Shown: in pieces, positions 1 through 51,583 of the stretch
Position numbering within the stretch: position 1 is the stretch's first letter
How the letters are laid out: each line of letters starts with the position of its first letter
Source of the DNA: Clostridia bacterium
GTDB taxonomy: Bacteria > Bacillota > Clostridia > Christensenellales > Aristaeellaceae
Direction of reading: 5' to 3'
Length of the DNA: 51,583 nucleotides
Assembly (NCBI GenBank): GCA_030530315.1
Contig: JAUMVG010000018.1
Span: 1-51,583, forward strand
Notes under the pieces: generated by a model
Seen by the model: only the letters and a program-made list of their open reading frames with translations
Databases searched by the model: none
Told to the model about the DNA's origin: nothing
Made by a program: the position numbers and the translations under genes

Positions 1-52
1 GGTCGCCGGGCAAGGGAGCGGAGCGAGTTGCGCAGCACGGCGACAATCATGG

Positions 53-58
53 TATAAT
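53..58 (+). promoter_or_regulatory. Putative -10 box upstream of aspartate kinase
   Basis: A TATAAT hexamer lies 37 nt before the likely start of the aspartate kinase. A TTGCGC at 28-33 could be the -35, but the 19-nt spacer is long, so the promoter is only moderately supported. Confidence 0.45.
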
Positions 59-94
59 AACTTGGAATAAAGAAGCAAAAGAGTGATCCTGATA

Positions 95-1417
95 ATGAGC
101 ATTACCGTTGCCAAATTCGGCGGCACCTCGCTGTGCGATGCGCAGCAGTTCAGGAAGGTGCGCGACATCATCCTCAGCGACCCCAGTCGCCGCTTCATCG
201 TGGCCTCCGCGCCGGGCAAGCGCTTCGACGCAGATGAGAAGGTCACCGATCTGCTGCTGAAATGCCACGCGGCGGCGACGGTCGGGGCCAGCTTTGAAAC
301 CCCATTCAGGCAGATCCGCAAGCGCTTTCACGAGATCATCAAGGCACTGGGCGTCGCCTTCCCGCTGGACCAGGAGATGGAAACCCTGCGCCAGCGCCTG
401 GAGCGGGACCCCCAGGCGGACTACGCCGCCAGCCGGGGCGAATACCTCTCCGCCCGCATACTGGCCTGCTACCTGGGCTTCACCTTCGTAGATCCGGAAT
501 GGTGCGTGTGCTTTGACGCCAGCGGCAAACTGGACCTGCCCATGACCCGGCGCACGATGTCCGCCGCGCTGCGGCCCCTTGAGAACGCGGTGATCGCAGG
601 CTTCTATGGCGCGGACATGAACGGCCGCATCTGCACCCTCTCCCGGGGCGGCTCCGACGTGACCGGCAGCCTTGCCGCCGCCGCCATACAGGCCGACCTG
701 TACGAGAACTGGACCGACGTCTCGGGCCTGCTGGCCACGGACCCCCGAATCGTGGAGTCCGCCAAGACGGTGCAGTACGTCACCTATCGCGAGCTCCGAA
801 CACTGTCCTACATGGGCGCGTCTGTGCTGCACACCGACGCGGTGATGCCGGTGTCGGACCTGGACATTCCCATCAACATTCGCAACACCAACCGCCCCGG
901 CGACCCCGGCACCATCATCGTCCGCCGCCTGCCCAAGGGCGAAAAAAAGGACCCCATCATCGGCGTGGCGGGGCGCAAGGGCATGTCGGTGATCCAGGTG
1001 GAGAAGGTCATGGTCAGCGACGGCTCCGGATTCACGGCCATACTTCTGGACATGCTGAAAAACCGCCAACTCCCGTTTGAACAGTGCCTGACCGGCATCG
1101 ACACCGTGACGCTGGTGATCCGAAGCGACCTGCTGGCGCCCTGCAAGGTGGAGCTGTTCGACGAAATTCGCCGGGTGCTGTCCCCCGACTACCTGGGCCT
1201 TACGGAAAACCTGTCCATGATCGCCGTCGTGGGCGAACGCGGCACCGAGTCCAGCGACGCCAACGCCAAGGTGCTGGCCGCCCTGTCCCGGGCCGGCCTG
1301 CCCATCAACACCATCAATCAAGGCGCGGGCAAGCTCAACCTGCTGATCGGCGTGCCCGAGGAAAAATACGAGGACGCGATCCGCGCCATCTACCACACCA
1401 TTGACGATGAGGCGTAA
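95..1417 (+). CDS. lysC: Aspartate kinase
   Basis: Phosphorylates L-aspartate to aspartyl-4-phosphate, the first step to lysine, threonine and methionine; cytosolic. The N-terminal kinase domain opens with the signature KFGGTS and has the later RGGSDVTGS substrate loop near residue 190. The C-terminal ~140 residues carry two ACT-like segments (around VIQVEKVMV and SMIAVVGERG), which in this family bind lysine or threonine for feedback control. Length (440 aa) suits a monofunctional aspartate kinase; no homoserine dehydrogenase domain follows. I place the start at the ATG at 95 because MSITVAKFGG matches the family N-terminus; an in-frame GTG at 83 would add four residues. The Shine-Dalgarno is weak (AAAGAG-like). 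No lysine riboswitch fits in the 94 nt upstream. The gene stands alone in this window. Confidence 0.93.
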   Translation: MSITVAKFGGTSLCDAQQFRKVRDIILSDPSRRFIVASAPGKRFDADEKVTDLLLKCHAAATVGASFETPFRQIRKRFHEIIKALGVAFPLDQEMETLRQRLERDPQADYAASRGEYLSARILACYLGFTFVDPEWCVCFDASGKLDLPMTRRTMSAALRPLENAVIAGFYGADMNGRICTLSRGGSDVTGSLAAAAIQADLYENWTDVSGLLATDPRIVESAKTVQYVTYRELRTLSYMGASVLHTDAVMPVSDLDIPINIRNTNRPGDPGTIIVRRLPKGEKKDPIIGVAGRKGMSVIQVEKVMVSDGSGFTAILLDMLKNRQLPFEQCLTGIDTVTLVIRSDLLAPCKVELFDEIRRVLSPDYLGLTENLSMIAVVGERGTESSDANAKVLAALSRAGLPINTINQGAGKLNLLIGVPEEKYEDAIRAIYHTIDDEA

Positions 1418-1693
1418 CCCTTTGCCATTCGTCGCTTTCGGCACATATTGGGCTTTTCACGGATTGTTGTGGGATTTTCCCCTCTCAGACGCGGCTACGC
1501 CGTGCCAGCTCTCCCCCCATCGGGGGCGAGCCAAGCACGGATCGCCACGCTCTCTCACATCGCCCCCTGTGAAGAGGGCCGCAGCGACAGGAGAACCGCA
1601 CGGTGTGCTGTTCTCAGCGAAGCTGGGCCGCTCATGCCCCCGTCAGGTACCCGTGGCCGAGGGCCTATCGAAGCGTTCAGGATGGAGAAGGGG

Positions 1694-1747
1694 CATTCAT
1701 ACAAAGACCTGATTAAAATGAGACTGAATCAGGTCTTTGTATGAATG
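1694..1747. repeat. Perfect 21-bp inverted repeat
   Basis: The arms 1694-1714 and 1727-1747 are exact reverse complements (inner part CAAAGACCTGATT / AATCAGGTCTTTG) with a 12-nt loop. The arms are AT-rich compared with the genes around them and there is no T-run on either side, so it is not a standard intrinsic terminator, though it could still end the aspartate kinase transcript 277 nt upstream or be a mobile-element scar. Confidence 0.75.
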
Positions 1748-1828
1748 ACAAATGATTGCCGGCGTGTCCCTTCGGATCCCGCCGACCCAAAAAGCTTCCC
1801 GATTTGCGAATCAGATACAATTCCAACA

Positions 1829-1871
1829 AAAGGGCACTCCATTTTCTGTTACAGAAAACAGAGTGCCCTTT
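1829..1871 (-). terminator. Intrinsic terminator of the 1887-2849 oxidoreductase
   Basis: The arms AAAGGGCACTC (1829-1839) and GAGTGCCCTTT (1861-1871) pair perfectly, and the inside also pairs (TTTTCTG with CAGAAAA). On the minus strand the stem begins 15 nt after the stop codon and is followed by TTTTG. Confidence 0.8.
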
Positions 1872-1886
1872 GCTTCCTTCCATCTG

Positions 1887-2849
1887 TCAGCGCAGCGCTT
1901 CATGGATTTGACGGATGTATCCCGCCGCCTGCAGGGTGGCGCCGTGCGGCACGACCGCGCTTTCCAGCTTCCCCGCGCGGATACAGCGCATCACCTCTTC
2001 GATTTCGTAGACGAAGCCGTTCCGCGTCCGGGAATCGACAAAGCGCTCCGCCTCCCGTCCGTCCGCGTCGAACAGGATCGCCGACTGCGCCATATGCGGC
2101 TTGGGGACGACGATCCTGCCCCTTGTCCCGCACAGCGTCATGCGCTCCTCGAGCCGGGATGCCAGCGTAGCCCGCACCGTCGCGGGCAGGCCTCCGGACA
2201 GGCTCAGCAGCAGCGCCTCCGTCTCGTCCACGCCCGAAGGCGCGGCGGTGACCCTGGCGCTCATTCTCTCAATCGTCCGCCCGGTGACCCAGGGCAGGAT
2301 GTGCAGCGCGTACACTGTCAGATCGTTGGCCGCGCCTCCGCCCAGCGCCGGATTAAAATAGCGGTTAGCCATATCCCTCGGCGGCGCGAATCCGACATCA
2401 AAATCGGCGCAGACGAGTTCCCCGATCCGCCCTGACATCAGCCAGGATCGCGCCTGACGGAGCGCCGGCAGGAACAGGCTCCAAAGCGCCTCCATCGAGA
2501 ACGCGCCCCGCGCCTCCGCCTTGCTGAAGAAGTTCCCCGCTTCCCCGTCGTCTGAAAACATCGCCTTCTCGCACAGCACCGGCATGCCATGGTCTGCGCA
2601 CAGCGCCGACAGGCGCGCATGGCTGTCGCAGGTCGTGGCGATATAGGCGCAACCCGGCCGCTCGGCTTTCAGCATGCTTTCGTAGTCGCCATAGGCCCTT
2701 TCAATGCCGTTGTTCCTCGCAAACACTTCCGCGCGCGCCAGGCTCTTGCTGGCAACCGCCGCAATCTCACAGCCATCGACCATCGCCCCGGCGCTTGCGA
2801 ATTTCCTGGCGATGTTTCCCGCGCCGAGTATGCAAAACTTGAATGGCAT
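1887..2849 (-). CDS. Gfo/Idh/MocA-family NAD(P)-dependent oxidoreductase
   Basis: A 320-aa protein with an N-terminal Rossmann fold (CILGAGNIARKFAS, a GxGxIA nucleotide loop) and the C-terminal alpha/beta domain of the Gfo/Idh/MocA family. The variant family motif CEKAMFSD stands where EKP is usual. The segment MEALWSLFLPALRQARSW resembles the dihydrodiol-dehydrogenase-like branch (EAMWTRFLPA...). Substrate unknown; the family oxidises or reduces sugars, sugar acids or diols. The start at 2849 is chosen because GGAGGG lies just upstream; an in-frame ORF extending to 2981 has no homology there. It is monocistronic, with its own promoter and terminator. Confidence 0.85.
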   Translation of the reverse strand: MPFKFCILGAGNIARKFASAGAMVDGCEIAAVASKSLARAEVFARNNGIERAYGDYESMLKAERPGCAYIATTCDSHARLSALCADHGMPVLCEKAMFSDDGEAGNFFSKAEARGAFSMEALWSLFLPALRQARSWLMSGRIGELVCADFDVGFAPPRDMANRYFNPALGGGAANDLTVYALHILPWVTGRTIERMSARVTAAPSGVDETEALLLSLSGGLPATVRATLASRLEERMTLCGTRGRIVVPKPHMAQSAILFDADGREAERFVDSRTRNGFVYEIEEVMRCIRAGKLESAVVPHGATLQAAGYIRQIHEALR

Positions 2850-2870
2850 TCCATCACCCTCCGTCTGTAC

Positions 2871-2906
2871 CAGTATTATATCATCTGCGGAGAAAAAAAC
2901 AAGTCG
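2871..2906 (-). promoter_or_regulatory. Sigma-A promoter for the 1887-2849 gene
   Basis: On the minus strand TTGTTT is followed after about 16 nt by TATAAT, roughly 25 nt before the GGAGGG Shine-Dalgarno sequence. Confidence 0.65.
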
Positions 2907-2954
2907 ATGACCGGTGCCTTCATGAACGCCCAGGCCGATTCGCCTGAAATGACA

Positions 2955-2999
2955 AATCCCCGGAACGCCCCTGCTATTCACAGGATTGTTCCGGGGATT
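2955..2999. repeat. Palindromic hairpin repeat, copy 1
   Basis: The outer arms AATCCCCGGAAC / GTTCCGGGGATT enclose an inner stem CCTGC / ACAGG around TATTC, with one C-A mismatch at its top. Near-identical copies lie at 16711-16753 and 44246-44290. It sits downstream of the minus-strand gene ending at 3282 and just upstream of the promoter at 2871-2906, so a terminator role for the 3-14 kb operon is plausible. Confidence 0.85.
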
Positions 3000-3281
3000 C
3001 GGTGTCGGACGATAATGGGTTCAGATGCCTTGAAGCGGGTGATGGCGCCCGCTTTGGATTTCACCGCCCGTGCCCCTGGGAGCTGGTAACGGCAAGCCGT
3101 CTTTTTTATTACCGACTCGGGGATTTTTCGCCTTGCGCCCATTTTTCAATAACAGTAACGCCGGCTGCGGTACGTTGCCATGGCCCTGTTCTCCATACCG
3201 CCCCGAAAAATGCGCTGTCCGCGCCTTCCGCCTTCCCCGCTTTATCCCCATGGGCCAACCGCTCCGAGAAGCGCTTTCTTC
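3000..3281. repeat. Intergenic region containing a diverged ~130-nt repeat (copy A)
   Basis: Roughly 3050-3180 matches 28130-28260: CTGGTAACGGCAAGCC here against CTGGTGACGGCAAGCC there, and TTTTTCAATAACAGTAACGC against TTTTTCAATGATGGTGACGC, with GCTTTGGAT shared further left. The complement could encode a short protein tail (AAGVTVIEKWAQ then stop, against AGVTIIEKLVQNE then stop in copy B), so both may be remnants of one gene 3' end. No intact gene is present. Confidence 0.55.
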
Positions 3282-4325
3282 TCAGGACCAACCGGCAAGC
3301 TTCCTGAACAGATCACGGAATATCGGGTTTCGATGGCAGAAATACGCCTCACGAATCAGGTGCCTTCGCTCATCATGTGCCCAATGGCTGTCGTCTGTCA
3401 ACAGCGGGCTGTGCGTCAACTTCGTAGGTACCCATTCAGGCTGGATCAAGTAGGCGATGGTGGACACATCCCATATCTCCTTGCCCCAGGCAAAGGAATC
3501 ATCGGTGTATTCGCGCACCTCCTGAAGCAGCATGTCGCACAACGCGTTCTTTCCGCTCAGCCATCGCTCCAGCTCGGGAATGCTGGTTAGCAAATGCGAA
3601 GCGACACCCAAGCAGGGAATCAGCGTCAGTGGAACGCCGCAGTCGAATAGAATGCGTGCCGCCGGAACATCTTGCGACAGGTTGAATTCCTGCGCATAAG
3701 GAAAACATGTGGTGTGTCCGCCAAGCCATATAACCGATATTTTCCGGGCAATCGAGGGTTTCTTGAGCAACGCAGACGCGATGTTCGTGCAAGCGCCAAT
3801 AGCTGCCACGAACAATGGCCTGTCGTCGGGCTGCGCCATGGCCAGCTCGATCAGGTTGTCAACCGCCTCACATTGTACCGGCGTGTTCCCATCCCGCAAG
3901 TATTCTCTTGCGCCACGACAAATGCGCACCTCTCCGGATCTCCCCATTGCGGTCAGCAGGCGCACTATTTCTTCATAGCTCTTCTCCATGCCATCTGCGG
4001 GACTCGACGATCGACTGTTGAAAAACGGGGCCGCATGAATTGCCCGCAGGTTGATACGCTCAGGCGAGAGCAGAGCGTATGGCGCCACACGCTTCGCTGC
4101 TTCAATGGGATCCTCGCCATTCACCAGTGTATTGGCCGTATCCAGGCAAACGCCGGTCAGATGGCTTCCCGTCGCCTCGATTACCCTTAGCACGTCGAAC
4201 GTGGCGTCACTGTGGTCTTCGATATTGATGCGTGACCCGTATTTTTCCAGCGTGGGGCGAAGCCGGTTTAAACACCATGTCGGGGCTGCCGACATGGTGT
4301 TTAGTATGGGCTCTCCTTCTCGCAC
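3282..4325 (-). pseudogene. Chimeric ORF: sugar-isomerase fragment fused to an N-truncated nucleoside hydrolase
   Basis: One open frame of 347 codons from a GTG at 4325. Residues ~20-83 (LEKYGSRINIEDHSDAT..., VCLDTANTL) match the middle of xylose-isomerase-like TIM-barrel sugar isomerases/epimerases. From about residue 84 on (ALLSPERINLRAIHAAPFFN...) the protein is a nucleoside hydrolase of the inosine-uridine family, continuing to a normal C-terminus. The hydrolase part starts just after the place where its family has the DTDxGxxxDD calcium and catalytic motif, so that motif is missing; the TIM part lacks both ends. The join falls at YALLSPER, where the families would read ...APY and ...AYALLSPER. 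I infer an internal deletion that fused two neighbouring operon genes. Assembly error is the main alternative. It is the last ORF of the TRAP operon, 18 nt after the LarA-like gene. Confidence 0.7.
4269..4303. repeat. Perfect 15-bp inverted repeat inside the 5' end of the chimeric ORF
   Basis: The arms TAAACACCATGTCGG (4269-4283) and CCGACATGGTGTTTA (4289-4303) enclose a 5-nt loop. It starts 41 nt after the LarA-like stop codon on the minus strand, as a transcription stop or a deletion scar would. There is no T-run. Confidence 0.8.
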
Positions 4326-4343
4326 CGAACGTGGTTCTTGCGG

Positions 4344-5600
4344 CTACTCTCCTTTTCGAATCCACGGCAGCGTCGAGCCGCCGTAGGGCATGGCCAGCAC
4401 CGTCGCATTCGGCCCATATTTCCGCAGCGATTCATCCAGCGCCGCCTGAACGGAATGCGCAGGCTTCATGAAGATGCGCCTGACCAGGTCGTCCTCCAAA
4501 TCGCTCACCAGGATGATCTCCGCCTTCTGCATCACCATGGCGATGGCCGCGGCTTTGTGCCCGCCCAGCTGAAACTGCCTGCCGATGCGCTCGATCATGC
4601 TTTCCGGAGTCGGCGCGGAGAGCATCCATTCCTCAAACACCTTCTGGCCCAGGCCTTCCCAGCAGCTTCCGATCAGTATGATCGTGCCGCCCGGCTTCAC
4701 CGCGTGCTTGGCGTTATCCAATGCCTTTTGCGTCTGGTACAGGTTCAGATCCTTGGGCGCTCCGCCCTGGGAAACAATGACGATGTCCGCCCTTTGATCA
4801 AGCTCCTTTCTGTACATTCGGTCCAGGAACGCGCATCCGGCGCGGTGGGCCCGGATCCAATCGCCCGCCACGGCCCGAACGATGTGCTTGTGTTCATCCA
4901 GCACGACGTTGACGATGAAATCCACGCCCACCATGGCCGTCGCCTGCTCCAGGTCCTGGCGGAGAGGGTTGTCGTCCAGATTGCCCGTGCAGGCCGCCTC
5001 CTGAACCATCAGACTGTGGTTGCGTTGGATCGCTTCCTGCGTGGAGCAGCCCGGCATGATCGCCTTTGCGCCGCCGGAATAGCCGGCAAAATAGTGGTAT
5101 TCGATATTCCCCAGGCAGATGCGCCGATCCGCCTCGGCCACCACGCGGGTGATGTTCACCGGCGTCCCGCGCTCGGTCGTCCCAAACTGCACGCAATCCT
5201 CGCGGTCGCTGTCCACGCAGCGGATCTCCCGCCAGGCCCTCTCCCCCGCAAGCTGCCGACGCTCCTGTTCCGTATGGGGGCGATGACTTCCCAGCGCGAA
5301 AACCAGGGTAATGTCTTCCGGCCGGCATCCCGCCTCATACAGCTCGTCCAGCACCGCCGGCAGGATGCGCTGCGACGGGCAGGGGCGCGTGATATCGCTG
5401 GTGATAATGGCGATCCTCTCGCCGCTGCCGACGATATCCCTCAGCCTGGGCGTGCCGATCGGCTCGTTCAGGGCCCTGCGCACCTCGGCCTCGTCCGTAA
5501 GCCCACAGGGGATATCGTTTGCCGTCAGTATGCCCATCAGGTTGCCGTCCGGCACCTCCGCGACCTGCGTCCCCCTGCCAAAGCCAAATTCAATTCTCAC
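4344..5600 (-). CDS. LarA-like nickel-dependent 2-hydroxyacid racemase/epimerase
   Basis: A 418-aa member of the lactate racemase (DUF2088) family. Visible family motifs are IITSDITRPCPS near residue 68, FALGSHRPHT near 105, and the cofactor-region segment NIEYHYFAGYSGGAKAIMPG near 180-200. LarA enzymes use a nickel pincer cofactor to racemise lactate, and paralogues epimerise other 2-hydroxyacids by hydride transfer. No larB, larC or larE cofactor genes are in the window, so the cofactor would have to come from elsewhere. Start GTG at 5600, with GAGGGAG upstream; 30 nt after the PGK stop codon. In this operon it probably sets the C2 stereochemistry of the imported acid; the substrate is not evident from sequence. 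Confidence 0.87.
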   Translation of the reverse strand: MRIEFGFGRGTQVAEVPDGNLMGILTANDIPCGLTDEAEVRRALNEPIGTPRLRDIVGSGERIAIITSDITRPCPSQRILPAVLDELYEAGCRPEDITLVFALGSHRPHTEQERRQLAGERAWREIRCVDSDREDCVQFGTTERGTPVNITRVVAEADRRICLGNIEYHYFAGYSGGAKAIMPGCSTQEAIQRNHSLMVQEAACTGNLDDNPLRQDLEQATAMVGVDFIVNVVLDEHKHIVRAVAGDWIRAHRAGCAFLDRMYRKELDQRADIVIVSQGGAPKDLNLYQTQKALDNAKHAVKPGGTIILIGSCWEGLGQKVFEEWMLSAPTPESMIERIGRQFQLGGHKAAAIAMVMQKAEIILVSDLEDDLVRRIFMKPAHSVQAALDESLRKYGPNATVLAMPYGGSTLPWIRKGE

Positions 5601-5630
5601 ACCGCATCACTCCCTCATCGCTCCGTCTTC

Positions 5631-6887
5631 TCATTGAGGCGGAAACGCGCTTGCGGCATGCCGGAGCGCCTTGACCACCGGCAATTCCTCCCCGGTCAGG
5701 AAGCGAATCAGCGCGCCGCCGCCCGTGCACATGTAGTCGATCTTCCCGGTCACGCCGTACTTCTTCGCCGCTGTCACGCTGTCGCCGCCGCCGACCACGG
5801 TATAGGCAGGCGTCCGGGCCAGGGTTTCAAAGAGCACCTTCGTTCCATACTCGCTCGCTTCCGCCTCAAACACACCCAGCGGGCCGTTGGCGAACACCGT
5901 CTTGACCTTCATGAGCCTTTCCGCGTAGCTCAGCGCAGTTTCACTGCCAATGTCCACGGCGTTGAAGTCCCTTGGAATCGAGCCAATCCTCGCCTCCTCC
6001 CGCCTGCCTTCAACGACCTGCGCCAGATCCGCAGGCAGGACGATCTTGTCCCCATACCTGTCCAGAAGGCTCCGGGATTTCCCGATGAAATCCCCGTATC
6101 CGGATTGCTCGATGAATGCCCGCGTGCCATCGCCTATCTGCTCGCCCTTTGCCGCCAGGAGTATCTCTCCCACCAGCCCGCCGGTAAGCACCAGATCCGC
6201 CGCGCCGGATTTCAACACCGTCTCCATCATCATGAACGCGTCGGAGATCTTGGCGCCTCCAAGCACGAACGCGCAGGGGTGCTCCGGCTGCTCCATCAGC
6301 CCGGATACCACGCAGTATTCCCTTTCAAACAGCCTTCCCATGGCGCTTGGCAGCACCTGTTCAAAGCCGCACAGCGTCGGTTGGTCCCTGTGCGCCGCGG
6401 CAAAGGCATCGCATACATAGAGATCCGCCAGCGGCGCGAGCTTCGCAACCACCTGTGTCAATGCCTGCTGCTCATGGGTCAGGTGAAGGTTCATTTCAAA
6501 CAGCGTTTGCTCCTCGGAACAGAACCGCACATTATCGAGCAGCAGGATCTCGCCGTCCTTCATGTCCCCTATGGCCTGTCGGGCCGTCGGGCCGCACACA
6601 TCTTCGATCCAGCGGACTTCCCTGCCCAACAGTTCGGCAAGCACTTTGGCATGCGGGCGGGTACAGTAGAAATTCTTGTACTCGATGTCGCTGCCTTGAT
6701 GGGCCAGCAGGACCACTTTCGCGCCTTTGTCAGACAGCTCCCTGACCGTCGGCGCGCAGGCCGCGATGCGATGAACGCTCTTCAGCGTATCTGTCGAGCG
6801 ATCCACCGGCTGGTTCATGTCCACGCGGCACAGCACGGTTCGGCCGCGTACCTCGAAATCCTCCAGTGTACATATACCGTATCTCAC
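5631..6887 (-). CDS. pgk: Archaeal-type phosphoglycerate kinase
   Basis: A 418-aa phosphoglycerate kinase (3-phosphoglycerate + ATP <-> 1,3-bisphosphoglycerate + ADP). Family motifs in order: CRVDMNQPVD (substrate loop), VLLAHQG (where bacterial enzymes have SHLGRP), LLDNVRFCSEE, LGGAKISDA, ANGPLGVFE, VVGGGDSVTAAKKYG and CTGGGALIRFL. VLLAHQG and the whole N-terminal half read like the archaeal branch. The GTG at 6887 is chosen as start because GGAGGTG lies 6 nt upstream; an ORF extending to 6926 would place that site inside the gene. It follows the type II GAPDH gene, from which a small terminator-like hairpin separates it. Acting on a four-carbon analogue instead of phosphoglycerate is possible. 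Confidence 0.9.
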   Translation of the reverse strand: MRYGICTLEDFEVRGRTVLCRVDMNQPVDRSTDTLKSVHRIAACAPTVRELSDKGAKVVLLAHQGSDIEYKNFYCTRPHAKVLAELLGREVRWIEDVCGPTARQAIGDMKDGEILLLDNVRFCSEEQTLFEMNLHLTHEQQALTQVVAKLAPLADLYVCDAFAAAHRDQPTLCGFEQVLPSAMGRLFEREYCVVSGLMEQPEHPCAFVLGGAKISDAFMMMETVLKSGAADLVLTGGLVGEILLAAKGEQIGDGTRAFIEQSGYGDFIGKSRSLLDRYGDKIVLPADLAQVVEGRREEARIGSIPRDFNAVDIGSETALSYAERLMKVKTVFANGPLGVFEAEASEYGTKVLFETLARTPAYTVVGGGDSVTAAKKYGVTGKIDYMCTGGGALIRFLTGEELPVVKALRHAASAFPPQ

Positions 6888-6959
6888 GTCATTCACCTCC
6901 GACGATTGCGACGTGTCCCATAGCATCCCGTCAATCCCAAAAAGCGCCTTGAATCATCA

Positions 6960-7016
6960 ATAATTCCAAAAAAGAGGAGGGACCCCCGACAGGCGCCCCC
7001 CTCCGCAGCACAGTGC
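6960..7016 (-). terminator. Terminator-like hairpin between the GAPDH and PGK genes
   Basis: On the minus strand GGAGGG (within GCGGAGGGGGG) pairs with CCCTCC, followed by TCTTTTTTGG. The stem is only 6-7 bp, so it could give partial read-through and lower PGK expression relative to GAPDH. Confidence 0.45.
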
Positions 7017-8054
7017 TTACTTCTTGAACTTCCCGATTCCCAAATACCGGTTGGTCTCGGCCGTGCCTTCCTCGCGCGTCAGCTGCATGCGCATGGCCGC
7101 GCGAATGCCGTCGATGGTCTCCGGGATCGTCACGCTCTCCTGGGGAATGTTGATCGCGTACATGATGTCGTTTCCGCTCTCAACGATGGAATCCGACCAC
7201 AGGCCGATCTCATACATGTCTCCCCTGGGATTGCCCAGGTCGCGGGCGTATTTGAACAGCGAAGCGTTGCCCTTGAAGCCCTCGTCGATGCTCACCACGC
7301 GAATGCGCGGATGGGCCTGGAACACCGCCAGAGCTTCCTCGCGGGTAATCTTGCGTCCGTCCCTTCCGCTGGCCAGCACGGTGATGATGTGCCCGTGGGT
7401 CACCGGCGTGTGGACCAGTATGCCGGTGGCATCGACATGCGGCATGATCGTCATTAAATCCACCGCCTGGTGGCTCGGCGCCTTCTCCATCTGCAGCGCG
7501 TTGGTCAGGCCGCGATGATAATCACCGGGATCCGCGACGCGCCGAATGATCGTAATGGCGACCTTGCTCACGCCGTATGCGCGATCCAGCGCGTCCACCG
7601 AGCGGATCAAGCCCGTGGTGTTGCAGCTCGTCAGCTTCAGATAGTTCTGCCCGAGTCCCTTTTCGTAATTGGCATAGCCATGGAAGAACACATCCGCGAC
7701 GCTGTTCTTCTCGCCGCCCTGGAAGATGGCCTTGACGCCGGCCTTCTCATAGAGCACCTTGTTCTTCGCGCCGACACCGCCGGGGCTGCTGTCCAGCATG
7801 ATATCCACCTTGCCGATCAGGTCGGCGAAGGTGCCCGCCACGGGGATCCCCAGCGCGTCAAACTGCGACTTGTCCGCGCCATCCACCAGATAAAGGTCAT
7901 AGGGCATGCCCTTTTCGTGCAACGCCCGAATCGCCAGCGTCGGGGCCAGATCCGCAATGCCGACAAGCTCCATGTCGCCCTGAAGAGCCACGCCGTCCGC
8001 CAGCCTCTGACCGATGGTCCCGTAACCGGCTACGCCCACTCGTATCTTCGCCAT
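7017..8054 (-). CDS. Type II (archaeal-type) glyceraldehyde-3-phosphate dehydrogenase
   Basis: A 345-aa protein that matches archaeal phosphorylating GAPDH rather than the bacterial GapA family. It has a Rossmann start VGVAGYGTIGQR, then DSSPGGVGAKNK, AIFQGGEKN near residue 115, and the catalytic cysteine in TSCNTTGLIRS near residue 143, followed by RRVADPGDYHRG and HTPVTHGH. The enzyme converts glyceraldehyde-3-phosphate + NAD(P) + phosphate to 1,3-bisphosphoglycerate. Length and all key motifs look intact. GGAGG lies 8 nt before the ATG at 8054. Paired with an archaeal-type PGK in a TRAP operon, it may serve a dedicated catabolic route or act on an analogue such as erythrose-4-phosphate; sequence alone cannot decide. 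Confidence 0.9.
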   Translation of the reverse strand: MAKIRVGVAGYGTIGQRLADGVALQGDMELVGIADLAPTLAIRALHEKGMPYDLYLVDGADKSQFDALGIPVAGTFADLIGKVDIMLDSSPGGVGAKNKVLYEKAGVKAIFQGGEKNSVADVFFHGYANYEKGLGQNYLKLTSCNTTGLIRSVDALDRAYGVSKVAITIIRRVADPGDYHRGLTNALQMEKAPSHQAVDLMTIMPHVDATGILVHTPVTHGHIITVLASGRDGRKITREEALAVFQAHPRIRVVSIDEGFKGNASLFKYARDLGNPRGDMYEIGLWSDSIVESGNDIMYAINIPQESVTIPETIDGIRAAMRMQLTREEGTAETNRYLGIGKFKK

Positions 8055-8115
8055 CTGCGCTTCCTCCTTCTACCGCGATGTCATTCTCTTGTTCAACAGA
8101 ACCGACCCGTATCCA

Positions 8116-8778
8116 TTACAATCCCAGCACTTCCCGGATCTGCGCGACGCCGGTCTCGAGGCTGGTCAGCACGGGCACCTGGACATCTTCCAGCAGCGGC
8201 AGCAGATGATACATGCTGCCCTGGGCCAGCACGATGACGTCGTGATCCTTCGCCGCCTCGCGCACCTTCGCGCACACCATCTCATTGTGCTTTTGCTTGT
8301 CGCCCGTCTTCAGCAGGAAATCATACGCCCCTTCCACGTAGCAGCGGTCTACGGTCACCGCCTTGCCGCTCAGCGCGGCATAGTGCTCCACCAGGCGGCT
8401 GGAGGGCTCGACCGTGGAGATGGCCGTGGCGATCACCGCGATGCGGCTTCCCAGCTCCACAGCCTTCTTCGCCATCGGCCCGTCGATCTTGACCACGGGG
8501 ATGCTGATGAGCTTTGCGGCAATATCCGCGACCTCACCCACCGAGGAGCACTGATTCAACACGCACTTGCAGCCAAGCTCCTGCATGTTGGTGTAGTAGT
8601 CGCACATCCTGCTGATGATTCCCGGAGTCACGCCGCGGTTGGCCAGCGCCTCCTCGAGAAGCGAGTCATCGATGATGTTGATCATCTCAACCTCAGGCAG
8701 GTACTTGCGGAACATCGCCTTCAAATCCTCCACCGAATAGAGGAACGTATGAACCACGCCAACTCTGATCTTATCCAT
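8116..8778 (-). CDS. Asp/Glu racemase-superfamily protein, single catalytic Cys
   Basis: A 220-aa protein of the aspartate/glutamate/hydantoin racemase superfamily. The first catalytic cysteine is present (VLNQCSSVGEVAD near residue 77). At the position of the second cysteine, where racemases read GC(T), this protein reads VLAQGSMYHL, with no Cys. Two-base racemases need both cysteines; family members with one Cys include decarboxylases and isomerases. Hence a racemase assignment is doubtful and decarboxylation or cis-trans isomerisation of a dicarboxylate is an alternative. A Shine-Dalgarno AAGGAGG precedes the ATG at 8778, 22 nt after the SDR gene's stop codon. Confidence 0.8.
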   Translation of the reverse strand: MDKIRVGVVHTFLYSVEDLKAMFRKYLPEVEMINIIDDSLLEEALANRGVTPGIISRMCDYYTNMQELGCKCVLNQCSSVGEVADIAAKLISIPVVKIDGPMAKKAVELGSRIAVIATAISTVEPSSRLVEHYAALSGKAVTVDRCYVEGAYDFLLKTGDKQKHNEMVCAKVREAAKDHDVIVLAQGSMYHLLPLLEDVQVPVLTSLETGVAQIREVLGL

Positions 8779-8800
8779 GTCGTATTCCTCCTTAAATCGG

Positions 8801-9565
8801 CTATCCGTGGACCAGCGTCAACCCGCCGTCGACGAACAGCGTCTGTCCTGTGATATAGCTCGCCTCATCCGACGCAATGTATAAAACGACATCGGCAATC
8901 TCCCGCGTCTCGCCGCGCCGCCCCATGGGAATCTTCTCGCACATCGCGCGATGCGCCGCCGGATCCCGGTACTTGGCTTCGTTGATCTTTGTCGGAATGC
9001 TGCCGGGCGCCACACAGTTGACCCGTATGCCGTCCCGCGCCCACTCCCGCGCAAAGCTCTTTGTGATCTGTGAGATCGCGGCCTTGGTGCCCGCGTATAC
9101 AGCCTGCTGCACGACCACCGTCACCGCGTTCACCGAGCCGATGTTCACGATGCAGCCCCCGGTCCCCCGGCGAAGCATGTCCTGCGCCGCGGCCTGGCAG
9201 CCGAAGTAATACCCCCTGAAGTTGGTATTGACCACCTGGTCGAATATTTCTTCCGTCATTTCCACCGTGGGTATGGGGTGCTCGATGCCCGCGTTGTTGA
9301 CCCACACATCGATCCCGCCGTACGCGCGCACAGCCTGGTCCCGAAAGGCTGTGATATCCGAAACGACGCTCGTATCCGCCTCAAAGATGCGGACGCGCGG
9401 ATCGTCGTCCCCGGCAAATTCCCTCGCCGCGGCGCGCACGCGTTCGGCGCTGCGGCTGCAGAGCGCCAGGCTCGCGCCGGCCTCGTAAAACGCCCGCGCA
9501 ATCGCCTTGCCAATGCCGCTGGAGGCGCCGGTGATCGCGACCACCTTCCCGGTATAATCAAACAT
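8801..9565 (-). CDS. SDR-family NAD(P)-dependent dehydrogenase
   Basis: A 254-aa classical short-chain dehydrogenase. It has the cofactor loop ITGASSGIGKAIA near residue 11, VNNAGIEHP near 88, the catalytic Ser in NIGSVNAV, and the YxxxK pair in YAGTKAA near 155; the C-terminus SYITGQTLFVDGG is typical. It likely oxidises a secondary alcohol of the imported acid or an intermediate. The ATG at 9565 is chosen because GGAGGGT lies 5 nt upstream; a TTG two codons earlier is less likely. It lies between the TRAP permease and the racemase-family gene. Confidence 0.9.
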   Translation of the reverse strand: MFDYTGKVVAITGASSGIGKAIARAFYEAGASLALCSRSAERVRAAAREFAGDDDPRVRIFEADTSVVSDITAFRDQAVRAYGGIDVWVNNAGIEHPIPTVEMTEEIFDQVVNTNFRGYYFGCQAAAQDMLRRGTGGCIVNIGSVNAVTVVVQQAVYAGTKAAISQITKSFAREWARDGIRVNCVAPGSIPTKINEAKYRDPAAHRAMCEKIPMGRRGETREIADVVLYIASDEASYITGQTLFVDGGLTLVHG

Positions 9566-9607
9566 GCGCAACCCTCCATCCTCCGTCTGAACAGTGTCCG
9601 CCGTCCG

Positions 9608-10885
9608 TCACATCAGCAGGTTGGGCAGCAGCGAGCAGATCTGCGGAATATAGGTGATTATCAGCAGAGAAACGATGAGCGCTATGACAAAGGGCACGAT
9701 CGACTTGATCATCTCCTGCGAGGTGATGCCCGCCACCTTTTGCGTCAGGAACAGGCACAGGCCAACGGGCGGCGTGATCAGGCCCAGGGTCAGGTTGAAC
9801 ACCACCATGACGCCGAAGGCCACAGGATCGCAGCCCAGCTGAATGGCCAGGACGCCCAGCACCGGTCCCAGGATCATGTAGATGGAATTGCCCTCCATCA
9901 GGCAGCCGAGGATCAGCAGCATGACGTTGACCAGGAACAGCAGCACGTACTTGTTATTCGACAGAGACAGGAAGAAGTTGCAGATCTTCGTCGGCACCTG
10001 GTTGTGCGTCAGCACCAGGCCGAACACGCCGGCCATGGCCAGCACAAAGAGCGTGGAGCTGGCGAAGGTCGAAGTGTTCTCCAGGATCTTGAACAGCTGC
10101 TTGAAGTTGATCGTCCGATACCAGAACAGCGAGATCAGTATGGAGTAGACCGTCGCCACGCAGGCCGCCTCGGTCGCGGTAAAGACGCCGCTGAGGATGC
10201 CGGCGATCAGGATCACGGGCATCATCAGCGCCGCGAAGCTGTCCTTGAAGGAAGCGCGGATCGCCTTGCCTGAAGCCCTCTCCTGGAGGGGATAGTGACG
10301 GCGGACGCTGATCACATAGGCGATCACGCCCATGGCCAGGCCCATCAGCAGGCCGGGCAGCAGGCCGCCGATCAGCAGCTTGCCGATGGACACGCCCGTG
10401 ATCGAGCCATACAGTATCATGCTCGTGCTGGGAGGGATGATCGGCGCGACCGTGGATGACGCCGCCGTCACCGCCGCGCTGAAGCCCTTGTCGTACCCCG
10501 CTTCCGTCATGGCGTCCATTTCCATCTTGCCTATGCCGGACACGTCGGAAACCGAGGATCCGGACATGCCCGCCATGATCATGCTCGTCAGGATGTTGAC
10601 GTGCGCCAGGCCGCCGGGCAGGTGCTGCACCAGCGTGCCCGCGAAGCGGAAGATCTTCTTGCCGACATCCGCGCCGGAGAGGATCGACGAAGCCATCATG
10701 AAGAAGGGGATCGCCATGATCGTAAAGGAATCCAGCGCGTTGACGGCCTTCTGCGCAATGACCACCGAGGTCGCCGTGTGATTGACCAGCAGCATGATGG
10801 TCGCCGAAATGCCCATCGAAAACGCGATCGGCACGCCGATGAACATGAAGCCAATCAGACAAATCCATATGATGGCGCCGATCAT
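9608..10885 (-). CDS. dctM: TRAP transporter large permease subunit, DctM
   Basis: A 425-aa integral membrane protein with about 11-12 hydrophobic segments. The N-terminus (LIGFMFIGVPIAFSMGISA) and the internal AIPFFMMASSIL and VAPIIPPSTSMILYG segments are characteristic of DctM, the sodium-coupled translocation subunit. It shares a 4-nt ATGA overlap with dctQ, so the two are translationally coupled. TRAP systems import organic acids (dicarboxylates, sugar acids, sialic acid), which fits an operon of hydroxyacid enzymes. The three separate genes dctP, dctQ and dctM show this is an unfused system. Confidence 0.95.
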   Translation of the reverse strand: MIGAIIWICLIGFMFIGVPIAFSMGISATIMLLVNHTATSVVIAQKAVNALDSFTIMAIPFFMMASSILSGADVGKKIFRFAGTLVQHLPGGLAHVNILTSMIMAGMSGSSVSDVSGIGKMEMDAMTEAGYDKGFSAAVTAASSTVAPIIPPSTSMILYGSITGVSIGKLLIGGLLPGLLMGLAMGVIAYVISVRRHYPLQERASGKAIRASFKDSFAALMMPVILIAGILSGVFTATEAACVATVYSILISLFWYRTINFKQLFKILENTSTFASSTLFVLAMAGVFGLVLTHNQVPTKICNFFLSLSNNKYVLLFLVNVMLLILGCLMEGNSIYMILGPVLGVLAIQLGCDPVAFGVMVVFNLTLGLITPPVGLCLFLTQKVAGITSQEMIKSIVPFVIALIVSLLIITYIPQICSLLPNLLM

Positions 10886-11391
10886 TTGCCCTTTCCCCCT
10901 TTCACGAGGTCAACCGTGGCCGTTATCAGCTTGTAGACCGCGATCAGGCTGCTGAAGAACATGCTGATCGGAAGGCTCATATACAGCCACAGCCTGGAGA
11001 TGTTCAGTCCCGTGGTCACGCCACGCCGGATGATGGGATTGTTGCACAGGCCCACGCCGAACACGAAGAGCATGATGCAGAACGCGCTGATGACCGCGTA
11101 GATGAACACATTGACCTTGGCCCGGGTCTTCGGCTTGTACCGCGCCAGAAGCAGATCCACCGTCAGGTGTTCCCCCTTGTGCAGCACGCCGATGCTCCCC
11201 AGAAACGTAAACCAGATCAGGCACAGCTTCGCCAGTTCCTCCGTCCACGGCGTGTTGATCTTCAGAAGCACACGGCCGATAATCTGCCAGCTGACCGTGA
11301 AGATCATGGCCAGGAGCAGCGTGCCGGTGATCTTCTTTTGAACAAAGACAATCCCATCCAGTATTTTGTCGCATATTTCCCGAATCTTCAC
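10882..11391 (-). CDS. dctQ: TRAP transporter small permease subunit, DctQ
   Basis: A 169-aa protein with four predicted membrane segments. Its motif TPWTEELAKLCLIWFTFLG is typical of DctQ, as are GRVLLKIN before it and the HKGEHLTVDLLL turn. It partners DctM in the membrane. The start is a GTG at 11391, with GGGGG about 10 nt upstream; an ATG alternative is absent nearby. It follows dctP after 108 nt containing a strong hairpin. Confidence 0.93.
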   Translation of the reverse strand: MKIREICDKILDGIVFVQKKITGTLLLAMIFTVSWQIIGRVLLKINTPWTEELAKLCLIWFTFLGSIGVLHKGEHLTVDLLLARYKPKTRAKVNVFIYAVISAFCIMLFVFGVGLCNNPIIRRGVTTGLNISRLWLYMSLPISMFFSSLIAVYKLITATVDLVKGGKGK

Positions 11392-11443
11392 GACTGGCCT
11401 ACCCCCTTATGCGCGCTTCCAAATCAGAATACGGTCCATTGAA

Positions 11444-11475
11444 ACATGGGCGGGGATTATCTCCCCGCGCCATGT
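11444..11475 (-). other. GC-rich hairpin between dctP and dctQ
   Basis: ACATGGGCGGGGA pairs with TCCCCGCGCCATGT around a short loop (two extra bases on one side). It lacks a T-run. A stem directly after a binding-protein gene commonly protects its mRNA or partly stops transcription, giving more DctP than permease; that role is inferred here. Confidence 0.6.
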
Positions 11476-11499
11476 CGTATGATCTTGCATTGCTTGTTC

Positions 11500-12492
11500 T
11501 CAGCCCTTGAGGGATTCGAAGAACTCCTCGGTAAAGTAGCCCTTGCCCACGAACTCCTTGTAGACCTCCGCGCAGGCATCCTTGAAGGCCTGGAAGTCGA
11601 TGTCGTCGGCGTACAGCACTTCCACGCCGGCATCCTCGAACTTCTTCCACGCGGCATCGATCTCCTGAGCCACGTTCTCGGCGCGCCACTCGGTCACGTC
11701 CACGCCGGCCTTCACGATGGCGGCCTGCTGCTCCTCGGTCAGCCCGTTGAACCAGGCTTCGCCCACGACCAGCGCGATGGGGCTGGGCATGTGATTGGTC
11801 TCGGAGACGTACTTGACGACCTCCTGCAGGTTGATGGAAGCCAGCTCGGTGATGGCATTCTCGACGCCGTCACAGGCATTGCTCTGCAGGGCGGTGAACA
11901 CCTCGCTCCAGGCGATGGTGGTGGGCAGGCCGCCCATGGCGGTGATGATGGCCGTGTTGGCCTCGGAGGAGGGAGAGCGAACCTGCAGGCCCGCCATGTC
12001 CGCCGGGGACTTGACGGCATGCTTGGTGTTCGCCATGACGCGCATCGGGCGATACAGCAGCGCGACCAGCTTCAGGTTCGTGCCGGAGAGCACCGTGTCG
12101 ATGGCCTTGCGGGCCTCGGTGTCGCCCTCCAGGATCGGCCGCATCTGTTCGATGTTGTCATACAGATAGGGCATGCAGATGGCGTAGCACTCAGGCGCCA
12201 GGTTGCCGATGCCGTCGAACCCGACGACGCAGGCCTCGACCGTTCCCAGCGCGGTGCCCTCCGTAAACTCAACGGAACCGCCCAGCTGGCTCGCGGGATA
12301 CACTTCCACATCGATCTCGCCGTTGGAGTACTCCTCCACCAGCTCTTCGAATTTCAGCATCGCCTGATATTCACCCAGTTCAGGATCAGCGGTCGTTGTT
12401 CCGGCAAACTTCATGACCACCGGCTCCGCCAGCGCCGCACAGCTGACGAATACAAGGATCAGACAAACGAGTGTGCAAAGCAGCTTCTTCAT
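11500..12492 (-). CDS. dctP: TRAP transporter periplasmic-type solute-binding protein, DctP
   Basis: A 330-aa extracytoplasmic binding protein. A Sec signal peptide (MKKLLCTLVCLILVFVSC, cleavage near ALA-EP) is followed by the DctP fold: KFEELVEEYSNGEIDVEVYP, the AGLQVRSPSSEAN segment near residue 168 that holds the conserved carboxylate-binding Arg, and WSEVFTALQSNACDGVEN near 195-210. The ligand should carry a carboxylate. The mature protein would be tethered to the cell surface or to DctQM; no clear lipobox is present. GAAGGAGG lies just before the ATG at 12492. It follows the hydrolase gene after 54 nt. Confidence 0.95.
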   Translation of the reverse strand: MKKLLCTLVCLILVFVSCAALAEPVVMKFAGTTTADPELGEYQAMLKFEELVEEYSNGEIDVEVYPASQLGGSVEFTEGTALGTVEACVVGFDGIGNLAPECYAICMPYLYDNIEQMRPILEGDTEARKAIDTVLSGTNLKLVALLYRPMRVMANTKHAVKSPADMAGLQVRSPSSEANTAIITAMGGLPTTIAWSEVFTALQSNACDGVENAITELASINLQEVVKYVSETNHMPSPIALVVGEAWFNGLTEEQQAAIVKAGVDVTEWRAENVAQEIDAAWKKFEDAGVEVLYADDIDFQAFKDACAEVYKEFVGKGYFTEEFFESLKG

Positions 12493-12546
12493 GGGATATA
12501 CCTCCTTCTCTATCTTCGGGGCTTTTCGCCCTTGGGTACATAATTG

Positions 12547-13425
12547 TTAAACAGGAATGTGCTTTTCCAATGCCAGACGGATCTCATCCGCCTCTCCCAT
12601 CTCCCGCAGGTGCGTCAGAACTGTCACGCAGATGCCGCCGCCGGGTTTCTTCCCTTCCGCGCGGCACACAGCGGCCACCGCCTCCCCGAGCATTCTCCCG
12701 CCCGGGCCTTTATAGCCTGCGACAAATTCCCTTACGCGGTGCTCCAGGCGCTCACAGCAGGCGATTCCCTGCTCCGCCTTCTTCCGAAGCTCGGATCCAG
12801 GCATCGGCTCGTTATGATCGCAGTAGACCTTTTCAACCGACAGTCGCGCCAGCTTCTCCATCGAGTCCCGGTAGGCCAGTGAATCCGCATATTGGGGCAG
12901 GCCTCCGAAGAACCCCTCGCCCATCAGCGAATCCCCTGTAAACAAATCTCCCGTCTCCCGAACGAGATAGCAGACGCTTCCCGCCGAGTGTCCCGGCGTG
13001 GCGATGATCTGAATGGATATGTCCCCCAGCGACAGCACCTCGCCGTCCGCGATGGCGCATTCGGGGGTCATCTCCTCGCCGATTTCGGAGACAAAGGTCG
13101 TTCGCCGCGCCGCCGGCAGGTCAAAATCCTCGGAAAACTGCCCGAACAGCGCCTCCCAATGCCAGGCATGGTCGCTGTAGTACCGCGCGTCGCCCGGATG
13201 GGCATAGACGCAAACGCCCCGCCTCTGCAGATAGCCATGATTGCCGATGTGATCCCAGTGGCCATGGGTGCTCAGCAGCACGCTGTTGGCATTGGCGCTG
13301 CGTTCCAGCGCGGAACGCCCGGATGCCAGGCCGCTGTCGATCAGCACGTCTCCGGAGGCACTGTGGAGCCTGAAGCTGTTGACATAGATTCCCAGATAAG
13401 GATATCTCAATAGCTCGACTTCCAT
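12547..13425 (-). CDS. Metallo-beta-lactamase-fold hydrolase
   Basis: A 292-aa MBL-fold protein with the metal motif STHGHWDH (HxHxDH) near residue 55, the further ligands in ATPGHSAGSVCYL (His) and FTGDSLMGEG (Asp) near 140-165, and CDHNEPMPGS near 195. Such enzymes hydrolyse lactones, thioesters or phosphoesters. In this operon lactone opening of a sugar acid is the most natural guess. The ATG at 13425 is preceded by GAAGGGTG and lies 5 nt after the stop codon of the PdxA-like gene, so the two are coupled. A longer ORF in the same frame reads back through the PdxA gene and is not real. Confidence 0.85.
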   Translation of the reverse strand: MEVELLRYPYLGIYVNSFRLHSASGDVLIDSGLASGRSALERSANANSVLLSTHGHWDHIGNHGYLQRRGVCVYAHPGDARYYSDHAWHWEALFGQFSEDFDLPAARRTTFVSEIGEEMTPECAIADGEVLSLGDISIQIIATPGHSAGSVCYLVRETGDLFTGDSLMGEGFFGGLPQYADSLAYRDSMEKLARLSVEKVYCDHNEPMPGSELRKKAEQGIACCERLEHRVREFVAGYKGPGGRMLGEAVAAVCRAEGKKPGGGICVTVLTHLREMGEADEIRLALEKHIPV

Positions 13426-13430
13426 GGCGC

Positions 13431-14441
13431 TCACCCTTCTCTCCGGTTCGCGCGGTCCTGTTCCACCAGCCTCAGCAGCATTTTCATGCTCGCAATCAGG
13501 TTCTTGGGATCCGCCGTGCCCTTGCCCGCCTTGCCATAGGCCGGGCCGTGTCCGACGGACACAATGCGCGCGGGCAGATTGGTATAGATCAGCACGCCGT
13601 CGCCAAAGAACACGCTCTTCATGGCGATATTGCCCTGATCGTGATACATGAACACCACGCCGGCAACCTGCTTGTTCAGCGCCTTCAAAAAGACCGTATC
13701 CGCCGGGCACGGACCGATGACGTCGCAGCCCTCCGCCTTCAGAATGTCGATCGCCGGCTGTATCTTGGTGATCTCCTCATCCCCGTACAGGCCGTGTTCG
13801 CCCGCATGAGGATTCAGGGCGGCGACGGCAATCTTGCAGTCCTCTTCTGGCATGAAGCTGCGCATCACGCCCAGCAGGCTTCTGGCGGTGTCGACGATGC
13901 CCTGCGTGGTCAACCGCGCCGGGATCTCGGCGAGCGCGCAGTGTCCCACCACCGTGCAGCGGAAGATCCCGCCGCCGCAGATGGCCGCGCGCACCTTTTC
14001 AACGCCGTACTGCTCCATGAAGATATCAAATTCAGTACAGGTCTTGTAGCCCGCTGTGAACAATGCCTCTTTGGTGATAGGCGCCATGGAAATGCCGTCG
14101 ATCACGCCCGCTTTCTGAAGGTCGATGGCGCGAACGACGGAATTGTAGATCAGGTGACCGCTGTCCGCCGTGACTGTGCTGAAGACAATGTCATCCCCGG
14201 CCGGGACGTCGGCAAAATACACAGTGTGCGGCTCGACAAACGTCGGACGCCCTTCGAGCGGAAGCACCTCGATCGCCTCCGCCCCTTCAACGACCTTCCT
14301 CGATATTTCAAAGCGCTTCCGATTGCCGATCAGAACAGGGGTATAGCTGCCGTCATTGGCCAGTACCGCCTTCGCTGCCAGCTCCGGACTGCTTCCCGCG
14401 TGATCTCCCAGGATAATACCCAGCACAGGCCTGTCGCTCAC
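13431..14441 (-). CDS. PdxA-family 4-phospho-hydroxyacid dehydrogenase (PdxA2-like)
   Basis: A 336-aa member of the 4-hydroxythreonine-4-phosphate dehydrogenase family. It shows LGIILGDHAGSSPE (usual MGDPAGIGPE), the metal-binding ALNPHAGEHGLYGDEE near residue 210, GPCPADTVF, and FMYHDQGNIAMK near 270. In the D-threonate and D-erythronate pathways PdxA2 oxidises the 4-phosphate and decarboxylates it to dihydroxyacetone phosphate. The context (first gene of a TRAP operon, no vitamin B6 genes) favours that catabolic role over pyridoxal synthesis. The usual partner kinase (DUF1537) is not in the window. Start GTG at 14441 with AGGAG 8-9 nt upstream; an ATG at 14513 lies upstream in frame without a ribosome site. 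Confidence 0.88.
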   Translation of the reverse strand: MSDRPVLGIILGDHAGSSPELAAKAVLANDGSYTPVLIGNRKRFEISRKVVEGAEAIEVLPLEGRPTFVEPHTVYFADVPAGDDIVFSTVTADSGHLIYNSVVRAIDLQKAGVIDGISMAPITKEALFTAGYKTCTEFDIFMEQYGVEKVRAAICGGGIFRCTVVGHCALAEIPARLTTQGIVDTARSLLGVMRSFMPEEDCKIAVAALNPHAGEHGLYGDEEITKIQPAIDILKAEGCDVIGPCPADTVFLKALNKQVAGVVFMYHDQGNIAMKSVFFGDGVLIYTNLPARIVSVGHGPAYGKAGKGTADPKNLIASMKMLLRLVEQDRANRREG

Positions 14442-14568
14442 AGTCTCAACTCCTCTCCGTCCATTTCCCGTGTGAAGTCCACTTTCAACAATTCGCTCAT
14501 TCGATCGCTCCAATTATTATCCAATCGTTTTGTATTGTTATTTTTGTTAATCATCCGTTATTGATTAA

Positions 14569-14597
14569 ATTATATCGATCATCAGACGATATGTCAA
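14569..14597 (-). promoter_or_regulatory. Consensus sigma-A promoter of the TRAP operon
   Basis: On the minus strand TTGACA (14592-14597) and TATAAT (14569-14574) are separated by exactly 17 nt. The start would be near 14562, leaving an AT-rich leader of about 120 nt before the GTG at 14441. Confidence 0.85.
14572..14592. promoter_or_regulatory. Candidate operator in the TRAP promoter
   Basis: The inverted repeat ATATCG-N9-CGATAT fills the spacer between -35 and -10. A second palindrome, TATACCGGTATA (14603-14614), lies just upstream of the -35. Both suit binding by the divergently encoded DeoR repressor, which is inferred. Confidence 0.45.
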
Positions 14598-14767
14598 TTG
14601 TATATACCGGTATAATATCGCTCAATTTTATAAGCATTGTGAGCGCTTTTCCTCTGTGTCGATCGCCTGGCATCGCCCAATGAATTCAGGGGTGTTTCTT
14701 GCTCCGCATTTACGGATTCTCCGCGTGTAACGCGGTGAAAATCATGTGTTTTCAATATAAAATGGTA

Positions 14768-14796
14768 TTGCATTGGCGATATGCATTTGATATAAT
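14768..14796 (+). promoter_or_regulatory. Promoter of the deoR-type regulator gene
   Basis: TTGCAT (14768-14773), a 17-nt spacer and TATAAT (14791-14796), with GGAG about 8 nt before the ATG at 14835. Confidence 0.75.
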
Positions 14797-14834
14797 AGTC
14801 AAAAAAAGGAATTCCTTTACCGGGAGATGTTTGC

Positions 14835-15605
14835 ATGCCCATCAATGAGCGGAAGCAGGAGATTATGAGCGTATTATCCGAGCGAAAGAGCATTTCGCTC
14901 AAGGACTTGGGCAATACTCTCCATTACTCACAGGCCACCCTCCGAAGAGACGTCAGCACTCTGGCTTCTGAAGGACTGCTGCAGCGTACGCATGGCATGA
15001 TTCACTGGATAGACTCGGTGCCAAATAAAGTCCTTCCGGCGAGAGACCGCGGCCTTCTCAACCTGCACAGCAAGCGCATGATCGCGCAAAAGGCCGCCGA
15101 GCTGGTGCAGGACGGCGCGACCATCATATTGGATTCCGGAACCACCACCTGCGAGCTTGCGCGTGTGCTGCTTCCCCGCTCCATCAACGTCGTCACGAAT
15201 TCTCTTGAGATCGCGCTGATCATGGCTCAATCCAGTTCGCAGATCATATCCTGCGGCGGGTTGCTTCAGCCCAAGCAGCTGTGCTTCCTCGGCCCCGATG
15301 CCGAGCGCTTCTTTGAAAGCATCGAAGTCGACGTGCTGTTCCTGGGGACCACCGGCGTGCGCGGGACGAACGGCCTCACCACCTCCTCTCCCCTGCAGTA
15401 CAACATCAAGCAGGCCATGATCAACGCCGCCAAGAAGAAAGTCGCGCTGTTCGATCTTTCAAAGCTCGACACCGCCTGTCTGTTTGTCTTTTCGGATTTT
15501 TCAAATATCGACACGATCATTACGCAGCAGCCTCTTCCGGGCACGCGCGAAGAAATGTTGCTCAACGAGATTCGAGACAGGGACGTTGAGATCCTGTTCG
15601 CCTGA
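14835..15605 (+). CDS. DeoR-family transcriptional regulator
   Basis: A 256-aa regulator. The N-terminal winged helix (NERKQEIMSVLSERKSISLK, then HYSQATLRRDVSTLASEGLL) is the DeoR DNA-binding domain. The C-terminal sensor domain has IILDSGTTTCELARVL near residue 97, VVTNSLEIA, and FLGTTGVRGTNGLTT near 170, the phosphosugar-binding (isomerase-like) fold. DeoR proteins usually repress until a phosphorylated sugar or sugar acid binds. It is divergent from the TRAP operon across a 393-nt AT-rich region with consensus promoters, and is the obvious regulator of that operon. The aldo/keto reductase follows after 73 nt on the same strand. Confidence 0.92.
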   Translation: MPINERKQEIMSVLSERKSISLKDLGNTLHYSQATLRRDVSTLASEGLLQRTHGMIHWIDSVPNKVLPARDRGLLNLHSKRMIAQKAAELVQDGATIILDSGTTTCELARVLLPRSINVVTNSLEIALIMAQSSSQIISCGGLLQPKQLCFLGPDAERFFESIEVDVLFLGTTGVRGTNGLTTSSPLQYNIKQAMINAAKKKVALFDLSKLDTACLFVFSDFSNIDTIITQQPLPGTREEMLLNEIRDRDVEILFA

Positions 15606-15678
15606 TAGATGGGCGGCTTCCTGTGGCGCGCACGCGCATCCATATCGGCCATCCGGGACGGCGAATCAAGGAGGCGAA

Positions 15679-16653
15679 ATGATGAATCTGATCAGCATCG
15701 CGGACGAGATCAAGGTCTCTCCGATCGGACTGGGCACGGTGAACTTCGGAACGGGCGTTTCGGAGGAAGACTGTTTTGAACAGCTGGACCGCTATCTTGA
15801 CGCCGGGAACCTGATCGACACGGCCCACGTCTACGGCGACTGGGTGCCGGGCGAGCGAGGAAGAAGCGAACGGGTGATTGGAAAGTGGCTGGCTTCGCGC
15901 CGATGCCGGGAGCGGGTCGTCATCAGCACAAAGGGCGCTCACCCGCGGTTGACGCACATGGACTCCCCGCGGGTGAAGCCGGAGGAAATCCGGCTGGATT
16001 TGGAAGAGAGCCTCCGCTGCCTGCAAACTGACGTGATCGACCTCTACTTCCTCCACCGGGACGATCCTACGCGGCCCGTCGGTGAATTGCTGGAATGTTT
16101 GGAGGATCTGCGCAAAGCGGGCAGGATCCGCAGCTATGGCTGTTCCAACTGGAGGCTTCCCCGAATGATCGAAGCGGCCCGGTACGCGCAGGCGCATGGG
16201 CTGCGCGGGTTTGTATGCAACCAGCTCATGTGGAGCCTCGCCGCGGTCAACCCGGCACAAGTCTCAGATCCGACGCTGGTGGGCATGGACGCGGAAACCT
16301 ATGCCTATCATCGGCAGTCCCGCATGGCCGCCATGGCCTATATGTCCATAGCGAACGGCTATTTCGCCCACCTCGCCCGCGGCGATCTCAAGGCATCGGT
16401 GCGCCTGAAATACGATCAGCCGATCAACTCGGTCATCTATGGGCGGCTGCGCGAGCTGTCCAAAGCGCATGACTTGAGCATAACGCAGCTGTCGCTGCTC
16501 TATTTCGCCGCAATGCCCTTCCCCTCCGTCGCGCTGGCCTCGTTCAGCAGCATCGCGCAATTGGAGGAATGCGCCCAGCTGCTTCAAATCCCGGATCGAC
16601 CGGAAATCTATCCGGAGCTCGAAGGTCTGCGGAGCGATCTGCTCCAGGGATAA
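15679..16653 (+). CDS. Aldo/keto reductase
   Basis: A 324-aa (alpha/beta)8 NADPH-dependent oxidoreductase. The catalytic tetrad is visible: Asp and Tyr in NLIDTAHVYGDW near residue 48, Lys in VVISTKGAH near 83 and His in LYFLHRDD near 120; the family GCSNW segment follows near 155. It likely reduces an aldehyde or ketone sugar-acid intermediate of the locus. AAGGAGG lies 4-6 nt before the ATG at 15679 (a second ATG follows directly). Co-oriented with the DeoR gene and probably co-transcribed. It ends 58 nt before hairpin repeat copy 2. Confidence 0.9.
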   Translation: MMNLISIADEIKVSPIGLGTVNFGTGVSEEDCFEQLDRYLDAGNLIDTAHVYGDWVPGERGRSERVIGKWLASRRCRERVVISTKGAHPRLTHMDSPRVKPEEIRLDLEESLRCLQTDVIDLYFLHRDDPTRPVGELLECLEDLRKAGRIRSYGCSNWRLPRMIEAARYAQAHGLRGFVCNQLMWSLAAVNPAQVSDPTLVGMDAETYAYHRQSRMAAMAYMSIANGYFAHLARGDLKASVRLKYDQPINSVIYGRLRELSKAHDLSITQLSLLYFAAMPFPSVALASFSSIAQLEECAQLLQIPDRPEIYPELEGLRSDLLQG

Positions 16654-16710
16654 ATTGGGTCAGATTGCAGAGGACATCCCCACCTGACATAGGCATAAGC
16701 CAAAAAACAC

Positions 16711-16753
16711 AATCCCCGGAACACCTGCTGTTCGCAGGATCGTTCCGGGGATT
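16711..16753. repeat. Palindromic hairpin repeat, copy 2
   Basis: Same element as at 2955-2999 and 44246-44290. Here the inner stem is CCTGC-TGTTC-GCAGG, a fully paired variant of the CCTGT-TATTC-ACAGG of copy 3. It lies between the convergent aldo/keto reductase and CYTH genes, where a two-way terminator is expected. The rest of 16754-16894 holds only a weak hairpin near 16852-16871. Confidence 0.85.
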
Positions 16754-16894
16754 TGTCACCTCTTTCGAAAGGGAAGATCATCGCCCTCTTCTGCCTCATG
16801 CTAATGCTAAGTCAAGGGAAATCAACGCTGAAATGCAGTTCAAGACGCCGAAATGCGCTTCAGGCATTTTAGAAACAGACTCCAGTATAACTCC

Positions 16895-17410
16895 TCAAAT
16901 CTCCTCGTATATCACGTTCTCCGCCAGCTGCCGGTTCTTGTAGTGATAGTCGTCGCTGACATCGCGGATGATCCGGGCATAGCCGGGAATCGCGGCGCCC
17001 TCGTCCTCGTGCCGCAGCTCGATTTCCAGGATCGCGCGGTCGTTCCAGAAGGGATAGATGTCGAACTCCAGCACGTGTCCCTCGTAGGGAATGCGGTAGC
17101 GGGTCTTGCCCAGGGGCTTGCATCCGGGCTGCACCTCCCTGGAGAGGCGTATGTATTCCAGCTGGTCGATCTCGCCCTCATCCTCCTCGCAGCTCAGGTC
17201 GGATAGCCTGCGCTTGAAGGTCTTGTAGTATCTGATCTCTCCGTCGGACACCACCTGGCGGATGCGGCGGGTCTCTCCCGGTCCCGAAACCGTCAGATAG
17301 ATCTGGGTGATTTCCCACTGCTCCACGCCCTTCTGGGCCTGCAGGAGCGCGATGTCCGGATAGCGAATCAGGTATTTCCTCTCGATCTCATAGTGCTTTC
17401 CCTCGGTCAT
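16895..17410 (-). CDS. CYTH-domain protein (inorganic triphosphatase-like)
   Basis: A 171-aa protein starting with the CYTH signature YEIERKYLI (ExExK), followed by ETRRIRQVV, IRYYKTFKRR and LEFDIYPFW-x-LEIEL segments that supply the alternating Arg/Lys and Glu residues lining the triphosphate tunnel. CYTH proteins hydrolyse tripolyphosphate or thiamine triphosphate, and a few are adenylate cyclases; which applies is open. The ATG at 17410 is chosen because GGAGGGG lies 5 nt upstream. Last gene of a minus-strand LysR-surE-CYTH run, 66 nt after surE. Confidence 0.88.
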   Translation of the reverse strand: MTEGKHYEIERKYLIRYPDIALLQAQKGVEQWEITQIYLTVSGPGETRRIRQVVSDGEIRYYKTFKRRLSDLSCEEDEGEIDQLEYIRLSREVQPGCKPLGKTRYRIPYEGHVLEFDIYPFWNDRAILEIELRHEDEGAAIPGYARIIRDVSDDYHYKNRQLAENVIYEEI

Positions 17411-17476
17411 GTCCACCCCTCCCGTCCGTTCTCGGTCTATTCAGTCTTATGCGCCGCCGGCCTCCCGGCGCGCCCG

Positions 17477-18238
17477 TCACAGTTCGATTTCTCCCAGCTC
17501 CCGGTCGTCGGCGTTCAGCCGGAAATCCCAGGTCAGCTTGGTCAGCGTGCACCAGCCCTTGCCGATCTTCACCAGGTCGTACTCCGGGTCGTCAAAATCC
17601 CGGGGCTCCGCGCTGTACTGCCACCCGTCGTCCCCGGTTCGGGCATAATGGGGCACGTCCAGGAACACAGGGGCCAGCCGCGCCGGAACGATGCCCTTCA
17701 GCTTTTTGTAGGGCATGGCCGGCACGTTCAGGTTGTACATCGCCCCCAGCGGCAGCGGGTGCCCGGGCATCCACTCCGCCACGCGCAGCGCCGCCCGGGC
17801 CGCGGGGCCGTATTCCTCATCCTCCGGCCGCTTCGGGTCGATGAACAGCGACACCGCCAACCCCGGCACGCCGCACATGGACGCCTCCATCGCGGCGGCC
17901 ACCGTGCCGGAATAGATGCAGGCGCCGCCCAGGTTCATGCCCCGGTTGATGCCGGAAACCACCATGTCCACGTCGCGCCCCGCTTCCCGAACCAGGAACA
18001 GACCCAGGGAGGCGCAGTCAGAGGGTGTGCCGTCCACGGCCCAGGCCAGCGACGCGCCGGGGAAATCCATGGTCTCGGCGCGCAGGGGCTTTCCGAAGGT
18101 GGCGCTGTGGCCGGCCGCGGAGCGCTCCCGGTCCGGCGCGCAGACGAACACCTCGTGGCCTGCGCCGGAGAAGGTCTCCGCCAGGGCCCGGATGCCCGGC
18201 GCGAACACGCCGTCGTCATTGGTCAGCAGTATGCGCAT
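17477..18238 (-). CDS. surE: 5'/3'-nucleotidase SurE
   Basis: A 253-aa SurE protein. The N-terminal metal site MRILLTNDDGVFAPGI, the CAPDRERSAAGHSATF segment near residue 33-48 and VSGINRGMNLGGACIYSGT near 93-111 are the family hallmarks. It removes phosphate from nucleoside 5'- and 3'-monophosphates in a metal-dependent way and may also cut short polyphosphate, which would match the neighbouring CYTH phosphatase. It lies 16 nt downstream of the LysR regulator stop codon. Confidence 0.95.
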   Translation of the reverse strand: MRILLTNDDGVFAPGIRALAETFSGAGHEVFVCAPDRERSAAGHSATFGKPLRAETMDFPGASLAWAVDGTPSDCASLGLFLVREAGRDVDMVVSGINRGMNLGGACIYSGTVAAAMEASMCGVPGLAVSLFIDPKRPEDEEYGPAARAALRVAEWMPGHPLPLGAMYNLNVPAMPYKKLKGIVPARLAPVFLDVPHYARTGDDGWQYSAEPRDFDDPEYDLVKIGKGWCTLTKLTWDFRLNADDRELGEIEL

Positions 18239-18254
18239 GCCCGTCCTCCCGGAA

Positions 18255-19163
18255 TCAGTCCGCGTTCTTGTAGAAGCGCACGGAGTCGTTGTAGATCTTC
18301 ACGATGTCCTGCAGGATGTCCGCGTGGCGGAAGCTCTTGTGGTACAGGATGTTCATCTCGCGGATCATGCTCAGGTTTTCGATGGGCAGCACGGTCATCT
18401 TGCCCTTCTTCAATTCGTCCATGCAGGCGCTGCGGGGCAGGATCGACACGCCGTAGTTCCGGCGGATCAGGTCCTTGATGGTGGCGATGTTGTCCACCTC
18501 CAGCGTCACGTTGAACTCATTGATGGAGATGTTGCGGCTCTCCAGGTGCGCGGCGAACAGGTTGCGCGTGCCGGAGTTGGGCAGGCGCAGGATCAGCCGC
18601 TCCTTCTTCAGCTCGTCCAGCGTCACGATGCTCTTGCGGGCCAGCGGGTTTTCGTTGGAAACCGCGCAGACCAGGAAGTCCGTGTCCAGCATGATGGAAT
18701 TGATGCTGGGGTCCTGCACCGCGCCCTCCACGATGGCGATGTCGATCTTGTAGTTCTTCAGCATCTCGTAGAGGTTCTTGATGGTGTCGGTCTGTATGGT
18801 GATGCTCACGTTCTCGTTTTCATCCGCATACTTCGCCAGCACCTCGGTGACCACGTTGCTCTCCGACGTGTGGGTGATACCCACCCGCAGGCGGTCGATC
18901 CGCCGCTGCTGGTCCCGCAGCGCCTGCTGCAGGTTCTCGTACAGCGAAACCACCCGCTCGGCATACTCGATCACCAGCTTGCCGTCGGGCGTGGGGCGGA
19001 TCTTGCCCCCGCTGCGCACGAACAGGCTGATGTTCATCTCCCGCTCGATCTGCTTGATGTGCTGGCTCACCGCGGGCTGGGTCAGGGAGAGCTGCTCTGC
19101 CGCCCGCGTATAGTTGCCGGTCTCGTACACCTTCAGCAGCGTCAACAACTTAACGTCTATCAT
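18255..19163 (-). CDS. LysR-family transcriptional regulator
   Basis: A 302-aa LysR-type regulator. The N-terminal winged helix reads LLKVYETGNYTRAAEQLSLT then QPAVSQHIKQIEREM, the standard LysR pattern; the remainder is a two-lobe periplasmic-binding-like effector domain (GITHTSESNVV, VDNIATIKDLIRRNYGVSIL). The ATG at 19163 is chosen because GGAGG lies 5 nt upstream; an ATG at 19178 is in frame but has that site inside. It appears to lead a run with surE and the CYTH gene, so it may act on that transcript or on itself. Effector unknown. Confidence 0.92.
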   Translation of the reverse strand: MIDVKLLTLLKVYETGNYTRAAEQLSLTQPAVSQHIKQIEREMNISLFVRSGGKIRPTPDGKLVIEYAERVVSLYENLQQALRDQQRRIDRLRVGITHTSESNVVTEVLAKYADENENVSITIQTDTIKNLYEMLKNYKIDIAIVEGAVQDPSINSIMLDTDFLVCAVSNENPLARKSIVTLDELKKERLILRLPNSGTRNLFAAHLESRNISINEFNVTLEVDNIATIKDLIRRNYGVSILPRSACMDELKKGKMTVLPIENLSMIREMNILYHKSFRHADILQDIVKIYNDSVRFYKNAD

Positions 19164-19253
19164 AGCAGCCTCCATCACATTATTTTATCAGTACCAAACA
19201 AACAATAAGGTACACTTATCTCTCCTGCCCTTATGATAACACATACTATAACA

Positions 19254-19300
19254 AAACGCAATAGTCCTTTGCAAAATAATTGCGATTGACTATTGCGTTT
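19254..19300 (-). terminator. Terminator of the CotH-kinase gene
   Basis: AAACGCAATAGTC (19254-19266) pairs perfectly with GACTATTGCGTTT (19288-19300). On the minus strand the stem follows the CotH stop codon by about 40 nt and is trailed by TTTTG. The remaining AT-rich 19164-19253 segment should hold the LysR promoter, but only a weak TAAAAT -10 is visible. Confidence 0.75.
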
Positions 19301-19340
19301 CTTCAATTGATGCCCGTTTGGATGGGTTCGCGCCGCCCGC

Positions 19341-22235
19341 CTAACCGTTTTTGGCGATGGCGTCGCCAAAGTAGGTCTGGGCCTGGGCGTCGGAGAGGCG
19401 GAAGGACTCCGTGAGGTAGCCCACCAGCTTCGACGGCCGCTGCTGGGCGTAGCGCACCATGGCCTTGCCGTAGCGCTTCCAGGTGGCCAGGCTCCATTTC
19501 CAGCGCTTGCACTCCGCCGCCATCTCCGGCAGCAGCAGCTCGTAGCGCTGCTGGATCTTGCCGGTCACGTTCTCCACGCTGAAGGTGGTGGCCAGCAGCT
19601 CGCCGAAGCGGGTCAGGAACCAGTCCCGCAGCTTGGCGTTCTTCATCAGGTGCTTGAACAGCAGGTTGCTCTGGGGGGTGATGCTGCCCACGGTGTCGCC
19701 GTGCAGCCAGTCGTCGGCGCTGTTGCCGTCGATGATGAAGCTCAGGTCCAGGTCGAACAGCACCCAGCGCCACTTGTTGTCCCCGCCGGTGTTGCGGTAA
19801 AAGCGCACGTTGTTCATGTCCTGGTTGTTGGTGTACATCTCCAGCATCACGTACTCCAGGTAGTTTTCGATGTCCATCCACTGGCGCAGCGTCTCCACGT
19901 TGGCATCGCTGCTCAGGTCGTGGTTGCGCACCCAGCTGAGCATCTTCTGGAAGTCCGCCGAGGAGGTGCCCTTGCCCTCCCTCAGCTCCACTTCGTCGGG
20001 GTTGTCCCAGCCCTCGAACTGGGCGATGGAGTGTTTGGACACGCGCTCGCGCATGTTGTACACGCCCCAGTACTGGCCGTTGACGTAGACCACGGAGACC
20101 TCGGTCTCCTGGTACATCACCCGGGTATCCGCCGCCAGGGAGGTCAGTATGGAATCCCGCATCAGCGTCTTCTCGCTGTCCTGGCCGGAGGCGCGCATCA
20201 CGATGGACTTGTAGCGGGTGTAATCCCGGTTGGAGAACAGCGGCGCGTTGAACCAGGCCGTGCCGTATTTCTTGTTGGCCCGCAGCGAGAAGCCCTTCTG
20301 GCCCTGCCACACGCGGCTATTGTGCCCGGCCAGCTTCATCAGGCAGTCCTGGGCAACCAGGCGGGTGCCGTCCGGCTCGTAGATCTCCACGAAGGCGTCG
20401 CTGCCGACGCCCTTGACGCCGGTCTTGAGCATGCCGGAGGAACCGTTCAGCCGGCTCTTCTTGCCGGACACGCTGACCAGCCGCAGGGTGTGGTTCACGC
20501 CCAGCACGTAGGTCCGGGCCTCCATGTCCGAGGGCACCAGGTCCTGCCGCCAGGCCACGGCCTTGAGCACCGTGGAGGCCGTCAGCCGGATGGGGCCGCT
20601 GTAGACATCGGACTTGTTGGTGGGCTGAGTGCCGTCGGTGGTGTAGTAGATCGCCGCGTCGGCGTCTGAGGTCAGCTCCACGGTCACGGTGTCGTCCTCC
20701 CGGCAGCCGCCGGGCTCCGAGAACTGCACCTGGGCCGCCTTGCGCTCATAGGACTCATCGGCATTCTGCGCCCCGGGCGTGGTCTCCAGGAACCAGCGGA
20801 AGTTTGAGTGGCCCTCCGCCCTGCCGTAGCTCATGTCCCGGAACTGGTCGAACAGGGTCACCTTGTCCACCAGGGTGCCGTCCGGCAGGGACAGGCAGGC
20901 GGTCTCCCCCGCCGACAGGGCAAAGTCAGCGCTAAAATAGCCGTCCTGCAGGCCGGTGGGGCCCTCCGCGCCGGCGAGGGTCACCGCCAGGTATCCGCCC
21001 GCCGGGAGGATCGTCCCCTCGGGGAACTGCCAGCGGCGGGGATGGGTGGTGCTGTCGGACAGGCCCATGCCGGACAGGTCCGCGGACTTCTCCCCGGCGT
21101 TAAAAAGCTCGATCCAGTCATAGCCGCTGCCGCTGGCCATGATCTCGTTGATGTACAGTCCCTGGCTGTTCCTCCCCACGACGCTCAGCGCCCGCCGCGC
21201 GCCCAGCTCGGTGTTCTCAAAGCCGGGAGTGGGCTTCAATTCGGCGGTAAAAGTCCCATCCGGCTGACGGGACAGGGAAGCGTCGGGCTCGACGCCGTCA
21301 TACTCCGCGTAGGTCAGCACCTCCCCCGCCGGGTCGTAGAGGCGCACGGCCTCGCCAGAGGCGGACAGCTTGAAGTTGGCGTGCAGCTCGCCCTCGGCGC
21401 CGCGCCGGTCCTTCCCGGAGGCGAACACCAGCCGGTACTCCCCGGGCTGCAGCGCGATGTCCGGCAGCATCCACTTGCGCTGGTTGGCATCGTCGTCGGA
21501 GAGGGCGCAGCCCGCCAGGCTCACCGGCGCGGAGCCGCCGTTGTACAGCTCCAGCCAGTCGCTGTAGTCGCCGTCCTCATCCTGGAGCACCGTGCGGTTG
21601 GCGGCCATCAGCTCGCTGACGGTCACGCCGGAGGGATCGTAGTCCGGCCGCAGGTTCACCGCGCCGGAGGCCAGCATCTGCTCGAAGGTGCGCACGCCGT
21701 ATTCGCCGGAGACATCCCGCTGGTAGACGTCGGAGGCGGCCATGGCCGGCACGTCCAGCGCCTGCACCAGCTTCTGGCCCTTGTCCGCCAGCAGCAGCAG
21801 TTCGCCGTTGGAGTCCAGCTTGAAGCCGCTGAACACCTCGCCGCCTGCCTCGCCGTCCGGATCCTCGTCGCAGTAGACGATCAGGCTGCCCCGGCCGGGC
21901 AGGGTCACGTCGCCAAACACGAAGCCGCCCCGCAGGTCCGGGTCGTCGCACAGCCGCCAGCCCTCCAGGCTCACCGCGTCGTCCTCCAGGTTCACCAGCT
22001 CGATCCAATCGTAGTAGCGCCCGCCGACGCTGAAGCAGGTGGAGGGGTTGGAGGTCATCACCCGGTTGATCACCACGGGCGACCGGGCGTCCTCAGACGC
22101 CGAGGGCAGCAAAAACACCGCCGCGCACGCCAGCAGCCCCATGACCGCCGCGATGCCCAGCGCCTTCAGCCATTCCCCCGCCGAAATGCTCGGGGTCATG
22201 CGTTTCCAATTGGTTTTACTGCTCTTTTTGCTCAT
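19341..22235 (-). CDS. CotH-kinase family surface protein with three lamin-tail domains
   Basis: A 964-aa predicted membrane-anchored extracellular protein. A single hydrophobic segment (residues ~24-45, ALGIAAVMGLLACAAVFLLP) follows a basic tail. Then come three lamin-tail (LTD) repeats near 52-165, 205-330 and 358-470, each with a DWIELVN / DWLELYN / DWIELFN core; a chitobiase-C-like beta domain near 510-575 (DAAIYYTTDGTQPTN); and a CotH kinase domain near 590-955 with KSIVMRASG, WGVYNMRERVSK and WRWVLFDLDLSF. CotH-like kinases phosphorylate secreted proteins; substrates here are unknown. It lies downstream of fba on the same strand, with a 223-nt repeat-bearing gap between. Confidence 0.88.
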   Translation of the reverse strand: MSKKSSKTNWKRMTPSISAGEWLKALGIAAVMGLLACAAVFLLPSASEDARSPVVINRVMTSNPSTCFSVGGRYYDWIELVNLEDDAVSLEGWRLCDDPDLRGGFVFGDVTLPGRGSLIVYCDEDPDGEAGGEVFSGFKLDSNGELLLLADKGQKLVQALDVPAMAASDVYQRDVSGEYGVRTFEQMLASGAVNLRPDYDPSGVTVSELMAANRTVLQDEDGDYSDWLELYNGGSAPVSLAGCALSDDDANQRKWMLPDIALQPGEYRLVFASGKDRRGAEGELHANFKLSASGEAVRLYDPAGEVLTYAEYDGVEPDASLSRQPDGTFTAELKPTPGFENTELGARRALSVVGRNSQGLYINEIMASGSGYDWIELFNAGEKSADLSGMGLSDSTTHPRRWQFPEGTILPAGGYLAVTLAGAEGPTGLQDGYFSADFALSAGETACLSLPDGTLVDKVTLFDQFRDMSYGRAEGHSNFRWFLETTPGAQNADESYERKAAQVQFSEPGGCREDDTVTVELTSDADAAIYYTTDGTQPTNKSDVYSGPIRLTASTVLKAVAWRQDLVPSDMEARTYVLGVNHTLRLVSVSGKKSRLNGSSGMLKTGVKGVGSDAFVEIYEPDGTRLVAQDCLMKLAGHNSRVWQGQKGFSLRANKKYGTAWFNAPLFSNRDYTRYKSIVMRASGQDSEKTLMRDSILTSLAADTRVMYQETEVSVVYVNGQYWGVYNMRERVSKHSIAQFEGWDNPDEVELREGKGTSSADFQKMLSWVRNHDLSSDANVETLRQWMDIENYLEYVMLEMYTNNQDMNNVRFYRNTGGDNKWRWVLFDLDLSFIIDGNSADDWLHGDTVGSITPQSNLLFKHLMKNAKLRDWFLTRFGELLATTFSVENVTGKIQQRYELLLPEMAAECKRWKWSLATWKRYGKAMVRYAQQRPSKLVGYLTESFRLSDAQAQTYFGDAIAKNG

Positions 22236-22248
22236 GGTAATCCTTTGT

Positions 22249-22372
22249 TGAGAGTGCAGAGTGGAGAGTTGAGAGTGAAGATAAAGAATGCCTGAGAACG
22301 GATCATCCTTTGCACAGGGTCTTGCACTGACTCTATCTCAACTCTCCACTCTCAACTCTCCACTCTCATAAT
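22249..22372. repeat. Inverted GAGAGT-type simple repeats
   Basis: The left block (GTGGAGAGTTGAGAGTG, ~22249-22283) and right block (CTCAACTCTCCACTCTC repeated, ~22333-22370) are built from the same unit on opposite strands, giving a long imperfect hairpin upstream of the CotH gene. A related C-rich block lies at 24503-24533. Confidence 0.7.
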
Positions 22373-22379
22373 ACAAACG

Positions 22380-22418
22380 ACGGACGTGCCGCGCGTGGTA
22401 CATGCGCAACACGTCCGT
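22380..22418 (-). terminator. Terminator of the fba gene
   Basis: ACGGACGTG (22380-22388) pairs with CACGTCCGT (22410-22418), with further pairing inside (GCGCGTG with CATGCGC). On the minus strand it lies 41 nt after the aldolase stop codon and is followed by CGTTTGTATT. Confidence 0.65.
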
Positions 22419-22458
22419 ATAATTGCCGCGCTTTACTTCACGGCGCTGACAGATCCGA

Positions 22459-23442
22459 TCAGGCCTTGCCGTCGCAGCCCAGGACGTCGACCAGCTTGTG
22501 CTCGACCATTTCCTTGATGGCGATGCGGGCGGGCTTCAGGTACTGGCGGGGATCGAAGTGATCCGGATGCTCGGTGAAGTGCTTGCGGATGCAGGCGGTC
22601 ATGGCCAGGCGCAGGTCAGAGTCGATGTTGATCTTGCAGACCGCGCCGCGGGCAGCCTGACGCAGCTGCTCCTCGGGGATGCCGACGGCGTCGGGCATCT
22701 TGCCGCCGCACTCGTTGATGACCTTCACGAACTCCTGCGGCACGGAGGAAGAGCCATGCAGCACGATCGGGAAGCCGGGCAGGCGCTTGGAGACCTCGTC
22801 CAGGATGTCGAAGCGCAGCGGCGGGGGCACCAGGATGCCCTTCTCGTTGCGGGTGCACTGCTCAGCCTTGAACTTGTAGGCGCCGTGGGAGGTGCCGATG
22901 GCGATGGCCAGGGAGTCGCAGCCGGTCTCCTCAACGAAGTGCTGCACGTCCTCGGGACGGGTGTAGGAGGAATCCTCGGCGGAAACCTTGACCTCGTCCT
23001 CGACGCCGGCCAGGGTGCCCAGCTCGGCCTCGACGACCACGCCGTGATCGTGGGCGTACTCGACGACCTGCTTGGTGATCTTGATGTTTTCCTCGATGGG
23101 CAGGCCGCTCTTGTCGATCATGACGGAGGTGAAGCCGCCGTCGATGCAGCTCTTGCACAGCTCGAAGCTGTCGCCGTGATCCAGATGGACGACGATGGGC
23201 AGATCAAAGCCGGCGGTCTGCTCGGCATCCTGAATGGCAGCCTCGATCAGCTTCATCAGGTACACGTGCTTGGCGTAGGCGCGGGCGCCCTTGGAAACCT
23301 GCAGGATCAGCGGCGCGCGCTTCTCGATCGCGGCCTCGGTGATGCCCTGGATGATCTCCATGTTGTTGACGTTGAAAGCGCCGATGGCGTAGCCGCCGTC
23401 GTAAGCCTTCTTGAACATCTCGGTAGAAGTAACAAGAGCCAT
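22459..23442 (-). CDS. fba: Class II fructose-1,6-bisphosphate aldolase
   Basis: A 327-aa zinc aldolase of glycolysis: fructose-1,6-bisphosphate <-> dihydroxyacetone phosphate + glyceraldehyde-3-phosphate. Family motifs: YAIGAFNVNN near residue 20, the metal site VHLDHGDSF near 83, VEAELGTLAGVED near 137, AIGTSHGAYK near 180 with the second metal His, and VLHGSSSVP near 215. The ATG at 23442 is chosen because AAGGAG lies 8 nt upstream; a GTG three codons earlier is too close to that site. It has its own sigma-A promoter and a terminator. It could take up the triose phosphates made by the TRAP operon, but it looks like the housekeeping enzyme. Confidence 0.95.
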   Translation of the reverse strand: MALVTSTEMFKKAYDGGYAIGAFNVNNMEIIQGITEAAIEKRAPLILQVSKGARAYAKHVYLMKLIEAAIQDAEQTAGFDLPIVVHLDHGDSFELCKSCIDGGFTSVMIDKSGLPIEENIKITKQVVEYAHDHGVVVEAELGTLAGVEDEVKVSAEDSSYTRPEDVQHFVEETGCDSLAIAIGTSHGAYKFKAEQCTRNEKGILVPPPLRFDILDEVSKRLPGFPIVLHGSSSVPQEFVKVINECGGKMPDAVGIPEEQLRQAARGAVCKINIDSDLRLAMTACIRKHFTEHPDHFDPRQYLKPARIAIKEMVEHKLVDVLGCDGKA

Positions 23443-23473
23443 ATGAAACACTCCTTTTTAATAGGCTGAATCA

Positions 23474-23502
23474 ATTATACCAGCAACAGGGAATAAAATC
23501 AA
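23474..23502 (-). promoter_or_regulatory. Promoter of fba
   Basis: On the minus strand TTGATT (23497-23502), a 17-nt spacer, then TATAAT (23474-23479), 31 nt upstream of the start codon. Confidence 0.8.
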
Positions 23503-23640
23503 GATGCGATTTCGCCCTTCCCGGGTCGATTGCCATCCTTAAACTGTAAATTCCGTGCGCGTGCAGGTTGAGGGTCTCCGCCTCCCGTCCTTCGCCACCG
23601 AAAAATAACGCAACAGCCCGCTTTCTTAATGGGTTTGGGT

Positions 23641-23669
23641 TTGACGGACCCATAAAATAAGCGTATACT
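23641..23669 (+). promoter_or_regulatory. Promoter of the TIM-barrel gene
   Basis: TTGACG (23641-23646), a 17-nt spacer and TATACT (23664-23669), about 38 nt before the GTG at 23708. The 23503-23640 stretch between the divergent promoters shows nothing recognisable. Confidence 0.75.
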
Positions 23670-23707
23670 GACATAATAGAGAGATATTCATCAAAGGGGG
23701 TGTGCCC

Positions 23708-24472
23708 GTGCTGTCCATCGGCATCTGCACCGACTTTATCAACCTGCCCGACGTTTCCCGCCTGGGCTATGACTACGTGGAGCTGCCGCTGGCGGAGCTG
23801 GCCGCCCTGACCGAGTCGGAATTCCAGGAGTTCGTCGCCTACGCGGAGGGCTGCGGCCTGCGCGTGAATGCCTGCCGGCACATGCTGCCGGAGGACCTGC
23901 CCGTCACCGGGCCGAAGGTCAACGCCACGGCGCTGCACGGCTACCTGAGCCACGCCCTGGGCCGCGCACAGCGGCTGGGCGTGAAGGTGGTGACGCTGGA
24001 CTGCGTGCGCGCCGCCGGGGACGACTACGCCTTCGCCTGCCGCCAGCTGGGCAACTTCCTGCGCCTGACCCAGGGCCACGCCAAGGAGTGCGGCCTGGTC
24101 GTGGCGCTGGAGCCGACGCGCAAGGCCGACGGCGGCCTGCTGAGCCTGGTGTCCGAGGCCACGCTGATCTCGGGCCTGCTGCAGCTGGACAACATCGCCG
24201 TGTCCGCCCACTGGGGCGCCATGGCCATGGCCTCCGAGCCGCCGGGGACTCTGCGCCGCGCCGCGCCGCTGCTGCGGCACGTCCACGTGGAGAACGCCCT
24301 GACCCGCCGCCTGCCCCGCCCCGGGGACGGCGAGGACTACACCCGGCTGACCCGGGTGCTGGAGGACATCGGCTACGCCGGCGGCATCAGCCTGTTCGGC
24401 GAGATCACCGAGAGCTTCGCCCGGGACGCCGCCGCGGCGCTTGACTGTATTCGAAGCGCAGAGCAGGCGTAG
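23708..24472 (+). CDS. Xylose-isomerase-like TIM-barrel protein
   Basis: A 254-aa protein of the sugar phosphate isomerase/epimerase (AP endonuclease 2-like) superfamily. It starts LSIGICTDFINLPDVSRLGY and has YDYVELPLAEL near residue 25, VVALEPTRKADGG near 135, NIAVSAHWGAM near 160 and LRHVHVEN near 195, where the barrel's Glu, His and Asp metal ligands are expected. The substrate cannot be named. GGGGG at 23696-23700 sits 7 nt before the GTG at 23708, which I take as the start rather than the GTG at 23702. It is followed after 72 nt by trkA; no functional link to potassium uptake is obvious. Confidence 0.82.
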   Translation: MLSIGICTDFINLPDVSRLGYDYVELPLAELAALTESEFQEFVAYAEGCGLRVNACRHMLPEDLPVTGPKVNATALHGYLSHALGRAQRLGVKVVTLDCVRAAGDDYAFACRQLGNFLRLTQGHAKECGLVVALEPTRKADGGLLSLVSEATLISGLLQLDNIAVSAHWGAMAMASEPPGTLRRAAPLLRHVHVENALTRRLPRPGDGEDYTRLTRVLEDIGYAGGISLFGEITESFARDAAAALDCIRSAEQA

Positions 24473-24502
24473 ATCGGCGGAAGCGCCGGAGCATTCAAGA
24501 TT

Positions 24503-24533
24503 CCACACTCCACACTTCACACTCCACACTCAA
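24503..24533. repeat. CACTCCACACT simple repeat before trkA
   Basis: Three imperfect copies of a CCACACTCCACACTTCACAC-like unit in the 72-nt gap before trkA. It resembles the inverted GAGAGT blocks at 22249-22372. Confidence 0.6.
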
Positions 24534-24544
24534 GAGGTGCTTTC

Positions 24545-25915
24545 ATGAACATCATCATCGTCGGCAACGGCAAGGTGGGCTACACGCTGGCCCAGTACCT
24601 GTCCAAGGACGGCCACGACATCACCATACTGGACAAGAGCAAGCCCGCGCTGAACCGGGCCAGCGAGACGCTGGACGTGATGTGCGTACAGGGCAACGGC
24701 GCCAACGTCAAGACCCTGATCGAGGCCGGCGTGGAAACGGCGGACGTCATCATCGCCGTCACCGGCAACGACGAGCTGAACATGGTGTGCTGTCTGGCGG
24801 CCAAGCAGCTGGGCGCCCAGTATTCCATCGCCCGCATCCGGGACCCGGAGTACACCGAGAGCCTGACGCTTCTGCAGAAGAAGCTGGACATCGACCAGGT
24901 GATCAACCCGGAACGCGCCACGGCCCAGGAGATCTCCCGCCTGCTGCGCTTCCCCTTCGCCATCAACATCGAGAGCTTCGCCCATGGCCGGGTGGAGATG
25001 GTCGAGTTCCGCACCGAGGACCGTGACGCCATCCTCAACACGCCCCTGTCCCGGCTGCACAGCCGCTATCCCCGCATCCAGTTCACGGCGGTGCAGCGCA
25101 ACGGCAGCGCCTTCATCCCGGACGGCTCCAGCGTGCTGCTGCCCGGCGACCGGGTGTACGCCACCGGCGACCGGGAGTCGGTCACCAAGTTCTTCAAGCA
25201 GCTGGGTAAGGACACCCAGCGCCTGAAATCCGCCCTGCTCATCGGCGGCGGCCACATCTCCTACTACCTGGCCAGGATCATCGCCGGCATGGGCGTCTAC
25301 CTGCGCATGATCGAGATCGACGAGAAGAAGTGCCTGCGCCTGGCGGACCAGCTGGACGGCGTGATGATCATCAACGCCGACGGCACCGACCAGGAGGTGC
25401 TGGAGTCCGAGAACGTGGGCGACTGCGGCGCTCTGATCTGCCTGACCAACCGCGACGAGGAGAACCTGATCACCGGCCTGTACGGCGCGCGCCGCGGCGT
25501 GAAGAAGGTCATCGTCAAGGTCAACCGCCTGAACGCCATGGACGTGATGGAGGACCTGGGCATCGACTGCGCCGTCAGCCCGAAGCTGACCACCGCCAAC
25601 GCCATCCTGCGCTCGGTGCGCGCGCTGAACAACAGCCGCGACTCCGTGGTGGAGAAGGTCTACGGCATGCTGGGCGGCCAGGTCGAGGCCTATGAGTTCA
25701 CCGCCCTGGAGGGCGCCGCCTACCTGAACATCCCGCTGAACCAGCTGAACATCCGCAAGGGCATCCTGGTCTCCGTGCTGGTGCGGGAGCGCAAGTGCAT
25801 CATCCCCTTCGGCGGCGACCACATCGAGGCGGGCGACACCGTCATACTCATCGCAAAATCCGGCACCGTCGTGAACCTCGAGGATGCCTTTGACCTTTCG
25901 GAGATCAGAAGATGA
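24545..25915 (+). CDS. trkA: Trk system potassium transporter NAD-binding subunit TrkA
   Basis: A 456-aa peripheral cytoplasmic subunit that gates the TrkH channel. Two RCK-N Rossmann halves are visible: MNIIIVGNGKVGYTLAQYL at the N-terminus and ALLIGGGHISYYLARII near residue 230, each followed by an RCK-C domain. Typical segments: DVIIAVTGNDELNMVCC near 75 and ALICLTNRDEENLITGL near 298. The Shine-Dalgarno AAGAGGTG lies just before the ATG at 24545. The stop codon overlaps the trkH start (ATGA), so the two are coupled. Confidence 0.96.
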   Translation: MNIIIVGNGKVGYTLAQYLSKDGHDITILDKSKPALNRASETLDVMCVQGNGANVKTLIEAGVETADVIIAVTGNDELNMVCCLAAKQLGAQYSIARIRDPEYTESLTLLQKKLDIDQVINPERATAQEISRLLRFPFAINIESFAHGRVEMVEFRTEDRDAILNTPLSRLHSRYPRIQFTAVQRNGSAFIPDGSSVLLPGDRVYATGDRESVTKFFKQLGKDTQRLKSALLIGGGHISYYLARIIAGMGVYLRMIEIDEKKCLRLADQLDGVMIINADGTDQEVLESENVGDCGALICLTNRDEENLITGLYGARRGVKKVIVKVNRLNAMDVMEDLGIDCAVSPKLTTANAILRSVRALNNSRDSVVEKVYGMLGGQVEAYEFTALEGAAYLNIPLNQLNIRKGILVSVLVRERKCIIPFGGDHIEAGDTVILIAKSGTVVNLEDAFDLSEIRR

Positions 25916-27354
25916 ACAAGCGATTGATCCTGCACCTGGTGGGCAACGTGGTGCGCGTGTGCGGCGCGCTGATGGCGCTGCCGCTGATCGTGTCGCTGCT
26001 GCTGCGCAGCGGAGACGCCCTGGCCCTGCTGGTTTCCATGCTCATCGCCCTGGCGGTGGGCACGGCCCTTTCCCTGGTCCAGCCCCGGCGGGACACCCTG
26101 CGCGCCCGCGAGGGCTTCGCCATCGTCGCCTTCAGTTGGATCGTGGTCTCCTTCCTGGGGGGCCTGCCCTTCTACTTCAGCGGCTACGTGCCCTCGCTGG
26201 TGGACTGCTTCTTTGAAACCGTGTCCGGCTTCACCACCACCGGAGCGACGATCCTCACCGACGTGGAGGCCCTGCCCAAGGGCCTGCTGTTCTGGCGCAG
26301 CTTCACCCACTGGGCGGGCGGCATGGGCGTGCTGGTGCTCTCCCTGGCGCTGATCCCCAAGATGGGCGCGCGCTCCATCCACCTGATGCGGGCGGAATCC
26401 CCCGGCCCCTCCACCGACAAGCTGGTGCCCCGGGTGGCCAACAACGCCAAGATCCTCTACGGCATCTACGTGGGCCTGTCCGTGCTGATGGTCCTGGCCC
26501 TGCTGCTGTGCCGCATGAACCTGTACGACGCGCTGGTGCACATGTTCGGCGCAGCGGGCACCGGCGGCTTCGGCACCTACGGCGACAGCATCGCCCACTT
26601 CAACAGCGCCGCCGTGGACATCGTCATCGGCGTGTTCATGGCGCTGTTCGGCGTCAACTTCTCGCTGTACTACTTCCTGCTGCACCGCAACTGGAAGGCC
26701 GCCCTCGGCAACAGCGAGCTGCGCTGCTACGTGGGCATACTGCTGGGCGTCACCGGCATCGTGGCCCTCAACATCATGCCTCTGTACAACGGCAGCTTCT
26801 TCACCGCGCTGCGCTACAGCTTCTTCCAGGCCTCCTCCATCATGACCACCACCGGCTACGCCACGGCGGACTTCGACCTGTGGCCCCAGCTGAGCCGCAC
26901 GCTGCTGGTCATACTGATGTTCATCGGCGCCAGCGCCGGCTCCACCGGCGGCGGCATCAAGGTGGTGCGCGTTCAGCTGCTGCTCAAGAGCATGGTCCGC
27001 GACATCCGCCGCACCGTGCACCCCAAGTCCGTCAACACCGTCAAGCTGGACGGCCACACCGTGGACGAGGGCATCCTCAGCGGCGTGGAGGGCTTCTTCT
27101 TCGCCTACATGCTGATCCTGCTGCTGGCGACGGTCATCGTCTCCCTGGACGGCTTCTCCTTCGAGACCAACTTCACCGCCGTGGTGGCCACGCTGTCCAA
27201 CATCGGCCCCGGCCTGGGCATGGTGGGCCCCACCGGCAACTTCTCCGCCTTCAGCGACCTGAGCAAGCTGGTGCTGAGCATGTGCATGCTCATCGGCAGG
27301 CTGGAGATCTTCCCCATCCTGATGCTCTTCGCCCCCAGCGCGTGGAAGCGGTAA
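25912..27354 (+). CDS. trkH: Trk system potassium uptake protein TrkH
   Basis: A 480-aa membrane protein with the four pore-loop repeats of the TrkH/KtrB superfamily. The filter-like segments are SGFTTTGATIL near residue 107, GTGGFGTYGDS near 218, MTTTGYATADF near 312 and LSNIGPGLGMVGPTGNFS near 430; about ten hydrophobic helices surround them. It carries K+ (with Na+ or H+) into the cell, gated by TrkA. Its ATG overlaps the trkA stop codon by 4 nt. A terminator-type hairpin follows at 27378-27423. Confidence 0.96.
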   Translation: MNKRLILHLVGNVVRVCGALMALPLIVSLLLRSGDALALLVSMLIALAVGTALSLVQPRRDTLRAREGFAIVAFSWIVVSFLGGLPFYFSGYVPSLVDCFFETVSGFTTTGATILTDVEALPKGLLFWRSFTHWAGGMGVLVLSLALIPKMGARSIHLMRAESPGPSTDKLVPRVANNAKILYGIYVGLSVLMVLALLLCRMNLYDALVHMFGAAGTGGFGTYGDSIAHFNSAAVDIVIGVFMALFGVNFSLYYFLLHRNWKAALGNSELRCYVGILLGVTGIVALNIMPLYNGSFFTALRYSFFQASSIMTTTGYATADFDLWPQLSRTLLVILMFIGASAGSTGGGIKVVRVQLLLKSMVRDIRRTVHPKSVNTVKLDGHTVDEGILSGVEGFFFAYMLILLLATVIVSLDGFSFETNFTAVVATLSNIGPGLGMVGPTGNFSAFSDLSKLVLSMCMLIGRLEIFPILMLFAPSAWKR

Positions 27355-27377
27355 ATGGAAAACCCACATAATAAGTC

Positions 27378-27423
27378 GAACCTGTCCGCTCGAAAGGCTC
27401 TTGCCTCTCCTGCGGGCAGGTTC
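27378..27423 (+). terminator. Terminator of trkAH
   Basis: GAACCTGTCCGC pairs with GCGGGCAGGTTC (one G-T pair), followed by ATTTTCCTTT. It begins 24 nt after the trkH stop codon. Confidence 0.75.
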
Positions 27424-27454
27424 ATTTTCCTTTACCTTGGTTATTTTGCGAAGG

Positions 27455-27781
27455 TTATCTAAGCGTCACGCTTTCCGCCATAAACATCGGCAGCGTTATG
27501 GTCTCTCCAAAGATACTCTCATAGGACGTCAGCCCTTTGAATTGACCCGACACTTTTACATTATCATCTTCAAGAATGCGATTCTCCGCTTTCTGTCTCA
27601 GATAGAGTACATATACAATATCATCGTACCCAGAGCGTGTTGCTACCCTTAACTCTGTGTAAGTCAAGTCGCCAACTTTCTCTTCCAATACTTGAAGCAC
27701 TTTCCCAGAAAACTCATAGTATTCTCCCTCATAAGCATCAGGGTCTCTCGAAAGTGCTTTGAAATCCAGCTTTTGGTTCAT
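27455..27781 (-). pseudogene. N-truncated gene remnant with a C-terminal OB-like domain
   Basis: About 108 residues that start abruptly at LDFKALSRDPDAYEGEYYEF and continue SGKVLQVLEE, TELRVATRSGYDDIVYVLY, LEDDNVKVSGQFKGL and a hydrophobic end. This pattern (xxLxRDPDxYxGxxxxFxGKVxQV...ATxxGYDDxVYV) is the C-terminal small beta domain of many Firmicutes lipoproteins and zinc-ribbon membrane proteins. The frame runs on to 27829, but those 16 residues look unrelated, there is no Shine-Dalgarno, and the usual N-terminal part is absent. Base composition is far more AT-rich than its neighbours. I infer that the 5' end was lost at the hairpin element starting at 27824. Confidence 0.6.
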
Positions 27782-27823
27782 CACGGAAAGTTGTGGGATT
27801 GACAGAAACGAGGTAGACAAAAG

Positions 27824-27884
27824 GAGCATGAAAGACTTCTAATTGTAGTTGCCACACAAACAAGGAAGAAGTCAGGACATGCTC
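27824..27884. mobile_element. Hairpin scar at the truncation point
   Basis: GAGCATG...GACTTCT (27824-27840) pairs with AGAAGTC...CATGCTC (27867-27884), leaving a 3-4 nt internal bulge and a 26-nt loop. The 12-nt sequence GTAGACAAAAGG occurs just to its left (27813-27824) and again at 27950-27961. It looks like the end of an insertion element or a small non-autonomous one, but I cannot name a family. Confidence 0.4.
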
Positions 27885-27983
27885 CGAGAAGAGAATATCG
27901 CAATAGCTCTCCAGATGAATTTGAGAAAGAATACAGTAAAAACCAGAACGTAGACAAAAGGCAAAAATAACAGAGGTAATCAG

Positions 27984-28015
27984 AAAAAGTCGGGGGGTTC
28001 GAATCCCGACTTTTT
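27984..28015 (+). terminator. Hairpin with T-run containing a tRNA T-loop-like motif
   Basis: AAAAAGTCGGG pairs with CCCGACTTTTT (11 bp) around GGGTTCGAAT, followed by more T. The GGTTCGAATCC inside equals the T-arm consensus of tRNA genes, so this may be a remnant of an element integrated at a tRNA end; only three pairs of a T-stem can form, so it is not a tRNA. Confidence 0.5.
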
Positions 28016-28378
28016 TCATTTTCTCGACCATAAATTTTCAGTTTTTCAAACGGTTGTACATTAAAATATCTCTGTTATTTGGACATGGGGGTTCGAATAG
28101 GGTGCAGCTGTTCACGTGGGTTGTGACATCAGCTTTGGATATCGCTCCCCCGACTTTTGTGGGCTGGTGACGGCAAGCCACCTTTTCAAGGCCAATCCGG
28201 GATTTATTCATTTTGCACCAGTTTTTCAATGATGGTGACGCCGGCTTCGATCTGCCGACTACACGCCTTTTCTCCGTGCCTGTTCGCACCACGAATTCAT
28301 CAATCGTGGGAGTACGAAATGAGCCTGGTGCTATAACAATGTCCAAGTTAATGGCATGAGCGAGAGGTGAACGCGGGA
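28016..28378. repeat. AT-rich gap with diverged ~130-nt repeat (copy B)
   Basis: No gene found. About 28130-28260 is the partner of the repeat near 3050-3180 (see that entry). A second GGGGTTCGAATAGGG motif is at about 28087-28101. Confidence 0.5.
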
Positions 28379-29923
28379 TTACCGCCCCTTCCTCAGCTCC
28401 CGGTTGCGCTGATACAGCGCCTCGTAGGCTTCGGCGCGCTCCGGCTCTGGACGATAGACGTTAAACCGCCGCACGCCCATGTGCGCATGGGCTTCCGCCA
28501 GGGTGGGATGAATGCCCGCGGCAACCGCGGCGTGGATGGCCGCGCCCAGCGCGGGGCCCTCCGCCATGTCCCCCACGGCGATCTCGCAATGCAGCAAGTT
28601 GGCGTACTGTCTCATCAGCAGCGGGTTCTTCTGCGCCATGCCCCCGGTCGCCACCACCCGCTTCACCGGCAGGCCCGCGCCTTCACAGAGCTCCAGGATC
28701 GCCCGGGTGCCGCACACGATGCCCTGCAGCAGGCCCAGGTAGAGGTCCTCCGGGCGGGTGGCCAGGGTCAGCCCCGAGATCCGGCCCGTCAGCTTCAGGT
28801 CGCAAGGCGCGGAGCGGCTGCCGTTCCACCAGTCCGCCACGGACACCCCGCAGCGCCAGGGCTCCCGCACGCGCTCGCACAGCACCTGGTGCACGCTGAC
28901 ATTTCGGTCCTCCGCCTCCCGGGCGACCTGGGCCGGCACGGCGTTGCGCACATACCATTCGAGCATGTCGCCGGCGCAGTTCTGGCCGGCCTCGATGCCG
29001 TAGAGCCCCGGCGCCATGCCGTCGTGGACGATGCCGCAGATACCCCCGATCTCCCGCAGGGCCCCGGCCTGGATGCACACAACGTTGGAGGTGCCGACGA
29101 TCAGGGCGACATCCCCCTCGCCGAAGGCCCCCAGGGCGGACATGCCCGTGTGGGCGTCGATGGCCCCGCAGGCCACCGCCACCGGCTGCTCGAGTCCGAG
29201 CCGCTTCATCCAGGCATCGCAGAGCGTGCCGGCTCTCTCTCCCGGCCGCAGCCGCGTGCCGCGCATCAAATGGGCGTATTCCCCGGCGAAGCCCGGACGC
29301 AGCGCGTCCAGATAGCGCGCCTCCGAGAACCCCAGGTCGTCGAACCACAGTCCCTTGTAGCCCAGCGAGCCCACCGCCCGCGTGAGCCGCCCCGTGAGGC
29401 GGAGGGTCATATACTCGCTCATATCCAGGGCCAGGTCCGTCTCCCGGTAGAGCTCCGGCGCTTTGTCCCGCATCTCCAGCAGCTTCGGCAGCGACCACTC
29501 CGAGGAGATGACGCCGCCCGTGCGCCCCAAGAAGGGCATGTCCATGGCCCGGGCCAGCGCCTGCGCTTCGTCCGCCTGGGGCTGGGCCGCGTGCCGCTTC
29601 CACAGCTTGACCTGGGCCTGCTCCGCGCTCTCAAAGCCCGGGACGCGGCAGAGGACCCGCCCGTCCCCCGCCAGGGGCACGAGGGTCAGAGACGTGGCGT
29701 CCACGCAGATGCCCGCGATGCTCCGCCGGTACTCCGGTGCTGCCATGGCCTCCAGCAGCGCCGCGAGGGCGTCGTCATAGTCCCCGATGTCCGCGAGGTC
29801 CCCCGGCATCACGCCATGGGGATACCGCACCGCCGCGGAGCGCAGGACCGTGCCCGTCTCCGCGTCCGCCAGCAGCGCCCTCGCCTCCCGGGTTCCGAAA
29901 TCGACGCCGATGACCGTCTTCAT
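28379..29923 (-). CDS. Ribulokinase-like FGGY carbohydrate kinase
   Basis: A 514-aa FGGY kinase. The N-terminal phosphate loop GVDFGTREARALLAD, the AraB-like segments VKLWKRHAAQPQADE near residue 128 and GGVISSEWSLPKLLEM near 160, the YGIEAGQNCAGDMLEWYVRN region near 310 and the C-terminal ATP site VVATGGMAQKNPLLM near 425 place it nearest to L-ribulokinase (L-ribulose -> L-ribulose-5-phosphate). No araA or araD is in the window, so another ketose or polyol is possible. It is the last gene of the glycan operon, 49 nt after an oxidoreductase gene; GGGGGG lies just before the ATG at 29923. Confidence 0.85.
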   Translation of the reverse strand: MKTVIGVDFGTREARALLADAETGTVLRSAAVRYPHGVMPGDLADIGDYDDALAALLEAMAAPEYRRSIAGICVDATSLTLVPLAGDGRVLCRVPGFESAEQAQVKLWKRHAAQPQADEAQALARAMDMPFLGRTGGVISSEWSLPKLLEMRDKAPELYRETDLALDMSEYMTLRLTGRLTRAVGSLGYKGLWFDDLGFSEARYLDALRPGFAGEYAHLMRGTRLRPGERAGTLCDAWMKRLGLEQPVAVACGAIDAHTGMSALGAFGEGDVALIVGTSNVVCIQAGALREIGGICGIVHDGMAPGLYGIEAGQNCAGDMLEWYVRNAVPAQVAREAEDRNVSVHQVLCERVREPWRCGVSVADWWNGSRSAPCDLKLTGRISGLTLATRPEDLYLGLLQGIVCGTRAILELCEGAGLPVKRVVATGGMAQKNPLLMRQYANLLHCEIAVGDMAEGPALGAAIHAAVAAGIHPTLAEAHAHMGVRRFNVYRPEPERAEAYEALYQRNRELRKGR

Positions 29924-29972
29924 GTCGATCCCCCCAATTCGCCGCTTTGCGCCATAAAGCGTATATCCAAGT

Positions 29973-31229
29973 TCAGTACATCTCCACAGATTCGCCGCCG
30001 TTCAGCCGCGAGCGCTCCGCCGCCAGCGCCACCAGGTGGCTCTCCACGGAGCGATCGATGGACGAAAGCCTGCCGCCGGGGACCTCTTTGCCCTGGAGCA
30101 GCGCGATGAAGTCCTTCATCAGCCGGGCGTCGCCGCCACCGTGCCCGCTGAAATCCTCCGTCTGCGCGCGCAGGTCGATCACCTCGTCCGGCTGTCCGTA
30201 GCGCATCACGCGGATGGTCTGGGCGTCCATGTCCCCGAAGAGCTCGCCCATCGTGCCGCCGATGCGGATCAGCCGGCCCTCGTGGGCGGTGAAGGCGGTC
30301 ATGGTCAGGCTGGCCGTCGCGCCGTCCTCCAGCTCCAGGTTCACCACCTGGTGGTCCACCACATCGTTGTCACAGCGGTAGACGCAGCGGCCATAGGGAC
30401 CGTCGCGCAGCGCCGCCAGCAGCTTTTCCTCGGTGGGTTCAAAGGCCACCACGTTCTGGGGCCAGCCATTCCCGGATTCGCGGAAGCGGCCGAGGTAGTA
30501 GTCCACCGCGTTGAAGGGACACCCCTCGACGGCGCAGTCCACGCAGCGCTCGGCGCTGCCCGCCGGGGACTTGTCCCGCCGGAACAGGTACAGCCCGCCG
30601 AAGGAGGAAACCCGCTTGCAGCGCTTGCCGGTAAGCCACAGCAGGATGTCCAGGTCGTGGCAACACTTGGCCAGGATCATGCAGCAGGATTCCTCGCTGT
30701 TGCGCCAGTTGCCCCGCACGAAGGAGTGGGCCTGGTGCCAGTAGCACACCCGCTCGAAGGCGGCCACATTCACGGTGTCGCCGATGACGCCCTCGTCGAT
30801 CAGCTTTTTCAGCGTCTGGAAGAACACGGTGTAGCGCAGCACGTGGCACACCACCACCCTGCGCCCCAGCCGCGCGGCGAGCTCGGCGAGCGCCTCGCAC
30901 TCCTCGGCGGTGGTGGAGGCGGGCTTTTCCAGCAGCAGGTCATAGCCCTTCAAAAGCGCGGCCCTGGCATGCCCGAAGTGACTGCGGTCCTGGGTGCAGA
31001 TCAGCATGGCGTCCGCCAGCCTGGGCTGATCGAGCATCTCCTCCACCGTGGCGTAGCAGGCACCCTCCCCGATGCCGGTCAGGCGCCTCATGCCCGCCAG
31101 CTTCTCGGGGTCCTGGTCCGCCGCCGCAACCACGCGCGCCGACTCGGGCATGTCCGCGATCAGGCGGGCGTAGACCAGCTGTCCACGGGAACCGCAGCCC
31201 GCGACGGCAATGGTAATCGGTCTGTCCAT
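29973..31229 (-). CDS. Gfo/Idh/MocA oxidoreductase with a Cys-rich insertion
   Basis: A 418-aa member of the family, longer than the usual ~350. The Rossmann loop is VAGCGSRGQLVYARLI and the EKP motif is LLEKPASTT near residue 98. An insertion near 232-245 reads CVDCAVEGCPFNA, three closely spaced cysteines as in a subgroup that reads CxxCxxxxxCPY and may bind metal. SFVRGNWRN and CCHDLDILLW follow the family pattern for the sugar site. It probably oxidises or epimerises a sugar released by the GH20 and GH38 enzymes. GGGAGG lies upstream of the ATG at 31229; the gap to the GH20 gene is 37 nt. Confidence 0.88.
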   Translation of the reverse strand: MDRPITIAVAGCGSRGQLVYARLIADMPESARVVAAADQDPEKLAGMRRLTGIGEGACYATVEEMLDQPRLADAMLICTQDRSHFGHARAALLKGYDLLLEKPASTTAEECEALAELAARLGRRVVVCHVLRYTVFFQTLKKLIDEGVIGDTVNVAAFERVCYWHQAHSFVRGNWRNSEESCCMILAKCCHDLDILLWLTGKRCKRVSSFGGLYLFRRDKSPAGSAERCVDCAVEGCPFNAVDYYLGRFRESGNGWPQNVVAFEPTEEKLLAALRDGPYGRCVYRCDNDVVDHQVVNLELEDGATASLTMTAFTAHEGRLIRIGGTMGELFGDMDAQTIRVMRYGQPDEVIDLRAQTEDFSGHGGGDARLMKDFIALLQGKEVPGGRLSSIDRSVESHLVALAAERSRLNGGESVEMY

Positions 31230-31266
31230 GGTTCATCCTCCCTCGCAATGCGTCGTTGGTTATCAA

Positions 31267-33075
31267 TCAGCAGAAGCCCGTCGTGGCCGCCGGCGTGACC
31301 AGCCGATAGTGGAAATCCCCCCTGTAGCGCTCGCAGGGCAGCGGCGTCTCGTCCAACTCGGGGATGGTTTCGAGTTCGCCGGCCAGGTAGCGCTCAAGCT
31401 CGTCCCGGACATCCGCCAGCCGCGCCAGCGCCCCGCCGTAGCGCAGGCAGAGCACCTCCCAGCCGTTGCGCCGATAGTCCCGTTCCCAGAGGGCGCGGTG
31501 ACTGCGCATCAGCGCGTCGCAGGCGTCGATCATCGCGGGCAGGTGCGCCTGAACCGCCTCACGGAGCCACTCCCGGTCGCCGGCCAGGTATTTGGCACGG
31601 ACGTCCCGCACCCATTCCCCCTTCAACGCCGCGAAGCGGAACACGTCCCGGGCATAGCGGCACTCTATGAGACCGCCATACCCTTCGAGGACCGCCTCGG
31701 CCCGGCGAAAGCGATCGATCGCCGCGTCCAGCCCTTCCTCGCAGGGCGGCAGCAGCGGATAGAGCGGGTCGCACCACACCAGGCCCTTGCCGGTGCGGGT
31801 GTCCCGCCAGTCGGGATAGAATTCGCCCATGGCCCGGTGGGCCGATGCCGGCACACCGGTGAGCGCCTCGCCCAGGCGGTCACTCTCCGCTTCCCCGCAG
31901 GGCTCGCCCAGCCAGCAGGCCTCCGAGAGCAGCGGCAGCTGGTTGAGCGCCAGGAAGGCATCGGTCTCGTTGCCGTCATCGCCCCAGATCGTGGCGAGCA
32001 CGGTGTCCACCTCCCGCCTCAGACAGGCCCGCAGGGCGGGGCGGAAGGTAGCCTCCGTGCGCTTGCAGTGGGGCAGGAAGCCGGACCAGGCCCACAGCCC
32101 GCCGGCGAAGATGGACCGCCCCAGGTTGTCGTGGGCGCGGAGCATCCGCTCGTAGAAGGTCTCGTCGTCGTGGTAGTAGTCCCAATAGCACTGCACGGCC
32201 ACGTGCGGCTCCCCCGCCGCGCCCCGGGGAATCTCGGCCTCAGGGTCATAGTAGTCCCGTCGCTTCGAGCAGAGACGGAAGAACATGTCGCTCCACATGA
32301 TGGGCTCGAAATCGTACTTCCGGCAGATGGACGCCACGCGGTCCAGGTGGCGGCGCATCAGCGCCACGCGATCGCAGGGGCCGTGCAGGTCCAGGTAGCG
32401 GCCCAGTCCCACGTCGTGGGCCTCGTCCATGCCGATGTGTATGCGCTTGCTGCGCACACAGTCCCGCATCGTACGGACGGCGCTTTCAATATAATCGTAG
32501 ACCGCCTCGCTGTCCGCCAGCAGAATGTCCTCCCGGTCCCGAAGCGGGGCGGCGGCATCCCATTGCAGGAACTGGGCGCAGTGTCCCAGGGTCTGGATGC
32601 AGGGCATCAGCTCCATGTCGTAGCCCGCGGCGTAGTCGTCCAGCGCCCGGTATTCCTCCCGGGTAAAGCGACCCCTGAGATAGCCGTGGTAGGGCTGCTC
32701 CGGAATCTCATAGGTGTCCTCGGTGTAGAGCAGCAGCAGGTTCAGGCCCAGCATCGCCATCTGGTCGATCAGGCGCTTCGCGGCCTCCAGCGTGACCACG
32801 GCGTTCCTGGAGCACTCCAGCATGACGCCGCTGGACGGGATGTGCCGCTCCTGGCGCAGCCGGAGCGACGGCCTGCCCTCCCGAAGGGCAAGTCCCAGCA
32901 GGAACAGCCCCCGCGCCAGCGCGCATCGGTCCGGCGCGATGATGCGCGCCTGACCCGATTCGTATTCCACGACCAGTGCGCCGCCCTCCGCACATTCGAT
33001 GTCCTTCGGTAGCTCCACGCCGAGGCGTTTGGCTGCCACCGCCCCGATGCGGCGAACATCCTCCGCTGAGAACAT
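31267..33075 (-). CDS. GH20-type beta-N-acetylhexosaminidase-like glycosidase
   Basis: A 602-aa protein without a signal peptide, so cytoplasmic. A short N-terminal alpha/beta domain (residues ~1-75) precedes a TIM barrel that opens with IPSSGVMLECSRNAVV and has LLLYTEDTYEIPEQPYHGYL near 133, MPCIQTLGHCAQF near 175 and the acid pair in KRIHIGMDEAHDVG near 231 (the family HxGxDE motif). GH20 enzymes use substrate-assisted catalysis to release terminal GlcNAc or GalNAc. It lies 56 nt after the GH38 gene and shares its operon, fitting the trimming of an imported N-glycan-like oligosaccharide. Exact specificity is not readable. Confidence 0.83.
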   Translation of the reverse strand: MFSAEDVRRIGAVAAKRLGVELPKDIECAEGGALVVEYESGQARIIAPDRCALARGLFLLGLALREGRPSLRLRQERHIPSSGVMLECSRNAVVTLEAAKRLIDQMAMLGLNLLLLYTEDTYEIPEQPYHGYLRGRFTREEYRALDDYAAGYDMELMPCIQTLGHCAQFLQWDAAAPLRDREDILLADSEAVYDYIESAVRTMRDCVRSKRIHIGMDEAHDVGLGRYLDLHGPCDRVALMRRHLDRVASICRKYDFEPIMWSDMFFRLCSKRRDYYDPEAEIPRGAAGEPHVAVQCYWDYYHDDETFYERMLRAHDNLGRSIFAGGLWAWSGFLPHCKRTEATFRPALRACLRREVDTVLATIWGDDGNETDAFLALNQLPLLSEACWLGEPCGEAESDRLGEALTGVPASAHRAMGEFYPDWRDTRTGKGLVWCDPLYPLLPPCEEGLDAAIDRFRRAEAVLEGYGGLIECRYARDVFRFAALKGEWVRDVRAKYLAGDREWLREAVQAHLPAMIDACDALMRSHRALWERDYRRNGWEVLCLRYGGALARLADVRDELERYLAGELETIPELDETPLPCERYRGDFHYRLVTPAATTGFC

Positions 33076-33131
33076 GCATCATCCCTCCTCTGTCCGACTC
33101 CCGGCTCATCCCGGGAGCTTCCCTCATTTCA

Positions 33132-36100
33132 TCAGTTTTTGCCGATCTCCAGCCGCAGCGTCTTGACCTCAAAGGTGTGGAACGCAAGGCTGATCTGCCC
33201 CGCTTCGATGGGCAGCGCCTCCAGCCGGTTCTCCAGCATGTCACAGAGCCAGGCCCGCACGGCGGGCACGGAGATCCTCAGCCGGCACCGCGTGTCCGCC
33301 CGCTTCGCCTCGTAGAGGCGCAGCACGATGTCGCCGCTGCCGTCCTCGGCGGGCTTCACCGTATCAATGAAGATGTTCGCCGCGTCCACTTCAAAGGCGC
33401 TGAACCCGGAAAGGCTGCCCCGCGCGACCCGCAGCGGCACGTTCAGCCTGTACGCCTCCCGCACCACGGGGCTCTCCAGGAAGCCGCCCTCCCAGGCGGT
33501 GAAGGCGTAGGTGAAGCGGTGGCTGCCGTTGTCCGCCCGCATCTCCGGCGAAGCCGCGGCCCGCAGCAGCGTAAGCCGCATGGCGTTTCCATTCAGGCTG
33601 ATGCCGTACTTGCAGTCGTTCAGCACCGCCGCGCCGTGGCTCTCGTCGCACAGCGCGCTGTAGCGCTGGTTGCACACCTCGAAGCGGTCGGAATCGTACA
33701 GCCGCGAGCGGTGGTTCGGTCGCTTCATGTAGCCGAACTGGATCTCGTTGATGCCCTCCGAGGCCTCCACCGCCACAGGAAACGCCACCTTCAACAGGCG
33801 GTGCAGCTCGCGCCACTCCACCTCGGTGACGAAGTCCAGACGCCGGCTTCCCGCCTCCAGCACGATGTCCTGCTCGAAGGCGGAGTTCATGATCCGGCGC
33901 GACAGGTGGATCACGGCCCGCAGGCCGCCGGCCTCCTTCACTGTCAGTTCGACGGGCTCCGGCAGATCCACTTGCTGCAGCTCATAGTTGGAATCGATGT
34001 CCCAGGCGTCGAACAGCCTCGGCACATCCTTGAAGGCCAGCAGGCGGTTCATGGGCCCCCCGGCGAATTCCCGCCCCGCAGCCCGGTCCACGAAGGAGAT
34101 CACCTCGCCACGGGCATTCAGCACGGCGCGGACGACGTCGTTCTCGATCACCGCGCCGTCCCCCGTCAGCCGCGCGTTGACCGGCGGGATCTCCACTTCG
34201 GTCTCCGCCGGAACCAGCGAGACGGCCCCGCAGGACGGAACGGTTACCAGCGCCAGCGCGCCGCCGTTCGCCGGCTGGGCGGCCACCGGCCGGCCGCCGT
34301 CGGTCAGCGCGCCTCGGGCAAAGGCCCCGGGCAGCTCCACGAGCCCCGTCACCGGGAAGGACAGCGAATTGAACACCGTCACGCCCTCCCCCGCCGCCAG
34401 CGCAGCCAGGGCCTCGTCCCGCACCGTGTCGGCCTCGGAGATGATCCAGCGGTGGTCCCGCCGCGCGTCCTCGTAGACCCGTGCGATGGACGAGCCGGGG
34501 AGAATGTCGTGGAACTGGTTCAGCAGCAACTTCTTCCAGGCGGCGTCCATCCGCGCCAGCGGGTATGCCCAGCCCTTCGCCGAAGCCAGGCTCCCCCACA
34601 GCTCCGCCTCCCGCAGGGCGAGCTCCGCCTTCCGGTTGCCCCACTTGATCGCCGCCTGAGAGGTGTAGACGCCCCGGTGGGCCGAGAAGTACAGCTCCCC
34701 GACATAGGTGTGCTCCGGCCCGCCCTCGGCCTCCATGTCCTCGAAGAAGGTCAGCGGGCTCTCCATCCGGGTCCGGGGCATACCCTCCAGGTCCTTCTCC
34801 CGGAGCAGGAATTCGATGTGGTCCCGGGTCGGCCCGCCGCCGCCGTCGCCGTAGCCGAAGGGAAGCAGGAAGGCGTCAAGCCCCCGCTTCTGCACGCGCT
34901 TGTTCCAGGTCTCGCAGATCTCCTTCGGGTCCGTGCGGTAGGTGTAGCTGGTGGGCAGGAACGAGACCACCTCGGAGCCGTCCGCGCCGCGCCAGGTGAA
35001 ATAGTGATAGGGAAAGCGGTCGCCCTCGTTGTAGGACCAGAAGATCTTCTGCGTGACCAGGTACTTCACGCCGGTGCCCTTCAATATCTGCGGCAGCGCG
35101 GCGGAATAGCCGAAGGTGTCCGGCAGCCAGAGCATCACGCTGTCGGCGCCGAAGGTCTCCTTGAAGTAGCGCTTGCCGTGGACCACCTGCCGGATCAGCG
35201 ATTCGCCGCTGGTCATGTTGGTATCCGGCTCCACCCACATGGCGCCCTCAGCGATCCACTGCCCGCCCTTCACCGCCGCGCGAATCCGCTCGAACAGCTC
35301 GGGGTAGCATTGGCGGCACATCTCATAGGCGGCGGGCTGGCTCTGCAGATAGCGGTACCCGGGATATTCTTCCATCTGCCTGAGCTGGGCTGCGAAGGTC
35401 CGGCTGGTCTTGCGGCGGGTCTCCGCCATCGGCCACAGCCAGGCCATGTCGATGTGGGCGTTGCCCACCGCGTAGAACACCGGCGCGGTAGAGCCGTTCA
35501 CGGCCTCCAGCGCGGGCCTCAGCGCCTCTCGCGCCGCGCGGCAGCTGGCGATCCGCCCCTCCAGGGGCTGCTCGAAGTCGACGATCAGCGTGGCCCGCTC
35601 CAGCGCCCCCGCGATCCTGTCCGCCCGCAGCCCCTCGGGGTCCACCTGATCACCCAGCTGGCGCAGGGTTTCCAGGTCCAGGTAGAGCTGGTAGGCGTCC
35701 TCGTTCCAGATCCCATAGGACAGCTCTCCCAGCACAGCCCGCTCGCCCTCCGCCCCGGGGTCCCGGTAGCTTCCGGGCAGCACCGGGCCCGTGGCACAGC
35801 CGCCCGTGGGCGCTTCGGGATAAAAATGCCCCGCGTAGGCCTCCAGAACGATATCGTAGGCGCGACCCGCCTCGCCCCCGGGCGTCAGGCAGTTGTCCAC
35901 GATGTAGTGGTGCGGGTACTGGATCCACGGCGCGCGATAGGTGCCGAAGGACCTGCCGTCCACGAACACCGTGGTCTCGCCGCCGGTGTTCAGGTTCATG
36001 ACGACGCGCTTCCCGACCGCAGCCTCGGGCAGCACCACGCGTCCGCGCATCCAGCAGTACTCCCAGGCGCGCCCCCACGGCGTCCCCGGCGCGATCGGCT

Positions 36101-36254
36101 CGAAGCGCGCCACCAGCGCCTCCTCCAGGGACAACTGGTCCATGGTACAGAAGGCCGACACGTCGATGCTCCCGAGCCGCAGGTAGAAGTCGTCTCTAAG
36201 CGTCCTCAGCCAGTGGTCCAGCCGGTCTCTCCATTCGGAATGCATGTACTTCAA
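33132..36254 (-). CDS. GH38 alpha-mannosidase
   Basis: A 1040-aa retaining alpha-mannosidase with no signal peptide. An N-terminal beta region (to ~260) precedes the GH38 catalytic domain: zinc ligands in VGNAHIDMAWLWPMAETRRK near 270, the nucleophile Asp in MLWLPDTFGYSAALPQIL near 380 and the third zinc site in NQFHDILPGSS near 585. The C-terminal beta-sandwich domains contain DVVRAVLNARGEV and end near IRLEIGKN. A TTG start at 36254 is chosen because GGAGGGG lies exactly 7 nt before it, whereas the ATG at 36245 would be 16 nt away; a longer ORF to 36515 reads into non-coding sequence. It removes mannose from imported oligosaccharides in the cytoplasm. Confidence 0.92.
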   Translation of the reverse strand: MKYMHSEWRDRLDHWLRTLRDDFYLRLGSIDVSAFCTMDQLSLEEALVARFEPIAPGTPWGRAWEYCWMRGRVVLPEAAVGKRVVMNLNTGGETTVFVDGRSFGTYRAPWIQYPHHYIVDNCLTPGGEAGRAYDIVLEAYAGHFYPEAPTGGCATGPVLPGSYRDPGAEGERAVLGELSYGIWNEDAYQLYLDLETLRQLGDQVDPEGLRADRIAGALERATLIVDFEQPLEGRIASCRAAREALRPALEAVNGSTAPVFYAVGNAHIDMAWLWPMAETRRKTSRTFAAQLRQMEEYPGYRYLQSQPAAYEMCRQCYPELFERIRAAVKGGQWIAEGAMWVEPDTNMTSGESLIRQVVHGKRYFKETFGADSVMLWLPDTFGYSAALPQILKGTGVKYLVTQKIFWSYNEGDRFPYHYFTWRGADGSEVVSFLPTSYTYRTDPKEICETWNKRVQKRGLDAFLLPFGYGDGGGGPTRDHIEFLLREKDLEGMPRTRMESPLTFFEDMEAEGGPEHTYVGELYFSAHRGVYTSQAAIKWGNRKAELALREAELWGSLASAKGWAYPLARMDAAWKKLLLNQFHDILPGSSIARVYEDARRDHRWIISEADTVRDEALAALAAGEGVTVFNSLSFPVTGLVELPGAFARGALTDGGRPVAAQPANGGALALVTVPSCGAVSLVPAETEVEIPPVNARLTGDGAVIENDVVRAVLNARGEVISFVDRAAGREFAGGPMNRLLAFKDVPRLFDAWDIDSNYELQQVDLPEPVELTVKEAGGLRAVIHLSRRIMNSAFEQDIVLEAGSRRLDFVTEVEWRELHRLLKVAFPVAVEASEGINEIQFGYMKRPNHRSRLYDSDRFEVCNQRYSALCDESHGAAVLNDCKYGISLNGNAMRLTLLRAAASPEMRADNGSHRFTYAFTAWEGGFLESPVVREAYRLNVPLRVARGSLSGFSAFEVDAANIFIDTVKPAEDGSGDIVLRLYEAKRADTRCRLRISVPAVRAWLCDMLENRLEALPIEAGQISLAFHTFEVKTLRLEIGKN

Positions 36255-36390
36255 GGCGCAGCCCCTCCCGTCGTCTGTCTGGCCGGGCGGAACCGCGCCC
36301 GCCCGGGTGTCTCCCGTTCTTCCATGCCCCTTCGTCCCCGCGCAAAGGTCTTCTGAATCCTGTCCGGGGCAAGGGCCCGAAACGCGATTG

Positions 36391-36429
36391 CCCGATAAGC
36401 CAGGCGCGCCGCGCGCCTGGCTTATCGGG
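36391..36429 (-). terminator. 18-bp GC-rich hairpin upstream of the GH38 gene
   Basis: The arms 36391-36408 and 36412-36429 are perfectly complementary (core GATAAGCCAGGCGCG) with a 3-nt loop. It begins 28 nt after the oxidoreductase stop codon. There is no T-run after the stem on the minus strand, so it may weaken rather than end transcription, or protect the upstream mRNA. Confidence 0.7.
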
Positions 36430-36456
36430 GCTGGTTGTATCTGTGGTACTCGTCGA

Positions 36457-37500
36457 TCAGAAGTCGTAATCCGGCGCGACCGGCCTGCCGGTCTTGGAGG
36501 ACTCCACCGCCGCAAGGCTGACCGACACCGTGTAGGCGCCCTCCAGCGCCGTCGTCCGGATGGGCTTGTCGTTGACGATGCAGTCCAGGAACTCGTTGAA
36601 CTCCCCGTAGGTGTTGTGGTTATTGATGTCCAGTGGGTACTTCACGGGGATCGCGTGGGTCTGGGGCAAGCCTTCGAACAGCGACTCGCCATTGCCGAGG
36701 CCGTCCTTGTACACGGTCATGCAGGGGCTGGTGTTGTCGGTGATGATCGTGCCCTTGCTGCCATAGAACACGCTGCGCATGGTGTAATCCCGCTTGCAGC
36801 CGGTGGACACGAACACCTTGCCGATCACGTCGTTCGGGAACTTCATGATGGCGATGGTGCAGTCGTCCGTAGGCCAGTCCTTGAGCATCTTGTGGTTGGA
36901 ATAGGCCATGACCTCCGTCGGGTTGCCGGCGATCCACCGGGCCAGGTCCACGGCGTGGCAGCCGCCGCCAAGGAAGCCGTGGCGCAGCGGGTCCAGCCGC
37001 CACGCGCTCAGCCCCGCGAGCTTCGCGTAATCGTGGGCGTACTCGGTCTCCACGAAGAACAGCTCGCCGATCTCCCCCCGGTCGATCAGCGCCTTGGCCT
37101 TCAAGAAGCCCGGGGTGTAGCGGCAGATCTGGCCAATCATCATCTTGGTGCTGGCCTTCGCCGCGGCGGCAGTCATCGCCCGGCAGTCCTCCAGCGTCAG
37201 CGCCATCGGCTTTTCGCACAGCACATGCTTGCCCGCCTCCAGGGCGGCGACGGAGATCTCCCGGTGGGTCTGGTCCGGCGTGACGATGATTACGGCGTCC
37301 ACCTCGGGGTCGGCCAGCATCTGTCGGTAGTCGGTGCAAGTTCTCTGCACACCGAACAGCGCCGCCACCTTTTCAAGCTGCTCCGCGTTGGTGTCGCAGA
37401 TCATGTACAGCTCGGCCTGCGCGTTGTCCCGCACGGCCTTCATGTGCAGCTGGGCCATGCCGCTGCAGGAGATGACGCCGACCTTGATTGTCTTGCTCAT
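36457..37500 (-). CDS. Gfo/Idh/MocA oxidoreductase
   Basis: A 347-aa NAD(P)-dependent dehydrogenase. The N-terminal VGVISCSGMAQLHMKAV loop, VIIVTPDQTH near residue 75, VLCEKPMALT near 95 and LDPLRHGFLGGGCHAVDLARW near 170-190 are the normal family features, including the HxxD sugar-site pair. GGAGG lies 7 nt before the ATG at 37500. It sits 19 nt after the ABC permease and before GH38, so its substrate is probably a sugar delivered by this locus. It differs in sequence from the two other family members at 1887-2849 and 29973-31229. Confidence 0.9.
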   Translation of the reverse strand: MSKTIKVGVISCSGMAQLHMKAVRDNAQAELYMICDTNAEQLEKVAALFGVQRTCTDYRQMLADPEVDAVIIVTPDQTHREISVAALEAGKHVLCEKPMALTLEDCRAMTAAAAKASTKMMIGQICRYTPGFLKAKALIDRGEIGELFFVETEYAHDYAKLAGLSAWRLDPLRHGFLGGGCHAVDLARWIAGNPTEVMAYSNHKMLKDWPTDDCTIAIMKFPNDVIGKVFVSTGCKRDYTMRSVFYGSKGTIITDNTSPCMTVYKDGLGNGESLFEGLPQTHAIPVKYPLDINNHNTYGEFNEFLDCIVNDKPIRTTALEGAYTVSVSLAAVESSKTGRPVAPDYDF

Positions 37501-37519
37501 TGTTATTACCTCCTGGATT

Positions 37520-38356
37520 TCATTTTACGGACCCGGAAGAAATACCCATGATGATCTGCTTCTGAAGCAGCAGATAGATGGCGATCGCCGGCACGCTGGC
37601 AAAGACCATGCCCGTCAGTTGGAAGGGAATATCCTTCGAAAACTGGGAGACGAGGTTGTTCAGCGCGGGCATGATGAGCTGCTTGTTTACGCCCTTGAGC
37701 ACCACCATGGGCGCCAGCAGGTCGTTCCAGCTGCCGATGAAGTTCATGATGGTGCAGATGGAGATCGCGGGCATGCCCATCGGGGCGACGACGGAGAACA
37801 CCATGCGGAAATAGCCGCAGCCATCGATTTTCGCCGCCTCGATCATCTCGGTGGGGATACCCCGGAAGTTGCCGGTCATCAGCAGGATCATGCCCGGGAG
37901 CATGGAGCCCACGCCGATCAGGATCAGGCCCGTGAAGGTGTTGATGAGGCGCATGCGGGAGAGCATGACGTACACCGGGATCATGATGACCTGGAACGGT
38001 ATGAACATGGCGATCATCACAATGGGGTACATCAGCCTCGCGCCGGAGAAGCGCAGCTTCGAGAAGGCATAGCTGGCGCAGATCGACAGCGGCAGCGCGA
38101 AGAGCAGCTTCATCACCGTCACGAACAGCGTGTTCCCCAGATAGGTCTGGATGCGGAACCGGCTGAAGATGGTGACGTAGTTTCCGTACTGGGAGCCGTT
38201 CATACTGAACGGGTCGACCATGTATTCCGTCTGCGATTTCAGGGAGTTGATCACCATGAAGAACAGCGGGTACAGATAGGTCAGGGCCAGTCCGATCAGC
38301 AGGACGTAGAGCAGGAACCGGACGGCGACCGTTTTCACATTGACAGTCTTTTTCAT
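37520..38356 (-). CDS. Carbohydrate ABC transporter permease (MalG/UgpE-like)
   Basis: A 278-aa inner-membrane permease with six helices. The conserved EAA loop reads IEAAKIDGCGYFRMVFSVVAP near residue 182, and the N-terminus has YLYPLFFMVINSLKS, typical of the MalG-type partner. It forms the channel with the permease encoded at 38358-39272, from whose stop codon its ATG is separated by one base. No ATPase gene is present, so a shared MsmK-type ATPase elsewhere is expected, as in many Firmicutes sugar ABC systems. Confidence 0.94.
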   Translation of the reverse strand: MKKTVNVKTVAVRFLLYVLLIGLALTYLYPLFFMVINSLKSQTEYMVDPFSMNGSQYGNYVTIFSRFRIQTYLGNTLFVTVMKLLFALPLSICASYAFSKLRFSGARLMYPIVMIAMFIPFQVIMIPVYVMLSRMRLINTFTGLILIGVGSMLPGMILLMTGNFRGIPTEMIEAAKIDGCGYFRMVFSVVAPMGMPAISICTIMNFIGSWNDLLAPMVVLKGVNKQLIMPALNNLVSQFSKDIPFQLTGMVFASVPAIAIYLLLQKQIIMGISSGSVK

Positions 38357-38357
38357 A

Positions 38358-39272
38358 TCACCGCTCCCAATCGTCCAGTTTGTTGCTCACAGTCATCTGG
38401 ATCACCGTGATGATCAATATGATGAGCAGCAGCATGACGGACAGTGCGCTCGCCTGGCCCAGCTTGCTGCCGTTGAAGCCCTTTACATAGACCATGTAGT
38501 CCAGCGTCGTGGTTTCGTAGCCGGGGCCGCCGGACGTGATGGCGTGGATCAGCGGGAAGATGCCGGTGAATATCCACAGCATTGCGGAGATAAAGGAATA
38601 CTCGATGGTACGGATCAGCATCGGAATGGTGATGCTGAACAGCCTGCGCCAGTATCCCGCGCCGTCGATTCTGGCGGCTTCGAATATATCAGGCGAAATG
38701 TTGGACAGCCCCCCGAATATGATCAGGATCTGCCAGCCCAGGTTGCTCCAGACGAGACAGAGGAACACGATGAAGCGGGCGCTGCCTCCGTCCCCCAGCC
38801 ACTCGATCGCCAGCGCATCGAGGCCGACGGCCCTCAGCATGTCGTTGAGCGGGCCGGCGTAGCTGAACAGCACCTTGAACAGGAAGCCCACCGTAACCAT
38901 TGAGATAATGGAGGGCAGGTAGTACACCAGGCGGAAGAACTTCCAGCCCCGTATCTGGTCGTACAGTATCACCGCCAGCATCATGCCGATCAGCGCCTGT
39001 ACGGGGATGGTGAGCAGGAAGATACCCGTATTTTTGACAATCCTCAGGAAGTTCTTGTCGGAGAGCAGCCTGACGTAGTTTCTCAAGCCGACGAAGTCGT
39101 TCTTGAACAGGCCGTCCCAGTTGGTGAAGCTCTTGACAAGGACCACGCCGATCGGATAGGCGAATATGACCAGCTCGAGCACGAGCACCGGCAGTATGGA
39201 GAGCCATCCCTGGCGATTGTCGTTGTTGAGCCGGCTCGCCTTGACTTTCCCAGCGATAATGATCCCTCCCAT
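38358..39272 (-). CDS. Carbohydrate ABC transporter permease (MalF/UgpA-like)
   Basis: A 304-aa permease with six helices; LSILPVLVLELVIFAYPIG starts the first, and the EAA loop is FEAARIDGAGYWRRLFSITIP near residue 205. The start is uncertain: the ATG at 39272 has a poor ribosome site (GAAAG), while a strong GGGAGGG lies inside the first codons. It follows the binding-protein gene after a 72-nt gap that holds a GC hairpin. Confidence 0.93.
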   Translation of the reverse strand: MGGIIIAGKVKASRLNNDNRQGWLSILPVLVLELVIFAYPIGVVLVKSFTNWDGLFKNDFVGLRNYVRLLSDKNFLRIVKNTGIFLLTIPVQALIGMMLAVILYDQIRGWKFFRLVYYLPSIISMVTVGFLFKVLFSYAGPLNDMLRAVGLDALAIEWLGDGGSARFIVFLCLVWSNLGWQILIIFGGLSNISPDIFEAARIDGAGYWRRLFSITIPMLIRTIEYSFISAMLWIFTGIFPLIHAITSGGPGYETTTLDYMVYVKGFNGSKLGQASALSVMLLLIILIITVIQMTVSNKLDDWER

Positions 39273-39282
39273 CTTTCAGCAA

Positions 39283-39312
39283 GCCCGCGCGGCGTGCAGC
39301 CGCCGCGCGGGC
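39283..39312 (-). other. GC-rich hairpin between binding-protein and permease genes
   Basis: GCCCGCGCGGCG (39283-39294) pairs perfectly with CGCCGCGCGGGC (39301-39312) around a 6-nt loop, 32 nt after the binding-protein stop codon, with no T-run. Same arrangement as after dctP. Confidence 0.7.
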
Positions 39313-39344
39313 AATATCAATGTATCACATTGTCAGGCCCCAGG

Positions 39345-40637
39345 TCAATCCTCCTGGGCCTCGTCCAGCATTTCCGCCAGCTCCATGGGCGTCATATTGC
39401 CCACCAGCACCTGGCAGGGGAAGGTGTAATAGAGGTTGGCGGCATCGCTGCTCATGCAGTTGTCCGGCCAGAAGTAGATGCCGCTTGCCATTTCGATCAT
39501 CTTGGCGAAGTTTTCATTGTCGCCCATGCCGATGTCCGCGGCGGTAATGTCCACGCGGGCGGGCACGCTGGGGTTGGTAGCGTAGTACTGCACCATCTCA
39601 TCGCGGGTGGTGAGGAACATGGCGAACTCCGCCGCGATGTCGGGATGCTTGGAGAAGTTCGCGATGCCCAGGCAGGCGCCGATGCCGCCGACGGCAGTCA
39701 GCTTATCGATGTCCTCCTCGATGGCGGTGGGCACTGGCAGGATGCCGAAGTTGTCGCCCATGGCCTCCTCGAAGGTGGCCTGGTCCCAGATGCCGAAGGT
39801 GCACAGCGCGCAGCCGCCCTGCAGGAACACGTTGTAGTTATCAGCGGAGGTGGCGGTGTCGCTGTTGATCCACTCGTTTTCATAAAACTTCCTGTATTCC
39901 TCCAGCATGAACAGGAAGCCCTCGTCGTCGACGTACTTCGCATCGCCCAGTGTGTGTGCGATGATGCCGTCGGTGCCGCTCAGCTGCTCCCACCACACGC
40001 CCAGCCCGTACAGCAACAGGGCGGGATAGCTCTCGTCCAGGTGAAACGGCAGGATGCCCGCGTCGCGGATGGCGTCCAGCGCGGCGTAGAACTCATCGAT
40101 GGTGCGCGGCGGGTTGGCGTCGAAGTCCAGGCCTGCCTGAGCGATCAGCTCGCGGTTGTAGGCAAAGCACGCCACGCTTTGTCCGGCATAGGGGATGCCG
40201 TAGATGGTCTTGCTGGCGTCCATGTCCTCGGCGCAGGTTTCCCACCCTACCAGGTTGTCGAGGTGGTCGGCGTCCAGATAGTCGTTCAGCGGCAGCAAGC
40301 CCGCGGCGATGTCCAGCAGGACGGGGCCGTTCATGAAGCATACGATGTCGGGACCGTAACCAGCCAGCGTCGCAGCCTTGAAGTCGTTCAGAACCTGCGC
40401 GTTGTCGTCATAGGCGCTGATTTCGATGGTCACGCCGGGATGCGCTTCCTCAAAGCGCTTGATTGCGGCGGAGATATACCACTCTTCCTCGGGGATCTTC
40501 ATCTCTTCGGCGGACATCATGCTGTTGCAGGCCCACAGAGAAAGTGTGACCTTTTCCTCTGCGAAAGCTGCCGTGCCCAGTCCGAGCACCATACAGAATA
40601 CGAGCGCGAGCGCGAGAATCTTCCGAATACTCTTCAT
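39345..40637 (-). CDS. Carbohydrate ABC transporter substrate-binding protein
   Basis: A 430-aa extracellular binding protein of the family 1 type. A Sec signal peptide (MKSIRKILALALVFCMVLGL, cleavage near AFA-EE) precedes KVTLSLWACNSM and a two-lobe fold with IKRFEEAHPGVTIEISAYDD near residue 62 and ADNYNVFLQGGCALCTFGIWD near 265. No lipobox Cys at the cleavage site, so how it stays near the cell is unclear. GAGGAGGT lies before the ATG at 40637. The neighbours point to an oligosaccharide with mannose and N-acetylhexosamine as ligand. Confidence 0.94.
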   Translation of the reverse strand: MKSIRKILALALVFCMVLGLGTAAFAEEKVTLSLWACNSMMSAEEMKIPEEEWYISAAIKRFEEAHPGVTIEISAYDDNAQVLNDFKAATLAGYGPDIVCFMNGPVLLDIAAGLLPLNDYLDADHLDNLVGWETCAEDMDASKTIYGIPYAGQSVACFAYNRELIAQAGLDFDANPPRTIDEFYAALDAIRDAGILPFHLDESYPALLLYGLGVWWEQLSGTDGIIAHTLGDAKYVDDEGFLFMLEEYRKFYENEWINSDTATSADNYNVFLQGGCALCTFGIWDQATFEEAMGDNFGILPVPTAIEEDIDKLTAVGGIGACLGIANFSKHPDIAAEFAMFLTTRDEMVQYYATNPSVPARVDITAADIGMGDNENFAKMIEMASGIYFWPDNCMSSDAANLYYTFPCQVLVGNMTPMELAEMLDEAQED

Positions 40638-40671
40638 GACAATACCTCCTCTGTTTTTATTCGGATAATTA

Positions 40672-40711
40672 ATTATACCATTACTATCGCATAAAAAATA
40701 TCGGTATTTTT
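40672..40711 (-). promoter_or_regulatory. Promoter region of the glycan ABC operon
   Basis: On the minus strand an extended -10 (TGGTATAAT, 40672-40677 and the TG before it) lies 35 nt from the start codon; no good -35 is present, which suits an activator-dependent promoter. Just upstream is the imperfect palindrome AAAATA-CCGA-TATTTT (about 40695-40711), a possible site for the AraC-type regulator encoded next door. Confidence 0.6.
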
Positions 40712-40771
40712 ATCCGTTTATCTCATATTTTCATCTATTGTTAACGCTGTGACGTTCATGCAGGGGCAAAA

Positions 40772-40812
40772 AAATCCCGAATATTTGCTTTTGGTGCAAA
40801 TATTCGGGATTT
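40772..40812 (-). terminator. Terminator of the sensor-regulator operon
   Basis: A perfect 17-bp stem (40772-40788 with 40796-40812, core CCCGAATATTTGC) and 7-nt loop; on the minus strand it is followed by a run of T, 65 nt after the regulator stop codon. Confidence 0.9.
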
Positions 40813-40876
40813 ATGGGCGGTGCCCGCAGCCATGTACTGCCGCGTTTATTCTGGCACATCACGGAAAACCGGGGCT

Positions 40877-42355
40877 TTATTTCCCCTCGATTCCCTTTTT
40901 ATACTTCAGCGGCGTCATTCCAGTCTGTTCCCGGAAGATCGAGATGAAGTGGCCGGTGGAGCTATAGCCCAGCATCGCCGCCACGTCCCCCACAGCGTGG
41001 GTCCTGAGGCAGCGCTTGGCCTCCTCGATTTTCTCGCGCCGGATGTAATCGCTCAGGTTCTCGCCGGTCTCCCGCTTGAACAGCCGGCTGACGTAGGAGG
41101 CGCTCATGTGCACCTGTTCGGCGACGGCCTCCAGCGACACCCGGTCGCGAATGCTGCGCTGGACATAGTCCCGGATCGCGCCGACCATGCCTCCGGCGGA
41201 GGACATCGCCGCGACCATGCGGTCCACGCAGTCCGCGGCTTCGACCAGGGAATCCGCACGCTCCAGGGCCTCGATCCACGGCTGGACATCGAAGTCCCGA
41301 TAGGACGCGGAACAGCGGTACAGGTAGGCAGTCATCACGTGGACGGCGTGTGCCCGATCCGTACCCGACGCCATGATCAGCTCCGCGAGTTTCCCGGGCG
41401 GCGTTTCGTCAATGCAGTGGGTAATCCGGCGCTTGATGGCCTGATAGGCGGCCTCGTCGTAGCGGCGCACGCTGGATGGCATATACAGGCGGCCAGCGCC
41501 GCTGAAATACCCCGCCTCCTCGGCGGCAACGGCAAGCCGATAGGCCGCGGGAATGCCCAGCGGGTCGCGGATGACCTCGCTGACTCCCATGGTCAGCACG
41601 CAGTCCAGGCACTGCTCGGCGGTCATGCGCATCCGGCTGAACATGCGTTCAATGGGCACCTCCGATCCATCCTGGAGGATTGCCGCGATCTGTCCGCTAT
41701 GCACACGGAAAAAACAGGCGCCCTTTCCCCAGATCTGGGAGCATATACCGATGGTACTGTACGCCAGCAGCTCCTCCGCCTTCTCTCCCTGGGTGCGAAT
41801 ACCCAGTGAAGCCACCCGCACGCCCTGCTCCACCTCTATGCCGCAGCCACGAAGCCGCTCTGCGACAGTGCTTCCGTTCTGAATGACCTCGGAGAGCACC
41901 AGGTTCATGAACTCGGTGCGCACGAGATCCTCGTTGACCACGACGGAAGCGTCTTTGTCGCCCTCCAGCACGCGCTCCCGGCGCACCTCTTCGGCGACCC
42001 GATTGACCGCCTCCAGCAGCAGTTCGGGGGTGATCAGGTCCTTCTGGAGGTATTCCGACACCCCCAGCTGGATGGCCCGCCGGTAGTATTCGATGTCGTT
42101 CATGCAGCTCAGCACGATGAAACGAGCGCTCCGCCCATGGGACCTCAGCGCCTCGATCATCTCCAGGCCGTTCATCAGCGGCATCAGTATGTCGACGACG
42201 ACGATGTCCGGCCGCTCCCGCTCGATGACCTCGACACCCTCCTTCCCCGTGCGCGCCTCCCCGACGACGGTAAAGCCGTGGGCCTCCCAGGGAATGATGG
42301 AGCGCATGCCGACCAGGTGCAGGGGTTCGTCGTCAATCAGTACGACTTTCATCAT
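40877..42355 (-). CDS. YesN-type response regulator with AraC DNA-binding domain
   Basis: A 492-aa regulator. The N-terminal receiver domain has the acidic pocket VVLIDDEPLH, the phosphoacceptor Asp in IVVVDILMPLMNG near residue 55 and the Lys in YLQKDL near 105. A long middle region (~140-380) has no clear motif. The C-terminal AraC/XylS domain reads HMSASYVSRLFKRETGENLS then VAAMLGYSSTGHFISIFR, with TPLKYKKG at the end. It probably activates the adjacent ABC-glycosidase operon. It overlaps the kinase gene by 23 nt, and a GAGGG lies 8 nt before the ATG at 42355. Confidence 0.93.
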   Translation of the reverse strand: MMKVVLIDDEPLHLVGMRSIIPWEAHGFTVVGEARTGKEGVEVIERERPDIVVVDILMPLMNGLEMIEALRSHGRSARFIVLSCMNDIEYYRRAIQLGVSEYLQKDLITPELLLEAVNRVAEEVRRERVLEGDKDASVVVNEDLVRTEFMNLVLSEVIQNGSTVAERLRGCGIEVEQGVRVASLGIRTQGEKAEELLAYSTIGICSQIWGKGACFFRVHSGQIAAILQDGSEVPIERMFSRMRMTAEQCLDCVLTMGVSEVIRDPLGIPAAYRLAVAAEEAGYFSGAGRLYMPSSVRRYDEAAYQAIKRRITHCIDETPPGKLAELIMASGTDRAHAVHVMTAYLYRCSASYRDFDVQPWIEALERADSLVEAADCVDRMVAAMSSAGGMVGAIRDYVQRSIRDRVSLEAVAEQVHMSASYVSRLFKRETGENLSDYIRREKIEEAKRCLRTHAVGDVAAMLGYSSTGHFISIFREQTGMTPLKYKKGIEGK

Positions 42356-44099
42356 CGTTCTTACCCTCTTCGTAGGGCAGCCGCAGGGTCACCTGCGTGT
42401 ACCGCCCGGATTCACTTTGAATGTCCAACCCATAGGCGTCGCCATAGTTCAAGCGAAGGCGCTCATGGACATTGTGTATGCCGATGTGGGTGCCGCCGCG
42501 ACCGCTGCGGACCTCACTGCCATCCATGATCTGCTCCACGCGCTCCGCGTCCATGCCGATGCCGTCGTCCCACACGCGGATCAGAATATCGCCGCCCTCC
42601 CGTTCCGCGATGACGGCAATCGATCCGGGCGTCGCCTTGGCCGTGACGCCATGCAACACGCTGTTCTCCACGATGGGCTGCAGCAGCAGCCTGGGAATCA
42701 TGGCGTTCATCAGCTCCGGAGGGACATCCGCGCGGTATTCAAACAGGTTCTGGTAGCGGATCTGCTGGATATAGATGTATTTTTCGAGGTATTGAAGCTC
42801 ATCGCCAAGGGCCACCCGTACATCCTCGCCGGTAAAGCAGTAGTCGATCAGCGAACTGAACGCGGTCAGGTATCGGCTGATGCCCGTTGCTCCCTTCAGG
42901 TCCGCCATCCAGCGCACCGTATTCATTGCGTTGCGAATGAAGTGGGGGTTGATCTGGGATTGAAGCATGCGGGTCTCCAGCCGGCGCTTCTTCTCCTCGT
43001 CCTGGCGGATGTGCTCCATACTCTCGTCCAGTGCGCGCACCGTCTCGTTGAAGCCGTCGCACAGCTCCCCGATCTCGTCCCGCCGCCGAGTCCTGATCCG
43101 CACGGTCATGTCGCCGTTGCGCAGCGCGTTCATGCCCGAGCTCAAATCCAGCACGGGGCGGACAAGCCAGCGGTTCATGCCGATGATCATCATGGCGATC
43201 AGCGCGCATGACAGCAGCATCATTGAGACGATCAGCTTGGTCAGTCGGGAGGTCTCAGCGTACATATCCGAGGTCGGCGTGATGGAGTACAGCAGCCAGG
43301 GGCTGCCCATGTCCTGCACCTCGATCGCCCGGACCATCACCAGGCTTTCCCTGCCATCCAGCGTCCAGGTGCCGTCGCCGGTGGGCAGCGCGGTCGCGTC
43401 CACCTCCCCGTCGCCGGTTATGATGCTGCCGCTTCCCTGACGTACCAGGGCGAGCCTGCTGTTTTCTGTCAGCTGGAAGCTCTCCAGCATCCTTCTCATG
43501 TAGGACGCGTTGACGCCCAGCACCGCTACGCCTTGGTTTACGCCGTCCATCATCATGTTGCGGGCAAAGTACAGCTGCGCACCACCATAGGGGTTTTCGA
43601 TGTTTTCCTGGATGCCCATCCACGAATCCGGGTAGCGGCGCGCCTTCAGGGCCTGGAACCAGGGCAGCACCTCCAGCCGCTCCCGGATGCTGTCCACGCC
43701 GCGGGAGGGCGAATAGGTCGTAGTGGCGAACAGGTCCTCCTCAAAAGCGAGCACGAAGCGGGTAGGAATGCCCAGCGAGCCGAGATAGCGGCTCTTGCGC
43801 AGCGTGGCAGCCACGCGCTGGCAATAGGCAGAGGGCAGCGCCCCGGGATTCTCGACAATCGCAGTGAACACCTGGTCCTGGGGAATCTGCTGGAGCACGC
43901 TGGAGATCATGTCGAACTTCCACTTGACTTGGCGCTCGACGGTTTCGAGGTTCTTGCTCGCCAGCTGGTTCATGCGGTTGAGTATGATTCCCCTGGAGAA
44001 CCTCAGTGAGATGATTCCCATGGAGAGCACGGGGATGATGGTCAATAGCGCCATGAAGGCCATCGTTTTGTGTCGAATACCCAGGCGACGCTTTTTCAC
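42333..44099 (-). CDS. YesM-type sensor histidine kinase
   Basis: A 588-aa membrane kinase. A first helix (residues ~12-32, MAFMALLTIIPVLSMGIISL), a ~260-residue extracellular sensor, a second helix near 295-315, a HAMP linker (RPVLDLSSGMNAL), then the YesM His_kinase domain with the phospho-His in QINPHFIRNAMNTVRWM near 395 and the ATPase N-box VENSVLHGV near 490. GTG at 44099 is the likely start, with GGGGAG 8 nt upstream; the GTG at 44108 is too close to it. It senses a sugar or binding protein outside the cell and phosphorylates its partner regulator. Confidence 0.92.
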   Translation of the reverse strand: MKKRRLGIRHKTMAFMALLTIIPVLSMGIISLRFSRGIILNRMNQLASKNLETVERQVKWKFDMISSVLQQIPQDQVFTAIVENPGALPSAYCQRVAATLRKSRYLGSLGIPTRFVLAFEEDLFATTTYSPSRGVDSIRERLEVLPWFQALKARRYPDSWMGIQENIENPYGGAQLYFARNMMMDGVNQGVAVLGVNASYMRRMLESFQLTENSRLALVRQGSGSIITGDGEVDATALPTGDGTWTLDGRESLVMVRAIEVQDMGSPWLLYSITPTSDMYAETSRLTKLIVSMMLLSCALIAMMIIGMNRWLVRPVLDLSSGMNALRNGDMTVRIRTRRRDEIGELCDGFNETVRALDESMEHIRQDEEKKRRLETRMLQSQINPHFIRNAMNTVRWMADLKGATGISRYLTAFSSLIDYCFTGEDVRVALGDELQYLEKYIYIQQIRYQNLFEYRADVPPELMNAMIPRLLLQPIVENSVLHGVTAKATPGSIAVIAEREGGDILIRVWDDGIGMDAERVEQIMDGSEVRSGRGGTHIGIHNVHERLRLNYGDAYGLDIQSESGRYTQVTLRLPYEEGKNDDESRTD

Positions 44100-44155
44100 T
44101 GCGCTCACTCCCCTCTCTCAGGTACCGCCCTTTCTGGCTTCCCGTATTGTCATCT

Positions 44156-44161
44156 ATTATA
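44156..44161 (-). promoter_or_regulatory. Promoter of the sensor-regulator operon
   Basis: On the minus strand an extended -10, GTGCTATAAT, with a weak TTACTT about 16 nt upstream; 57 nt before the kinase start. Confidence 0.6.
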
Positions 44162-44245
44162 GCACAATTATTGCGAAAAGTAACCCGCAAAACCGCGTGT
44201 CACACGCGAGGCCTGTATCGTTCAATCCATGTGACGGGCAAAACA

Positions 44246-44290
44246 AATCCCCGGAACAGCCCTGTTATTCACAGGATTGTTCCGGGGATT
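44246..44290. repeat. Palindromic hairpin repeat, copy 3
   Basis: Same element as at 2955-2999 and 16711-16753, here with a fully paired inner stem CCTGT-TATTC-ACAGG. It lies 158 nt after the GH95 stop codon and upstream of the sensor-kinase promoter, separating two minus-strand units. Nothing else is recognisable in 44291-44447. Confidence 0.85.
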
Positions 44291-44447
44291 CGGTGCCATG
44301 CGATATCCAAGCATGACGTCTTGACGTGACTCCGGTCTCCGACTTTATTGCAATTTGACCGCTAACTCCACCATCGCCTGCATGCCGGTAACTTCAACCA
44401 GGTGCCAAGCTTGCATTGCGTCGTGGAGAATTTGCCGAGACTTCCGG

Positions 44448-47153
44448 TCAAAGCCAATCAGTTCTTTTCCCAGGGCCTGGCTTCCAAACGAAATCACACT
44501 CTGCATTTTCTGAAAACGCGATCTTTTCAACTGCCCGGAGGGGTTTTCCTCCCATGTTATCTATCGCCAGACTGCCTTCCCAATCCTCCCTGAAACGAAT
44601 TTCAAGCACTGCGGCCCGCCCCGGAACCATTCGCATTTGAACGATGCCTTCATCCATATTCCACCGCAAATACTTTACCAGTCCTCCGGAGCGGAGCCTG
44701 AAGCCCCTGGCCTCACCGCGTCGCCATTCTTCCGGGAGCGCAGGCAATAGTTCTATCTGTTGCCCATCCGAATACAGAAGCATCTCCTGCACAACGCCCT
44801 GCAAACCCAGCAGGGTATCTGTGCAGAACACCGCGCGACTGCGATCGGTATTGTGATCCGTCATGCCCGTCGCGTAAAACACGTCCGTGGACAACAGCCG
44901 ATTCATCATGCGGGCAGACATGCCACCCATTTTCAATCGCGTCAGTATCAGCAGCTTGTGGATCCAGCCGTGGGAGGGCGTATCGTCTCTGCCCACATTC
45001 TCTCGATCCCGGTTTTCCACCGCACGGACGCAGGCCTTTACAAAGTCCTCGCTATCCCGGGTTTCAAAGGCGGGCCAGGCTCCGTAGAGATGGCTCAGGT
45101 GGCGGTGGGCGTTGTTCTCGTTATACATATCGCAGGCCCACTCCTTCAGCGCCCCCGTCCCGTCCAGGCGGTAGTCGGGCAGGCCCTTCTCAAGATCGTC
45201 GCAGGCCGCCAACACGGACGCGCTGTCCGGCAGCGGGCACGCCCGTTCCAGCGCGCGAACCATGCGCAAGCAGTCGCGTGCAGCGGCGATATCCATGGAC
45301 GTGTTCATCGCAAGCGCGCACTTTCTTCCCCCGGGATGGTTTTCCGGGGAATAACCGGGGATCAGCAGATAGCGCTCTCCGGCCTCCAGCGCCTGTTTTC
45401 CGGATTGATGGCAGGGGGTTCCTTCCGCGTCTGTGAAGTACTCGGGGGTACAGAGCTGTTTCCAAAAATTCAGCGTCTTTCTCAGCAGCGGACGCAGCAG
45501 AGCCTCGACGATCCCCTCGCCATCTCCCAGCTGAAGATCTCCGAAGCACTGCCACGCCTCGAACGCGGGCAGCGCCATCCAGGACGCCCCGGCATTCCAG
45601 TATTCAAAGGGATATTCGCTGTCGTATTCCACCATCATCGCCCGGCGCCCGTCGGTGTTGACCGGCACCAGCAGCGCGTCCGTCATGCCATAGACCTGTC
45701 GGGCGTTTGCCTCCCAATCGGCCATCTGCCGGCGCACGAACGCGCAGTAGCCGACAGCGGCTTCCGGCGCGTTGCCGGTGTTCATGCCGGACACCTGAAG
45801 GTTGACGTTCGCGTCCATCGTGTAGGCGGCGCTCCAGGCCGGATTCCATTCCCCGGTCCACATGCCGTACAGCCGCGGCGCGGTATGTCCGGCACAGCAG
45901 AACATCACATATCGCCCCAGGCGGTAGACGCGGTTGATCAGCGCCGCCGAGAGATCCAGCGACGCCTTCTGGCGCGCCAGCAATTCGCCCAGCGACAGCG
46001 CCCCTTCCCCGGGTCGCTCCTCCAGCGCAAGCGCCTGCCGTCCCATGCGCTCCTTCCATATGTCGGCATGTCGAAGAATGGCCCTGTCGTAATCCACAAG
46101 GCTCCCGATCCCGCCGCCGTGCGCCGCGATAAAGGCGTCGAGTTTTTCCGCTTCCGTCTCGACAAACGCCGCCAGCTTCCCGTTTGATTCAAGCCTTCCG
46201 GAAACCGGGCCGGGGGCGAAGTCCCTCACCGCTCCCATGCCCGACACGAGCGCCGAGCGGGTGATGATCTGAACGCGGCGTCCCCGGGCAGCGACCTCCG
46301 GCCTGCCCTCCTCCGTCGCGAGGTGACAGGTCCGCACAGGGTCCCAGCCCAGCGAAGTCCTGCCGTCGCAGAGCACGCGACTCACCGTCAGCCAGCCGCA
46401 GCCGGAAAGCTCGCTGCCCTCGTAATCGGGGTAATGGGCCAGCAGGCCGAGGGTCCCGCCGTCCTCCGATGCGAACAGCCAGTACCGCATCCGCGTCTCC
46501 GGGGCCATGCCGTGCATCCACCAGCCATAGCCCTCCATCTCCTCGGGCAGGTCCGGGGAGATGGAGAGCGCGAGGGGCATCTCTCCCACCGCCGCGTACT
46601 CGGAGACTGCGACGTCGTCCGTCGCGGACACGAAGTGGCGCTGTCGACAGCGGGCCTCCGCGTCCTCCGCCAAGGCGCGCAGCTCTCCCCGGTCCATGTG
46701 GGTCGCGCGCTCATACTGCGAAATCGGCCCGCATTTCCTGCGCACGCGCAGCTGCTCCCCGGGGTGAAAGCTGTACACGGTGGTTTTGCGCCTCGGCGAG
46801 GGCCTCCAGTCGTCGTCCCCCGCCAGCACATGGGCGCGCGCCGCCTCCAGCTGCCCGCCCACCTCCGGCGGTGTCTGACGCGGATGGGGCGAGGGGATCA
46901 CGAAATCCACGTTCTGGAAGATCAGCACCTCGTCCCCCGGTTCACCCGCCAGCACAAGGCCCTGGCTGCCGTTTCCCGCCACCAGTCCCTCCCGCCAGCC
47001 GGCGGAGCCGTCGGGCTTCACCGCCCACTGCCTGCGCAGGCCGCCCTCCAGCGTCGGCTCGGTGTTCCGGGGCAGCTCCACGATCGGCCCCCGCGGCACG
47101 CGCGTCCAGCTGTTCAGGCTTTCCACCATGTTTTCTTCTCCATGTGCCTTCAT
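44448..47153 (-). CDS. GH95-type glycoside hydrolase (alpha-L-fucosidase-like)
   Basis: A 901-aa protein without a signal peptide. The N-terminal beta-supersandwich starts with the family pattern EGLVAGNGSQGLVLAGEPGD near residue 55. The (alpha/alpha)6 domain has SAAYTMDANVNLQVSGMNTG near 460 (the NxN pair of the GH95 active site), PGYSPENHPGGRK near 650 with the Glu expected to be the acid, AHRHLSHLYGAWPAF near 730 and VVQEMLLYSDGQQIELLPAL near 815. The usual DGNFG motif is replaced by FCTDTLLGLQG, which keeps an Asp. It likely removes fucose (or L-galactose) from imported glycans; the altered motif leaves specificity open. GGAGG lies 9 nt before the ATG at 47153. Divergent from a two-component pair. 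Confidence 0.82.
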   Translation of the reverse strand: MKAHGEENMVESLNSWTRVPRGPIVELPRNTEPTLEGGLRRQWAVKPDGSAGWREGLVAGNGSQGLVLAGEPGDEVLIFQNVDFVIPSPHPRQTPPEVGGQLEAARAHVLAGDDDWRPSPRRKTTVYSFHPGEQLRVRRKCGPISQYERATHMDRGELRALAEDAEARCRQRHFVSATDDVAVSEYAAVGEMPLALSISPDLPEEMEGYGWWMHGMAPETRMRYWLFASEDGGTLGLLAHYPDYEGSELSGCGWLTVSRVLCDGRTSLGWDPVRTCHLATEEGRPEVAARGRRVQIITRSALVSGMGAVRDFAPGPVSGRLESNGKLAAFVETEAEKLDAFIAAHGGGIGSLVDYDRAILRHADIWKERMGRQALALEERPGEGALSLGELLARQKASLDLSAALINRVYRLGRYVMFCCAGHTAPRLYGMWTGEWNPAWSAAYTMDANVNLQVSGMNTGNAPEAAVGYCAFVRRQMADWEANARQVYGMTDALLVPVNTDGRRAMMVEYDSEYPFEYWNAGASWMALPAFEAWQCFGDLQLGDGEGIVEALLRPLLRKTLNFWKQLCTPEYFTDAEGTPCHQSGKQALEAGERYLLIPGYSPENHPGGRKCALAMNTSMDIAAARDCLRMVRALERACPLPDSASVLAACDDLEKGLPDYRLDGTGALKEWACDMYNENNAHRHLSHLYGAWPAFETRDSEDFVKACVRAVENRDRENVGRDDTPSHGWIHKLLILTRLKMGGMSARMMNRLLSTDVFYATGMTDHNTDRSRAVFCTDTLLGLQGVVQEMLLYSDGQQIELLPALPEEWRRGEARGFRLRSGGLVKYLRWNMDEGIVQMRMVPGRAAVLEIRFREDWEGSLAIDNMGGKPLRAVEKIAFSENAECDFVWKPGPGKRTDWL

Positions 47154-47195
47154 TCAACTCATCCTCCGGCTATTCCATTTTGCGACGGATTCTGT

Positions 47196-47201
47196 TATAA
47201 T
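47196..47201 (+). promoter_or_regulatory. Promoter of the second two-component operon
   Basis: Extended -10 CTGTTATAAT, 39 nt before the regulator start. The same AT-rich stretch could serve a minus-strand promoter for the GH95 gene, since only 86 nt separate the two genes. Confidence 0.55.
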
Positions 47202-47239
47202 ACGATTAATGACGCTTTCTGTCCCGAAAGGAGCGGACC

Positions 47240-48019
47240 ATGTACCAGATCGTAATCGTGGACGACGAGCCCCGAATCTGCGAGGGGCTGGTCCATCTGT
47301 TTCCGTGGGAATCCCTGGGCTTTCATGTCGTCGGTTCGTTCACCAACGGCCGGGACGCGCTGGCCTTCATCAACGCCCATCCCGAAGTGGACGTCGTGAT
47401 GACCGACATCGAGATGCCCGTGATGAACGGCATCGAGCTTTCGCGGCAGCTGCGGGACCAGCGCATCGCCGTGGTCTTCTTCAGCGCTTACCAGGATTTC
47501 GAATATGCCCGCTCCGCGATCATCAACCACGTCGTGGACTACCTGGTCAAGCCCATGAGCTACGACGCCATCAGCGCGTGCATGAAGCGGCTGAAGGTCT
47601 CCCTGGACGCCGAGAAGAGCAAGGCCGCGCCTGCCTCGCCGCCAGACGCGCCTCAGGAGCGCCTCGCCTTTGACCTGGAGGCGTTCGTGAAAAACTACAT
47701 CGAAAAGAACTACCGCACGGCGTCGCTGGAGGAAGCCGCCTCCCTCGCCCACTACTCCATCGCCTATCTCAGCACCGCCTTCAAGCAGGCCGCCGGAATG
47801 ACCTTCTCGGACTGGCTGACGCGGGTGCGCATGCAGAAGTCCCTGGCGCTGATCCGCAACCCGAAGAACAAGCTCTACTGGATCGCGGAGGCGGTGGGCT
47901 ATCAGAACCCAAAGAACCTGACGCGCAACTTCAAGGACTACTACGGCGTGACGCCCCAGGAGCTTCGCGCCGGCAAGCCCCTCCTGCTGCACGCCGAAGA
48001 CGAGGGTGACGAGCCATGA
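47240..48019 (+). CDS. Response regulator with AraC DNA-binding domain
   Basis: A 259-aa short YesN-type regulator: receiver domain (IVIVDDEPRICEGL, phosphoacceptor in VVMTDIEMPVMNG near residue 56, Lys in YLVKPMSY near 108), a ~30-residue Ala/Pro-rich linker, and an AraC/XylS domain (HYSIAYLSTAFKQAAGMTFS, then IAEAVGYQNPKNLTRNFKDY). It lacks the large middle region of the paralogue at 40877-42355. AAAGGAG lies 7 nt before the ATG. Its stop codon overlaps the kinase start. The likely targets are the flanking GH95 and GH43 genes. Confidence 0.93.
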   Translation: MYQIVIVDDEPRICEGLVHLFPWESLGFHVVGSFTNGRDALAFINAHPEVDVVMTDIEMPVMNGIELSRQLRDQRIAVVFFSAYQDFEYARSAIINHVVDYLVKPMSYDAISACMKRLKVSLDAEKSKAAPASPPDAPQERLAFDLEAFVKNYIEKNYRTASLEEAASLAHYSIAYLSTAFKQAAGMTFSDWLTRVRMQKSLALIRNPKNKLYWIAEAVGYQNPKNLTRNFKDYYGVTPQELRAGKPLLLHAEDEGDEP

Positions 48020-49779
48020 TGCGCCGCTTCTTCTTCAAGCGCCTGAAGCGCTATTCGCTGCTTCTGATGACGCCCTCGCTTCTGCTGTTGATCGCCCTGT
48101 TCTTCATCAATTCATCCGCCCAGCTGCGCGACCTGAAGCGGGATTCCGGCCAGGCGGTGGACAGCATCCGCAGGGGCTTCAACGCCATCTACGAGGATAC
48201 CTGCTACCAGCAGAACATGATGACCGTGAATCCCCAGCTGACGCTCTCGCTGCGGAAGATCCTGATGCGCGGGCGCAGCAGCTATACGGATTACGTGTTC
48301 CTCAACAGCATGAAGAGCATCCTGCAGTCCGCGGCCAGCTCCCATCCCTCCATCCACAGCATCTACCTGTATATCGACGGCTACGAGAACTTCCTGGCGT
48401 CCTCCGACGGCGTGCGCCCGCTGGGCAACTACTTCGATACCGACTGGCTCGCCCAGTACGAAGCCCTGCCCGGCGACGCCGGCAGCGCCGTGGTCCGCCG
48501 GGTCATTCCCGCCAGTGCCTATCAGCGGGATTACAGCGTGCTCACCATATTCCAGCGGATGACCTACATCAAGGGCGTCATCGTCATCAACATCGAGGAG
48601 GACATCTTCATAAACGGCATCGCCGCCTACCTCCCATACCCCCAAAGCGCGCTGCGCGTCTCCACGGCCGAGGGGGCGGAGCTGCTGCGCATCGGCGCGT
48701 ATCCCTCCGGAGAGCCGACGGACGAGGTCGACCCCGGCGCCGCCGGGCCCGGCTTCGTCCGCATCGGCGGGGAGCGATTCCTCCGCGCCTTCTCCCACGA
48801 CAGCCACCTGTCGCTGGACTATTCGCTCCTGCTGCCCGCCTCGGTGGTCTGGGCAAAGGTATGGGCGGGCATCGCCGCGCCGCTGCTGATGGTACTGCTG
48901 GTGGCGGTACTCACCTTCATACTGGCCTGGTGGACCACCCGCCAGAACTTCCGCCAGATCGACGAGGTCATTCAACTGTTCGACGCGGCGGAGAAGGGCA
49001 CGCTGTCCGCACAGCCGCTCCATCCGACCCAGATCAGCGATGAATACGACCTCATCATCAACAACGTCATCCGCAGCTTCATGAACACCACCTTCCTGGA
49101 CAAGCAGCTGGCGGAGCAGAAGTACCAGAAGCAGGTGGCGGAGCTGACCGCGCTGCAATTGCAGATCAACCCCCACTTCCTGATGAACACGCTGCAAACG
49201 CTGGATTTTGAGGTCTGCAAGCTGACGAACAGCTTTCATTCGCCGCTGAACACCATCATCGCCAATCTGTCGGACATCCTGCGCTATTCGCTGGCGTCGG
49301 TGAACTCCCCGGTGACCGTGCGGGACGAGCTGGCGAACGTGCAGAAGTACGTAGAGATCCAGAACTTCCGCTTCCCGGACACCATCTTCATGGATTACGA
49401 CGTGGACGACGCCGCCCTGTCGCTGCCCTTCAAGCGGCTGCTGCTCCAGCCCCTGGTGGAAAACAGCATCTCCCACGGCATACGGCCCACGCTGAGGCCC
49501 GGGCACATCCGCATCCGCATATCCATGCGGGGCCCGTGGCTGACCGTCCGATGCACGGACGACGGCGCGGGCATTCCCCGGGAGAAGCTGGAGGTCCTGC
49601 GGTCCAACCTGTCCCAGGGCGACGGCGGCACGAGCATCGGCCTGAACAACGTCAACCGCCGCCTGGTACTGAACTACGGCGAACAGAGCGCCTTGAAGCT
49701 GTTGAGCCACGAGGGCATGGGCACCTGCGTCATGTTCAGAATCCCATTGGAAGGTCCGGTCAGTCCTCAGGAGGCGTGA
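48016..49779 (+). CDS. YesM-type sensor histidine kinase
   Basis: A 587-aa membrane kinase with a first helix near residues 15-35 (LLLMTPSLLLLIALFFI), an extracellular sensor to ~270, a second helix near 280-302 (LMVLLVAVLTFILAWW), the phospho-His in QINPHFLMNTLQTLDFEV near 388, the N-box VENSISHGI near 485 and the G-box TSIGLNNVNRRL near 550. Translationally coupled to the regulator by ATGA. Its last 20 nt overlap the end of the convergent GH43 gene. Confidence 0.93.
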   Translation: MMRRFFFKRLKRYSLLLMTPSLLLLIALFFINSSAQLRDLKRDSGQAVDSIRRGFNAIYEDTCYQQNMMTVNPQLTLSLRKILMRGRSSYTDYVFLNSMKSILQSAASSHPSIHSIYLYIDGYENFLASSDGVRPLGNYFDTDWLAQYEALPGDAGSAVVRRVIPASAYQRDYSVLTIFQRMTYIKGVIVINIEEDIFINGIAAYLPYPQSALRVSTAEGAELLRIGAYPSGEPTDEVDPGAAGPGFVRIGGERFLRAFSHDSHLSLDYSLLLPASVVWAKVWAGIAAPLLMVLLVAVLTFILAWWTTRQNFRQIDEVIQLFDAAEKGTLSAQPLHPTQISDEYDLIINNVIRSFMNTTFLDKQLAEQKYQKQVAELTALQLQINPHFLMNTLQTLDFEVCKLTNSFHSPLNTIIANLSDILRYSLASVNSPVTVRDELANVQKYVEIQNFRFPDTIFMDYDVDDAALSLPFKRLLLQPLVENSISHGIRPTLRPGHIRIRISMRGPWLTVRCTDDGAGIPREKLEVLRSNLSQGDGGTSIGLNNVNRRLVLNYGEQSALKLLSHEGMGTCVMFRIPLEGPVSPQEA

Positions 49780-51334
49780 ACGCCAGCGCCTCCATGTCGG
49801 CATAGCCCTTCGATTCAACATTCTCCCCGTTCAGCGCGAATATCGCCACCTTGAAGCCCGTCCAGGTACCCTCTGCGACGGGCATTTCCATGCCGATCTC
49901 ACTGAACGCGCCGCCTTCATCGGCCCAGGCGAAGCTGACCCGGTTCCCGCCCCGCACCTTCATCCGCAGGCGGCAATGCAGGCGGTCGGCGGGAATACAT
50001 TCAAGCTCCGTCTCCCGGGCGGTGCCCTCCGCCATGCCCATCATGGTGTCGTGCGCCACCGTTCCCTGCACCAGCCGAAGGACGGGCTTTCCGCCCCGCA
50101 GGGCGATCGCGAGGTAGCCGTAGCGGTGGCCGACGACGCCCAGGCCGGCCATGTCCCCCTCCCGGTCGGGGCACAGCGTCAATGTCAGCGTGGCGTCGAA
50201 ATCCGAGGTCTGGGGGATCTGCGTCAGGGCGTTCCCCGCGAACCACAGCGGGTTTTCGTCCCGATCCGGATTGCGTGCGCAGAACAGCCTCAGCGCGTCG
50301 TCTCTGGCCGCGCAGTCATACCAGGCGGGATTGGGATTGCACTGGAACTGCCAGTGGAGGGCCAGCGCGTCGCCGGAGAAGTCGTCGTCCTGCACGATGC
50401 CGGGGCAATCCCCGCCGCGTTCGGGATACGGCAGCTTCCACCGCGACACCGGCTCGCCGATGCCGTCGCCGTTCTGCTCCACACCGATGAAGGGCCAGTC
50501 GTTCTGCCAGCACATGGGCTGGAGGTGGAGGATGCGGCCCATCGGTCCCACGTCCTGGAAGTGCACGAAGAAGCACCGACCGTCCTCCAGCTCCACCCAG
50601 CCGCCCTGGTGCGGGCCGTTCACAGGCGTGCCGCCCTGGTGCAGCACAATCCTCGATTCATACGGGCCGTAGACGCTCCGGCTGCGCAGAACCAGCTGCC
50701 AGCCGGTGGGCACGCCGCCCGCCGGGGCGAAGATGTAGTACCAGCCGTTGCGCTTGTACAGCTTCGGCCCCTCCACCGTCGGCGCGGAGAGCGTGCCGTC
50801 GAACACCAGCGCCGGCTCCCCGATCACGTCGCAAGTCACGGGGTCGATCTCCACGACGCTCAGCCTGTGCTTGATGCCGCAGCGGCTGTTGGCGTAGGCG
50901 AAGGCCATGTAGGCCCTGCTGTCGTCGTCCCACAGCGGGCAGGGGTCGATCCAGCCGCGGGCCTCCCTGACGCAGCGCAGGGACGTCCACTCGCCTGCCG
51001 GGTCCTCCGCCGTGGCGACGAATATGCCCTCATCCGGCATTGGGATAAAGGCATAGAACCTGCCGTCGTGATAGCGCAGGCTGGGCGCCCAGGTGCCGCA
51101 GCCGTGGACGGGCCTGTCGTAGCGCTCAAACGGCAGCCGCCTGACGCAGTAACTGATCAGCTCCCAGTTCACCAGGTCCGTGGAGTGCAGCACGGGCACG
51201 CCGGGCACATAGGTGAAGCTGGAGGCGATCATGTAAAAATCGCCGCCCACGCGAATCACGTCCGGATCGCTGTAGTCGGCGCAGAGGATCGGGTTTGTGT
51301 ATTCATTTCCCATTGTCGCCCGCCATACGTTCAT
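49760..51334 (-). CDS. GH43-family glycoside hydrolase (beta-xylosidase/arabinofuranosidase-like)
   Basis: A 524-aa five-bladed beta-propeller glycosidase with a C-terminal concanavalin-like domain (from ~320). The general-base Asp lies in CADYSDPDVIRVGGDFYM near residue 20, the middle Asp in GWIDPCPLWDDD near 130, and the acid Glu in TVEGPKLYKRNGWYY near 190. The N-terminus NPILCADYSDPDVIR is typical of xylosidase-like GH43 enzymes, which act on xylan, arabinan or arabinoxylan side chains. No signal peptide, so cytoplasmic. AAAGGAGGT lies 6 nt before the ATG at 51334, which fixes the start; the frame continues open to 51382 without support. Convergent with the sensor kinase. Confidence 0.9.
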   Translation of the reverse strand: MNVWRATMGNEYTNPILCADYSDPDVIRVGGDFYMIASSFTYVPGVPVLHSTDLVNWELISYCVRRLPFERYDRPVHGCGTWAPSLRYHDGRFYAFIPMPDEGIFVATAEDPAGEWTSLRCVREARGWIDPCPLWDDDSRAYMAFAYANSRCGIKHRLSVVEIDPVTCDVIGEPALVFDGTLSAPTVEGPKLYKRNGWYYIFAPAGGVPTGWQLVLRSRSVYGPYESRIVLHQGGTPVNGPHQGGWVELEDGRCFFVHFQDVGPMGRILHLQPMCWQNDWPFIGVEQNGDGIGEPVSRWKLPYPERGGDCPGIVQDDDFSGDALALHWQFQCNPNPAWYDCAARDDALRLFCARNPDRDENPLWFAGNALTQIPQTSDFDATLTLTLCPDREGDMAGLGVVGHRYGYLAIALRGGKPVLRLVQGTVAHDTMMGMAEGTARETELECIPADRLHCRLRMKVRGGNRVSFAWADEGGAFSEIGMEMPVAEGTWTGFKVAIFALNGENVESKGYADMEALAFTPPED

Positions 51335-51389
51335 AAAATGACCTCCTTTGGGTATTTGGGGAACGGAATGGAGTTCAGACAACTTGGGA

Positions 51390-51583
51390 TTTGACGAGGA
51401 GAGGGAATAGGGATTAGGGAATAGGGAGTTGAAGAGGGGTTTTCCGAATCCTTTACTTGCACTGCAGTTGAAGGAGACAGTTCTGAATGACCATCAGTTT
51501 CCGAGGGATTAGGGACTAGGGAATAGGGATTAGTCTGAGTGGGGGTATCCCCTTGTGGGGTTTCACTAGTCCCTAGTCCCTGT
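51390..51583. repeat. AGGGAATAGGGATTAGGGA-type simple repeats at the window end
   Basis: Two purine-rich blocks (about 51400-51430 and 51507-51532) and an inverted CTAGTCCCTAGTCCCT block (about 51568-51581) share one unit. No gene is visible in 51335-51583. Confidence 0.65.

Follow-up and report, generated by a model that had tools for sequence, protein, structure and literature searches.

What is the substrate of an archaeal-type glyceraldehyde-3-phosphate dehydrogenase (GAPDH) homologue and an archaeal-like phosphoglycerate kinase (PGK) homologue that are encoded side by side in a clostridial TRAP transporter operon? In the window, the whole stretch of 51,583 nucleotides that was analysed, both genes are intact, adjacent open frames on the minus strand, the PGK frame likely starting at a GTG near 6887, in agreement with the start of its orthologues. 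The operon and its divergent neighbour comprise the following features.

4344..5600, minus strand: LarA homologue, nickel-pincer malate racemase of the LarAH6 family (NF052593, 585.9 bits, cut-off 500)
5631..6926, minus strand: PGK homologue (Pfam PGK, 355 bits), predicted D-malyl-1-phosphate:ADP phosphotransferase, i.e. D-malate kinase
7017..8054, minus strand: type II (archaeal-type) GAPDH homologue (NF003251 and TIGR01546 over cut-off), predicted phosphorylating D-malic semialdehyde dehydrogenase
8116..8778, minus strand: Asp/Glu/hydantoin racemase superfamily protein (PF01177, 58 bits)
8801..9571, minus strand: SDR dehydrogenase (PF13561), common to locus L040 at 58%
9608..10885, minus strand: TRAP large permease DctM (TIGR00786, 415 bits)
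10882..11391, minus strand: TRAP small permease DctQ, so named only for its position and appearance, with 0 NCBIfam matches at E<=1e-15
11500..12492, minus strand: TRAP solute-binding protein DctP (PF03480, 224 bits)
12547..13425, minus strand: MBL-fold hydrolase (PF00753), ATG start at 13425
13431..14513, minus strand: PdxA-family oxidative decarboxylase (PF04166, 221 bits), under every PdxA equivalog cut-off (TIGR00557, 215 against 290)
14835..15605, plus strand: DeoR-family regulator (PF00455/PF08220), divergent, from its position a possible local regulator

Transketolase is absent from this operon, and a search of the window's genome for IolD at E<=1e-100 returned none. The genome does encode a malic enzyme (contig C104) and the nickel-pincer cofactor gene larE (contig C28, 239 bits against 150). 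In L040, L131 and L132 the gene for the Asp/Glu-racemase-like protein again lies next to the GAPDH and PGK genes, and in L133 it adjoins larA only. Of 391 genomes of the class, 13 have a match to this protein (E<=1e-25), which has 0 PDB relatives at E<=0.01. By eye, its relatives in L134 and L135 adjoin DUF1537-like kinase genes.

Class and residues of the two proteins

The window GAPDH scored 399.6 bits against NF003251 (cut-off 185) and 304.5 bits against TIGR01546 (cut-off 232.9), and its PDB matches at E<=0.001 were only four GAPDHs, 2czc, 1cf2, 1b7g and 2yyy, which we take to be archaeal. It shares with archaeal type II GAPDH the profile family, the SCNTTGL catalytic motif and FQGGEK. Against the four PDB enzymes, however, 27 columns are fixed differently in at least 90% of 84 sequences (window included), and 21 of these differ in 84/84; SHH becomes SHQ, GPxN becomes GLTN and PTTLMHxH becomes HTPVTHGH. 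Asp35 stands where archaeal type II GAPDH has Lys, which suggests that the window-type protein uses NAD rather than NADP.

The best PDB match of the window PGK was 2cun (299 bits), presumably the Pyrococcus horikoshii PGK, followed by 1vpe (219 bits). Quick trees (SH-aLRT, no bootstrap) were built from chosen subsets, 47 rows for GAPDH and 40 for PGK, and long branches were flagged in them. In the PGK tree an SH-aLRT 100 branch divides the window PGK and 2cun, the one archaeal PGK included, from the canonical PGK of the same genome and two bacterial PGKs, a grouping that carries a long-branch warning. The GAPDH tree held type II sequences only, and the archaeal versus ordinary bacterial class was judged by profile scores instead. 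Nearest to the window proteins were L035, L039 and L037 for GAPDH and L052, L037 and L042 for PGK, all of them loci with iol genes and L037 common to both. Thus the preliminary description of an archaeal-type GAPDH beside an archaeal-like PGK in a TRAP operon is borne out by profile scores, PDB matches and the PGK tree, and alignment with PDB enzymes agrees with it that the catalytic motifs of both are intact.

The PGK-type sequences keep Asp23, Asn25, Arg38, His62, Arg122 and Arg170, and most substrate and ATP residues are common to 2cun and the window PGK. At the position of Arg65, where a basic residue presumably binds the 3-phosphate (we assume the usual roles for the other kept residues likewise), 66 of 70 sequences have Ser, four have Asp and none, the window included, has a basic residue. 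The motif VLLAHQG had been read as an archaeal mark; the PGK is indeed archaeal-like, but 2cun keeps Lys here (THQGKP) whereas the window has Ser (AHQGSD).

A canonical PGK with SHLGRP lies elsewhere in the genome (C92:21300-22433, 543.6 bits), less than 1 kb from a canonical iPGM (C92:18961-20502), and a canonical GAPDH on contig C6. The search for canonical gapA and pgk thus upheld the proposal of a dedicated, non-housekeeping pair. Of the two contrary outcomes named in the preliminary description, placement of both proteins within ordinary bacterial clades and lack of any other gapA or pgk, neither came about.

Genomic neighbourhoods of the pair

From 440 related stretches in one scan, 80 loci were fetched, many ending early at contig boundaries. 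Across them the pair's neighbours are malate racemase, malic enzyme, split transketolase and IolG, IolE, IolD and IolB. Among the 36 type II GAPDH loci of at least 18 kb, PGK was found in 35, LarA in 33, any iol gene in 33, the transketolase halves in 28 and malic enzyme in 21, and 26 of the 36 had PGK, transketolase, LarA and iol genes together. The usual home of the pair is thus mostly a myo-inositol operon with split transketolase and often malic enzyme. GAPDH identity across related loci is 82-89%, and most of these loci have iol genes.

There are exceptions. Six loci of at least 14 kb gave no iol match (L040, L050, L070, L090, L108 and L114), transketolase was absent within the fetched stretch in six of six spirochaete loci (L086, L088, L089, L099, L109 and L113), and in genome G010 a GAPDH is present with no PGK, transketolase or LarA match nearby. 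The TRAP operon was rejected as the defining context, DctP and DctM giving tblastn matches (E<=1e-15, at least 30% identity) in 0 of the 80 loci; a PdxA match was found in one. A permuted iPGM-like gene lies inside the inositol operons of 22 of the 80 loci, in family f10, and a canonical iPGM was found elsewhere in six of six f10 genomes searched. Sugar-ABC-transporter-like genes were noticed, by eye only, near related loci.

Mutual exclusion with IolC

Type II GAPDH was over cut-off in 29 of 396 genomes from the order, and IolD (E<=1e-100) was present in 68, including 27 of the 29 (Fisher 4e-21, uncorrected for kinship). Sixty-five of the 68 IolD genomes were sorted: 27 had type II GAPDH only, 36 IolC only, none both and two neither (Fisher 3e-16 for the exclusion, likewise uncorrected for kinship), and both types occur within families f1 and f24. 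IolA was found in two of the 27 type II GAPDH genomes (G227 and G387) as against 35 of the 36 IolC genomes. The IolB matches, for three proteins, were far under cut-off (88-97 against 205).

LarAH6 was over cut-off in 18 of the 27 genomes with type II GAPDH and IolD, leaving nine without, as against 0 of the 38 other IolD genomes. LarE at E<=1e-30 was found in only three of 67 genomes, and in two of the 20 genomes whose LarA is over cut-off. Malic enzyme proved useless as a discriminator, with matches in 64 of the 67. In L040 (21 kb), where LarA and malic enzyme matches are both absent, a gene of the tartrate dehydrogenase family (TIGR02089, 503.8 against 470.4), which we take to include D-malate dehydrogenase activity, directly follows the PGK gene. 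This swap was seen in L040 only; as a general stand-in for LarA the D-malate dehydrogenase was not supported, TIGR02089 being over cut-off among the 67 genomes only in G012, an IolC genome.

A proposed route to malate

Four lines of evidence, namely the neighbours at related loci, the exclusion of IolC, the PGK pocket devoid of a basic residue and the L040 swap, lead us to propose, at a probability of about 0.72, that the pair takes as its substrate a triose phosphate mimic bearing a carboxylate, converting D-malic semialdehyde to D-malate with gain of ATP. Judged by the conserved neighbours, it is probably the core of an ATP-yielding route from an inositol product to malate. In most carriers IolG, IolE, IolD and an IolB-like isomerase would convert myo-inositol to 2-deoxy-5-keto-D-gluconate (DKG), which may be viewed as the carboxylate analogue of xylulose-5-phosphate, its ketose end having the xylulose/fructose configuration. 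The split transketolase would move the C5-C6 unit of DKG onto a sugar-phosphate acceptor and leave D-malic semialdehyde (OHC-CHOH-CH2-COO-), the analogue of D-glyceraldehyde-3-phosphate with CH2COO- replacing CH2OPO3. The GAPDH homologue would then form D-malyl-1-phosphate with NAD and Pi, and the PGK homologue would pass its phosphate to ADP, yielding D-malate and ATP. LarA would convert D-malate to L-malate, and malic enzyme L-malate to pyruvate and CO2. The module of transketolase, GAPDH, PGK and LarA would thus stand in for IolC, IolJ and IolA. The reactions given to the GAPDH, PGK and transketolase are predictions from sequence and gene context, and we infer the stereochemistry from established chemistry with the help of Fischer projections. 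Several of the findings above count against the route: the nine genomes without LarAH6 over cut-off, the scarcity of LarE, the GAPDH of G010, IolA in G227 and G387, the loci without iol genes or transketolase, the permuted iPGM-like gene, the low IolB scores and, for the window, the missing transketolase and IolD and a changed substrate-side residue in LarA.

In the window operon the module seems to be put to use on another substrate; the whole upstream half of the route would here start from a different acid, which the TRAP transporter would import and which the PdxA-like, SDR and Asp/Glu-racemase-like proteins would process. The earlier suggestion of a catabolic setting with probable substrate-level ATP gain is supported. 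There is an outside chance of a whole parallel metabolism with CH2-COO- for CH2-OPO3, pairing DKG with xylulose-5-phosphate, D-malic semialdehyde with G3P, D-malyl-1-phosphate with 1,3-BPG and D-malate with 3PG. The window would then be a second entry, the PdxA-like enzyme oxidatively decarboxylating a 2,3-dihydroxyglutarate-type acid to 4-hydroxyacetoacetate, a mimic of DHAP, and the Asp/Glu-racemase-like protein acting as the triose-phosphate-isomerase equivalent.

Alternative substrates and roles

A dedicated lower-glycolysis pair that acts on G3P and 3PG and adds capacity, under different regulation, for the operon's triose phosphate is unlikely. The families are annotated GAPDH and PGK, the catalytic residues are intact, and the permuted iPGM-like gene of the f10 operons fits true lower glycolysis better. 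However, this would leave the malate racemase, malic enzyme and transketolase of the same operons unexplained, as well as the exclusion of IolC, whose pathway also yields DHAP, and neither the loss of the phosphate-site basic residue from all 70 PGK sequences nor the separate housekeeping copies favour it. Triose phosphate, the substrate put forward in the preliminary description, is therefore probably wrong, the four lines of evidence above pointing elsewhere. The same description offered a four-carbon analogue, and this part may stand in the form of D-malic semialdehyde; erythrose-4-phosphate as the substrate is not supported. That the pair handles erythrose-4-phosphate and 4-phosphoerythronate, or another phosphorylated four-carbon analogue from the PdxA branch, is very unlikely: a PdxA-family gene does head the operon, and a D-threonate 4-phosphate dehydrogenase is among its PDB relatives, but an acid-sugar kinase is absent among the operon proteins scanned, LarA is left unexplained, and PdxA is matched at a single related locus despite the high GAPDH identity across them.

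Since the GAPDH and PGK reactions are both reversible, the pair might instead run towards biosynthesis, activating D-malate and reducing it to malic semialdehyde; this is highly improbable given the inositol degradation genes in most operons, the catabolic outlet of malic enzyme in many and the nearby transporter-like genes seen by eye. That housekeeping gapA and pgk merely happen to lie here, for which annotation speaks and nothing further, is refuted for this assembly (94% complete, 6% contamination) by the canonical copies unless C6 or C92 is a contaminant contig, and the type II GAPDH model had 0 matches in three other listed genomes of the window's genus.

Implications

If the proposed route to malate is correct, rumen and gut clostridia and spirochaetes would have a myo-inositol route in which no ATP is spent on DKG and the PGK-like step yields ATP. 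Malate kinase and malate semialdehyde dehydrogenase chemistry would then have natural enzymes, the open question of what the LarAH6 malate racemase is for would have an answer, and the widespread genes named type II GAPDH, at the 440 stretches of the scan, would be misnamed. Among the matches listed in a search of the open-access literature, which leaves subscription papers and preprints outside, neither an earlier description of a type II GAPDH route from inositol to malate nor an assay of it was found.

Comparison with known systems

The classical iol pathway of Bacillus subtilis (iolABCDEFGHIJ) shares IolG, IolE, IolD and an IolB-like isomerase with the type II GAPDH operons. In contrast to it, most of the latter loci carry transketolase, GAPDH, PGK and LarA, with or without malic enzyme, and IolC was over cut-off in none of the 27 genomes. 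IolC-DUF2090 variants of the classical pathway are described in PMC9007349.

The best PDB match of the window LarA was the malate racemase Mar2 (6d6z, 425 bits), an assayed LarAH6 enzyme, whose role in vivo is called a remaining question by its authors and whose substrate-side positions are named as Y172, K173, Q293 and K351 in PMC7583248. The window LarA keeps the equivalents of Tyr172, Gln293 and Lys351 but has Phe at Lys173, and it differs in having GAPDH and PGK homologues as operon partners.

Malate kinase and malate semialdehyde dehydrogenase were engineered from LysC and Asd and, in PMC5481828, called previously unreported activities. That malyl-phosphate pathway shares its kinase and semialdehyde dehydrogenase logic with the predicted module; while the engineered enzymes act at the 4-carboxyl of L-malate, the natural ones would act at the 1-carboxyl of D-malate.

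An additional type II GAPDH and PGK pair

The preliminary description had placed an archaeal-type GAPDH and an archaeal-type PGK side by side, and this assignment held. The two genes are adjacent on the minus strand and both are intact; they are listed here with one further ORF:

7017-8054, minus strand: type II GAPDH homologue (GAP)
5631-6926, minus strand: archaeal-like PGK homologue (PGK)
3282-4325, minus strand: 347-aa ORF just after larA

Two curated models assign GAP to type II GAPDH. The top match of PGK among solved structures was 2cun, a Pyrococcus enzyme. The putative operon runs from about 14.5 kb downwards in the order PdxA-like, MBL-fold hydrolase, TRAP DctP-DctQ-DctM, SDR, Asp/Glu-racemase-like, GAP, PGK and LarA (nickel-pincer malate racemase family). 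The question of whether canonical gapA and pgk lie elsewhere in the genome was answered in the affirmative: a canonical PGK with SHLGRP was found less than 1 kb from a canonical iPGM, and the genome also has its own GAPDH of canonical type. The pair is thus an extra one and not the sole copy. In the 347-aa ORF a sugar-isomerase TIM barrel, represented by its C-terminal part, is combined with a nucleoside hydrolase devoid of its N-terminal part; the ORF has the appearance of a deletion fusion or a remnant.

Most related loci carry inositol genes

GAP was used to scan GTDB genomes, yielding 440 stretches with a relative, and the best 80 of the 440 (82-89% identical) were fetched as loci. Their source labels name clostridia, spirochaetes, Chloroflexi/Anaerolineaceae and, for a single record, Synergistaceae, with many from rumen or gut samples. 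The first recognised gene past GAP was PGK in 67 loci, malic enzyme in three and IolE in one, with none in nine. An iol gene was seen in 60 of these best 80 loci, many of which are truncated by contig ends. Of the 36 loci with at least 18 kb available, 35 have PGK, 33 LarA, 33 at least one iol gene, 28 transketolase halves and 21 malic enzyme; six loci of at least 14 kb (L040, L050, L070, L090, L108, L114) had no iol gene. Representative neighbours scored above curated-model cut-offs as IolG, IolD, IolE and LarAH6 malate racemase. Three IolB-like proteins scored far under the IolB equivalog cut-off, and the representative one belongs to the Pfam KduI/IolB family. Transketolase in the representative locus L083 is in two pieces, the N half being separate from the pyrimidine-binding/C half.

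In quick trees on chosen subsets (type II sequences only for GAP), the rows nearest the window were L035, L039 and L037 for GAP, its position being approximate, and L052, L037 and L042 for PGK; iol genes lie near all five loci. L070 (3101-13643) is a third context for the module, with GAP-PGK-LarA directly behind genes that by eye resemble those of an E1alpha/E1beta/E2/E3 dehydrogenase complex, a zinc alcohol dehydrogenase and a transaldolase.

A predicted route from DKG to D-malate

2-Deoxy-5-keto-D-gluconate (DKG) is CH2OH-CO-CHOH-CHOH-CH2-COO-, and seen from the ketose end its C3-left, C4-right arrangement is the D-xylulose configuration. DKG thus resembles xylulose-5-phosphate with a carboxymethyl end for the phosphate ester, and is a plausible transketolase donor. 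Removal of a two-carbon unit by transketolase would leave OHC-CHOH-CH2-COO- of the D series, a mimic of D-glyceraldehyde-3-phosphate, from which a GAPDH-like step followed by a PGK-like step would give D-malate. D-Malate as the product would account for the malate racemase that comes next and for malic enzyme after it. In one locus only, L040, a tartrate dehydrogenase-family gene above cut-off follows PGK in place of LarA, and its 21 kb gave no match to LarA or malic enzyme. The E. coli D-malate dehydrogenase, a decarboxylating enzyme, belongs to this family.

The PGK substrate and catalytic residues tested were all kept in 70 of 70 sequences (length at least 370, window included, but without the more remote PGKs of family f24 at 37-44% identity), except at the Arg65 site, which we take to be part of the 3-phosphate pocket. 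Here Ser was found in 66 and Asp in four, as against Lys in 2cun and Arg in the PGK structure 1vpe; the one f24 PGK read (L022) has Asp. Judged from sequence, the loss of one charge from this pocket would suit a carboxylate substrate. In GAP, 27 columns uniform in a small set of four PDB enzymes carry a different, fixed residue in 90% or more of the 84 sequences compared, window included.

Distribution of the module among genomes with IolD

Across the 396 genomes of the window's order, type II GAPDH was above cut-off in 29 and IolD was present in 68, and 27 of the 29 also had IolD, the exceptions being the window's genome and G094. Among the 65 of 68 IolD genomes examined, 36 had IolC above cut-off, 27 had type II GAPDH, none had both and two had neither (G325, G361), counts which ignore kinship, family f5 alone supplying 25 of the 36. 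Because family f1 (two GAP-II, one IolC) and family f24 (19 GAP-II, four IolC, two neither) each hold both kinds, this exclusion does not reflect one deep split. IolA tracks IolC, occurring in 35 of 36 IolC genomes versus two of 27 GAP-II genomes (G227, G387), and LarAH6 was above cut-off in 18 of the 27 versus none of the 38 remaining IolD genomes. We read the distribution of IolC, IolA and LarAH6 to mean that GAP-II-PGK(-LarA) probably stands in for the kinase, aldolase and dehydrogenase steps with which the classical pathway ends. G094 carries two type II GAPDH matches (L129 on C25, L130 on C90), one truncated at a contig end; one sits, by eye, behind isomerase-, SDR-, SMP30-lactonase- and alcohol-dehydrogenase-like ORFs.

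Ordinary lower glycolysis is a rival explanation, and its strongest single argument is a circularly permuted iPGM-like gene in the inositol operons of 22 of the 80 loci, notably in family f10, lying just upstream of iolG in L057, L083, L064 and others. However, all six f10 genomes searched have a canonical iPGM elsewhere.

Several results run against the malate route. LarA above cut-off was missing from nine GAP-II/IolD genomes (G010, G227, G249, G289, G307, G316, G352 with a partial match, G378, and G387 with one below cut-off), and a TIGR02089 (tartrate dehydrogenase) protein does not fill this gap. G010 keeps GAP but has no PGK, transketolase or LarA match nearby. Transketolase was found in none of six spirochaete loci, which include a malic enzyme relative in L086, L088 and L113 and LarA under its cut-off in L088, L113 and L099. 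The nickel-cofactor protein LarE, at E<=1e-30, was absent from 18 of the 20 genomes with LarA above cut-off among 67 searched, G000 and G114 being the two of the 20 that have it; the cofactor is possibly borrowed, or LarE divergent. Malic enzyme failed as a discriminator, with a match in 64 of 67 genomes.

The substrate of the window operon

No IolD was found in the window's genome at E<=1e-100, and its operon has no transketolase; LarE is present, with a malic enzyme relative on contig C104. L040 shares PdxA-SDR-racemase-like-GAP-PGK with the window, L131 and L132 have GAP, PGK and LarA together with the racemase-like gene, again as in the window, and in L133 that gene adjoins LarA alone. We infer that the GAP-PGK module was recruited for a second substrate, imported via the TRAP transporter; a parallel CH2-COO- metabolism with a PdxA-like second entry is speculation. 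Upstream of the PdxA-SDR-GAP-PGK run in L040 (3471-7509) lie KDPG-aldolase-like, seven-bladed lactonase-like, amidohydrolase and tartronate-semialdehyde-reductase-like genes. By eye, further Asp/Glu-racemase-like members adjoin a DUF1537-like kinase and acid-catabolism-like genes (L134, 7037-10840; L135, 5095-10238, on C123 of the window's genome), neighbourhoods resembling four-carbon acid-sugar pathways.

Relation to known systems

No description of this pathway was found in the open-access literature. The malate racemase paper names malic enzyme as a telling context, and its main text gave no hit for inositol, phosphoglycerate or glyceraldehyde (PMC7583248); a review from 2025 on inositol metabolism in the gut gave none for transketolase or malate. 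The enzyme families are already known; their assembly and predicted substrates appear to be new.
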